Assembly (NCBI GenBank): GCA_001574975.1
Contig: KQ965736.1
Span: 189,725 to 253,724 of the forward strand
Reading direction: 5' to 3'
Length of the DNA: 64,000 nucleotides
Source: Gonapodya prolifera JEL478
Taxonomy: Eukaryota > Monoblepharomycota > Monoblepharidomycetes > Monoblepharidales > Gonapodyaceae
Of the stretch, positions 1 to 64,000 are shown one piece after another. Position 1 is the stretch's first letter, and the number at the start of each line of letters is the position of its first letter. The notes beneath the pieces are model-generated. The model worked only from the letters and a program-made list of their open reading frames with translations, did no database searches and was not told the DNA's origin. The position numbers were made by a program, and so were the translations under genes.

Positions 1-681
1 GAATCATATCCATGGGTGTTAGTTCCCATTTGTAAGACGCTTGGATCCCGGCCTTGCGTTAACAGGATGAAATTAGATGTAAGAACCATTTACAGTGGAT
101 TGAATGCTCCAAACATACGTTGTTGAGGAGAGCGTAAATTCCACCTGGAGATGTTTTCTCAATTGCAGCGACAGCTGCACTGACTTCTGCGTCGCTGGTA
201 ACGTCCATCTGCAGGAATCAGGGATGATCAGTGCCCATGAGTCAAATGCGTTTCCGCTTACCCACCTTCAATCCAATAATGTTACCACCACCCTCCGCAT
301 TCAACTCCGCAATAGACTTCTCAAACAGGCATCCCGCGTACACCGTGAACCCTTTCTTGGCCAAGTTGACTGCACTGACACGTCCAAATCCTAACCAAAA
401 CAGAGAAACACCGTTCAACCACCACACCATTGCAACTCATCAACCGTGGCGCAGCTTATATCTTCACCGGTGTCACATCCAGTAATCACGATTCCCAGGC
501 CCTCCCTCCTTGAAAGCCGTCTGGGGCTGGGCCAGAGTGAAGCTCCTACGAGAGCCGTCACGGCTGCCGCTCCTGCTCCCACGGCCCACTTGGGGATTTC
601 GGTTGCGTCAGCCGCTTGCTGGAAAAGAGCGTCGATTGTCGCGATGGTGCTTTCGATGAGTGTCATTGTGGTACTCGTCAA
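1..681 (-). CDS. Short-chain dehydrogenase/reductase, retinol-dehydrogenase-like (partial, runs off left edge)
   Basis: NAD(P)-dependent oxidoreductase of the classical SDR family, probably membrane anchored. Four exons fit GT-AG rules: 468-681, 266-390, 119-208 and 1-52 (incomplete). Joining exons 1 and 2 restores the cofactor motif VITGCDTGFG. Joining exons 3 and 4 restores the structural motif NNAG. The spacing between them is normal for the family. A hydrophobic helix rich in Ala, Gly and Val lies at about residues 30-50, before the Rossmann fold, as in retinol and 17-beta-hydroxysteroid dehydrogenases. The GCDTGFG form points to that subgroup; the substrate cannot be told. The catalytic YxxxK lies beyond the window. 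The start at 681 is the only ATG ahead of the hydrophobic segment in this frame. Confidence 0.88.
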
Positions 682-904
682 TGCTTCGGCTTTAATCAGA
701 CGACGAGAAGCAAAAGACGCCGTACAGGGACCACTTATAGCGCGAGCGGCTACAAGTACGGACCGGTTGCATTTGTTTGCAAAGGCGCTGGCAGAACGGC
801 CGCCCGGGTGGAGCTCGGCTAACCGGCTAAACGGACCACAGTCTCACGTCAGCCACTCGTTCCTTCAGTTGTCGCTGTTACAATAAACACGAAAATACCT
901 AAGC

Positions 905-1838
905 TCACACATCGTCACTAAATTTGTAAATGTCACTAATCGGGCAATCGGGCTTAACACCAAACGGGCTCGGTGTGTTGTGTTTACTGAACCACACGTC
1001 GATTGGCCCCGCCACAAGCCTAAAGAACTGTCTGTACACCGTCTGGCCCGGCTCGCCCTGCAACGGCAAAGATTCATGGGGCGTCCTATCAGTCATCCAA
1101 TACACCCGACTCTCTTCCAAATCGTGTGGTGGTCCCAGCAGGTACCGAATCTCTCCGAGGGCCCCGTCCTTCCCCGCCATGGACGCGTTAAGCACCACGT
1201 TGGGATACACTCGCGAAGAATGGGCGACGGTGGAGGCCAAGTAGATGCCACCTTGCTTGGTACGGCTTCCACGGTCTACTACACCGCGGCCCCATCTAAA
1301 GAAGGGGCGGAACTTATCGCCGCCAACTTCGGAAAGAAATGCAAGCGGATGCTCCTTCTTTGTAACGACGGGGCTCTCGCAATGCAATCCGGGCCTTCTG
1401 TGGGCCTCGCCGACGGGCACGCTCCTTTCGTCGATCGTAAGGTACATCACACCACTCAGTTGTCCGACACACTCGTAGATGATACCGAGGTAGTCCTTGC
1501 ACTCCGCCGGAAGAGTTCTCGAGAGGTTGTTCGCAAGTATCGGCATCATATTGATTTGAATGCCCTTTGGAGTTGGGAATCGTGGCGAGAAATGGGGTCT
1601 GTATGAATATGGAGTTGACGGGATGTTTATTTCGCGCCAGTTCATCCGCACCTCTGGCGAGGAAGCAGGAGACGCACGCGAGTGCTGAAAGTGTCCGGCG
1701 GTCTGCGTACCGCACCACGCTTTCGAACACGTCCAGGATCAGTTTCGTTTGTGCAATAGTTTGGTCCAGTTGCAATCGACCGATTTCCTCTGTCAATTTA
1801 ACGTCCACTCGTTCAGCAGTGCTTGTTGGACCCTCCAT
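905..1838 (-). CDS. F-box-like hypothetical protein with an apparent frame slip
   Basis: From the ATG at 1838 the protein reads about 60 residues into a stretch resembling the start of an F-box (LDVFESVVRYADRRTLSALA, then CVSCFLARG). Near 1640-1655 the natural continuation, RMNWREINIP, lies one frame over and then runs open for about 240 residues to the stop at 905. No GT-AG intron joins the two parts. So there is either a one-base error in the assembly, a decayed gene, or two unrelated reading frames. F-box proteins are substrate adaptors of SCF ubiquitin ligases. The C-terminal part has no repeats (LRR, WD40, kelch) that I can recognise, and the F-box call rests on pattern only. Confidence 0.4.
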
Positions 1839-2118
1839 TATTGATTGTGTCGTCTGGATGCCAGCGCCCAATAGGTGCTGGTTTCGCAGACACGGCTAAA
1901 AATTTTGCGAACAGTCGAAGCAGCAGCGTGCTTTGTGGGGGGAGAGTGCTGGATGAACGATGATGCTGTGACCAGCTGTGGCCTTCCGAGGCCCCCTCAA
2001 AAAACACATCATATAATTGCTCAAAACATGATGAACAGGTACCCATTCTGCTGGGATCAGAAATTAATCTCTCTCACCCTCACCCTCCCCTGGTGCTGCC
2101 GCACTTGCTCCTTCACTC

Positions 2119-3690
2119 TCAAACCTGCCCCGCAATGATTCTCAACACCGGCCTGATTTTCCCGGCCACCGAGACACCCCATGGCCTCTTGAACCCCACG
2201 TCCCTCCGCGCGCTACTCCCTGCACCCCACTGACCCCCTGCTCCCGCTGCCGCTGCCGCTGCCGCCACCGCGACGCCCGCCGCCTTGAACTCGGCGTCGC
2301 GCGTGTCGGCCGCATCGAGGGTTTCGAGCAGCCCGCGCGCCGTCTTGGCAGAGGTTGGATCCAGAAAGAAAAACGCGGCGGTGTTGAAGAGCCCGTTGAG
2401 CATGAGCATGAAGTCTGGCGAGGGGTGGGGTGACGTGGATGGGAGGTGAGTTGCCAGGTTAGTACGGAGTACCGACCTGGAAATGGCCACGAAATTCACA
2501 TACCGCCAACGACACCGGCCCAGGGGTTCGACGCGATAGACGCAACGAGGGACGATCCGCCGCAAATGATTATAACGGCGGGATACTGTCATTTTTCAAA
2601 GCTGGTGTGAGAAACGCCGTTCCGTGTCGTGCACGTAGTAGCCACTTAGATGACCTACCACCAGCAACCTCTTGGTCAACACCTCTGAATCCTCCCTCGG
2701 CGACCTGCCCACGCCGCTCAAAGTGCCGGCGGCGCCGAGATGGATCTCAGTGCGGACGACCACTGATGCTCGCTTCGTCAGGTTGTACACGACCAGGGCG
2801 GACAGGATGCCGTTGAGAGCCACGGCGAGAACAAGCGCAGAGGCGACGGCAAGCCCGTGCGCGTCGTTGGGGTTCGTCAGCCAGCACACCACGTGGGGTG
2901 GTTGGGTCGTGTCCCTGAGGGGGGTGTTGTGCCATTGAGTTGACAGAGTTTTGAATTGCTGCAAAACCGGGGACCGCGATGGCGCGCAAAGATAAAATGG
3001 GAGCACGTACGCGCCTAGAGTCGATGCTCCTGCAGCTACGGCAAGTAAGACGGGCCATAAAAGGGACATAACTGCTCGCGTTGTGGATAGCGGGGTCATG
3101 TTAAGAACCAGGGAGCGGAAGAGCAGCCATGCGACGGTAGCTGCGGAGGTCCCAATTCGGGATCGAATGTGAGGATGGATCCCATACTGCTTTCACACTC
3201 CCCCTCCCCCCCCCCCCCATTGACAAACTGAAGCTCACCCGACGAAAAATAATCCCCTGCGTACCCCGCCACGACTCCAAACACGGTGACGCTAATCGCA
3301 AGGCGCAAAGTTATCCCGTCTCGGCCGCTACCGCAGCCGACCTGCGCGCAATCGCCGACCCACCTGCATCCAGCGGTCCCGGGGTCTACCCAGTAATGGG
3401 CCCAGAAAAACGCCGATCCGACCATATTGAACGTGAACAGCATGGTCATGGCGGAATGCAAGGGGTGCCTCAGGAAGGGGAGCCCGGCACTTTTTGGCGG
3501 TATGGTGGCATGCGGGGTCACGACCACAATTGCACGATTGCAAAGTCTTGTGACTGGCTCACCTCCTTCCCACGGCATAGAATGCAAGAACGGACACATC
3601 GCCTGCGATGGACAAGAGGAATGGGGCCAGATACAGACTGTGGCCGACGGGCGCCGGGGTGGTCTCGCGCACGTCGAGATGCGAGGGCAT
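2119..3690 (-). CDS. Candidate seven-transmembrane receptor-like protein
   Basis: Five exons splice in frame with GT-AG borders: 3563-3690, 3239-3468, 2659-3140, 2504-2585 and 2119-2414, giving 405 residues. Hydrophobic segments appear in order: SLYLAPFLLSIAGDVSVLAF; AMTMLFTFNMVGSAFFWA; ISVTVFGVVAGYAGDYF; MSLLWPVLLAVAAGASTLGA; GLAVASALVLAVALNGILSA; PAVIIICGGSSLVASIAS; and FMLMLNGLFNTAAFFFL. The second-to-third segment loop holds several cysteines, and the tail after the last segment is about 80 residues with an Ala run. Seven segments, a short N-terminus and a cytoplasmic-looking tail suggest a GPCR-like fold. I cannot match it to a named class (cAMP-receptor-like or other fungal 7TM), so function is open. 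Intron 2 holds a C13 run at 3206-3218. Confidence 0.55.
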
Positions 3691-4235
3691 GGGCTAGGAC
3701 GGCGTGGGAGACAGCGGATAGACACAGGGTTCTGCAGGACGGTCGGAGTCGGAGGGCGGCAGGGTAAATTACAGGGGCACGTGCCGGAAAATACCCGGGC
3801 CACAGGACAACGACAAACATGCGAATCGCACGGGTGAACTCAGATTGCCAGTGCTGGTAGCCGTATACGCTCTGCTGGAACACTGTAGGAGAAACTAATT
3901 TTGAAAACGGGAGGGGCAGGGATTAAACGGCGACTCCGTGGTAGAGGACTCAAGTGTGGCGTTCAAGCCGTTACCTCGCTTTGGAACGGAGCATCATTAG
4001 CGGATAGTACGTCTCGTGTATATTCACTCTGTTGCCCCGGCCTGCAAGAATAAAATTCCTCCCCAACATGTGCCACGCGGTAGTGCGCACCAATCCATCA
4101 TCGTCACTCTTCCCCCTTCATATGGTCTCTGTCCCCCTATTATACTGCACAGAGCGCTGATGCATGCAAAATATTTTCAAATTAAACTTCATGAACAAAG
4201 ATTGGCTGCATACAAGTCGCACCAACACTCTCCAT
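3691..4235. other. Intergenic stretch, nothing recognised
   Basis: This lies between the 7TM start and the Nup42 stop. Open frames here are short and lack family motifs. An alternative longer N-terminus for the 7TM gene (ATG near 3883) is in another frame and not supported by a splice join. Confidence 0.5.
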
Positions 4236-6696
4236 CTACACACACAACTCTTTCGGCGGCGGCCGTTCCGGCACCCCACCCAGGACAAACTCCGCTGCCT
4301 CGAATGCTCGCCTTTCATCCGGCGTGAGCGGCACAGACGGGTCAAAGTCTCCAAAGTAGTCCCGTGGCGGCGCCGGTGGGGGAGCACCGAAGACTGACCC
4401 CCCGCCCGCGCCCAGTGACCCGAGCGCAGAGGTGCGTGTGGGGAGGGATCCAAATGCCGAAGCTGGTGCGGCAGATGGTTGCCCGAACGCGGATGCTGCT
4501 GTGGATGGCGGTCCGAACGCGGACGCCGGTGTGGATGGTGGACCGAATGCGGAGGCGGGTGCAGATGGTTTGCCAAACGCGGATGCGAGGGAGGACGCCG
4601 GGGCGAAGCCTGCAGGCTGTGCAGCGGACTGTCCAAACGCCGACGCTGCCTGGTTTGGTGCGGCCGGATGTCCGAATGCCGATGGTGCAGGAGCTGGTGC
4701 TGCCGGTTGTCCAAAGGCCGAAGCAGGTGTCGGTGCCGCCTGAGCAGGTTGACCAAAAGCGGTTGCTGGCGCAGCCCCAGCAGTCGCTCCAAACGCCGAC
4801 GTCGACGTGACAAACGCAGGTGCCGCGAGAGACGTCTGTCCAAACGCTGGGGCTGCAAGGGACGATTGCCCAAACGTGGGGGTCGCAAGTGACGACTGAC
4901 CAAACGCAGACGAAGAGGCGGGACGACCAAAGGCCGACGACGTTGTTGATGCGCCGAATGCAGAGGTGGTGCTGGACGTGCCGAACGCGGAAGTGGTGGT
5001 GGAAGAGCCGAATGCGGATGGGGCAGGAGTGGGAGTACCGAACGCAGAGGCGGGGGTCGGCGCACCCCCGAAAGCGGTGGGTGCAGGCGTGGGGGTACCA
5101 AATGCTGAAGGTCCAGTCACGCCCGCACCCGCACCCGCGCCGAATCCCGTCGTGGGCTGGGCTGGCGCCGCGCCAAACCCTGGTGCAGACGCAGCTCCTC
5201 CCGGCTGAAGACTCGCGCCGGCATGTCCCAACACTGCGGCAATCTTTGCCAGCACATTTGTGTCTGGCTTTGGTTCGTCCGGACCCCAAGGACGCGACGC
5301 GGCCTGCACGGCGGCGAGGGGGTTGGCGAGGGCGGAGGAGGATTGCGTTTGTATGGTGTTGGTGAGGTGCGACATGATGGTGGGCTGGGAGGGGAGGGAA
5401 AGAAGGGCGTACAACATACAACGTCAGCGTGGGTTGTTAAAACGGGGTTCACATGCCGAGAAGCGCACTTGTTTGTCGTGGATACCCTTCCTTTCAGCTC
5501 CTCTTGCATCCACTACTCAGGGCAACACGGAACCCTCACATGGCCCGGCCTTTTCCGACTTAGAGGACCAGGTGTAACACGTCGGGCGTTCGAAGGTAGT
5601 GCGCCTCCGGTCTTTCAACGACACCCTTCACGTTGAGATTCGTTTTTAACCTTTGAACACGTTCATACGCGCCATTATGGGGTGTGTGGACGGCTTCAAT
5701 CCTTGGACGGTTGGTCCTGATCATGCACGATGCTTACACCGTGACCATCCGAGCATTCCACACCGTGTATTGATCCTCGCCAAGCTCAGTGCCTTTCAAA
5801 TCCACTCCAACTCGCCTGGAATCACCTCCTGCTGTGACTCCCGTTGACGCCTGTGATACTCACATACTTGGCCCCTTCACCCCTCTTCCCCAAATCCCAC
5901 CACAACCACCTGGCCTCTTCGGGGCTCAGATCCGTCCCGGATATGATGTTACGAGGAGCGTCTTTCGAAGTCGTGTAGCAGGAGATGGGCCATATCGGAC
6001 GTTCGTGACGAAGGTCCGTTTCGAGGTTCTTGACGTCCCTGGGGGGACCGACGTATGACGAGGGGAAGGAAGGTAGTGAGAGGGATGAGACGAAAGGGGA
6101 CACAGTGTGTCATTAGTTCACACCCTTCCAGCTTGGAAAAACAGGACCACACCGAGTTGTCACTTCTAAATGACAGCTCTTCCGTGTTCTGGTTCAAAGA
6201 GCCGAACCCTTACGCATAATTACGTTATACTTCAATTTCACCTCCTCCGGAAGACGCGGCAAGCCGATGTCCAGTGTCGCTGTCTGTTGAATGGTTGCAT
6301 TGCTCCCCGAACGGACATTCGTCTCCACAGACCACGCCACAGGCGGCATCATAAAATGCTTACTCACTTGGCAAATGCTTCCTGTGATCCCTGTTCGCCT
6401 CCTGGCCCTGCAGTACTTCCTCCAAAACCAGCACCTGCACCGAACGCGCTCCTCCCCGCACCAAACGCCGATGCACCTGCTGCAGGACCAGCAGCAGCTG
6501 GTCGAGACCCAAATGCGCTCGCAGCCCCTCCGGATCCGAACGCGGAGCCGCCAAAAGCAGAGGGGCCTGTTCTCGCAGCTGGCGATGCCCCGAACGCAGA
6601 CACGGGTCGCTGAGCGGTTGTGAGATCGTGCGAGTTTCTACATTGGTTTCCGAATCTGCAGTTGCCCGCAAGAAAGAACTTGCATGGCTCGCTCAT
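4236..6696 (-). CDS. NUP42: Nup42/Amo1-type FG nucleoporin with N-terminal CCCH zinc finger
   Basis: Nuclear pore protein of the cytoplasmic face that anchors Gle1 and helps mRNA export. Exon 1 (6368-6696) starts MSEPCKFFLAGNCRFGNQCR, a CCCH zinc finger (C, C, C, H), followed by short SAFG repeats. Exon 2 (5868-6038) joins in phase and holds the conserved fungal Nup42 core: DLRHERPIWPISCYTTSKDA, then LSPEEARWLWW. The last large exon (about 5408-4236) encodes some 25 SAFG/AFG repeats and ends in the family C-terminus, with FEAAEFVLGGVPERPPPKEL just before the stop. The splice join between exon 2 and the FG exon is not resolved, because no acceptor in phase is obvious between 5420 and 5867. FG repeats lie both before and after the core. 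Confidence 0.82.
4280..5220 (-). repeat. FG-repeat coding array (SAFG units)
   Basis: Degenerate tandem units of about 10-20 codons, each containing AFG or SAFG with Ser, Ala, Pro and Thr spacers, lie within the last Nup42 exon. At the DNA level this is a CG-rich low-complexity block that creates long spurious open frames on the other strand. Confidence 0.85.
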
Positions 6697-6855
6697 GCGC
6701 TCAGCTGAATGGGCTCGAAGGATGACCACAGGTTGGTTCGGGCAACCAAAGAACAGTCTATCAGTTTGGGACTGGGGTACACCTGCTGATTGAATGATTT
6801 CATTTCTAAAATAAAAAGTATGCATTCCCCACGCAAGTCCTGATTAAGTCATCGC

Positions 6856-9800
6856 TCACGCCGCAGCCACCACTTCGAAAAGTGGTGGCCCGTCGTTATT
6901 CGCCCCAAACCCTACAAACGTCGCCGGCCCACCGCCACCACCGCCTCCTCCTCCGTGCGGGAATCCCGCAGGCGCCCGCCCGCCAAGCACCGCAAAGGTG
7001 ACGAATCTGAGGTAAAGATGCGTTCATTGTCAACAGTGAAAACAAGGCGATACGAGAGCGCACTCACTCTGCAAGTGTTCTAAACAATTGGTGGTTATCT
7101 ACAACAAATCTCGACATGGCGAACAGCATCATGACTATTGATCACAGGATAACAATTGTGAGAAACCACCCCGCTCTTCAATAAGAGACACAATCAAAAC
7201 TCACTCGTCAAAATTGGCAACCAGAACGAAAACAGGACGCTCTCTCGCTCAACAGCATCCTGCATCGGCTCCACTCCAACCGCGTCCGCCGAAGACCCGG
7301 CTGCTGACCCAGCTGGCCTCAAAAATTCTTTAACCCGGTCGGCCTCCTGCGTACCCTGGTCGTCGTTTTTGGGACCCCCCTTGAACGGCTCGGGAACCAT
7401 GCCAAAGATGCTCTGTCGTCGCCAGAACCAACCCTCGGTGCCCGCCGGGGGTACGTGCCCGGACGGCACGCGATGGTGGTCGCCCTGCGGGAACGAGTCA
7501 AGGCCGCCCGGAATGGTCTCTCGCCGAGGTTCGGGGTGGAGAGGGAATCTGGCGCGTTCGGGGACCCAGCCTGGGAAGGCCACGTTCGGGAACCCGGGCA
7601 TCTGGGGCAAATTGGGTAGGTGGGGCATATGCCAGTACTCCTGCCACCTTCCGCCCGCGAAGGGATTCTCGAAAGTCGGGAGGTGCTCGAACATTGATGG
7701 CATCTGGAAGTTGGGTGCGCCTTGCGGCCAAGGTAGGTTGTTAAACAGGCCCTCTTGCGGCGGCGCAGCCGGCGCAGTCAGGTTTGTTGGGAAACCGTCA
7801 GGGGGGTAGTCCATGACTGAAGTTCCTGAGAGCTGCCGTCTATGGTGATTCCTGTGCCTGAATCCTCCATCCCCATGCCGGTCCTCCAGTGGTACGAGCG
7901 GCGCGATGTTGATCCCCGACCCTGCCGCGAACGAATTGCTTCTGCGCACCGCCAGACCAGCGCACGACGCGTCGGCCTCACCCTGCTGGCCTCTGGACCC
8001 TGACGCACTCCTGGTGCGCTCCACCCGTGTCGCTTCTGCCTCCCATTGCTCCCTCACAACTGCACCCCGCGAAGCTCCCAAGGATGCCGTCCTCGCTCGC
8101 CGCACCGACCTGCTCCTGGCCCTCGTCCTCCGCTCGACATCCACAGAAACAACAGATGTGTCCGACACGCTCCGATTAGAAGTGACCTCGAGCGACGCGG
8201 GGAGCACCTCAGCCACATCTCCCGCGGTGCGCTCTGACACGGCCTCGTCCAGCCATTGCCCAGCCTCAGGTCCCTCGGAATACTCGGTACGCTCATCGTC
8301 CGTCACCCATTGGTCGCCATCGTCGTCCGCATCATCTCCTGCGTCTTCGTCCTCCGTGACCCACTGGTCGGTGTCGTCTTCACCCTCCACCTCATCCTCC
8401 CAAGATATCTTCTGCTCGGCCTCCCATCGTTCCATCACATTCTTCACGTCTGCTGCCCCGCCCGCCATCGTCACAATGTCGCTCCACCCCCTTCCCGCCG
8501 CATCCCTCCCCTCCCATTCACACCCTGCCCTGAGGAGAACATCGACACACCGCGCCCTTCCCAACCACATGCCCAGCTGCATAGGTGTCCACCCCCATGA
8601 GGACTCCGCTCGCTCCACGATGGCGGCCACACCACCGACATTGACAAGAGCATCCAACACCTTTGGCACGTCACAAAGCACCGCCAAGTGCCCGATCGTC
8701 CAACCCCCCGAATTCTTTGTCCTCAGAACACGCTTCACGTCCTCGCCACTACCCGCCAAAGCGCGCACTGCCGCAGCAACAGCAGCCTCCAGTCGTTCCT
8801 TGGGCATGGGTCCGGCGAGTGCCAGCGCAGCCTGCAGTCCTGGTGCGGGGCTTCCGGCACCTCCGCCGGTGATAAGCTCCATCCCCGCGACTCCCGTCTG
8901 CTCCGCAATGATACGTAGGGCTACTGATCGCGCATCGTCGATCGTGCCCGAGAGGCGGATTCCAACGACTTGGAGCGCGAGTTCGAGAAGTGCACGGTCG
9001 GAGTCTAGTTTTGAGTGACGGTTGGAGGCGGGATGCAACGGTGGGTAGGGCGATGACAGAACCGTCAGCAACATAGCAACCAGCGTCAACCACACCACCA
9101 CCCGTACTCACCATCCTTATACAAAAAGAGTGGCATACCCTCCCCGCCCAACCTTGCATCAGCGGGAGCCTGGACATCCTTGAACCCGACCACGACAGGC
9201 CCGGGCATCCGTGCGGGGGGTAGAACGACGACGAGTGTGTTGGCGTTCCAGACCTGAACGGCGGGGGATGGCACGTCGCCAAAGAGTACTGTGAGACCGT
9301 CTGCGTGGGCGCGGGAATGTGGTGTGTGTTAGACCACGGCGATCGCAGAATAACGCACAGGACCAACTAACCTCGGAAACCTCTCCCCAACACCGTCACA
9401 TCCACACCTCCCGCCAAAGGCCCCTCGCCCGGAACAACCCTGGCAATGACCGGATCGCCTGCATCCTCGGCACGCCTCCTGCCCGTCGCGGGCGCCACAA
9501 CCCCACCGGGAGCATGGAGCCCGTGGTGGGCCTCGTCCGCAGCGTAGCCTATATACATGGCACCATCGGTCTCTACAACCCACGGGCGTGCACCGGCACC
9601 GACAATGGGCGTGGGAGGCGGCGGGGAACGGTCCATGCGCGCCGCAAGCTGCTCCACGACGGATGCGACGCCCACAGCCCCGCCCTTTGAGTCATCTGCG
9701 GGGGCAGGGCCGGGAGTGCCGGGCGCGCTGGGCGGGGATCGGGGCGACTCGGGCTCGCGCTTTACTTTGACCTGCGCCGTACCCGGTCCGGCACCGACAC

Positions 9801-11626
9801 CGGCAAGGGGGCCGACGAGACTTACCCTCTCGCGCCTCCTCTGCCTCGCCATGGCCACAGGCCCGACTTTGCCGTGCTCCTCTTCCGAGCTAGCGCGTCC
9901 CCTCCTTTTAGCAGGAAGAGGTGTGGAGCGGGACGGGGGGGGCTTGATGGGTTTGGAGAGGACTAGTCCTGGTCCTGGTACCGCATTCATCGAAGGTTTG
10001 GGCGCGGACTTGTGGTCGTCAGTCACGAGGATGGGAGGGCTCAGGCCCGTGGCGAGGACGCGGGAGGTGTGGTCGCGGAGGATGAAATAGATGCTGTGTG
10101 GATGGGATATATAGTGTGTATCGGTGACGGATGTGGTTGGGAGTACAAAGTGTTGAACAAAAGCGATGTTAGCCCAAGGCGCGAAACCATCAACTACCCC
10201 AAACCCCGAACCACCACGATCAACTCACCAAAATCCCACCCTCTCGTCCCAATGCCTACAATAACACGTGACTCTCGTGGGCAAAATCGCGCTCCCGCTC
10301 TCGAAATCCACGTATCGGTTCGTATTGAACAGCAGGATCCGTTTTCCCGGGTCTCGAAACAGAGGGTCTTCATCCATCGAGGACGAGGACTGCCCAGGCT
10401 GAGGTGACGAGGCTCGCGTGCGTGTGCGTTTCACCTGGGGAGCGGGGGAGTGGTTAGCGTGGGCCTTTGAAGCGGTAATGCAATCCACGTCGAGCCGTTC
10501 GCTCCATGCAGTGTGTATGCATGCGCACGCTCCGTACAACCTATTGCCTCTGCACGGCAATTCACCATACGTCTGCGCACGCTCCGATCTGGTAGGACTG
10601 GTCATTAGCCTCAAAGGGAGGCCCCGTCGATCCTCAGCACCCCGTTTAAATCCAGATGCTTCGCCTCCGACGTACACCCCCGCCGCTCGTGCATTGGGCT
10701 CCAGGGCTCGACATGCACTCCGTGTGTAGATAATTCTCCTCCGTCCAGCTCCTCGGCCTCGCCCCGCTCGGATGGACTCTCACCTCTCTAGCCACACAGC
10801 CTCCACAACACAGAACCTCCCTCCCTACGCCACCTCCTCCACCACCCGAGGCACACACGACGACGGTCTCCAAAAACGCAACATCGTCGTCCTGCGGTAC
10901 ACCATTTGTTTCCTCCTCCGCGACGGACCTGCGCAGCCTCTCCCTGGACGCGAGCGAGTAGTCGGGCACGCGGATATGCGAGAGACGCGGGAGGGGTGTG
11001 GATGCGTCTTGCGAGTGTAAAGTCGAGGGGGGTGGCGAGAATGAGCCGAGGGCGTCTGCTCCCCCCGTCCCGTCCGGCGAGAAATCCCCAGAACCCTCCC
11101 CCCTTTGCACAATCTGGACGCACACTCTGGTCTGCGTCTCGACCCGCGACCGCGCCCCGACCAGCGGCACTCCCAGCACGCGGAGTGCAAACGGCGGGAC
11201 GGTGCCGGGGGGTAAGCGGGTCGCATCGAGGTGTCTGCGCAGGTTGGAGAGATGCGTGGCACGGGAAGGGGGAGCCGATGCGTCCATGGGGGGTGGAAGT
11301 GGTGGGTGCGAGAGTACTGGTGGAGGGGTAGGGGAAGGGCGGTGGCCGTGAGGAAGTTGGAGTATGGATGGCGGGGCAACCCTTCCGCCGGGGGACTCCG
11401 GCGCGGACGAGTTTGGCGGGGAGGGGAACAGCGCGACGTCGGCCATCAGGGTGTCCGCGTCGTCAAGTGGAGTTGTGTACAGGTCGTCTGGGAACAGAAG
11501 CATCGGCAGATACGAAGCCGAGGGCGACAGCGGCGGGGACAGCGGGGGAGTGGTGCGGGAGTCGTGTGGGTGTGTGTGATGCAGGTGGGCAAGCATGCTA
11601 GGGGGTAAGTGGTACAAAGTCTCCAT
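6856..11626 (-). CDS. MGA2: Spt23/Mga2-type membrane-tethered transcription regulator (IPT/TIG, ankyrin, C-terminal TM)
   Basis: Homologue of yeast Mga2/Spt23, ER-anchored factors that are cut by ubiquitin/proteasome processing when unsaturated fatty acids are low and then switch on desaturase genes. Seven exons join in phase: 10784-11626, 10229-10434, 9372-10093, 9112-9288, 7205-9004, 7068-7134 and 6856-7006, giving 1321 residues. Visible in order: the N-terminal domain (LRVLGVPLVGARSRVETQ, FLETVVVCAS), the core block (NTNRYVDFESGSAILPTR, CYCRH, RDHTSRVLATG, PPILVTDDHKS), an IPT/TIG domain (PVIARVVPGEGPLAGGVDV), ALLELALQVVGIRLSGTIDD, two ankyrin-like repeats (GWTIGHLAVL, GWTPMQLGMW), an acidic stretch, and a hydrophobic C-terminal segment (VLFSFWLPILT, MMLFAMSRFVV). 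The last exon adds a Gly-rich tail. It lies about 30 kb from INSIG, another lipid regulator. Confidence 0.93.
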
Positions 11627-12219
11627 TCAGCCATCCGCATGCTAAATCGTCACACCCCACGCCCGCAACTTTTCTCTTCCTCTATTTTCTCCCCTCTCCT
11701 CCCCCTTTCCCTCCGTATCCCCCCCAGCCCCCCTCTCGCTGTCTTCCCCTCTCCATCGCAATCCCCCGCTCACCTTGCTCTTCCCTCCCAATCTCAAATC
11801 TCGGATCCTCTCCGTCGTTTCGTTGTCTTGTCTCCGTCTGCACGTCCACCTTCGCTCGCGGTGTCGTCTCCGTTCTTGTCCAAGTTCCGTCACTCAACCG
11901 CAGTCCGTGCACCCACCGAAAGCCCATTCAAAAGCGTCAGGTTATTTGTACCGCCGGTACCTTGTGTCCGAGGCCCCGCCGCACGCGAGTTCTGCCGGTT
12001 GGAAATTGCATGAGGACACTCAAGACGAAACTGTTTTGTGGCAAATTCGGGGAAGGCGTGATTGGCTGTCTTCTGTTTGCAAGCATTTGCTGGTGTCGCA
12101 TTCCTATGCACTGTAGTAAATTCATGCAACCCAAGTGATGAAGCTTCCATTTCTTATTCACGTAGACACACTAACGGACGCTAATGCCGTGAAAATTGTG
12201 CATAATAATAATCGACATG
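11627..12219. other. Intergenic stretch with pyrimidine-rich plus strand
   Basis: Upstream of the Mga2-like start codon. From about 11660 to 11780 the plus strand is dominated by C and T, with runs of C; the rest looks random. This may include the promoter and 5' leader of the minus-strand gene. No RNA gene or coding motif was seen. Confidence 0.5.
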
Positions 12220-14181
12220 TCACTCCACACGGTCACAACGGAACTCCGCGTCTCTCTTTCCTTTCTCGCACTCTAACTCCCGCTCCACCTCCCGCAGCAC
12301 TCGCTCCATCCTCTCTAGTGCCGTGCGAAGCGTCTCCCAGTTATCAGGCGAAAACACAATCCGAAACCAACCCATATCTCGACAGTAGAACGCCTCCCCG
12401 AGTGCTATGTAGACGCCAGCTTTCAAAAAGCGCTCCCAGAGGAGTCGCTCGGCTGCTCGAGAGGGTTGAGGGTGCTAAAAAAAAATCGGAGTTGCAGGCA
12501 GAACGAAGGCGACACCGCGTGCATCTGGTCACCCACCGCCCATTCCTCATCGTACCACTTTGGCATCACCATCTCGGCTCCCGTCTTTGCCGCTCTTTCT
12601 TCCAAATCTAAACTTGCGCATGTCCCACCCAGCAAAAGCACCCATCTCCTCAAATCGACCCAAACAAAGAACCCTGCCGACGCAGGTAGGTACCCAATCT
12701 TTCGCTCATCAAGCCATGCCGAAAATTTACTGTGGATGTCACGAAGCCGCAATGCGTTGTTGCGAATATGGGAATCGACAAACGTGCGGTCGGAGAGGAA
12801 TTGCGTCATGGCAGAGTCCGTCGCGTTCGAGATGTTGTGGAAGAAGTAAAGTGAGCCGAGAGCGGATTGAACTTGTTGTGAGCGCGTGGCAATGACACCA
12901 ACACGGAGGCCGTTCATGCAGAAATCTGGTTTGGAGGGCGAATTCAACATTACCGTCGCTTCATGCCACTCTTTTCCAGGACAATACCTTTACTCATTCC
13001 ATATAGGACGTGCACCTTTTCTTTAGGCAATCCGTCAGGGAGATCCATCGACAGCATGCTCTTAAATTTAGGAAGGCCTGTTGAACCATACTCGCTCAGC
13101 GCATAAATCTCATCCGAAACGAGATGCAGTTCCCTTTCGGCGCAGAATGTGGTCATTTCGCGCAGCTCCTCCTCGGAGTAGCAGTCCGCAAAGGGGTTGC
13201 CCGGGTTGCACATGAGGAGAGCGCGCACGGTTTTGCCCTTGGATATGGCTGCGTCGTACGCTCGGACCGCTGCAGAGAGAGACCAGCGGAAGCGGGAGTG
13301 GTAGGAAGAAGCCGACGAGGACGTAGATGATGGAGAACCATGACGAGAAGGAAGCGGGGAGAGATTGATGGGGTAAGGCTGTGCTAACGCAATGAGAAAC
13401 GGCATAGCAAGATCACGATCCGCAACTACTCACCTCCACTCCCGACTGGAACTTCAAATCAGTCTCAAAACCTCCGTAGTAGGGCGCCGGCACGAGGAAC
13501 ACGTCACCCGGGTCGGCTAGCACTTGGCCGATTGCTGATATGCAAGACCCGCAGCCTGCGAACACGGCGATATCTTCAGGTGAGAGAGCGGGGGAAGCGT
13601 TGAAGCGGGTGTTGAAGAGGTTCGAAAAGCACATGCGGAGCGGGAGGGAGCCTTTGGCTGGGCCGCTGGTGTTCGATATGGGTTCAGAGAGCGGAAAATA
13701 GGGCGAAAATGAAAAGCAAAACTAACTATGAAAGTAGAGATGTGCCAATTCGAAGCTGCGTGGGCGGTTACATTGTAAGGTTGGATTGTAAACGGAGTGA
13801 AAAAGCTCACTGTGGAAGGGGAGTTGAGCTTTTGGATGACCTCTAAAGGCAAGTGAGCATAGTTAGAAGACCGAGAGTGGGTAATCGTCCAGTTTCTCCA
13901 TCTTCCTGGTGGGAGGTGGAACGATCGCAACGATCGGACATTTTCCCGACGAGGCACGCTTCCAATCGGTTCGCCACGAGCTCAAAATCGTCAGCCGCGG
14001 ACTCACCTGGCCACATGAGGCGGTTTTCTGCTGTGCCCAAGTTGATGATCCCATCACAGTTGGTGTTTGGGCAGTATGCGTTGTCTGCCCACCGATTTAA
14101 GCCTTCGCCGAGGTAGGACACGAATTCGACGTTTTGTGCAGATCGTTTGGAGAGCTGGACGACTGGAGATGGTCCAGACAT
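12220..14181 (-). CDS. ACC-synthase-like PLP-dependent aminotransferase (class I/II)
   Basis: Fold-type I PLP enzyme resembling 1-aminocyclopropane-1-carboxylate synthase and related fungal aminotransferases. Multi-exon: exon 1 (14007-14181) carries CDGIINLGTAENRLMW. A small exon at 13811-13842 gives EVIQKLNSPST. Later exons give GPAKGSLPLRMCF, AVFAGCGSCISAIGQVLADP, VPAPYYGGFETD, CNPGNPFADCYSEEELREM and VSDEIYALSEYG. The join over a short intron just above 12950 restores the PLP-lysine motif GMSKDFCMNGLRVGV. The last exon has ERFLKAGVYIALGEAFYC and DMGWFRIVFS, the substrate-carboxylate region with its Arg. Some middle splice sites between 13640 and 13810 are uncertain. Whether it makes ACC or acts as a general transaminase cannot be decided from sequence. 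Confidence 0.85.
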
Positions 14182-14570
14182 GGCCGGTTTGGCGGATGGT
14201 AAATTGTGGGGAAACTCTTTCAGGCACCGTGTGTGTAATCAACTTGTGGACCCTTAGTTTTCGCCCTCTCTTCTTTCACATTCATATTGAAGGAAGTATC
14301 CACGGTGAGCAAGTGAGAAGGAACGGTACATTAGTGTTGGCCTTGATTGAACATCTGGTCGATTGAAGTTGGCAACTTTGGGTGCGTCTCCATCTCAAGC
14401 ACGATTTTTGAGCACCAATGTGCAGATCGCGTTGCTTTCTGGCAAGCTAAATCAATTGAACTCAAAGTAATGAATTGAGGAGTAGAAACTGAATTCTGCC
14501 ACACTGTTCACAATGACCGCAGCAGAACGAGGATCACACACCAACTGGCAGAGGGCAGCAGCGCGCGGTA

Positions 14571-14946
14571 ATGGCGAACATCCCGGACTTCCGCAAGATC
14601 TACCAGGAGTTCCGCTCGCTCGACGAGGAGAAGCACATCACAAACTCGGCCGTGTTCAAGTTCGCCTGCTTCATTCTCATCTGCCTGGCCATGAACAGTG
14701 GGTGCTGCATGCTCTGTCCCTGCTATCTGCACCTACAATGTGTCTCAATCTCCACCCTGCGTGCTCAATGGTTTTTCTTTGATGCACAACTCAAGTTGGT
14801 CGCAGGAACTCCTTCAACGACGCGCATGCCGATTGAGCCCCGCCATCCTCGCATTTCCTCCTGTTCTCTCTCTAGGTGCCACTACGAAGGGGCACAGGAA
14901 GGGGAGGAGGAAGGGGTCATACGAGGGTATGGCAGTACGTCAATAA
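14571..14946 (+). CDS. Small single-pass membrane protein, unknown
   Basis: Exon 1 (14571-14697) reads MANIPDFRKIYQEFRSLDEE followed by a hydrophobic helix (VFKFACFILICLAMN). A donor at 14698 and a strong pyrimidine-rich acceptor ending near 14874 give a second exon with a very basic tail (ATTKGHRKGRRKG) and a stop at 14946, about 64 residues. An earlier acceptor near 14810 would give a different tail. The short charged amphipathic N-terminus and single helix would suit a small subunit of a membrane complex, but I recognise no family. Confidence 0.45.
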
Positions 14947-15147
14947 TAATGGGTCCCTTCTGGAATTGCAGGAGTTCATTTCCTGGCACTGGACACTACT
15001 AGTACTGTAAACATACAAATGATTATCACGTTGATGTACATAAAGATTCAAATTCTCTCCCTAAGAGGGTTGCTTACGTGTGGTGCCTCCCTCAAACCGT
15101 ACTGCAACCTGGGACCAAATTCGGGGGAGCAATCGCAAAGCTACGAG

Positions 15148-17699
15148 ATGCCCAAGGAAAAGCGGAAACAAGGACTGCCACGAAAGGATAAAGGCGCCAA
15201 AGTTCGGGCGGCAGATCGCCTCGATCGCTTGGAATCATTCCTCGGCATCGACAAGAGCACTTCTCGCCCAGAACAGAATCGCAAAGACTGGTCCACGGTA
15301 CCAGATCCTGAATCGCACATCATCGGTATTCTCGATGGCACCCTTTCGTCATCTGTGTTTCCTGCAGCGGTCGCCAGAAATGGGCCGCTCCTGGATTTCA
15401 CCACGATGTCATCACATCCTCTTAACCTTGGACGGCCAACCTACTTCCCACCCTTTGAACCTACCATCAGTACACCGCCGCTGACACCAGAGTCTGCCAG
15501 CTCCTTTTTCGACGCGGCGGCGTTTCTCCCGCCCGAACTGAGGGCGCTCATGGACCCCTCCCGCCATATACAACGACCCGTCACCATCTTCGACGACCTT
15601 CCCCCCCTACCCGACGTTGAAACGTGCAACGACCTTCTCAACATTTACTTCAACGATCCTATACGTTCGGCATTCGCGATTCTTCATCGGGAGCGCTTTT
15701 ATCGCGGAGCTCGATGGAGCAACACTTCTTTGCTCATGAGGTGCGTTCCCCATCCCAAAATTAAACAGCACAGGACGAATAAGCAGACCTCGCTCATCCC
15801 ACCACCCACAATTTCAACACCCGTAGCACCCTTGCCGTCGCCTGTATGTCACACCCCTCACCAACCTTCCACACGGGACACCGCAACGCCCTGGCATGGC
15901 GATTAGTTCGACTTCTCCCCCAAGTCCTCTCACAACCCGCGACGCTCGACACGCTGCAGACGTTGTGCCACGCTGTGCTGCTTACCCTGTCCGCGGTCCA
16001 TGTGGACCCCGTCGTGTGGATGCTCACGCAGTGTGTCAGGGTAATGCGGGAGAGTGCCGGGATCGGCTATGCGGCGGACGATAGGTGGACAAAGGTGGAG
16101 GAGCTCAAGAGGACCATGTGGTGCATCACCTTTTTGGACAGGATCGTCACGGCGTGGAGGCCCTTGCAGGAGTGCGGGGTGAGGTATGAAGAAGTCGCAG
16201 GGTTGCAGTTGTGAGTGTCGGCAAGTGGTGCTTTGGTGCTATGCCTTTTCTAACCCCCGAATCCGACCGCGAAGACCCTGCCACACAAGCACTTGGGCCT
16301 TGGACGAGATCGTCACTGCGACGAATACCCCTACGTTGGATTCATTCTTCGACCCGGAAGTATGGCCCATGGAGTCTACGCGAGCAGCTAAACTGGAGTA
16401 CTTTCCTCTGGCGATGTGCCTGCAAGTTCAGTGCTTAGGGCATGTGATTGATTATGTGGGTTTCACATATTCACATATGTTCCCACGTGCGACACTCGGA
16501 ACCAACCAGTGAAATGGTAAAATTTTCTTTACTTCAGCGCGTCCACTGCACCAGATATGGAGTCATTCCGGGCACCGCAGGATCCAGCACGATCCCTCCG
16601 CCGTCCCTCCTGGGCACAGTCGACACCCTACCCGGTGCGCTCCAAACTGCTGTCGACCTGAACAACGCTACACACCTTGCCATGACGACATGGTACGCTC
16701 GTTTTCACGCCTCGTTGGGGCTGGACGCGCCTCCGATTTCGAGCATGTATGAAGCAACAGTGGAGACCAATGTGACACACCGGCACCCAGTCATGATGAA
16801 GTCTCCGATTGCTCTCGCACTCTTCATCCAGTACCATGGGTTGTGGGGATGGTGGAACTCGCCCATCCCACCCACTGGAGAAGGTGGATCGCCCAACCCC
16901 ATAGATACCTTTGGGTTCGACAACCACAAAAAGGGCTCACCCCGATTTATAAGGGACTGGGTGGCAAGCCCCGCATTTGTCGCCTGCCTGGAGCACGCAC
17001 GGATCGCCACAGGCGCGCTGGAAGACTATCTGACGCTCTACGGGAACTTTTCGCTAGCTGGTGTGCACCAGTCAAGCTGGGGTTTCTGTTTGGGAATGAG
17101 TGTCATCCCACTTATCATTGCTATGAGGGAGGCCCTGTTGGAGTTCAGGCGGTCGGCTGATGACCGACAAGTCTTTGGAGCCCCGATTGATCACGAGCTT
17201 ATACTGCGCCAGCTTTTCGAACAGACGCGTGCGCAGGTGCGATTGATTGTGCACGCGCTACGGAAGCTTTCGCCCACCGCAAGTGGAAGCTCGCGCGGAT
17301 TAGGTGAGCTCTTCGCTTGCAGATTTCGAGCACTATTAGAAAACTAACCTGCATGTGTCAGCCGCCGCGCGTCTCATTGAGCGTCTGTTCAACAACATCG
17401 TTGTGCAGGAGTCTGAGTCATCTGATCAAGTTGTCAATTGGATCACGGAGAAGGGCGGAACCGTCGTATGGAGCATGGTCGCCGTGGGATTTGGGGTTGC
17501 TTTGTCCTCTGGTGTGCCAGAAAACCCGCCTCCACAGATTACTTTGGAGGATCGTCAGCGATCTGTCATTGCCGCGATAAAGGATCCTTTAATAGAAGCT
17601 GGCACCACCCCGGATGCTGTGATAGACCGGAGCTTGATTGTCCTGACTTCTGATTTTGCGTCCGTTGGTGCAAGGAGATTTTACAATGATAGCAATTAG
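15148..17699 (+). CDS. Fungal-specific transcription factor domain protein
   Basis: Regulator of the Zn2Cys6-associated fungal_trans family. From the ATG at 15148 the protein opens with a basic stretch (MPKEKRKQGLPRKDKGAKVR) and a short coiled linker (ADRLDRLESFLG). The middle-homology region follows: TCNDLLNIYFNDPIRSAFAI, then LHRERFYRGARW; later STLAVACMS, VHVDPVVWML and VEELKRTMWCITFLDRIVTA. Exons 15148-15740 and 15827-16210 join in phase; further exons run to the stop at 17699 (the join near 17300-17360 restores GLAAARLIERLF). The end is DRSLIVLTSDFASVGARRFY. No CX2CX6C cluster is visible upstream in frame back to 15019, so either a further 5' exon was missed or this member lacks the DNA-binding cluster. 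Target genes unknown. Confidence 0.8.
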
Positions 17700-17964
17700 C
17701 AAACAACACGTGACCCATTGCCACAGTCATGAACAAAGTACCAGTATAAAAATACATACACTAATCTCCCCCCCTTCTTCTCTCCTCCACCACTCTTTTA
17801 CAAGATAATTTTATTTTGAGATCGCATCTTTGAAGTTCCAACATCATAAATCTGCTAATTACAGTTCACGCGATTGACAGGTCGACCATCAAAAGATCGG
17901 CTTTGTGGTGAAGTCCAGTCTCGTCATCTTAACAGGGCGTAAATGGAATTTATGGAATGTACAT

Positions 17965-20697
17965 ATGTCACACCTGGAATTTACCACCAGAGTTGAAGCG
18001 AAGACCCTCACTGGCCACATACCAGCACCAAACGAAGAGATTTCCTCGTCTACAATAGACATCGCTGGAGTTTACAGCGCATCTGCAAGCATCGACAAAA
18101 TGGTCGAAATGATGGAACGCAATCGCACTGCAAAGCGGAGACGGCTCAGTCTGGAGAACGTTACAGTCACGGAGCTGCAGTCCACCACGCTCGCCACACT
18201 CCACGACAAGGACTCCTCCGCGGCAGAGTATGAGGGGGAGGTAGGCACAGCGACGAGCTCAACCGAGCTGTGGAATCCGGCCAAAAACTACGAAACTGAG
18301 AGCGAGCTCGACACTGCAGACTCGGACATCTACGCCGATGTGCCCTACATTTTGGGTGGAGACGTCAAGCAGTGAGTTACTCCCCTTTCTCCGTGCTCGC
18401 GCCACGTCCCGCAAAAGTAAAACTCACATATTGTTCGCCCGAAGGTTTCGGTCCCACCTCATCGTCAACTTGATCGAAAACATGTGGTTTGTCCACGTCA
18501 TCGTTATACTTGGCTGCTCGTACGTCATGACCTTCTACTTGCCACAATACTACATTGGTGAGCCTTCTTTCCTCCAGTCATCCCACCTTTCCCTCCTTGC
18601 ACACGTCGCATTGATCACCCCACACCCCATCGCACCACAGACGACGAAATCTGGAACTACTCCTGCTACTGGAAGCTCTCGTGGCTCCTCCCACTTCCCT
18701 ACACCCTCATCTGTTTCCTTGGCCTCGTGCTTCCCTTCCGCCCCGCGCCGACACCGGACCCGGCCGCCCAACGCGTCATGCGCCGCCGCCGCCTGGACAA
18801 CTTGTACGTGTGCATTGTCACGCGGGGTTCCAACGCCGAGTCCGTGCACCGCTCGTATTACAGTATGCGCCATCTCGAAACCGTACACCCCGCTGTTCGC
18901 GTCCATGTCCTCACGGACGAGCCGTATTATTACCCAAGTGTCGAGTGCTGGAGCTGCCCAAAGGAGTTTGTCCCCCAGCGCGCAATGTACAAGGCGCGGG
19001 CGCTGGAGTGGTACAGGAGGGTCTTAAAGTTGACGGAGTACGATTGGATCTTGCATCTTGATGAGGAAAGGTGAATCGACGTGTGGTTTTGTGAGCGTGT
19101 GGGATAGGACGATGGAGCTTGGAGGATGTATCATAAAGGGGTGCGGAGGGAGGATGTAGGCTGGATATGATGTGATTGCAGGGTGGAGGATGGAGAGGGG
19201 ACAGGTTGGAGATTGTAAGCGGAGAGACTAGAGACTGGAAATTGTGTGATTGGAGGGTAGAGGTTGTAGGCGGGACTGGTTGGAGGTTGTAGGTGGAGGG
19301 GAACGTGTTGGATTTTGGGGCGGCAAATTGAGGTTGCAGGCTGGATTGAGTGGAGGTTGGCGGTTCCATAAATCTGCTTGGTTCAATGTAGCTGCTTGAT
19401 TTACTCACATCCAACACTCTGTCACAGCGTCATTGACTCGTACAGCCTCACCAAAGTGCTTGAATGTGCGTTTCATCGTTGTTTTTCCCTCCCACCACTC
19501 ATTCACTCACTCTCCTCACCAACCTCGCTCGCCTCCCAGTCATCTGGTACTCCCCCTACACCATCGGCCAAGGACCCATCCTCTACAACCACCACGCGTA
19601 CTGGACGAACCCCTTCTTCACCGTGGCAGACGCCATCCGTGTCGGCGACGATATTGCACGGTTCCACCTCCAGTACACGTACGTCCACGTCCCCGTGTTT
19701 GGCGCTCATGGGAGCTTCTTGTTGACCAATGGAGCGGTGGAGAATAGTGTTACGTGGGATGTCGCGAGTGAGTAAAAGGGGAGCGCGATAGCGAGGGTTT
19801 GGGCGATTGGACGCGTTCGGGTGGTATAAGAGTCAGAGTCGTGCTGCAAGCGCTGCGATGTTGGAAGTGGTGGGCTAATTTGAAAGTCGGAGGTTGAAGC
19901 TTGGGGCTCTAAGGTCGTCGGAGGTTGCACACGTCGAGGCTGTATGAGCGTCGCACGTCAGATGTTGGAAGCGTTGGGGCTGTACGAGATTATGCGCATG
20001 GGCGAAACCCTTTCTGTAACACACAAAGTAACCCACGCCCTTACGCGCTCGCCCCCTCAGGTCTCACCGAAGACTACGCTTTTGTTAACCGCGCCTGGTC
20101 CCTCGGCTTTCGGTGCGGCGCTATACCCGCCATCGTGCGCGAGCAGAGCCCCACCACTCTGGCTGACTTCCTTAAACAACGGCGCCGTTGGTACGTCGGG
20201 ATCCGCCGCCTTCCCGGGTTCCTCCCCAAGTTGTGGAACTTTTTCTGGACCATGGGCACCCTTGCGCTGTACGGGACAGTCGCGTCAGTCATTCTGGGCG
20301 TCTACGTGCCCCTTGGCACTCCGCGGTGGTTGGGCGCGGTCAAGGACTTTTCGTTCGTGGTGTTCGTGTATTTGTATGTGGTTGGTGAGTTGGCATGGGC
20401 AGACCTGGTTTTATCGCTTGGAGGGTGAACATGTCACTCACACGCAAATACATTCACCACCAACCCGAATAGGAATCTTCCTGCAAGACGTCGACGCCGG
20501 CTATTGGCCCCCCAAAGTCATTCTGCACATTATTGCAACATTCTTCTTACAGTTCGTCGCGTGCGTGGTCGAGTGCGTCGCCGTCATGTATGCCATTTTC
20601 TCGCCCCCGGCAGGGTTCGACGTGAGTGGTGCGGTTGGGACTTTCTGTGTTGGTTGGGCGATAACGGAACTTGTTCTCACAGATTATAAGGAAATGA
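17965..20697 (+). CDS. GT2 glycosyltransferase, egghead (beta-1,4-mannosyltransferase) type
   Basis: Membrane glycosyltransferase related to animal Egh/BRE-3, which extend glucosylceramide with mannose; the fungal substrate is unknown. Eight exons join in phase: 17965-18371, 18445-18557, 18641-19070, 19428-19465, 19540-19767, 20061-20384, 20473-20621 and 20683-20697, giving 567 residues. After a Ser/Glu-rich N-terminus of about 150 residues come two TM helices (NMWFVHVIVILGCSYVMTFY; LPYTLICFLGLVLPF). The catalytic domain follows: NLYVCIVTRGSNAESVHRSY, MYKARALEWYRRVL, the acidic motif WILHLDEES, QGPILYNHHAYW, FHLQYTYVHVPVFGAHGSF, LTEDYAFVNRAWSLGFRCGA and the QxxRW signature KQRRRW. Two or more C-terminal TM helices follow. 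Introns 3 and 5 are unusually long (357 and 293 bases). An in-frame ATG at 17905 could extend the N-terminus. Confidence 0.9.
19080..19380 (+). repeat. Degenerate G-rich minisatellite inside an intron
   Basis: Intron 3 of the egghead-type gene (19071-19427) contains many imperfect copies of a roughly 12-20 base G-rich motif resembling GGTTGGAGGTTGTAGG, with diverged spacers. Similar wording recurs more weakly in intron 5 (around 19870-19930). Other introns of this gene are about 60-85 bases, so the repeats explain the extra length. Confidence 0.65.
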
Positions 20698-20905
20698 GCC
20701 CCCTTTTTAGGGCAATAAGTCTTCATATTCGGTTTACAATGTGTTCTTGTAGTTTGTGTTGTTGAATGATGAACTCTTGGAGACCGGTTGCATGACACAT
20801 CGTTGTCGCAGACCCTTCTCCTTTTGGACCCGCATTGTCTCGATCAAAGCCATCCCCCGTCCGAGCATACCCTCCTTTCGTCATTTTCAGATCCAATCGA
20901 CCCCG

Positions 20906-23086
20906 ATGGCTGCAACATCCTCATCAGAGAAGATAATCTCCAGGGATTACGATGTAATGGCTCGGCCGATTTGTTTCCTGATTCTACGATCCGATCCAGT
21001 TACGCTTCCGCTTGCTGTTTTCTCCCTGCTCTGCTAGTCCGCAATCAAATTCTTGAACACGTCCCAGACCAACGCCGCGCTCCTGGAGAACGTATCTCGA
21101 TTGGGCAAGGCCATGAACGAGCATAGTTTACCAGAAATGAGAGCGTTTCTCGAGAGAATCGGGTATAAGGCGAGTTGGTGCTGGAGGAAAGAACTGGTCG
21201 AGTTGGCCTTTACGTCGCCTTGGATCGCAGCCTTCGGACCTCGACAAGTTGAACATCATCCATGTCGCCGGGACAAAAGGAAAAGGATCCACGTGCGCAT
21301 TTGTTGACTCGATTCTGCGCCACGTCGAAGTTCCATCCGCCCTGTCCAAGACAGCAGAAGGGTCTTCTGGCACCCGTCGCGCCAAGGTCGGAATGTATAC
21401 AAGTCCTCACCTCGTGGAAGTCCGGGAACGGATCAAGTTGGATGGGAAGTCGATCAGCAAGGACTTGTTCGCACAATATTTTTTCGATGTTCGGGACCGC
21501 TTGGAAGCTACGAAGGTGCGGTCGCTGTACGCGGTTTGGAAGCCCGATACCATCCCTTGACCTTTTTACCATGATAGAGTGGCGCTGATGGTGCTGCCGC
21601 AGTCACAGTACCCCAATACTTCAGGTTTCTCACTTTGGTCGCGTTTCACACCTTCATGCAAGAGAACGCGAGTACTTCAGATTGACACACGATGTTCAAC
21701 TGTGCTCAAGGGCTACTTATATTTGAAATCTCTAGGTGGATTTCTTGGTCCTCGAAGTCGGCGTAGGGGGGGAATACGACGCCACCAACGTCGTTGAACG
21801 GCCTGTAGTGTGCGGTATATCCGCACTGGGATACGACCATCAAAACGTTTTGGGAGATACTTTGGAGGAGATTGCGTGGAATAAAGCTGGAATCTTCAAG
21901 GTTCGCAAGACACAAGAAGCGTGAGAATGACTTGAAATTCACGAAACCGTCTCTTTCCCAAGGAAGAATGGAACACCCGCCTTCACGCTCGCTCAGCCAG
22001 AAAGTTGCATGGAAGTGATTCGGGAACGTGCAAATGAACGAAAAGTGGTAAGTCGGTTTCGGCCCTCTTGCGGGTTGTGGGATGTTGACGTTTTGCGACA
22101 CAAACTTGTTTGAATAAAGGGAGGTTTAAGGGTTCCCAATCCGATTACTGCATACCCTGAACTTGATAAAGTGGAGCTCGGTATGTTAATTTTGCTGCGA
22201 AGTATGGAATGTGTGACAATTGGCCGTGATTAAATGCAGGACTGATGGGGGAGTTTCAAAAGTCAAATGCTGCCCTCGCAGTATCTTTAGCGACCACGGC
22301 GCTCTCCTGCTTTGCTGGAACGCAATCAGGGATCTTGTCTCGCAATCCCGCGAAGTCGATTCCACTCTCCTTGGCCCCCGGTTTCAGAGTCGGTTTACAG
22401 AACGCGAAATGGCCAGGACGTGCACAGAAAGCCACATTCTCCCAATACTCCGAAATCGTGTGGTACCTAGATGGAGCGCATACGGTTGAAAGTCTCGATG
22501 TACGTTAAGCTTAGAATTTTATTTTTGCTGTTGCGCTAACCTCAAAGTGAGTTCCGTAGGTTTGTGCAGACTGGTATCTATCGCAAAATTTGAACTCCAA
22601 ATCAGAACAACACATTCTTGTGTTTAATTGCACGGGGCAGAGAAAAGCTGGCGTAATAATGGCCCCGCTTGTGCGCTTAAATGGGCGAATCAATTTTCGC
22701 ACCATCCTGTTCACCACGAACGTGCCCTTTAATGACCCCGAAGGAAGTAAAGGTGTGTCATTTGCTGCTCGTGTTTTCCTCGAATCAACTCACTAAGTTT
22801 TTTTTTCAATTTTCTTTTTTTCGTTACGTTTCCACAATAAGATAACATACGTGTTGGAGCTGCCCTCGACACTTCGCACCAATCAGCTTTGGCGAGCACA
22901 TGGTCTTCGATGTGTGAGAAGGAGGGAATTCCAACTGGACAGACAATAATTTCCCCTTCCGTGGAGGCCGCATTCTCCATAATATCCGATTTAAAACGGG
23001 GAAAAGAGCCCACTAATGTTTTAGTCACAGGTAGCTTGCACTTGGTAGGCAGCGCCCTTGCTGTAGCTCAATTTAGCATTGACTAA
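20906..23086 (+). CDS. FPGS: Folylpolyglutamate synthase
   Basis: Adds glutamates to folates so that they are kept in the cell and used by one-carbon enzymes; yeast counterpart Met7. Ten exons join in phase: 20906-20953, 21038-21169, 21231-21515, 21578-21667, 21736-21900, 21967-22047, 22120-22180, 22240-22499, 22560-22752 and 22842-23086, giving 519 residues. Family motifs: [15 protein letters not shown], the P-loop [65 protein letters not shown] and, near the end, [13 protein letters not shown] and [14 protein letters not shown]. Two introns (21170-21230 and 21668-21735) begin GC rather than GT; only these keep the frame and the motif spacing. The short N-terminal exon gives no clear mitochondrial presequence. 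Confidence 0.97.
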
Positions 23087-23123
23087 TTTTAAAGATTCTC
23101 GTACAATATTGTATCATTTCTTT

Positions 23124-26100
23124 TCATTTGAGCCAGTTGGCTGCAACGAAGACGGTGGCTTCGACCAGCCTACCGTGCTCGGGGGGATACCTCCGATTGG
23201 ACGGAGTGGCAGTTGACCAAGACTTGTCGGTGGTCTTCGTCGGTTGAAATAAATAGCTTTTAGTGCAGCATACGAAACTAGCAAAAAACTTACCTCGCAA
23301 GTGTATACGACCCATGTGGGACTGAACCAGTGTGAAAAGACGGAGGTCTGGACGACGGGAGAAGCGGTGCCTGTGCAAACACGCCGATTAAAAGTCCACT
23401 CTATAATGAAGAACCAGATTTAACTCACACGTCGAGAGAGGCTCTCGTTTCGCTTTCGTTCCTCCAATTCGCGTTCCTTTCTCCTCAGTTCTGCTTCCTT
23501 ACGTTTGAGTTCCTCTTCACGTGCACGTAGTGATTCCTAAATCCGCTAAAATTGTCAGTCGAAAAACGTTTGGGGAGTCCAATTTGGCACTGACCGTTTT
23601 GGATAACTCTTCACTTCGCTTCCTCAAAAGCTCCTCTTTTTGTGCTCTCTCTTCGGCTCGGCGCTGGTCGATCTCCCTCCTTCCGCCTTCAATAATGGTG
23701 GTGTCCTCTTCGTCCACCTCAGCACGCTGCCGCTTCTTTCTAAATGCTTCATATTCTTCCTCCTCATCTCTAGGGCGTCTGAGTGCTTCCCCAGCAGCGC
23801 GGGCATTACTTTTTGATGGAGTGCGGTCGACTGTCACTGTTGCTGGAGTGCGGTCAACCGTCGCCATTGCCGGAGTTCGTTCAACTGTCGCCATTACGGG
23901 AGTGTGGTCAACTGTCGCCATTACGGGAGTGTGGTCAACTGTCGCCATGACCGTATCTTCTGAGCTCCTGGTTCCAGGTTCACCATCACCCCTCAATTTT
24001 GAAGCGCGTGCTTTTCCACGTGTGCTTGGATGGCCCTCCGAGCCGTCAAGAGTTTGTTTCTTCGAAACCGGACGACGTCGACGTGGCCCAACTGTGAACG
24101 ATGTGTCGATTGCTAGGTTACGTGCAAACCACGAGCGAGCTCACTTTCATCGGAGCCTGAGTCGCCTTCACTCTCTTCTTCGGAATGTTCTTGCAAATTG
24201 TCGCGCTTTCGTTGTCTCGGGCGACGGCTTCGCACAACAGCGCCACCGTATTCTACGCCACTGTCACCGCGATCAGGATTCTCAACCTCAGGCTTCATCT
24301 CTGACAATATTGCGTTATCAACCGTTGCGTTCTCGACCGCTCCGCTTTCAACTGGACCGTTCTCGACAGACATTTGGTCTTCCTCAGACATGACGACATC
24401 AGAGGATTTCGCATCAGATGTGGTAGGTATCGGATGGCGTATGAGAAGGTTTAGAACCGGATCGTACTCGTACAAGCCGTCTTTGTTGTTCTGAAGTTCA
24501 CTCCTGCCTTCTTCAAGTTGCTGGTCCGTGTACTCAGGCGGGGGCATGCCGGTGTAGTAGGTGAACTCTTGTCGAAGCTGTTCAATATTACTCATGATAA
24601 GCGCCATCATTTCTCGAGGCAAGCGGGTGAGGGTATCCTGTCATTGGAACCGCCTTTACACACCAAACGGCCCCGAAGAAAATGCTCGCACCGCACCCAC
24701 ATCGCACTGTCTTCTTGCCACTTCGGTGGCAGCCTGGCATCGTCGCTGGATGCTGGCTGACGTCCGCATCCATCTGTGCCGTTCGCGGTGGATTCGGTCG
24801 TTCATGCGACGCTCCGCCTCCTGATACGACTCAGCTGGAGCCGGAGCCGATTTTTGCTGAGATTGCTGGGCTTCATTGAGATTGAACAAGAAACTTACTG
24901 ATGAGAGGGTGTCGTTCTGTAATAAACTGTTCAGAAACCGTCGTTGGTATTCAAAGAACCATCGCAGCTCACCCGTCAACAGAAGCATCTTCTCTTGATC
25001 CAGTACTTTGATTTGAAGGTCCGAATATCTGCCAAACCCAATAGCTCGTCTTCGTCTTCGAAACCCAATGTCCATGAATCACGTCTCACTTGGAATGCAG
25101 CGCCTTCATGGGACTCTCCAAAGCCATCACGGCATCCTTTCCCATTCGAAAAAGCTCTTGCAGCAGTTGCTGTTTCTCCACCTCTGTTTCCGCTTCGGCT
25201 GCGATCATTGTGGTGCTATTTGGGTATGAAATTTCAGTTCTGCACAGAATACACAGCAACGTCATTACAACTACGAATTCCATCAACCTAGGTTGGTCTT
25301 GTCCGCTAGAATTCCTTTCCCGATGCTCCAGCTGTTGTCTCCGCGTCTCAATTTTACTTTCCCAGAGGGTTCGGCGTAGCTCCCTGGACCGCCATTTCTT
25401 CGTGACCGCGACGTGGCTATCCCTGTTAGTGTGTCAAAATTATCTCGTCAAAACGAGAAATGGAAGTTTTGTGCAGCGGCTCTCACCTGAAACCGTCTTT
25501 GGTACCGCTTGTGTCACCACATCGTTCTCATCCGTTATCGAATTCTGAGGTACCCGGCGTTGTGCTACAACTGAGAGATTGCGATTCATGACACGAACGG
25601 GAAATAAATCTTTCGAACCTGTGTCGTTTGGCTCCAGCGATAGCTCGCCCACTCTAGCTTCCAGCAATCCGATGTCTTGTGGCCCTTTATCACAGAATCT
25701 CTTTGTAGGTGGCTCTGCAGGCACGGCTGTGCTCTGAAGGATATGGGAAGGTTCATCCAGTATGAATGGAACCGACGCATCGTCCACAAGGGATTGCGTC
25801 GTGCCATTGAACCTCCTCGTCGCACCTCATGGAACAAAAGCGTAAATATCGTCTTGCTGGCATCTTGAGACTGTCGCTGCACCTACTTTCTGTCTCCTCG
25901 AAGATTGTTTCTAGCGCGGGGGGCTTTGACGTAACCCTTCAAACAACCATCGTGAGAAACGACCCAGTACTCGTTCTGACCTCCCTATTATTCGCAAACC
26001 TCTGGACATTTGTGTTGAATTCATTTGGCGTGGCGGTATTGTTGAGAATAATCTCAGAACTCAGAGGGCGAAATCTCTGGTAAAGTGAATTAGCACTCGC

Positions 26101-26668
26101 CTCTCCACATGAACTTTGTACGAACCGAATCTCTGGGCACTCCGTGCGATCCTTGCTCCGAGTTTTGGGATGAGAGTGTTTTCCCTAATGCGAACGATGT
26201 AAATTCCCCAACTCCGCGGGTTTGTGAACAGTCACGCTTGCCCACCAAGGTCAGTAACGATTTCATTTTGGTGGAGTAGTGCCTCCTGTAGCGTTTGAAT
26301 GATGGATTGAGACTGGAAAATGCTTGAAGACAGTATTCGTATGTGATCCGCTGCATTCTGAACGATCGCCCGTAACCTAAATTCAACGGTCACGTTTGTG
26401 CAGAGATGCGCCAGGTGACGCGTCTCACTTCGTGGTCTGCTCGCCCAACTTAACTATCTCTACATTCGAAGATAGTGAGAGACCCCCGCTGTTTCTCAAA
26501 CGAGACCGACTCGCCTTGACCAAGGGCAGCGTTGCGTCGTTCAAGATCCCTCAGCTTTGTCGCAAACGCTGCGCCATACGTCGCCAAGGCAGAGTTTTCG
26601 GCCCTGATGTCATCGTTCAACTTTCGCAGTCTTTGGATTTCGCGGCTCTGTTCGTCCATGTCCATCAA
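23124..26668 (-). CDS. Uncharacterised coiled-coil protein (multi-exon, boundaries approximate)
   Basis: Several minus-strand exons show a charged, heptad-like composition but no family I can name. The proposed first exon (about 26520-26668) reads MDEQSREIQRLRKLNDDIRA and onward as coiled coil. An exon near 26250-26350 gives HIRILSSSIFQSQSIIQTLQ. The 25440-25800 exon contains DDASVPFILDEPSHILQ. The 24650-25075 exons give VLDQEKMLLLTGELRWFFEY and FNLNEAQQSQQKSAPAP. The 24113-24600 exon contains IEQLRQEFTYYTGMPPPEYT and an acidic Ser/Glu tail. The 23517-23996 exon has a TP-repeat and a long KR/E helix (EERAQKEELLRKRSEELSK). The final exons are weakly defined. A scaffold, centrosomal or kinetochore-type protein would fit the composition, but that is a guess. 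Confidence 0.5.
23824..23955 (-). repeat. Coding minisatellite: five copies of a 9-residue unit
   Basis: About five 27-base tandem units encode MATVDHTPV and variants (MATVERTPA, MATVDRTPA, TVTVDRTPS). The two units nearest 23950 are nearly identical at the DNA level, the others more diverged, suggesting recent copying at one end. Each unit has a T-P pair that could be a proline-directed kinase site. Confidence 0.85.
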
Positions 26669-26824
26669 AAAAAATCGGCGGTACCGAGGGTTGGATCCAG
26701 CGAGGAGAACGTGACACGGAAAGCTCTCTGGTGGACCTCAGGTGACAACCCACTCACACGCCGGAAATTCATCCGAAGGCATTTTCAGCCGGACCGGATA
26801 AACAGGTTCTTCCCGTCACTCCAA

Positions 26825-29800
26825 ATGTCGCTTCCTGACGACGTGGAGCACATTCTTCGCTACGTGCGAGCGCAGTCGCTTGGCGACGAGTCGGAGTCGG
26901 ACGACGAGAGCCCCGTGTACCCGGATGTTGCACCACCGCGAGCTGATGGAGCGAAAGGACGCGATTTATTGGTACTGAATATCTGCTCTTCGCTCGCCAC
27001 GCACTTCTTTGAGTTGCTTTTCAAAGTACCTCTGCAATAATATCTCGGATCCATCCTCCTCTGGCGCCATTCAAACCCTCGTCATGACCCACAACAACTT
27101 CCCCCAAATCGACGGACTCGCCCAATTCTCTTCTCTGTCCTCCCTTTGCATTATCGCCCAAGACGTCTCAGAAATCAAGGGCCTCTATGATTTACCCATA
27201 GAGGAGCTCTGGATTTGCGAGAGCAAGGTTTCCCAAATAAAAGGACTGGAACGATGTCCGAGGCTCAAGCGCTTGTACCTGTGAGGACTGTTCATGGTTT
27301 TTTACCGCTTTCTGAAAATGTACGATGATATTTGATTCGTTTGTGCCTGGATTGTAGTTACGGCAACTATATCAACAAAATCGAAGGACTCGGAAACGTT
27401 TCGCAACTGGAAGTTCTGTGGCTCTCCGACAATCGTAGGTGGTCCGGTAGGCCGGGGTTCTTACTTTATCAACTGCACGCGTTCGTGACAGGGATACCTC
27501 ACATCGAAAATCTTAGTCACCTTAAGAAACTTCGTGAACTGAAGCTAGCGAACAATGAAATTGCCGAAATCGGCAACTCGCTGAAAGAAAACACATCTTT
27601 GCAGGTAAAAGCATTTCGTTGCAATCAAGCGATCCCGGGGATTTTGGCTGAAACCTGAAGCGACAAATGAAGGATTTGAACCTCGCCGGCAACAAGCTCT
27701 CTTGCTTCATTGACATTCTCAACCTCGCGTCCCTTCCTCGCCTTACAACTCTCACGCTGGGCAGCCCCGAGTTTGCGACCAATCCTCTGTGCCACCTCTC
27801 CAACTACCAAACACACGTAATTCATAATCTTCGAACCCTTCTCACCCTCGACGCGGTGGAAATCACTGACGAGTCCCGGAAAATGGTTGCGGCGACGTTT
27901 TTTAAAAAGAAAATGTACGTTGGGGTCAGCTTTTCTTTGAAAAAAAACGCATGCACGAAATGTTTGCTTTACCAGGTACTATAACATGCGAAATCAGACG
28001 GTAAAGCGGAATGCAAATTTCTTGAGAGAGCTTCTATCCGAATTCTTTCATTTCATGGATGTGGAATCGCTGTCGCTCCAAAGTCGTTTGAGCCAGCTTT
28101 GTAGGCGAATTGACCTGCAGTACGAAGCTTATTGCAGGTAAACCACCATGAATGTTGCTTGGTTTCCAAACTGAGGCATTTTGAATATTGCAGGAAAAAT
28201 AAAATGGAGCTCAGTTCAGGAGGAAACATCAGATTTGAACTTGTGGAGCGAGAAGACCGCGCCTTCAGTTTGTGCTCGACTCTTTTCCGCCAAGCATTGA
28301 GTCTAAACGAGCCAGACCATACTGCAGTACAGGTGCATTGTATTTCAAGGGTATTCAACAAACTTGACGTGATGGTGAGAACAAAGAGATGCAGAAGGGA
28401 ATGACACTGCGTTTAACAACCCACGCAACGTAGGAAAATCCACAAGTTGTTCAGGGCACGGATGTAACACCCCTTGATACTGAATGCTCGTACGAAATTT
28501 TTGCAAATCTGGATGTGGCACTTGCTTTTCTACAGTGCAATGGATGTATCAATACTTTTAACACTGGGGAAGCAGTGCAAAGTTCCAACCAAACAAAGTT
28601 TGCAGTACTTGCCTGCAGTGTGAAAGGAGGACAACAATCAAGTGAGCTCATAGTTCTGTATTCCTTTACCCTAATCCTTGTTAAATGCTGTTCCTCCGTT
28701 CTCAGACTTCTTCATTGAGTATACATTGGTTGAGATGGAGGAAAACAAGACGCCAATTGAATCCTTTGTTGCAAACTTGGTTCTTTCACCAAAGTTTGTT
28801 GATCCAAACATGCCACTGCATGTTCAGCAACAACTTGTACCATTCAAGAGACAAAATGTAGGAAGGGAATGAAACAAGTTCATTCTGTTCCTTTTATTAT
28901 TTCTATTCTTTTTATATCAGATGCAACAAGACTACAGACCTCAACACATGCTCACAACTTCTATGAGTGAGAACTTGCAGCTTGGGGCATCTGTATGAAT
29001 TTTTTTTGGTGCTTCATTTAAAAGGCTGAATAGTGATTTATTTCTTACTCCTTATCAGGTTGATGAGCCCTCTTTGAATATCATGACTTGGTGGTCTCTT
29101 ACCTCTTTAACAGAAGCAAGCCATCTTCTTTTTCAACCAACAATGGAATCAATAACAATTTTGGAGCTGAATTGTGCAAACATCCATGACCTCTCATGGC
29201 TTCCAACACAGTAGGTGTTATTTTAATCACATATATTTCTTAAAAAAGAAGTTGAAAAATCAGAAATGCACTCTACTCTCCAGATTGCTTTATATTCAGA
29301 TTATTAGCCTGAAAGGCAACAGCATTGAAGATGTGTCACCTTTGGCAAAGTTTCCATCATTGCAAGAAATATACCTGGACAACAATTTGATTGAATCACT
29401 GGATGTACTTGCTGAGCTCCCACACTTGAAAAAGATTGATGCAGCGCACAATAGAATTTCAAACATCAGAAATCTAGGAAACTTCAAGTGCTTAATCTCC
29501 CTGTGTCTAGACAATAACAGCATAAGTTCAGCTACTGCCTTTTCACAATGCAGGACACTCATGGAACTCTGTAAGTGTCAGCTGGTTTTATTGCTATCAA
29601 AGAATTACTTCACCACATCATGAGATAGATCTTGGAAACAATAATGTCACAGACATTTATAGTGTACTTTCTCTGAAAGCACTTCTTCGACTTGTTATTT
29701 TAGATTTATCTGGGAATCCAATTTTCTGTGGGAAAGATTACAGGTTCTTTGTCATATTTCATCTGGGGAAGTTGAAAGTAAGCCAATTCAGAGTAATCCA

Positions 29801-30919
29801 GTATCCTGTGTAAACAAACAGATTTGGACTCCAGATTTTAGATGGTGCTGCTATCACAAATGCAGATCAGCTACTATCGCAGGAGCTTTTTCTTGGGAGA
29901 CTGACAATAGAGCTTCTTGGAGAACAGCTTGGGACACACTCTCACAATGGCTTTAGTGGTATATCTGATCTTGACATTGCTAATTGCAAAATCAGACACC
30001 TGGACTGCTTTAGTGATGGGCTTTTCCCAAATTTAAGAAAGTTAAATGTGGACAACAACCTTCTCACATCACTGGATGCATTATTGTGCTTAAAGAACCT
30101 AGAGAGCCTGTCTGCAAATAATAACAGGATAGAACAGGTTTTCTCTGGATCAGCTAGAGAGACATCAGATGTCATTAAATCAAGAGTGTTTGCAAAGCTT
30201 TATGAGGTCTACATGGGAGGAAACCAGATATGCAAATTCTCAGATCTGTGCCTGACAGCCTTTCCAAGCTTAAGGATTTTGCATATACCAGGCAACCGTT
30301 TGCCCAAAGTAAGCTGAAACTCTTTGCTTCACAGGTATGAAATGACATAATAATTCCTTCACCCCAGATAGAAGGCATTGGGCACATGGAAGCATTGACT
30401 CAAATTGTTGCTGATAGAAATCAAATAAAATGCTTGGAGCCTAATGTGTTTTTTGGATGTCCTCGTTTGAAAGATCTGCACCTCAGAGAGAACAGAGTGA
30501 AGCACCTGGGACAATTCTTTGGAATAATCAGCCTTCGAACATTGCACCTCAATAGCAACCGCATAAGTGATATGGGGGAGCTTCAGGTGGGTTCCCCAAG
30601 TACAATGTTACTGACTCTTTTAATCTGAATCTATTTTACTGTGCTCTAGAAATTTGATCTTCCTAACCTCTTGGAAATCTCAATGTCAGGCAACCCTGTT
30701 ACAAGAAGATCAGCATACAGAAGACTCCTTATTCTCCATATTCCCAGTCTTTTAATCATTGACACTAAAGAAATTGACGTGGATGAGAGAGAGAAAAGCC
30801 AGGTTAGTCCCCCTGTCAAGTGTCATGAACCCAAGTCTATCATTTATCCAATATCAAATCATAGACATATGAGAGTGATTTGCAAAAAATTGCAGATCAG
30901 GGTGAAGACCAAAGTGTGA
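26825..30919 (+). CDS. LRRC9: LRRC9-like leucine-rich repeat protein (cilium-associated family)
   Basis: Very long LRR protein whose orthologues occur mainly in ciliated eukaryotes. From the ATG at 26825 the order matches the family: an acidic start; LRR block 1 (SSLCIIAQDVSEIKGL, IEELWICESKVSQIKGLERC, NKIEGLGNVSQLEVLWLSDN, KLRELKLANNEIAEIG, MKDLNLAGNKLSCFIDI); YYNMRNQTVKRNANF; the middle domain (GGNIRFELVEREDRAFSLC, VQVHCISRVFNKLDV, FFIEYTLVEMEENKTPIESF); LRR block 2 (LKGNSIEDVSPLAKFPSLQE, HLKKIDAAHNRISNIRNLGN); DYRFFVIFHLGKLKILDG; LTIELLGEQLG; and LRR block 3 (LRKLNVDNNLLTSLDAL, LRTLHLNSNRISDMGEL). It ends SGNPVTRRSAYRRLLILHIP and IIDTKEIDVDEREKSQ. Introns are short throughout. From about 28.45 kb the exons are AT-rich and nearly CG-free, unlike the first half. 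Exact last-exon splicing is uncertain. Confidence 0.92.
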
Positions 30920-33900
30920 AATCAACAGGGAATCTGTCTTTAAACAGTAAAACACCTTTGAGAGTTTCCCCTGTGGTGTTTGATGCTTTTAGCCTTCCAT
31001 AAACCTTTAAACTGTCAGAATATATGCCCTGGCAATCTTGAGTTATGAATCATTAAGATTGTTAACTTTAACAAACATCTTAAATACTCAAGAATTATAT
31101 ATAAGTAAAGCAAGACATCTTTGTGTAAAAGGAAAGAATAGCTTTCTTTTACACCTTTATGGTGATGTAAATCAACACCAGAAAATTTTCAGATCCTATT
31201 TGAAATGTCAGCTATTTTAACTGAGTAAAAATAAATCAACAGGTTACAGTTAGAGATCACAAGTGACAAGGTGGTGGAGCTTTTCAAGAATGTAAGCACA
31301 GACCTCAGGACATGTTGGAGTGTAAACTATAGATAAAATCTTGCCTTGGCCTTCCAAAAAGCTCAATAATTTGCCACTCTATTCCAGTCATCATGGTATC
31401 TCTGCAGTTGAGGTGTCTATAATAAGGTTCTGGAAAATTTTGCATGTCAGAACAATGGGCCTCAAAGGCTTGTGTCAGAGCATGTGACATAATTCTTTCC
31501 TTCAACCAGACTTACTGTAAATTGTCAGATCTTCTCAAAAATATCTAGCTTTGGAGCAGAAGTGAAAATATTATTTATTTCTATTTTAAATCCACATGAC
31601 AATGACTCCTTAACCTTTTTGTAACCACTTGTAGTGCCCATAGTGGCACTCAAATTAGTACTTTTTCCTCCCCAACCAGACTGGAAGGACCTCCCCTTCC
31701 TGGGGAGAGAAAGGCAGATACTTGATAGCAGGAGATTTTTTTTGTGTAGTTTTAAAAGATGTTGGGAGCAATCTCCATTGTGTGGAGGAGGGTCCCTTTG
31801 AATTGGCACTTTCTTCCCCCCCTCCCCCTTCTGATGACAAGGGAGGATCATGGCAATGAAAAAACGTTTTGTGCACTCAAGGAAAACACACATGAAAGTC
31901 TGCAGGTATGCAACCAATGGTTTGGAGTTTTGTGGTAACTCAAAAGTTGTGTTGCAACAGTGTGGAACCACATAAATCACAAAAGCTCTTAAGCATCCTA
32001 TCACATAGTTTCTTATGAGTGCATTGTACTCAATGAAATCTTGAGACAGGTCTCTTTGGATGGAGAAACAAAACTCCCACCTCAAACAAGCAACTGTTAT
32101 TTGCTATTGGCTACAAGAAAGTGAATGTAATATGATAGAAAATTTTTTCACTCATTTCACTCTTCTCCAAGCTCTTGTACCCACCTGCTGTGAAATCCTA
32201 GAGCAGCACTGGAGCAGAGGAAGAAATGATATGGCCCAGACATTGCAGAAATTCTGGTTTAACAACTGGTGCTATAGTGGTTCACTGGAAAATGATGATT
32301 AAAGATTTGGTACCAGCCCTAACCACATTTTGTGTCATTCTGTCGCAAGAACAATATTTATTGCAATTTTTGCAACAGGGGATTAAATTGCATATAATTT
32401 TAAATGTAGCAATGGCATCCATTATCCTCTACTTAGTTTGGTTAATGCATGATGTGTTTTTAAAGACTCAGCTGGAAGTTGTGCTGTGCCACAAGTCATT
32501 CAAAGATATGTGTGGGCCTGGAGACCTGCCTTATATAAAGGGCTTCTTTTAAGCCACCAAATTCAAGAAAAGTCTACCAATCTAAGTCATATTTTGGCCC
32601 AATTGCAGAGGAGTATTTTGGAGCAGATGGAATATTTTGATTTTGTCACACTATTTTTGAGCTTAAAGGTTATTTTATATAACTGTCAGAATACAATCAT
32701 AAATTTTTTTTTGTTCATGAAGAAACAAATAAACAAATGGAAATCTCATTCTGTGAAGTTTACTCTCAAAGAAATTGAAAGATGCTACAGGAATGATCTG
32801 GAATCCTACAAAAGTAGTTTCTTTGGTGCAAATATTCTCTATAAAGTAGGGGTGCAAATTTGGACCTGACTCACCCAGAGAATTACAGCTGTTTCCAAAA
32901 AGGTAAACAGGTAAGAATTTTCCCACCAAAATTCCAGTCCCTGTTCCCCCTGAGCTGTCTGCAATAAGTTGGTGGAAGGTTGGAAACCCAAGTTTTGGGG
33001 CATTCAGGGCCAGGAAGGGGGAGAAATAATTTTTGTTTGAATTATTAAAAAATCCTACCAACCCCAGTTGACAACCTTTTCTTGAACTGCTGTAATTTGT
33101 TCTAGATATGCACACCATTGTTGCCACTTTTTGTATGAAACTGGTGCTGATTTGGGATACCTCATTGGTAATATGGTGGGCAATTGAAATGTGATGTGGT
33201 GAGTATTTTCGGGAATGAGAACTTAATGCACAGCTGTAAATGTGGTACCAAAAGAATATCACAGACAAATGTTTGATAATTCAATCAAACTACCACAACA
33301 TTCCTAGAGTTTCTGGAATAGAGAGGCTTCACAATTTTTAAATTTACAAGTTGCACTTCATTTCTACAACCTGTGAATTTACAAGCCAAACAGTTGGTGT
33401 GCATATTGAAAATCACAACAAATCTGAATCTTGCCATGACAGATAGATTGAACATACAACAGCTACATCTCTTGATTTAGATACACAGAGAAAACATTGT
33501 CTCCATGGAGGGCATTGGTATCCCTTACAACATTGTCCCTCAACAATTCAATGGCAACTCTCCCTCTGGCTTCACCAAATAGCCATCCATGTGGAATTCC
33601 CAGGTGCATCACTCCCTGAGACCATGAACTGACCAGGGTACATGACAGGCACGGCCAGGAGGAATTCTGCATGCAAATCCAGGTGAAGGGGAAGGACAAC
33701 ACAGATGACATCAGGTGATCCAAAGAAAATATAATATGCATTGGACATTTAATGTCCTCCACAATTACTGATATGGTGGTTTTTTAATGGGTTTTGAACT
33801 ATTATGAGTTTGGGCTCCCAACTTGTGAAGGAAAAAGACCAGTTTTTTTTACATAAGTACAAGTGCTAATTGCTACCCAACCTAGGGGTGCTCCGTGAGA

Positions 33901-35970
33901 CCTGTGTGCTGCATGACCACGATCATATATGAGTGACACAAAGCATACATAGTAGGTGTGACATAGTCTCACCTGCAGGACCACAACGCCAAACGTGGGC
34001 TGTGTCCTGCAGGGGAGAATATATAAACTAGGGAACTGTTCCATGCTGTGCTGCCTAAGGTGCCTCGCCTTAACAGCACTGTGCCACACTCCACCCCACA
34101 CAGCCATGTAAGTGGCCGTCACCCAGCAGGCTGGGTGACACTAATGTTTTGTGTGCAGTAACTTGTAATTTTACCAGTTGCAAACCGCTCTAATAATCCA
34201 TGGTTTCCTGTCTAGAATGCATATGAAATCTACCCTTTCTTTTGGTGTTAAAAGGAAATATTACCAAGTACCAAGTTGTTAGAATTGCCAACTGACATTG
34301 TGATAAAGGAACATGGTGCATATTGAATTTTTTTTAATATAAACAACTGGCACTGGCCCCCCCCAAAAAAAAGGGTGAGACAAAGTTGGAGTGGTGCGGA
34401 CTTTGCTTTTGCTATGCTTGAAGCCAACCTTTTAAAAATGCAAATGTGTGGAGCATTGCATGACTAGTATGTGCTGCAGCCGTTCTTGAGCATGTACAGC
34501 AACACAGCCATTTTGAATTTGAAATACTGAGGTGTGACATTGAATAACAAACAACTCTATCTGACTTCACTTTATTAAAATGGCATCAACCACCCTGAAT
34601 TCTGAGTGCTGACTTTGGTGGGTTCAAATCTGACACATAGGTCAAGCATAATGGTTTTTCATTATGGTGGATTCATAATACATTGTGGCCTTTGTAAAAT
34701 GTTGTCAACAAATTTGATCTTGTAAAATTTTAGCTGTCTGTTTTGAGCTTGAATGGAGAGCTTGAATATCAAATCCAGTATTATCCCACTATTCCTTTGA
34801 TCCCTAAATCACACTGGATGTTGGCCAGAGCTCCCAGCTAACCCAACACAACTACCAGTTTATTTGAGTCATTTGAACTAACAATTCCCATTTCATTGCA
34901 ATGATTGCAATGGGAAAGTGGTTGGCATATGTTGTTCAGTATGCTGAGGGTTCCCCTAAACACACAATGTATGATCACTTTACCTGATGAACTTTCATGG
35001 TCATTTTCTGTTCTGTTATAACACCAGATTACTCAGAACAGTGGCAATAATGTGCTTGTTTAGAATAATGTTTTCAATTGGCTTAATGGCTTTCCCTTTT
35101 TGTGTACAGAGTGTGAGAATGGCCTTTCTCTCCCACCTCCAAAAACTCAATCATACAAAGTCAGACCACCAGTGGATTTTGGGAACAGAATGCCAAGGCA
35201 ATTTGACACAAAATCATACCAGATTTCTTTGATTTAGGTCCTTATTTCCCAAGATTTGGCATTTGTGTTGTACAAAATATTGCCCCAAAATTGTATTGCA
35301 CTGTGAACCTTGGCAGTCACATCCTTTCCCCCCAACCCCCCTCAATTCAAATAGAAACTTGCTTGCAAACTTCCTGAGGAACTCAGAGCAAAGCAAGGGT
35401 GTAGCCACATGCAAGCACATGAGAAGTTTGCCAAACTTAACAAAACAGAGTTGGAGTAATAAATGAATGAGCCCACATAATTTGCAGAGAAGAACCAATC
35501 ACCACACATCACTTGCTAACAAAGCCCTTGCAGAAATCTGAGCAGAGCAAGGGGTGCAGTGATTGTGTGAGCACTGCCTGCTGGATACACACTTGGTGTG
35601 GATACATTAGCACAGAAAATGGAAGGTCTTGAAGGCAAGTCAAGTACTTGAGAGTGCATGATCAATTCAAAATATTCTCCTCCAGAGTCCATTGAGATGC
35701 CACAATATATTCTCCTCTGCATTTCTTGTTTTGATATTTTAATATCTTGAGCAACACTCCCCTTTGAGTTCCTTGTGCAAGTACGGAGTTAGGGGACATA
35801 TTCATATGATGGAATGGGAAATGTTTGGAAGTCCCAGAAGCGTATGAAGAATCTCCCTTCAAATGAGTGGGGACCACATAGCTTCTGTGGTTTTGTGTGG
35901 TACTTCAATCTCCTTAATGTACATTCTGCATGAGCTCCTACAGTCCTTCTCCACAAGAAAGCTGTCCCTT
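28450..35970. other. AT-rich, CG-depleted block
   Basis: CG dinucleotides almost vanish here although flanking genes are full of them. By hand I find only about 15 CG between 31,000 and 35,900, where roughly 40% GC would predict well over 100. TG and CA are conspicuously common. The block covers the second half of LRRC9 (exons included) and all of the gene-poor stretch that follows. It ends abruptly near 35,970, where CG returns (tgcatcgcgcc) just before MLH1. Confidence 0.85.
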
Positions 35971-36019
35971 GCATCGCGCCTGTGGCTGTGGCCGACCATT
36001 CTGTGGAGGACAGCTGTTA
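30920..36019. other. 5.1-kb stretch without a recognised gene
   Basis: AT-rich, CG-poor DNA between LRRC9 and MLH1. It contains two long minus-strand open frames (31525-32085, 186 codons, and 32675-33268, 197 codons) with no family motif, a shorter one at 33463-33762, A and T runs, and the structured segment at 33.88-34.19 kb. I see no tRNA, no reverse transcriptase or transposase motif, no long terminal or terminal inverted repeat, and no tandem array. Confidence 0.6.
33880..34190. other. CG-retaining segment with four serial inverted repeats and a TATA-like motif
   Basis: Seven of the roughly 15 CG sites in the desert lie in this 300-base piece. Inverted repeats: AGGTG 33954-33958 with CACCT 33970-33974; CCTGCAGGAC 33972-33981 with GTCCTGCAGG 34004-34013; TAAGG 34056-34060 with CCTTA 34068-34072; GTCACCCAG 34118-34126 with CTGGGTGAC 34131-34139 (4-base loop). 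A TATA-like string (tatataaac) sits at 34020-34028. It could be a structured RNA, a promoter, or a remnant of a mobile element such as a solo-LTR-like or SINE-like piece; I cannot decide. Confidence 0.4.
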
Positions 36020-38925
36020 ATGACGAGGATTCAGCGACTCGACGAATCTGTAATAAACAGGATAGCTGCGGGCGAGGTAGGCGACCGAAATTGGTATGCG
36101 CTCGTGCCCGTCATCGCCCTTCGCGAATCCACAGGTCATCCAACGTCCTTCAAATGCACTCAAAGAAATGATCGAGAACGCCTTGGACGCAGGATCGACT
36201 TCGATTCAGGTGCTTTGTAAAGAAGGAGGACTCAAACTTCTTCAGATTCAGGACAATGGACACGGCATCCAGAAGGAGGATCTTCCGTTGGTTTGCGAAC
36301 GTTTCACCACTTCAAAACTCAAAAAATACGAGGACCTGAGAAGCATAAGCACTTTTGGCTTCCGTGGAGAGGCTTTGGCGTCCATATCCCACGTTGCCCG
36401 GGTCACCGTTACCACGAAAACTGGAGACTCCCCTTGTGCCTGGCGGTGGGTGAAAGCTTACTCCTTTTACTGGGAGCAATCAATGAATTGACGAATGGGG
36501 GGGTCATCTTGACTGTTGTTTGTGATGCCATGGGGCCACGCGACTTTCGCCACGAGTAGCGCACTTTACAGTGATGGCTGCCTCCTTCCAGCCAAACCCG
36601 GTGCCAGCCCGGACCCAAAGCCCTGTGCAGGAAACAACGGAACCCAAATTACGGTGACCGAGGTCTTTTACCAGCGAACTTATGAGAATTCCTAAATGCA
36701 ATTTCCATACATCAGGTTGAAGACATGTTCTTCAATAATCCGATTCGTCTAAAAGCATTTCGCAATTCAGCAGACGAATACAATCGTATCGTCGATGTGG
36801 TGGAGAAGTACGCACTGCACAACTCTTCTGTCGCATTTTCCTGCAAAAAAGTGAGGATTTCGTCATGGCGATTGCGCTTCTCCCTCGATCACAACGGCAC
36901 ATCTTAGGTTGGTGCTCCTCGCGCAGATGTACATACGCCAGGCTCCTCGACGGCTTCCAATTCCGTCCAGCTCATTTTCGGGAGCAGCGTTTCCAAAGAG
37001 CTCCTGGAGCTCCAATTCGAGAATCGCACCCTCGACTTTACTTGCAAAGGTCTCGTAACGAATCCGAACTATAATATGCGAAAGCTCAATTTCGTGCTTT
37101 TCATTAACAGTGAGTGGGGATGTAAATTGTCTCCGCTCCCTCAACCGTCATCTTTTTATCCGAATCTCTCCGAAGACCGATTAGTGGATCACCCTTCCAT
37201 AAAAAAGTCCATCGAGGCACTTTATTCTTTGCACCTTCCCAAGAACACGCATCCCTTCTTATACTTAGCCTTGTCCATCAAACCTGAAAACGTTGACGTC
37301 AATGTGCACCCGACAAAGCGCGAGGTCCATTTTTTGAACGAGGATGCCATCATTGCTTCTCTTTGCGACGAAATGGGAAAGATTCTCGCGAATGCGACGA
37401 AAAGTCGCACATTTTCGACCCAGGCAATAGTTGTCGGAGCGAAAACCGGTTCTCCAGGCGACCGAAGTGCTAGTTTTGAGGAGCCCGTGGATGCAATGGA
37501 GGACGTAACTCCTTCTGACATTGATAAAAACGCGCGGACTCTCACTGCCTCCCGGACGACAGCCAAACAGACACTTCACAGTGTCAATAAAACCGGGGGG
37601 TCATCGGGTGTCGGTCCACAGCGCGCCCAACCCTCTCGAGTCCCAGAAAATCGATTGGTTCGAACAGATGCAACGGTAAGAACTTTGGACGCTTTTGTGA
37701 GAAAACAGGAGCCGCCACAACGCACTGCTTCGATACATTCCGCATCGAACGAGAGGAATTCCCAGCACAAACAGGGTGGAATGATGGACACCGACGGCGG
37801 GTTAGCTTTGTGTCGTTTGCTGGATCTTCTGTCTTTTCGAGTCCTTCGAATGATTGCAGAGACCTGCCCCGAGCTGGTCGAAAATGGATCGATATTCGAC
37901 TCACTAGCATCTTGGAGCTGAGAGAAGAAGTCGAGTCAAAGGAGCATAAAGGTGATGATGACTTGTTTGGGACCAGTGGACAAAACGAGAAAAGCTGACT
38001 CCGCACTCTTGCATGCAGGAATCACGGAAGTGTTCCGGGAGCATACATTTGTTGGGTGCGTGGATAATCAGCTGGCATTAGTTCAACATCAAGTTCGACT
38101 GTTTATGGTCAATTATGTGGAGATCAGGTGGGATGTCTTTTATTGTCGCAGAAATGAAAGTCCGATACAATCCGATTTGGTTTTTCTTCCAGTCGTGAGC
38201 TCTTCTACCAAGTGTTCTTGAGACTCTTTTCCAACCTTGGCTGGTATCTTTGACACCAGAATACGGCAGCCAACTCACTCACAAGCCTATCGTCGCAGGC
38301 CATGTACTACTCCCCCCAACCCCGCTGCGAGAGCTCCTTATTGTGGCTCTCGAGGAAGAGGAACGTGATCGAGGGTCCTGGGATCCCACCATGAAAACGA
38401 AAGATGAAATCGCAGGAGTAGGTGTTAGGCGCAGCGCGCATTCTTGTGCTTTTTAACACGGTTTTACGACAGGAGATCGTGGATATACTTGTCGAACGTC
38501 GTGAGATGCTCGAGGAATACTTCTCGTTTCAAATCGATGAAGGCCGCAATATATGTGCCCTCCCACTGGTCTTGAAAGGGTATACACCAGTAATGGAGAA
38601 GTTACCAACATTCCTCCTGCGCCTCGGCACTGAAGTCAACTGGGATACGGAAAAGGACTGTTTTCGGTCCTTGGTGGAAGAGTTTTCCAACTTCTACGCG
38701 CTGGAGCCGCCAGAGCTTTACCTAGAGGACCAATCTGAGGGAGATGGAGAAAGTTCGACGGGCCGCGACGCAAATGCGAATCAATCCTACAGTTGGACAG
38801 TGGAACACGTCGTATTTCCTGCGATTCGAACATTTCTCATAGCCCCGAAAAGTTGGTCTAAGGGCGGAGAGATTCTGGAAATCGCCAATTTGCCAGACCT
38901 GTATAAATGTTTCGAAAGGTGTTGA
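36020..38925 (+). CDS. MLH1: DNA mismatch repair protein Mlh1
   Basis: MutL-family ATPase acting after MutS-alpha/beta recognition of mismatches; partner of Pms1/Pms2 and Mlh3. Exons 36020-36076, 36135-36445, 36560-36653, 36716-36850, 36908-37109 and from 37176 join in phase. GHKL ATPase motifs are intact: [71 protein letters not shown] and [20 protein letters not shown], followed by the transducer motif [21 protein letters not shown] poorly conserved linker follows, then the C-terminal dimerisation domain: [52 protein letters not shown] and the invariant C-terminus [13 protein letters not shown] at 38925. It converges with INSIG, with 112 bases between stops. Confidence 0.97.
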
Positions 38926-39037
38926 GGCAGTTATCTTTTCTCGTTTTCGGTAAGCAAGTATGTATTGGAATCAATCAAAAGAAACTGTAATATACAGTGG
39001 AAGTAGGTGAAAAGGACCGAATTAAGAATCAAAGAGA

Positions 39038-39995
39038 TCACTGCCACTCGGACGGTACTATCGAAAGGTTCCTTCCAACGGAACCGAAGCAAATACATGC
39101 TGAGAAGAAGATGGATGGTATTGTGGAGCGAATGGATAGAAAATCGGCATGTGTGAAGCTTTTTTGAAAAGAGGTTAGCTTGTCGTCGAAATTGGGTGGC
39201 CGCGCTTATAACATACCTGACAAGTCCCTGCGAGGCAAGTCCAAAAGCGACTATTGTCCCTAACGTGCTCATCGATGCAGACAGGGCGAATCCTTGAATG
39301 GTTCTATCAAACAGGAACCATATTGCTACGGCAAGCAGTGCAAGAAGAAGTGACAGCTGTGTTGGAGAAGTCCAAGGGAGCTTCTGCAAACAATCAAATA
39401 TGTAGTTCGTGATAATGGCTTTGGGTTTTACATAGCATCTCACCGAAGCGGCATAGTTCAATCCAATAACGCCACCGCAACACCGCATAACCGTACCCCA
39501 GTCTCCAGCACGGTCACGGATTGACTGTCCAGAGCGCAGTTTTAATGTCTGGGCGATTCGCCGAGAGAGATGGATGTTCGTTGCAGCTGCATTTGGTGTC
39601 CCGCGCGTGACGGTCTGGGGCGTCGCGCGCACAGAAAAAGCTTTATCTAGGTCGAGGCGTCCCCGATTTTCCAGATTTGGAGGCCCCTGCCCATCAAGCG
39701 CTCTCGTTTCCGCAACCACCGTTCCAGGTCCTCCCTCCTCCCATTTTTTGGCCAACAAGTCCAGCCACGGGTACGCTGTGCCGACTATCATTGCAGCGAA
39801 TCCGCAGAATGGGGCCAGCCATCCTGGCTCGGCCACGAATGGAAAACCCTGTCCATCCCCTGAGTATCGAAGTATCCGATGTTGCTGCTGAAGGTAGGAG
39901 ACGGCGACCGCAAACATCGCACCGAGAAGGAATAAGATGACGAATCGAGGAGGATAGTGACGGAGCGCAACCTGCATGGCAGTTGAATCCGCCAT
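39038..39995 (-). CDS. INSIG: INSIG-family ER membrane protein
   Basis: Insulin-induced-gene family: polytopic ER proteins that bind HMG-CoA reductase or SCAP and pass on sterol status. Three exons join in phase (39444-39995, 39217-39383 and 39038-39158), giving 279 residues. N-terminal TM (FVILFLLGAMFAVAVSYLQQ), a second hydrophobic part (GWLAPFCGFAAMIVGTAYPW), a polar insert of about 80 residues, then the INSIG core: CCGGVIGLNYAASKLPWTSP, LLALLAVAIWFLFDRTIQGF and TLGTIVAFGLASQGLV. The C-terminus THADFLSIRSTIPSIFFSAC plus FGSVGRNL matches the family pattern ending in a GNIGRQL-like motif; it appears only when the splice at 39158/39217 is used. The start lies 93 bases below the beta-COP stop on the same strand. 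Confidence 0.88.
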
Positions 39996-40088
39996 CCCCG
40001 TGGCGGAAACGGGCTAAAAATCACGTGCACATCTTGATCTTGGCTAAATCGAACTCCTATTTATATGCTTATAATTGAACTCATGTTT

Positions 40089-43000
40089 ATCAAGCAGACG
40101 CAATTCCCTCTTTTTGGGGGGTTTTCTGACTAAGTGTAATCTTATCTCCCAATGATAACGCCATCCCCTGTGTTTTCGAGCGAATACGAATGTGACCGGT
40201 GATATGTTCCCCATGCTTTTCGAGGCAAATGTTTGCGAGCGCATCTTCGCCTGAAATGAGATTCTTGGTTTGGACCCTTGCCTCCCATACGATGCATTAA
40301 CAATCGACCCACCAAAGATGCTCTTGGCATAAAGGTTTGCTGCGAGGAATCCACACTCGCCACTCAGCGCATGGTCCGGGGTCAAACAAGCCATGTTTGT
40401 CGACCTCATAATGTGAGATAGATACTCTTTTAAATCGGTGATGTTGGTGTTGACGTTGACCTTGTTTTCCCATTCAAACTCGGTCCACATGGAGCGGAAT
40501 TGCATCTCAGAGCATTTTGCGGGATTGATGTAGTCCATTATGTCGATGTGTATGTCGTTCAAAATCACGCAAGTGGTGTCAAGGGCACCTGGACCGTCGT
40601 ATACAATGTTGCCGAATATGACGCCAGTCTCGGTCGACGACACTTTGATGTTGGCCTTGATAGAGTGGAAGCCACGTGGCGGGACGGTGTAGGGAGATGG
40701 TCGTTCGACCAATTTCAGATCGCCGAGGGTGGAAAACTCCAGGGTTAAATTTTGAAGGGTCTCCGTAGTTTGGTTGACAATTAAGATATCTACGAAATGG
40801 TGGGAAAGAGGCATATGAGCTTGACCGAGCGCAACAATATAAGTACTTCTGAGTTGTTGTTTTTTTTGCCTTACCGAGAAGAATATCGTATTGATGCACG
40901 TTCACGTATGCTTCTGCGTAAACAGGATCCGAAAACCCAGTCAATTGAACTACTCGACTTAGTCGAGAGATGTAGTCGTCTCGTTCAGATAAACCGGTCG
41001 CTTTTGTGAGGTCCAAGTCGTACTAAATGTATCGGGGAGTTCAAGACCAGTCCAATCTTCGTATAACCGTCCTACCCACCTCTCCTGCTCCTTCAGAGAG
41101 TCCCTTCTTGGATTTGAGAAGCCGGAAAGCGATCACGTCGTCAACCTCTGAGTTGTTGGCTTTCTTCTCTTTGGACTTCTTTTCCTGTTGCTTCTTCTGG
41201 AGACGAAGAATGAGTAATATGAGACAACCTGCAGAAGAGACAGTCAAACAAGGTTCCGTCCTCTTACAGCATCTGCTTCGACAAGCATTCCAAACGCCTT
41301 TCGCCCTTCCCTCAAAAAGTACCCTCCAATCTCCCCGTCGTTCGGCCGCTGTGTCGAGAGAGTCCGCAAGCACAAAAGAATGCGATCAATGGAATCTTCG
41401 TCGATTGGTGCTGGGGGTACATCCGAGCGACCGATTCGAACGATAGAAGTCATTATAAGCATCGCCTTAAATTGGGGGTTACTAACTCAGGAAACAAATG
41501 GGCAAAGAGGGGGGGTAATAAAAGTACCCACCTCCGCGCGAAGAGCATTTTCCTTCCATCTATCGGCTCCAAGACTTGGATACCGCAACACCATCTTGGT
41601 CAAAGTGGTAGCCAGAACAGATCCAAGGAAGTAGTCCCCGTTCACAATTAGAGCTGATGTGAAAAGATGATGTAACGTTTGTGGCATAAATGAGAATGAA
41701 CCCAAAACATACTTCGCAAGGGAGGCTTGCTCTTTTTGTCTTCCCGCCCCGTTTTCGCAGAGCTACTGAAGGCACTTTCTGTCGCATACGTGCCGTCCGC
41801 AAGAATTCTGCGAGCAGAGCTCGCCGTAGGCTGCGCCACCGGAGACGCTAGGGTAGGGCTCGCCGTGGAGCGGCGTTCTCTATCATCATTCGCAGGTGGC
41901 TTTTCCTTGGGCTTGTCACCGATTTCTTCAAGAGCTCGCTAAGATACATCATGAACTTGTGACAATGGTAGATATGTGCACTCAATACTTCTCCTACCTG
42001 CTCTGCAGCTAAGAGGGGCACTTCCCCGAGTGTTCCACGGATCACCTTGAACGATTCATCGATCGACGTGGCATCCAAAGCGTATTCTCCCAGAATCCAG
42101 AGAGCCCCACGAAACACTCTGCCAGCCTTTATGTCGGCAAAAGTTTGAAGAAGCCTCTCCACAATTGACTTTCGGAGATTGGGGTACTTCTCCATGACCT
42201 CACGCACAAATGCGACCACGTCAACAGCGGAAGTGTTTGAGGAGTCCGCAAGGAACTCCATCAAGACATGTACGACATTGGCGGCAACTTCGTGGAATTT
42301 GATGGCACATGAGTGAATGGCTTGGATCAAGAGCTGACGGTACTCGTTGTTCTTGAATTGCATCAAATGAGTGGAACATATAGGAATCGCAAATACAACG
42401 TTCCCTACCTTCTCATATTCCTGGTCATGTGTCTTGATGAGCTCCTTCTTCAAAATCTGGACGACTTCGTCTACATTTCGGGTCGACACCATCTCCATGG
42501 CGATGCGAATGCATTTTCGTCGTACTTCGATGTCAGGACTAGTCGACAGATAAAGAGCACCCAGTTAGAAAGAGAGCTAATATTCACCCTTTCACTGTCC
42601 GAGCCCACCTCCCCAAAACCCTCAAAATGTCCATGACCAGCTCATCGAGAACATTATCGTATCGCTGTCTCAGCTCACTTATCCTATCGAGCACGATGAG
42701 CTTCACATTGTTGTCCGCCTCCCGCAAGGCCAGATCTATGTAACATGAGGCAGCCGCTTTGACGGCTGACGCATGGGACGTGAGGGTAACCAAGGTGCCC
42801 GCCGCTTCGTACTTGACGGCCGCGGACTGTGCGGTAAGCAGGTTGAGGATAGCCTGGATGTACTTGCCCTGGGATGGAATGCAACGATTGTTCAGTCGAA
42901 GGGTCTCAACTATCTTGCTCTGAACTGAAGACCACTCCGACGATACTCCGCTTTGTAGGAGACCCCAGTACTTCGAACTTCAACGAAATAGAAGGTACTT

Positions 43001-44485
43001 CCTCTCGATCCATAGTCGGAGCTCCTCCACTGATCCCCCCGTGCACCAGTTTCGCCGCTTGAAGTTCACCCTCTGCCCCTCACCTTATCCGCTCCCGGCG
43101 TCCGGCAATCTTTCCGCACAAACTCAATCACAGCCAGTTGCAAGTTCTCGTCAAAGATGGGAATCTGCTGCCACACTGTCTGCAGCCACTGCAGAGCCTT
43201 GCTGGCATCGGTGTTCATCAGGGCAAGGAATCCTGCTCGTCGGCACCCGGCATCAGATTCCTGAGCGAAAATGGTGCGGGTGAGGCTTTTGCCCACGGAG
43301 GAGATTCTTGTCAGGAACAGCACTCACGTTGGGCAAATAGTTGGCGATGAGTTCCGCGGCGTCAGGAATGAGAAAGTCGTGCGTGCGGTGCATGGCGAAA
43401 ATGGCAAGGATGGCATTTCGTCGAACGTAGGGATAGCGGTGTTCCTACAAATTATAGGTAGATGTGGAGTTGCCACCAAGGAAGCGGTAACGTAAGACGA
43501 TTATTATCGTCCTTTCTTTCAACCTGACAACTTGCACTTGCTACTCACTAAACACGCCCTCACGGACGGAACAAGCGGCTCCAGCAGTTCCGCTTCCTTC
43601 ACTTTGCAAAGGAAGCGTAACGTCATCCCACGGACGAACTCGTTTGGATGAATAAGATCATTGCGCAGGGCGTTGCTGAAGTGAGGTGGGTCAAATAATG
43701 TGAGGTCGCCATTGACACACTGCATCCCGAGGTCCCACTACACCAATGAGCAGCGAGGGATGCTCCCTCGGCCCTCCACAACACCGCATCTCGTCGAAGA
43801 TTCGAGGTCATTGACATGGCACTTCATTGGCGTTGAAGCACGTCCTCCACCATCCCCATCTCCTCCCGTCTCCCGGCCGATAATCCAACCATCACGCCGC
43901 CTCGCCAGAAACTCACCACACCAGAATCATTTCCTGCTTGAGCTTCCCATTCTGGTCCGTCTTCGGCACAATCTCCCAGTACACCAGCAGCAACTTCTTG
44001 AGCTGCTTGTTCTTTGATGGTGTGACGAACCGCATGATGTGCATGAGCACTCCGGGAAGCGATTCCCCGTTCAGCATCATGGCCAGTATTTTTTTCATGG
44101 TCTCGATTTTCTGGTCGTCCCGTCTGCGAAGCGAAGCGCCGTGCCGGACAAGTTTCGATGGAGGGTGTTTGAGTGGGTCAAGGCCCGTGACAGATTCAAT
44201 TCGAGCCGTCATGGGCCGCGTGCCGATGGGAAAACAAGTCATCCAGTCCCATACGCGACGGAACCCCACGCATCCGCGAGTCGTGAACCGGGGCCAATGC
44301 CATACACGGTTTCCCAAAGAGGCGTTGTTGGTTGTCAATTGTCACGAGGAGTAAGAGCGCCATCGCTTCAAAAACAGCGTATCACGCCAAACGCACCCAT
44401 GCTCGAGCTGCATTTTCAGGTCCTGAAGTGTCGGCAGGTCCTTGTCGTCCGGCTGCTGGACCAAGGTGTAGCACACGTCCGCCAT
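40089..44485 (-). CDS. COPB1: Coatomer subunit beta (beta-COP)
   Basis: COPI vesicle coat subunit, yeast Sec26, acting in Golgi-to-ER retrograde traffic. The start at 44485 gives [20 protein letters not shown]. Adaptin-type helical repeats follow over many short exons: [80 protein letters not shown] and [21 protein letters not shown] Lys/Glu-rich stretch and Ser/Pro linker precede the appendage: [80 protein letters not shown] and [19 protein letters not shown]. The end reads [19 protein letters not shown], then a short extra tail to the stop at 40089. Length is in the usual 950-970 range. Introns are about 50-110 bases. Confidence 0.97.
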
Positions 44486-45768
44486 GGCGATGGCTTTCGC
44501 TGAGTGAAGGAATTCGGAGGGTGGAGGAGTGGACGGCGACTTGGGCGGTCGCGGAGGAGGGGGAGGGGATTAATGGGTTGTGGCGAATTGGAAGGTTGGC
44601 AGTCCCGTTCTGTCTCTCCTATTACATTACAGTAATGGCTATCAAAGTTTCGCCCACCAATTCCTCTTGCCTCCATTCATCATGGCCATCACTAGCCCGT
44701 ACAGTCTCCTTCTTGTGGAGCAAACTGCAGCTCAAGACTCCGCATGACCTTCTTCGCTTCGCATGGAAACGGGATTGAGCAAGCGGGTCCAGACAACAAC
44801 GCGCTTGGCCAAACGGGCCACATTACTTGATGGACTTTCTACTCATCGCGTTTGTGCAATGAAATCTTTGGGATGTCTGTCCTGGCTCCTCTTTCGATTC
44901 ACGGCAATGACTTCATCCCCAGAGGCAAAGATAACTTAGAGTCAAGAAGAGACGCCACTCCACGCCAGCATGCCATTCATCCAAAAGAATTTGCACTACC
45001 AGGGACAAATGTCTCGTCGGCTCTATTGGAGGACCCGACCAGGTCTACCTCTACCAATTTATGGAACCTTCCAGTTAAGATGGGTGCTGCGGTGGATGCA
45101 ACTGCTCTCAAGTGTCGAGAAGGGTGCGAAGTGCGAACCCAATCAAGTGTTGAGTCAGCTACCGCAATGCGGGTAAGTACAGCCGAATGCAAGGTAACGT
45201 TTTTGGGCGGCGTGAACAGGGGAAACGGGCAGCCCAGGTGGATGAGGCAACGTCCAGATGTTCATCGAGATCATTAGGAGCGAAATAAAAACTTCATGCT
45301 GTGCGCTCTGACGCAGGAACGCAAGGACAGAACATGGTGTTTTCTTTTCTTCATGAGTTGGACTTATCCTTCGCAACTGTCCACAACGCTGTTGTTCCTC
45401 ACCTACACCATATCAACGCAGCACGACAATGCTCTTGGCCCATTTGACAATCAATAAGTCCGTATACGTAGTGTCGTATTATTGGAATGAATGGGAAGTG
45501 TCTACGACATTATCCGCAATCCTCCCGTGACAGTACTTCCGAGCGTAGCATCATCAAGCACTAACCCAAATAAAATCAATCATTGTGCAGGACATCAAAG
45601 GCTCATTTAGTCTGCTGTCACAGCTCTGCGAGAAAGGATCCGCTGTGGCCTCACCCAACCGCACACCGATCAACCCCCCATCGCGTCGCCCGGGTATTAC
45701 GCATCCATCAGCACGCGGATTCGCAGCAATCTACGCACGCCGCCCGATTGCACGCTGCCACGCGGGGA
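44486..45768. other. Gap between beta-COP and SPEF1 starts; one candidate exon
   Basis: This is the head-to-head promoter region of two divergent genes plus about 1 kb more. A candidate plus-strand exon at 45011-45174 (from MSRRLYWRTRPGLPLP to a GTAAGT donor) could splice to the acceptor near 45592 (then DIKGSFSLLSQLCEKGSA), making a small gene that would overlap the SPEF1 start in another frame. No family is recognised. The rest shows nothing. Confidence 0.35.
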
Positions 45769-47520
45769 ATGCAGGAGCTGCCAGAGGAGGAGATCCAGGC
45801 GCTGTACGCGTGGATCGACGAGGTGCGCACCCACGCAGCAGGGGGGGGACAGGGGGACGGGGCGCAGCACTGCATGTCACGGGGGGGCAGGCGGGCGGGT
45901 GGGGGGTGGGGGGGAAGATGGGGGTGGAAAGGAGGGATGGAACAAAGCGCGGGCATGGAGAGGGAACAGCGAGAAAATGCGAAAGTCAGTGAAACGCGAT
46001 CTCTGCGCATGCAATTACCATGACGTGAAGACGCGCTTGCCGGGACGGGACAGACTTGGAGAGAGCGTCCGTCTCTCCCCGTCGTAATGCACAAAACCAT
46101 GGCAGCAGCAACGAGATAAACTGACCCATCTCCTCCCACCGCCCCATCCCTCCTCCTAGATTCCCCTTTCCCGCCCAAAACGGAACATCACCCGGGACTT
46201 CAGCGACGGAGGTGAGCCGCGTGGTTTCGCACACATTCACACGTCACACAGGTCTGACCAACGCTGCTGCTCTGCTCCTGCCACCTGCCACCCACCCAAA
46301 AAGTCGCATGCGCAGAGGTCGTGCACCACTTCCTTCCCAAACTCGTCGAGCTGCACAACTACTCACCCGCCAACGCCGTCGGGCAGAAAATGTACAACTG
46401 GACGACGCTCAACCGTTGGTACCGACGTGTTTCTTACCGCCACAACGTTGCTTCCCGCATCTCACACCCTTACCCCTACCCTCTGCCCTTTTCCCCCTCC
46501 CGCCGCACATCCCAGAAAAAGTCCTCCGAAAACTCTCCTACTCCGCCTCCGACGACCTTATCCGCTCCATCGTCGCATGCAAGCCCGGATACGTCGAGCT
46601 GCTCCTTGCCGAGCTTCGTGGCAAAGTGGGTCCTCTCTGCTCCCGCAATTCACTTCTCCCACTCTGCTCACTCACCGCGCCCTGCTTCAACCCCTCACCC
46701 ACTCACTGTATCCTGACCCACCCAGATTGACGCCTACATCAACACACACACACACACGCGCCAGCTCTCCGCATACCCCGACGTCCTCTATTCCTCCTCC
46801 TCCCCCTCCTCCTCCAACCCCACCCACGGGCACGCGCACGGACACGGCGCGCGGTCGCCGTACCCTCCTCCGCCGCTCCCAACCTCGCCCTTCGCCCCAC
46901 CCGGCAACAGCTTTTCATCTTCACCATCGCCATACGCGCACGCGCACCAACAGCCGCCTTTCCCTCCATCCCCCACCGCCACCGGCACAGCGGGGCCCAA
47001 CCTGGGGTACCCCGTCTCGTACACCCCCCAGTCGCCCGGCGGCCTGCACCTGCACCAGCAGAGCGCGTCCGTGTCGGGGTCCGCGCAGTCCCTAGCCGGT
47101 ATGGGCATGGGCATGGGGATGTCGCGGAATGCGATGGGGGTTTCGCAAGGCGGGGGCGGGGGCGGCGGGTTGATCCAGGCCAGTGGACAGCAGGGAGGAG
47201 GCGGAGGAACGCAGCAGCTGTACACTGCGGGGAGCTACTCGCAACCGAGGCTGAATGCTCCTGGTGGTGGTGGTGGGAGCGGCGGTGGAGGAGGTGGAGG
47301 AGGCCAAGGGCCGCAGGAGATGCAGGAAACTATTGATGTGAGTTGAGGGGCGAGTCAGTGTGCAGTTTTCGTGGCGTTCCTGATGTCGCTTTAACCACAC
47401 CTCGAATTCATAAAGATACTGCAGGTCAAGGTAACGAAACTCGAGCAACTGCTTCAGCTCAAAGACCGCCGAATAGAAGAACTGACGAAAAAGCTTAAAG
47501 CGGCAGGGGTCAAGGTGTAA
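45769..47520 (+). CDS. SPEF1: SPEF1/CLAMP calponin-homology protein (flagellar microtubule bundling family)
   Basis: Axonemal central-apparatus and microtubule-bundling protein in ciliated cells. Six exons join in phase: 45769-45822, 46160-46211, 46304-46414, 46516-46625, 46726-47337 and 47416-47520, giving 347 residues. The N-terminal CH domain is complete: MQELPEEEIQALYAWIDE, IPLSRPKRNITRDFSDG, EVVHHFLPKLVELHNYSPAN, KMYNWTTLNQKVLRKLSYSA and DDLIRSIVACKPGYVELLLA. A low-complexity linker of about 200 residues follows (His/Ser/Pro-rich, then Gly-rich with GGG runs). The C-terminal coiled coil ILQVKVTKLEQLLQLKDRRI, EELTKKLKAAGVKV is typical of SPEF1 dimerisation. The family linker is usually shorter and less Gly-rich. 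With LRRC9, this gene argues for a flagellated life stage. Confidence 0.95.
45840..45935 (+). other. G-run cluster in SPEF1 intron 1, candidate G-quadruplex
   Basis: Within intron 1 (45823-46159) the plus strand has many closely spaced runs of three or more G (for example gggggggga, caggggg, acgggg, then ggtggggggtgggggggaag). Four runs within 30 bases satisfy the usual quadruplex pattern. It would form on the non-template strand of SPEF1. Confidence 0.6.
46741..46757 (+). repeat. AC dinucleotide microsatellite in coding sequence
   Basis: About eight AC units at the start of SPEF1 exon 5, translated as alternating Thr and His. This is the beginning of the low-complexity linker. Confidence 0.8.
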
Positions 47521-47608
47521 CTCTTTTTGGCAACAGTATTACATATTCGATATTGTATGTGTGTGTTGGAAACAGTATTACGACTTCAACCCAACCCACG
47601 AACCACGT

Positions 47609-50600
47609 CTACGCGAACGGATCAAACTGATTCAAACCCGACCGCGCCGACTCTCCTGTAGCTGGCCGAGCGTGCATCGGCTGCAGGGGCTGCATAAACC
47701 CGGACCCGGACCCGGGCGGAGCGCCGCCCGGCTGCGTTCCCTGCGGCGACCACCCGAACCCGGCTCCCATCCCGCCGCCCGGCGCGGCCGCCCCAAGTCC
47801 GAGGAGTGTCTGTCCCGCAGAACTGATGGGCGGTCTTTGCGCCGAGTTCAGTGGCGAAATGCCGTAGTTTGGGGTGGAGGAATAGAAAGGAGTAGGAGCG
47901 GAACTTCCAAAGGCAGGTGGTCGGCCGGGCCCAGAGAGAATCGAGCCCATTGCCGACGAGCCTGCGGTGTCGCCGTAAGGAGTGTAATTGGGTGTCGAAA
48001 TGTAGGATGGCGGGGATACCGCTGGACGGGATTGCAGTCCCATCCCGGAAGACATGTCAAACTTCATTCCGCCAAAGGTGGAAACGCTGCTTGTCGAGGT
48101 TTGTGGGGGAGGAGAGAAGTTTGCTGTGAATGTTGGGACACTAGATAAGGAGCCACTGTTCGTCCCACTGGGATGAATTGAAGGAGGTGGGGTGAATGAA
48201 GTAGATATCAAACTTCCCATGCTTGGAGAAGTGTTGCCGTTCATCATCGGTGAGCTCAACAGTTCCAACTTGGGCGGTTGTGGCAAAGCCGATGCGGTGC
48301 TTGTACCAAATCCATTCGGCTGTGTTGATCCAACATTGAAAGCAGGCGGGAAAGCTGTTTGGGGGAGATCGGAGGGAATTACGCTCGCTATTCGAACAGC
48401 CACACCATTTCCGGGTAGCAGCTGGAGCAGGCTTTCGAAGTTTTTGATATCCTCGTTCGTCGGATTCAAATTTACGACCGGCATTTCCAATCCGGCTACC
48501 GCAACAAGGTCAATGATGTGAAAGACTGCGATCACCAATCAGCGGCCAAAGCTTACCAGCTTGTACGTTCGCACCGTAGCCAGTCATTTCGGGACCTCTC
48601 ATTTCTTCCAACTGCTTCAAATGGGTATCTTCGACCTTGGACGTGAGTTCCTAGAAATCAACACGGAAATCTATTTTTTCGCTTATTTGGAGGACCAGAA
48701 GGGGGGGGGGGGGTGCACCAACCTTGATGAGGCTCATGAATCCTTTGAACTGAGCGATTTCCAGTACGGGATCAATTGCGAGCTTCCTGTTGAGCAGATT
48801 CAATAGCGTTAAGAAGTACTATCGGCCGGATGAGAGGAACCACCAACCAGAGCTCGGGAATGACTTCTGTCGCAATAATTTCCTTATCCACAATCTTCCC
48901 ACACTCAATGTACAGAGGGAGACTAGCCATGATGATGCCAGGTTCTCGCACTCGGTTATCCCGGAGGAGTGGAAGGAGCTTTGTAGAGACCGCAAACTTA
49001 TCCAGTTGCGCCACAAATGTGGAAATAGTAACCAAACATTGCGTTTTTATGGCAACGTTTGTTGTTGTGGTGAACAGGTGCGATATTCGGGGGAACAGCT
49101 GAAAAAAAGAAGCACAATAAATTTATGCACCACGATGTTGAATCGTTTCACGTACCGAATTCTTCACGGTGTTGTAGTCTAATGCATCCAAAATATCCGG
49201 GATAACCTTCAGCGCTTGATTTTGGACCATAAGCACAGGATGCTCCAAAGCCGAGTACAGAATTGTAACAATGTCGGGTGGGGAAAGCAACTGGATGAAA
49301 GAAAACTTCCATCAGTTGGATTGTTTCACCACACTTGGAACAGCAAGGAGACCTTTTTCAACAGGTCCAATCGTGACAGCAACACAACTGGTATCTGAAC
49401 AGGCTCTCTGGTGGAAAGAACGGGACGGAGGAGGGGCATAACCTGGGAAGGTGGTATGAGTATGAATGTCACCAAATCAAAACGACAACAACTCACTTTC
49501 GCTTGGAAATCAGGGTGAGACATATGTTCGCATATTTGGAAAACGTTCGGGAGGACATAAGGAACCTATTCAACGGTTACTTTGACCATCTTGGGGCGGA
49601 CCCTCATTCGCGACTAACCATTGCAGGGTCTTTCAACTCGTTTAATAGATGATTAAGAATCTGAAATAATATCTGTGATAGCCCGAGCAAGGACTGGCAG
49701 CACAAGTCGTTACCTTGGTCATCTGCATCTTCTTTGAAAAAGACGGCATGACTTTTACGAGACCCTTCAAGAATTGAGCTTTATGCAACTGCGCCGAAGA
49801 CACACGAATTCAGAAAACTTGGGAATCGACAAACTATAGCAGTCTAACAGGACAAACCTGCGATTTGCTTATGAAATCTTCAAGAAACTGAAGAGTCGAT
49901 ATCAAAAGATTTTGGAAGTAGCCCGAATCCATGAACTCTGAGGGTGATATTCGGCGAGGAGATCGTGTTAGCATTCGAGCGACGCATTCTAGGGTTGGGG
50001 ACAGGAGGTTATAGTTGAAATCGGTGAAAGAAATTGTGCAACAATGCAACTAACGCTGAAGTGGTCCCGGGAGTTTCGACAAATCCGTCCGATCAATACC
50101 CTGGACTTGTTGTTTCCACGACCGAACAGACCCTTGTGATTGCACAGGAGATCGTCCTTCGTGATACAAGGCGTAGATCAAGCATCCAAACGAAAACATG
50201 TCTGTAAAGACGGTAAATATGTCAAATTAGAGTGTAGCATTCCGATTTGCCTACGCACGTACCACTCGAGTAACCACATTGCTCATCAAGCAGTACTTCA
50301 GGAGCAACAAAATCCAAGTTTGGCTTGTCTATTACTTCATTGCTATCCAAACGGCTCTCTGCGTGCCATTCCGAAGGCTTCCCGGAACTTACGTCCGACG
50401 AAAGCTGACTGGAGTAATTGAAGCCTAGCCCAGTTGTACGTGGTCAGGACCCTTGTGAGGATGTACAAGTGACAAATTATTCTCACCAGCAATCTTCCAT
50501 TCCCCTTTCGCGGTTAAGAATATTGCATGAGGAGTCAAGTTACCATGCACGATTTTGGCCTTCTGCAAAAACTCGAGCCCTTTCGCGATGGTCAGCAGCC

Positions 50601-51336
50601 CTTTCTGTATTTCAAGGTCATCAAGCTCGTATGAGGCCGCCTCGGTGGAAAGCTAGGAAGAAAGACAATCGAGCTTGCGAGCATTGGGATAGTGAATGGC
50701 ACCGCTCACAAATTTCCTCCGAAGGATGTTGCCGACGGTTGTCTGAACACTATATCAGGGTGGGCATTGTCTTACCATCCGACCACTTGGCAACATTCCC
50801 TCCAAACACTGTCTCACCTCTCGGTTCCGAAGGCCATCCCCATCCGGTACTCCCCCAAACCTTCCACAACATCCAACATCGCTGGATGTTTGAGTTTGGC
50901 GAGCTGACAAAATATGAGTACAAAATCAGGGTCTACTTCAGATAAGAAGTTGAAGCGTCACATGAAAGCAAACCCGATGCGCTCGGGGAACAGTTTGAAG
51001 AGATGGCGGCAAGCCTCCGCGCCCGTATCCGACAACATCTCCTGCTCTTCGAGGCAAGCTCACCTGATGTGCGTCCCGTCGCATTGCCTCCAAAACTCCT
51101 TCGGGCACCTTTTTGTCCCCAGCAGCAGCACTTGATGCCCTTCCGACCCCTATCGATTGCAGAGCGCCACCAAAAGTCTTCTCCACCGCCTCCGAGAGTG
51201 GACGCTCGAAAATGAAGACGGAAACGGGAAGAAAAACGGATGGAGATGGAGCCGAAGGGGATGTGGATTGTCTGGAACGAGGGACAATTTTATACGTCAT
51301 GTTTGACGTGCCGATGCAAGACAGACTGTCAAAGAA
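47609..51336 (-). CDS. SCYL2: SCYL2-like pseudokinase (Scy1 family)
   Basis: Scy1-like protein, a kinase-fold trafficking factor linked to clathrin/AP vesicles. Visible in order on the minus strand: N-lobe (SVFIFERPLSEAVEKTFGGA), EGVLEAMRRDAHQ, a region near 50500-50620 with KGLEFLQKAKIVHGNLTPHA, then KPNLDFVAPEVLLDEQCGYS and DMFSFGCLIYALYHEG. The HGNLTP motif stands where active kinases have HRDLKP, so catalysis is unlikely. Helical repeats follow in many short exons (VMPLLRPVLSTREPVQIPVV, LLSRLDLLKK). The last exon is a Pro/Gly/Ser-rich tail (GMKFDMSSGMGLQSRPAVSP, GNGVAVRIASVIPSDLP) ending NQFDPFA at 47609, as expected for SCYL2. The first coding exon is unresolved; a short MDRSTGQAK exon near 51530 is one candidate. 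Confidence 0.9.
48701..48713 (+). repeat. G13 homopolymer in an SCYL2 intron
   Basis: Thirteen consecutive G on the plus strand (C on the coding strand), just upstream of an exon acceptor. Such runs are prone to length error in assembly. The companion run in the window is C13 at 3206-3218. Confidence 0.85.
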
Positions 51337-52055
51337 AAGCTCCAAATTTCCATGCATACGCTCCTTAGACTATAGCCATGCAAGATTTCACAGTGAAGGC
51401 CGTCAGGCACCCCTGTTTTTAGCACTCGATCACGTTCAATCGCGCAACACCACATCTTTCCTTCACTGTCCCCAACACGCGTTCGAGAGCTCTCACACAG
51501 TCACTCACTTTCGCTTGGCCGGTCGAACGATCCATGTATTACCAGCTGATGCAGTTCAGAAACAGCCATGTGTAATCGGCAGAAAGGGGTGAACGAAACC
51601 ACGATAACCTACGCCCAGCTCTCGTTTCCTTCGCAGGATCCGAGTCCACGTCATCTGTGTCCAGATTTTGTATGTGTATATCCCAAGAAAAGGTTGGAAC
51701 GAGGCGATTACGTTCGATGTTGGATGTTCGATTGGCACAGAAACGTACAGCTCGAGAGATTCGGGAAAAGCACAGATCGCAGCATCCCTCTCGAATTCTC
51801 TTCCTTCGTTCCTTCGTCCGGGTTCCGGTCACGGCCAATCGAATAAACGAGCTGGAGCTAGGAGCAAGAAACCTGTTGAATGAACGTTTCTCAGCGCTTC
51901 AGTTCTCCACCTCTATTCTCCATTGTAAGTTTTCGATTTGCATGTGCTATATCGTCACGACTGAAGCGATATATTGATTTTCAAAAATACAGAGAGCCAC
52001 ACTTAAATTTATCAACAAAAAGGGTTATGCTGTTTCTTCCCTCTTTTCATGAATA
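51337..52055. other. Region between SCYL2 5' end and MFS stop
   Basis: Open frames on both strands (for example 51539-51838 minus and 51657-51977 plus) overlap each other and show no conserved motif. This probably includes the SCYL2 promoter and a short first exon. Nothing else was recognised. Confidence 0.4.
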
Positions 52056-54177
52056 TTATCGTGAGAGTTGTGGTATGAGTCCTGGGGGTGTTCGTGTGAG
52101 TACATAAAACACACGAGTGAGGTGTTGACCCATCCTCACATCTTCCTTGATGGCCTTGTTTGCACCATAGCGATACTGCATAAACAAGATAAGGAACATG
52201 CCAAATGCATAGGTGACGGTGAGAATGGACCAAGCGCGTGTGTAGCGGGGGGAATCGTCAGCCTGAAACACGTTTGGACCAGAAATGCCGGAGAAGTGGC
52301 CGAAGCCCGAAATGAATCCAAGCGCTCCTGCGGTTTGTGTGGAGCCGCTACCAAGGTAGATTTGGCCGATCCAAGCAACGATCGGCGACCTATGCTCCAA
52401 AGTTGAAAAATAAAGACAACGAATTGAGATGTAGTTGAGAGGGCAACGTACAGCTGGGAAGCAATGCCAACATTGTTGAAGAAGAGGAATGCGTACTTGA
52501 CCTGGTCGTTAGTGGAGATTGCGTTCACTATCCAAACAACATTTATAACTTTTTCGAAATTGCACGTTGCGGTGTTTACGAATGCATACGCACCTAAGAA
52601 TCCAGTCATCGCGATTGCCTGACAAACCACAATCACTGCCCAGTTCTTCTTTGTGTGGTCTGCAATGTATCCAAAGATGGGGACCGCGACAAGTTGCACC
52701 ATGTAAATGGGAACAGTCATCAATTGGGCTTGGCTGGATTTGTAGCCGAGATTTTTCACGACTGTTGGCAGATATGCGCTATGTAGATGTTTGTGTTTGC
52801 ATCTGTTATGATAATCAGATTTTGACGTGACTCACGAGCTAGAAAATATAATGATAACGTCAGACACCGCACAATTAGTATTTCCCTCCAAGTTGTACTC
52901 ACTTGGCGTAGTTGTTGTTCACCCAAATAAGGTAAACTAACGACAGGATCCACACCTTCCAATCCTTGAACATCTGCAAGTACTCCGAGAGCACGAACGC
53001 CTTGTGCTCCTCCTTGACGTCCTCCTTTGGCAAGCGATTTATCGCAATAAACTTCTCTCGCTCGTCGAGGAACCACGCCTTAGAAGGGTAGTCAGGCATG
53101 TCTTCAGTGAAAAGAATCGGAGAGGAACACGATCACGAAGTGGCAAAAAAGCTTCAGATAGGAACATGGCAAATGTCGCACAATTTTCAGACTTACAGAA
53201 GAATGTCGCGAACGCCATAAGAATTGATGGAATGCCTTCCAAAATGAAAATCCACCTGGAAAAATGGTAGACACGAGTTCACCCAACGACTCCAACAGAA
53301 AAGTGCGAGGTCTCTCTTGCCTCCACCCAGAAAGTCCTCCGACTTTGTCCAGTCCGCTAATAGCTGTGGCGAAGAGACCCGAGCTTCAAGGAAACAATCA
53401 GAATGACGGAGCGCGCGAGAAAAGGTAGTGCGATTGACGTACAATGCACTGGCCAGGGATGACATGGTGAAGAGCCATGACAACCGTCTGGATCTCTCGT
53501 ACGGCCGATAGAACAAAATGAAGAAAAAAGCCATACCGGGAAAAAAGCCGGCTTCCGCAAAACCGAAGAGCAAACGGACAACAAGCAGTCCAGCATAGTT
53601 TTGTACAGCTCCCATGCAGGTCGCCATGATGCCCCAGGTGAACATGATTCTTGTGAACCACAATCTGGCTCCCCACGCCTTCATGAAAAAGTTACTGGGA
53701 ATCTCGCCGAGTGCACTAGGTACAGATATGGAAGGTCGGTGATTCGTTCATGTGAGTGTCACTATTACCACTCACTACCCAATAAAGAAAATTCCTAGTG
53801 CAAAGTTATAGTCGAGTTGAGACATGTGAAGGCTTCAATGAAAAGACTGTGAGAGTATGGAGGAGAGAGATTCTTCGGCATGAATACTCACTCGTGCAGC
53901 ATTCCGCTGTCCTGAACATCAGTATTCGCGACCTTGGCGTTAGAGAGGTTCCCGCGGTCGAGATAGTTGCACAGGTACAATAAGCACACGAATGGAATGA
54001 TGCACTTGTCCAGTTTCCAAAGGACTGCTTTTTCTTCTTCCACTGTCCATGTGCCAGACCCTGGGAGAAGTTCGGCTCCATCGTTTCTTGAAGGAAGAGT
54101 GGGCGAGCTTGACGACTGATGGGATCCGCATAAAGAACTCACTTCTCTTCCGTCGGGAGCTTCGCGTCGGTGGACAT
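52056..54177 (-). CDS. MFS transporter, anion:cation symporter family (Dal5/allantoate-permease type)
   Basis: Plasma-membrane permease for a small organic anion or vitamin-like nitrogen compound; substrate not predictable. Starts MSTDAKLPTEEK at 54177 with a short first exon, then TWTVEEEKAVLWKLDKCIIP, FVCLLYLCNYLDRGNLSNAK (TM1 and the NYLDRGN signature of this family) and ANTDVQDSGM. TM3-5: WFTRIMFTWGIMATCMGAVQ, LLVVRLLFGFAEAGFFPGMA and FFFILFYRPYERSRRLSWLF. Central loop: SKAWFLDEREKFIAINRLPK, then FKDWKVWILSLVYLIWVNNN. The C-terminal half includes YKSSQAQLMTVPIYMVQLVA, VPIFGYIADHTKKNWAVIVV and, near the end, AWSILTVTYAFGMFLILFMQ. Exons are small with 50-90 base introns. The usual 12 TM helices are accounted for. 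Confidence 0.93.
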
Positions 54178-55099
54178 GAGAACGATTGGATGTAGAATAA
54201 TAAAGAGGGAAATGAGGGGGATTTAAAATGAAATCGATCCTTAGACCTCCTGAGGGTCTCGGCGACTTTTTCATCCGACCATCTCCCAACTCAGGATGTA
54301 CCATAGGGCTGGGGAGCATGATGCGCACATGAGGGAGCCGATGCAAAGCTTATTGACCATCCACTTTTAGAAATGGTAATGGAATTGCAAGAGGTAGGCT
54401 CCTCCAAAACGAGCTGCCGGTCCTTCTTGGGAATCCTATGACCTCGCGCACGCTAGAGTGAAGTTGATTTCAAAGTTCGCGATTCGTGAGGAGAGAGCGT
54501 TAAAAACGACATTCGTGGGGAGAGCATCGAACCGTGGTCAAAACTACTCTGGCGTTCTCCTCCCCCTTTTTCTCTTCTCTCTTCCCTTTCTTCCCTTTCC
54601 CTTTCCTTTTCTTCTTCTTTTTTTCTGTGGTGTTTCCCCAAAGCTATGAGTATCTGTATTGTACTAGTTGATCAGAGTGTGGGAATCCAAACACTTCTGA
54701 TCGGCACCATTTGGTTCACGTGAAGAATGCATTTTTCAACTGAATACGGAATCGCACTGAAGTCAAATATCACAGAGTTCTGTCACCAATAGTGAGAGCT
54801 TGTGACGCTCACACTTCCCCCAATCACCACTCCGTACCACCACTCTCACTCTTTCGATCGCTCCTTCCATTACACTTTCCCTCTTCTCTCTGCCCCCGCC
54901 TCTCCCACCTCTGATTGTTTGCCGCAAGAAATGGAAAATTTTGCATGTAATGGTGGAGAGAATACACGAAGCACAGTTGCTCTACTGACTCCAAGACGTC
55001 CACACTGAGTATGAAGCAGCTACACTCGTTGTCGAAACAAGGAGTCAGGATGTGCATTCACAATCCTCCCATCCCCCTTCCTCTTGTCCATTCTCACCG
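54178..55099. other. Intergenic stretch with a polypyrimidine tract
   Basis: Upstream of the MFS gene. From about 54555 to 54635 the plus strand is almost wholly C and T (repeats of CTTTCC and CTTCTT). The remainder, including 54800-55090, shows short open frames only. This is a possible promoter tract for either flank. Confidence 0.5.
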
Positions 55100-55459
55100 T
55101 CAGTGATGCTTTACGGCCTCCTTTATCCCAGCCACCCCTTCTCCAAAGATTTCCTTGTTGTCACCAACCTTCAATGGTTCTCGACTTTCATGTTTGTCGG
55201 GCCCATGGCCGGTATCAGTCACTGGCGCTCCCTTCGGGAGATCTTTGAGGTGAACGAGGTTGGAAATGAAGGAGGGGAGGTGGAGTTGAAAGTTTGAGTG
55301 AAGAGATAGTGTGTTGAGGGATTGGTGAACGGTGGGAGAACACTTGTTGACGAGTTTTCGAAGCATCCAAGTCGTTTCACCTTCGAGGGCAACGGGTTGA
55401 TTAACTGATTCTTTCTTTTCATCGTCTTTCACAGAACTGTCTTTCGATGGAGAAGACAT
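55100..55459 (-). CDS. Hypothetical small protein (about 119 residues)
   Basis: A single open frame from an ATG at 55459 (MSSPSKDSSVKDDEKKESVN) to a stop at 55100, with a charged N-terminus, a short amphipathic middle (TTWMLRKLVNKCSPTVHQSL) and a Gly/Lys-rich end (GDNKEIFGEGVAGIKEAVK). No family recognised. An upstream in-frame extension to 55534 exists. The charged hydrophilic composition looks real, but one ORF of this length could be chance. Confidence 0.4.
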   Translation of the reverse strand: MSSPSKDSSVKDDEKKESVNQPVALEGETTWMLRKLVNKCSPTVHQSLNTLSLHSNFQLHLPSFISNLVHLKDLPKGAPVTDTGHGPDKHESREPLKVGDNKEIFGEGVAGIKEAVKHH

Positions 55460-56215
55460 GTTGGAAGTGAGGTTTGGTCGAAGGCACAGAGACGCCAACC
55501 ACCACACCCAATTATACTTTCTTCTTCCACTCACTTTTTGCCAGAAACTCTATCCTTTTTGGTCAACTAGACTATCAACCTTGATTGGCGTCCGAAATAA
55601 CAACACAACATTTGTATCGCTTTGAAGTTTTATCTCAAATAAAATAAATTGATCCTAAGAAGGACGAATGTACCATTTCGAGCGTTGGCTGGTGGGGAGG
55701 GCTTCCAAACATGACTTGGACCGGGCATTCCGTGGTGTGACAGTTTGTTGTGTGTTCCAAACATCCATTGATTGAGTTGATTCGAAGATGGTGAGGCTGT
55801 TAGAGCAGTCCAAGCGGCTTCGCTGGACTCTATTGTCTGCTTCTCGTTTGTTCGGGACCTTACTTCGCGGAAATCCTTCAAATCATCTCGAAATCGTGAA
55901 GTGATAGGATTCCTTGTTCGGAAAGGATCAGCGGCAGGATGGGCAGGAAATTGCTTTCAGTAACAGCACAAGTACCACGCACGTGAATGGCATAGCCATC
56001 CGTCCGTTGGCGTGCTTGCCTCGGATCCGGTGAAGTGGATTGCTGAAGTTCCTCATGGATTGGAGGAATGCCAGGAGCCTGAACACTTGAAGCCTTGCTG
56101 CCCTCCCTGTAATACACGAGCTCGTCTGGATATTCGCTTCGATTCAAACGGCTCTGTTTCGGTTGGCCCTTGTGGTAGACAGCACTAACTTTGAACCGTC
56201 CAATCGACCCAACAG
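55460..56215. other. Gap before MCM2, probably holding its first exon
   Basis: The MCM2 frame is closed by a stop just upstream of 56216, so a short 5' exon with the start codon should lie here, but I cannot place it. A minus-strand open frame at 55878-56147 has no motif. Confidence 0.4.
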
Positions 56216-59799
<3,584 letters not shown>

Positions 59800-60155
59800 G
59801 TGGATATGCTGAGAATATTGGAGCTGCCATTTGGTGGGGGAGCGAAGGCAGTTCTAGAATGTCGCAATCTTGTTTTAGCATTTTTTTAGTTTAAAGATCG
59901 CAAGGCGAATTTCTTTTCCTTTGTTTCCTCTCCTTCAACCAACTTAGTTGTTGGCCGGTGTTGCACAACGTCATCATTTGGATTGACACCAAAGCAAAAG
60001 GAAATCAGCGATACCATATTTCCGTCTATCGCTATCGCACGCATCTATCGATATCTTTCTTGACTCATACGTTTTCACTTCGGATATTCGCTCCCGGCTG
60101 TCACATCGCTGTGTGTGACACAATAATCTTGGCGACAGCGCCTTTCAAGCTATCA
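59800..60155. other. Intergenic stretch, nothing recognised
   Basis: This is the spacer between the MCM2 stop and the RRM-protein start. An upstream ATG at 59958 is in frame with the downstream gene, but the leader it would encode is unlike the Ser/Thr-rich N-terminus. Confidence 0.5.
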
Positions 60156-63100
60156 ATGTCAACGGAAGACTTGAATCAAGGATCCATCAATGATGTATCT
60201 GCTGTTCCTCGATCTTCCTCGACTGCGTCGCCGAGATCCAACGCAGACGGAACCATGAACATCCCAACACCTTCCACACCATCATTTTCACTTCAACATA
60301 ATACAGCTTCGGATCCATCGGAAGTGATCCGTGGACAGTCTGTGAACGTGTCCCGTGAGGACTCTGTGGGCAACTCGGGATTGTCGACCACTGTAACACC
60401 TGAAGTGGAAGCAGTGACATCTCACCATGACCTCGCAAGTTCCGCGCAGCTCGTCCCGGGGAGCTCGATAGCAACCCTGCCATCTAGTCACTACAGCTCA
60501 ACGTTTTCTTACGGGTCTACAACAAGTTTCCAGAATGACATGAGAGCAAGGCCTTTCACGATTGCTTCCAACATGAACGGAAGTAACATTAGCTACGGAC
60601 CACTGCAGCATCAAAGTTGTGGCGACCATGTTGTACCCCTCGCGCAATTTGGACTGAACACCATCAATGGAGGTGTGCCATCATTCAACAACTCACCAGA
60701 TCGAACTGCAAGCAGCATACTATCCGCTGTAGGAATGGTCCCTGCTGGACCGCCATTTTTGATGACGTACACCACTGGTGCGTAGATATCATTAGTTTGC
60801 CGGTATTTGGCATCGAGGAGCTCAGCGAATCTCTGGAGGGAGAGGCGAGAGGGTGGAAAGCGCAAAATTCGGACACTTCGATGTGCTCACACCTTGTTCC
60901 GTCCACAATAAAAGGCGTTCCCGTCGGAGCCCAGCCTATTCCGTCCAGTCCCGTGCCTATACTTACTACTCCCATCTCTCCTCTATCATCGCATATGTCA
61001 ATTTCACCCCCCTTCCCTTCCTCACCACTCTCGCCAACCGCGCGTGTGGGGTGCTATCCATTATTTGGACAAACGCCATCGTTGCCTTTCACTCCAGGTT
61101 CTCCGTATGGTGTTCCTCAGCTGACGAACTCTTCATATGGATTCAGTTCACCTTTCAGTTCACCCTCCCAAGAGATCTCTCATCGTGGGCAGATTCATCA
61201 TCAGCCATACGACGTGGCTTACGCAATACCAACAGCCAATAGCTTGCAAGGACCAGTGGGGTACCACAACCAGCCACTTTTCTCACGTCAAGGATCTCAG
61301 CCGCTAAGCGGATATCAAGGACAGTTGTCACCGCTGCCTCAAATGAGTAATGTGGACGTCACAGATTCGGGAGTTGTCGCCCCCCACTCCACCGTACCGA
61401 TTTACCGCAAAGGTCCCCGCCAAGATCAGCTTCTGCATCATCAGCCTCTGCCTTTCCATCACCCCAAAGAACATTCACCGGGGTACCCGGGATCCCATCA
61501 ACCCATTGTTGGCGCTTCGGGCCACACAAGTGCCCCGCCATCTTTCAGGTTCGGAAGTACAGCTCATGGTACAGCACATCAAAACGCCTTGGGGGCAAGA
61601 TTTGGTTCGAGCAAAGCAAGTGTCAGCCCTCCTTTCGTTGCGTCACTAGCTCTCAGTGGCTCAGGTGGCACATACGGTGGCATGGTTGGCGCCCCAAACT
61701 TCCACAGAGCTCAGGCTACCAGCACAAGTGAACGATTGCGCACATCCACCGTTTCTTCGACATCTTCGGCATTGAGTGACCTTGGCTCTCCCATAGGAGC
61801 TTCGGGTGTGGCATTGAGCGCGGAGCAACCCTTTCCAGGACTTGAAGGCGTTAATGTGTACATCAGGGGATTAGAACCCGAGACGACTGATGAGGCACTG
61901 TTTGAGCTTGGACGGCCGTGAGTCTTGGCATCAAAGTTGCGCATTTCCCAAAGGGATAATTGAATGCTCATCAAAATTTCGGATGGCATTAGCTTCGGTA
62001 ACATCGTTTCGCACAAATCGATCCTTGACCTCCGGACCAGCGAGTGCAAGGGATATGGTTTTATTATGTACGAAACCGAAGCACAGGCGCGGTGAGTGTG
62101 ATGTATTAATAACCATCGTTTATGGAGTAATATCCCACCATGTTACTCCACCCAGACTTGCCATGTTCGAGCTTTCCCGAATGGGACTTCATTGCTCATT
62201 TGCAAAAGTCGGAGTTGAGGTAGGTGTGGGATATTCGGTCCACATTGCTTGAACTACATTTACGACGGATTGGTGGCATCGCCAGGAGTCGTTTGCCACG
62301 AGACTTCGCAATCTCCAGGACCTCGAGTCATCCAACGTGTATATGTCAAATCTTCCATTTGATGTCGACGAGGAGGTAAAGCGTTGCGGCGTCGGAGGGC
62401 TTGGTTAAACCAAGTGTTCTCAAACTATTTTTGCGTAGAGGTTGGGTGTCATGTTTTCGCAAGGGGGCCGTCGGGTCATCTCTCAAAAGATTCTTCGCGA
62501 CTTCAACGGCATGAGTCGAGGGGTTGGGTTCGTCCGGTGAGAAGTAACGTTTTCGTTTCAAACACCCAAGGTTACCAAGTCCTCTGTGTCTTGAAGCTTC
62601 GACACCCGAGAAACAGCACAATCTGTCATAGAGTCATTTCATGGTGTCATCTTGCCAGGCGGGACCGCACCCCTTCAAGTGCGGTTCGCAGACTCGCTAG
62701 CTCAAAAGCAGCTCAAAGGCGAAGTGGCTGGGCGCAGAAGAGACGTGAGGTTGCGAGAGGGCGAACATGTGAGAATTATATTTGAAGGGCGGATAAACAA
62801 AAGCCAAGAAGGATCCCACACTAACCGTGGATTCTTTTACCGTGTGAAGACCGGACGGCTGATCCCGGACTATTATCATCGCGATCATCATGGATCTCCA
62901 CAATTTCAAAACTTCCCGCCAAGACCTCCTCAAACATCTCGTGCCTGGGGATCCAACCACCACACCCTTTCGAGCACCATGTCACACACCGCGATAGCCA
63001 CATCCGTGGCGACCATAGGGTACACATTCACGGTGCGAGAGCCGCCCAACTCTGCATCCTCTGTCATGGCAAACGTGGCAATGCTAGGGCCAACAGTCGG

Positions 63101-63554
63101 AAGGCCGCCGTCATTGCCGGTTGGGAGGAGGACGGCAAGAACGGCGCCAGTTGGACTCGGGTACGGCTCACCTGGCAGGAGGGCCAGAAGCCTCGAAAGC
63201 ACGGGCGGTGGGTGGGAGAACAAGGGATGGTACGATGCATTGGAAAATTTCGCATCAGACCTCGGGGGTGGGCAGTTCGCCATGCGCAGTGCTGGTGGTC
63301 GGAATGGGAGCTGGCGTGCGGAGAGGTCGCGTGCTGAGTCGCTCGGTGGAGACGAGGCGAGACCCGTGTCAGCATCTTCAAGCGAACGCGTTTCCGGGTC
63401 GCGCGTGCGTGTTCTGGAGGGTGTGGAAATATGGGAGGGGGAAGACGAGGTGAAAGGGCCGGAAAAGATGATGTACAGGCTGGGAGATAGAGGAAATGGA
63501 ATGCGGGGAGAGTCGTTTTGCGACGTAGAGGTCAGCAGTGTGAGGTTTCCGTGA
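60156..63554 (+). CDS. RNA-binding protein with two RRMs, RBMS-like
   Basis: Single-stranded nucleic-acid binding protein. A long disordered N-terminus (Ser/Pro/Gln-rich; starts MSTEDLNQGSINDVSAVPRS, later QPYDVAYAIPTANSLQGPVG) precedes RRM1: VNVYIRGLEPETTDEALFEL, FGNIVSHKSILDL, ECKGYGFIMYETEAQAR and LAMFELSRMGLHCSFAK. A short linker leads to RRM2: SSNVYMSNLPFDVDEE, GGRRVISQKILRDFNGMSRG, VGFVR and GGTAPLQVRFADSLAQKQLK. The linker, the RNP motifs and the FADS end match the RBMS/MSSP family. The RRMs are split by short introns. The C-terminal 270 residues are in the same frame as the end of RRM2 and run to 63554; they are low in conservation and rich in Gly, Arg and Ser. A separate downstream gene is the alternative for that part. 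Confidence 0.85.
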
Positions 63555-63662
63555 AGAGAGGAGCTTTGGGTTTTGGGATATTCCTTGTCAGATAGAAAGA
63601 AGAGTTCGTTTTTCCAAGCAGAATTGTGAGTTTTCATTGATTTGATTAAGAGAAGATTTTGT

Positions 63663-64000
63663 TCCTCTCTTCATCTCGGCCTCCAGGTGCTAAAAGAGGA
63701 GGTGAGGAGAGTTGGAGGTATCTTATGTGGTTTTGATTGACCGCAGCTCCACACCCCACAAACTAGGGGGAGGGAGCGGTCGTGCAACGACGGAGGTCGC
63801 ATATTTTGACGGATATCTTTGGAGTACGCTCTTGTTCTGGTGCCGGAAACGGGCCCGCTGCTTCGGATTGTTGATGTAGATGTTGACGGCGGCCAACGTG
63901 GACGGATAACCGTGGAATCTTTGGGCTTGAGATGTCGCCCAATCGCTTCATGCATATTGATGCGTGGCCTCGTCCGCCGCCGCTGGTGGTTGTGCGGTTG
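63663..64000 (-). CDS. Partial gene at right edge, unidentified
   Basis: A minus-strand frame entering from the right edge reads LAAVNIYINNPKQRARFRHQ, NKSVLQRYPSKYATSVV and ends with ELRSIKTT near 63736. It is basic and looks protein-like, but the family is unknown and the other minus frames here are also open. Treat as a possible last exon only. Confidence 0.25.

What the first reader, a model, noticed from the sequence alone, without database searches (positions are those of the whole stretch)
28450..35970. A 7.5-kb AT-rich block almost free of CG dinucleotides in otherwise CG-rich DNA
By hand count there are about 15 CG in 31,000-35,900, against well over 100 expected from base composition, while TG and CA are common. 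That pattern is what long-term deamination of methylated CG leaves. Flanking genes show no such loss. A methylated, heterochromatin-like island of this size in a zoosporic fungus, with a sharp right edge, would be notable.
Basis: partly seen in the sequence, partly recalled or inferred. Interest (0 to 1): 0.75.

Follow-up and report, generated by a model that had tools for sequence, protein, structure and literature searches.

The report
CpG-eroded island inside intact gene
A 7.5-kb stretch of an otherwise normal genome has lost over nine in ten of its expected CG pairs, mostly to TG and CA, the scar that long-lived DNA methylation leaves; it seems to start in the middle of a still-intact gene and it stops at the start of the next one.

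Summary
Window 28494-35972 holds 25 CG against 288 expected (o/e 0.09; GpC 1.02). One-kb windows elsewhere average 0.97, and no second such segment exists in the 64 kb. Both edges are sharp: 28494-28538 and 35951-35974.

The missing CGs reappear as TG and CA in near-equal numbers (CG -256; TG +155, CA +128; 643 TG and 639 CA). By a hand-made gene model the left edge lies inside one intact 17-exon LRRC9-like gene. Downstream of it, silent CGs became TG or CA, Arg codons switched from CGN to AGR, and third positions outside CpG context did not change. That argues against foreign DNA and a left-edge misjoin. About 5 kb of seemingly non-coding DNA follows, ending at the start of an MLH1-like gene.

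Best reading: a stably CpG-methylated island between two genes' 5' parts, whose 5mC has long been deaminating while selection kept the protein. Methylation itself, the organism and the right-hand join could not be tested. CpG erosion by 5mC is known. Unusual here: no transposon found, a mid-gene edge, and an edge at a gene start.

The parts
28494..35972 (.). CpG-depleted island (25 CG, 288 expected)
   Evidence: edges 28494-28538 and 35951-35974 at two log units
26825..31002 (+). LRRC9-like gene, 17 exons in a hand-made model, 1063 aa, frame open throughout; leucine-rich repeats on both sides of a central region without them
   Evidence: splice sites were picked by eye to keep the frame open, no transcript. 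LRR families by Pfam (best stretches 130-282, 596-634, 904-960) and PDB sequences. LRR-ART-LRR layout of LRRC9 from PMC7955679. The name LRRC9 was first recalled and then matched by layout only.
28434..28641 (+). Exon 8 of the model, which spans the left edge and is open across it; it lies in the central region, which has no database match of its own
26825..28493 (+). CpG-normal 5' part of the gene (416 codons; Arg 19 CGN, 6 AGR)
28494..31002 (+). CpG-eroded 3' part of the gene (647 codons and stop; Arg 5 CGN, 22 AGR), no premature stop in the model
31003..35972 (.). About 5 kb without recognisable gene, transposon or known RNA; CG o/e 0.08
   Evidence: mean period-3 signal 0.74, against 1.57 in the eroded gene part and 1.9-2.4 over the flanks; 46 of 53 ORFs of at least 45 aa scanned, best Pfam match Arc_MA 2.5e-4, below its cut-off; no Rfam match (whole window, for 33700-34400)
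33963..34022 (-). Strong hairpin (19-nt arms, 89% complementary), in a small pocket with more CG (33881-34200: 7 CG, 20.5 expected, GC 0.51)
35930..37921 (+). MLH1-like mismatch-repair gene (part read, not spliced). Two in-frame candidate start codons: 35930 (about 40 bp left of the edge) and 36020 (about 50 bp right of it). CpG-normal right of the edge
   Evidence: frames, ORF 35918-36220; Pfam DNA_mis_repair 9.8e-26 for 36908-37921; likeness of the N-terminal part to MLH1 is recalled

Best explanation
The block is a CpG-methylated chromatin island that has stayed methylated in the inherited genome for a long time. 5-methylcytosine at CG deaminates to T, so CG turned into TG on one strand and CA on the other until about 9% of the expected CGs were left. 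The island probably starts in the 5-kb non-coding stretch, reaches into the 3' part of the LRRC9-like gene, and is stopped on the left by that gene's own active 5' region (about 1.7 kb from its ATG) and on the right by the 5' end of the MLH1-like gene. Selection removed deaminations that broke the protein, so silent CGs went and Arg was rewritten from CGN to AGR. Shown: CpG-specific loss, its balance with TG and CA, sharp edges, an open gene model, and the same non-CpG background on both sides. Inferred: 5mC as the cause, heterochromatin, the place of nucleation, and the 5' ends as boundaries.
For: Loss is CG-specific and balanced: CG -256, TG +155, CA +128 against outside ratios, with 643 TG and 639 CA in the block. 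Within one gene, left to right of the edge: third-base C before G falls from 0.37 to 0.01 while T rises from 0.22 to 0.53 (A 0.20 to 0.23, G 0.20 to 0.23); NCG falls from 0.31 to 0.03 while NCA rises from 0.19 to 0.59; GC at third positions outside CpG context stays at 0.53 and 0.51 (P 0.56). CG density per codon position in the eroded part, as a share of the intact part, follows protein constraint: 17% in Arg codons, 7% in NCG, 1.6% across codon boundaries. Arg CGN:AGR goes from 19:6 to 5:22 (Fisher P 6e-5). A simulated 92% CpG deamination of 10 kb on each side gives a dinucleotide profile near that of the block. The 25 survivors show no strong 5' neighbour preference (C 7, A 8, T 7, G 3), against a TpCpG-type process. 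TpA shows no RIP-like rise (0.59 against 0.54 outside). Literature passages: CpG depletion by 5mC deamination in fungal transposons (PMC4352252; PMC12774611); 6mA at 5' gene ends with 5mC peaking where 6mA diminishes, in species with gene-body 5mC (PMC12695648).
Against: No methylation data and no methyltransferase genes could be examined. CpG depletion also occurs in Naegleria with very low 5mCG, and prasinophytes have high 5mCG with enriched CpG (PMC12695648), so the footprint is not proof. 5mC is reported as confined to transposons in Spizellomyces and previously reported early-branching fungi and as near-undetectable in early-diverging fungi (PMC13297926), and no transposon was found here. 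In Amoebidium 6mA and 5mC coexist just after the gene start, so mutual exclusion is not general. The block is more AT-rich (GC 0.393) than CpG loss from the flanks alone predicts (0.449), though its non-coding part may always have been AT-richer. NCC codons also fall, from 0.34 to 0.12, which CpG deamination does not explain. No other segment of the window shows such loss. The gene model was made by eye, and the edge lies in its part without database support.
Confidence: 0.66

Rival explanations
1. A CpG-directed RIP-like process: the stretch was once a repeat or lay next to one, was mutated quickly at CG sites in sexual cycles, and the damage leaked into the LRRC9-like gene.
For: CpG-type C-to-T signatures are known in fungal transposons, for example Microbotryum (PMC4352252). 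A hairpin sits in a pocket of the block that kept more CG.
Against: A fast process should leave stops and lost Arg. The 3' part of the gene model (647 codons) has no stop, and Arg was largely rewritten to AGR, which needs transversions and time; Arg share falls only from 6.0% to 4.2%. The longest direct repeat listed in 27500-37000 is 32 nt at 72% (20 of 39 families shown), and no transposon domain passed. Survivors show no TpCpG preference.
Confidence: 0.12
2. Gene-body methylation of the LRRC9-like gene, biased to its 3' part and running past its end, as in animals or some algae.
For: The edge lies about 1.7 kb after the ATG. Expressed genes of Cyanophora gain some methylation towards the gene end (PMC12344493), and Amoebidium has gene-body and transposon methylation (PMC11244446).
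Against: The depletion runs a further 5 kb past the gene, and it is as strong in the non-coding part (0.08) as in the gene part (0.11). No other segment of the window shows it.
Confidence: 0.12
3. Introgression or gene conversion from a related lineage whose whole genome is methylated and CG-poor.
For: Sharp edges, one of them inside an exon, could be recombination breakpoints. The extra AT content would fit.
Against: Third positions outside CpG context and intron lengths (55-77 nt) agree on both sides. The right edge falls within about 50 bp of candidate start codons of the next gene, which a random breakpoint would rarely do (inference).
Confidence: 0.05
4. Assembly chimera or contamination.
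For: The organism is unknown, no reads are held, and the right edge is abrupt.
Against: In the gene model exon 8 is open across the left edge and nine more exons follow, with leucine-rich repeats before and after. The non-coding part is joined to the eroded gene part and shares its signature. The right join stays open.
Confidence: 0.05

Closest known systems
5mC-driven CpG depletion of transposons in fungi (Austropuccinia psidii, PMC12774611; Microbotryum, PMC4352252; passages seen)
   Same: CG lost by C-to-T change, without CpA-type RIP
   Different: No transposon found here; the eroded DNA includes the 3' part of an intact host gene with introns
Mosaic and gene-body methylation of invertebrates, plants and Amoebidium appalachense (PMC11244446, passages seen)
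   Same: Only part of the genome affected, with 5' gene ends spared
   Different: Here one island in 64 kb, reaching 5 kb past the gene up to the next gene start; no other segment of the window is eroded
Repeat-induced point mutation (RIP) of Ascomycota (PMC4352252, PMC13297926, passages seen)
   Same: C-to-T change in a bounded block
   Different: CpG context instead of CpA; no TpA rise; frame kept open; no long repeat listed in the block
3'-biased gene methylation in Cyanophora paradoxa (PMC12344493, passage seen)
   Same: 3' part of a gene affected, 5' part spared
   Different: Measured methylation there, sequence footprint only here; here it runs on past the gene

Membership tests
5mC deamination footprint | CG loss with matching TG and CA gain on both strands, GpC unaffected | tested here: met
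5mC deamination footprint | Change at silent sites limited to CpG context, background unchanged | tested here: met
   with one exception: NCC codons fall too
5mC deamination footprint | 5-methylcytosine present at the remaining CG sites | not testable with these tools
   no methylation data; no genome held
RIP of the Ascomycota type | CpA to TpA change, TpA excess | tested here: not met
   TpA o/e 0.59 against 0.54, CpA raised not lowered
RIP of the Ascomycota type | Target is a repeated sequence | tested here: inconclusive
   only short, diverged repeats listed in 27500-37000; genome-wide copies cannot be searched
Methylated transposon relic | Transposon coding domains or terminal repeats | tested here: not met
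   46 of 53 ORFs of at least 45 aa scanned: best Arc_MA 2.5e-4, 21.5 bits against a cut-off of 28.5; next RasGEF 0.0075, cut-off not shown. No long terminal repeats among those listed (20 of 39 direct families, 25 of 50 inverted pairs). A fully decayed relic is not excluded.
Gene-body methylation | Erosion confined to the transcribed gene, many genes affected | tested here: not met
   extends 5 kb past the gene; no other segment in the window
LRRC9 | LRR - ART-like - LRR architecture | tested here: inconclusive
   LRRs before and after a central region without LRRs; the ART-like fold of that region was not tested
Zoosporic fungus as host | Phylogenetic placement | not testable with these tools
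   no eukaryote collection at hand; COPB1 search of viral contigs gave no relative

The most novel reading that the evidence does not exclude
A transposon-independent CpG-methylated island with boundaries fixed to within tens of bases has been inherited at the same place for a long evolutionary time in a probably fungal host. It covers the 3' part of a working host gene and ends at the start of an MLH1-like gene. That would be a stable methylation domain over functional DNA in a lineage where 5mC is thought to be confined to transposons, with the DNA sequence itself recording its long-term map.
Probability: 0.28. Interest if true: 0.72.

Novelty: new variant of a known kind. Interest (0 to 1): 0.52.

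Why it matters
If methylation is confirmed, one gene carries its own control: same protein, same intron sizes, same background, with only one part methylated over evolutionary time. It would let one measure how 5mC mutates coding DNA, how selection filters it, and how precisely a methylation boundary can stay in place. It would also question the view that 5mC in early-diverging fungi is limited to transposons, if the host is one.

Tried and rejected
Foreign DNA or left-edge chimera: rejected on the open exon across the edge and equal non-CpG composition. CpA-type RIP: rejected. Hidden gene in 31.0-36.0 kb: a minus-strand ORF (33463-33783) looked protein-like by eye, but Pfam gave no family and PDB nothing below E 1.2, and period-3 signal is absent. 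Known RNA: none; no tRNA by a bacterial-code scan. Relatives of the COPB1 piece in viral contigs: none. CHG-type loss: CAG and CTG not depleted in the non-coding part. Weak Pfam matches in the non-coding ORFs (12 families at E up to 0.1; Arc_MA 2.5e-4, RasGEF 0.0075 best) were taken as chance; no shuffled control was run. Another CG-poor spot, about 54.3-55.6 kb, has low GpC too in the 1-kb windows there (0.74 and 0.66), so looks compositional.

Papers: searches. Passages only were seen of PMC12695648 (plus its section 9 in full), PMC13297926, PMC7862722, PMC7955679 (plus section 9), PMC11244446, PMC12344493, PMC4352252, PMC12774611, PMC11258239. I saw no bounded CpG-eroded island over part of an intact gene in these passages or listings; this is not a full literature check.

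Limits of numbers: Fisher counts were typed, and some counts (33/89, 1/133, 126/237, 194/384) were rebuilt from rounded fractions. In one search a label says P(>=8), but the value, 1.3e-4, was computed for the observed 7 CG; that pocket was chosen after seeing the data, as was the hairpin.

Full report
Check of the observation. A likelihood scan places the block at 28494-35972: 25 CG seen, 288 expected, against 0.975 +- 0.10 per 1-kb window elsewhere. Two-unit support for the edges is 28494-28538 and 35951-35974; no other segment in the 64 kb comes close (11.5 nats against 331).

Anatomy. By a hand-made model the left edge lies inside exon 8 of a + strand gene at 26825-31002, with 17 exons, GT-AG introns of 55-77 nt, and 1063 amino acids without a stop. 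Splice sites were chosen by eye to keep the frame open, so the model is not independent proof. The independent support is that Pfam and PDB sequence searches find leucine-rich repeats on both sides of a central region without them; the edge falls in that central region. The layout fits LRRC9, whose LRR-ART-LRR structure and presence in Fungi are described in PMC7955679; the ART part was not tested. After the gene come about 5 kb (31003-35972) without coding periodicity (0.74 against 1.57 in the eroded gene part), without a convincing Pfam match in 46 of 53 ORFs of at least 45 aa, and without known RNA or tRNA. The right edge lies at the start of an MLH1-like gene: in-frame ATGs stand at 35930 and 36020, about 40 bp left and 50 bp right of the edge (domain further on). 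Further right are INSIG-like and coatomer-beta genes on the - strand, CpG-normal.

What happened to the CGs. Relative to outside ratios the block lacks 256 CG and has 155 TG and 128 CA too many; raw counts are 643 TG and 639 CA. TpA is not raised, so this is not CpA-type RIP. The codon comparison inside the one gene is the strongest evidence. At third positions before G (second base not C), C falls from 0.37 to 0.01 and T rises from 0.22 to 0.53, while A and G hardly move. In NCx codons not before G, G falls from 0.31 to 0.03 and A rises from 0.19 to 0.59. Third positions outside CpG context keep GC 0.53 and 0.51, like open frames of MLH1 (0.47), COPB1 (0.51) and INSIG (0.49). Arg codons go from 19 CGN and 6 AGR (of 416 codons) to 5 and 22 (of 647); Arg falls from 6.0% to 4.2%, while Cys, His, Gln and Trp change little. 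CG density relative to the intact part is 17% in Arg codons, 7% in NCG and 1.6% across codon boundaries, the order that protein constraint predicts. CA across codon boundaries also rises (o/e 1.08 to 1.51), so not only silent changes were kept. One result does not fit: NCC falls from 0.34 to 0.12. The block is also more AT-rich than CpG loss alone predicts.

Mechanism. Known chemistry (5mC deaminates to T) explains the pattern with one assumption: long-lasting CpG methylation of this block in the inherited genome. If the block is at equilibrium, counting transitions only, CG changes about 26 times faster than TG or CA reverts (rough). The edges suggest a methylated domain confined between the active 5' part of the LRRC9-like gene and the 5' end of the MLH1-like gene. 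In species with gene-body 5mC, 6mA holds the 5' gene ends and 5mC peaks where it fades, though both coexist near the gene start in Amoebidium (PMC12695648). Chytridiomycota and Blastocladiomycota generally have low 6mA, with exceptions among chytrids (PMC11258239). Where the methylation starts is unknown; a hairpin at 33963-34022 (minus strand, 33940-34050 folded, z -5.1) sits in a pocket with more CG.

Caution. CpG depletion without much 5mC occurs in Naegleria, so only methylation data can settle this. The organism is not known: no genome is held and no eukaryotic collection could be searched.

Verdict. Real, not chance, not RIP of the Ascomycota type, and unlikely to be a left-edge misjoin. 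Most likely a long-lived methylated island. CpG erosion itself is known. The variant is its place: no transposon found, part of an intact gene, and edges placed within tens of bases, one of them at the next gene's start.

Noticed in passing
window 33963-34022: Strong hairpin (33940-34050 minus strand, fold z -5.1), with a second shorter inverted repeat near 34118-34139 (folds not significant, z -1.2 and -1.4) and a TATATAA next to it; no Rfam match. No 12-base stretch of it recurs elsewhere in the window.
   Followed up: partly
window 28494-31002, coding positions: NCC codons fall together with NCG in the eroded part of the gene (0.34 to 0.12), which CpG deamination does not explain.
   Followed up: no
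window 33463-33783 minus: ORF whose end looks protein-like by eye, without database support.
   Followed up: partly
window 32453-32869 plus: ORF with a Pfam Arc_MA (Gag-related by recall) match at 2.5e-4, below the curated cut-off; probably chance.
   Followed up: partly
window 4471-5018: Four 27-39 base tandem repeat arrays, in a region with long overlapping open frames.
   Followed up: no
window 54301-55600: Lowest CG outside the block (o/e 0.60 in the lowest 1-kb window), but GpC is low as well in the 1-kb windows there, so it looks compositional.
   Followed up: partly
window 58738: A single N, the only ambiguous base of the window.
   Followed up: no
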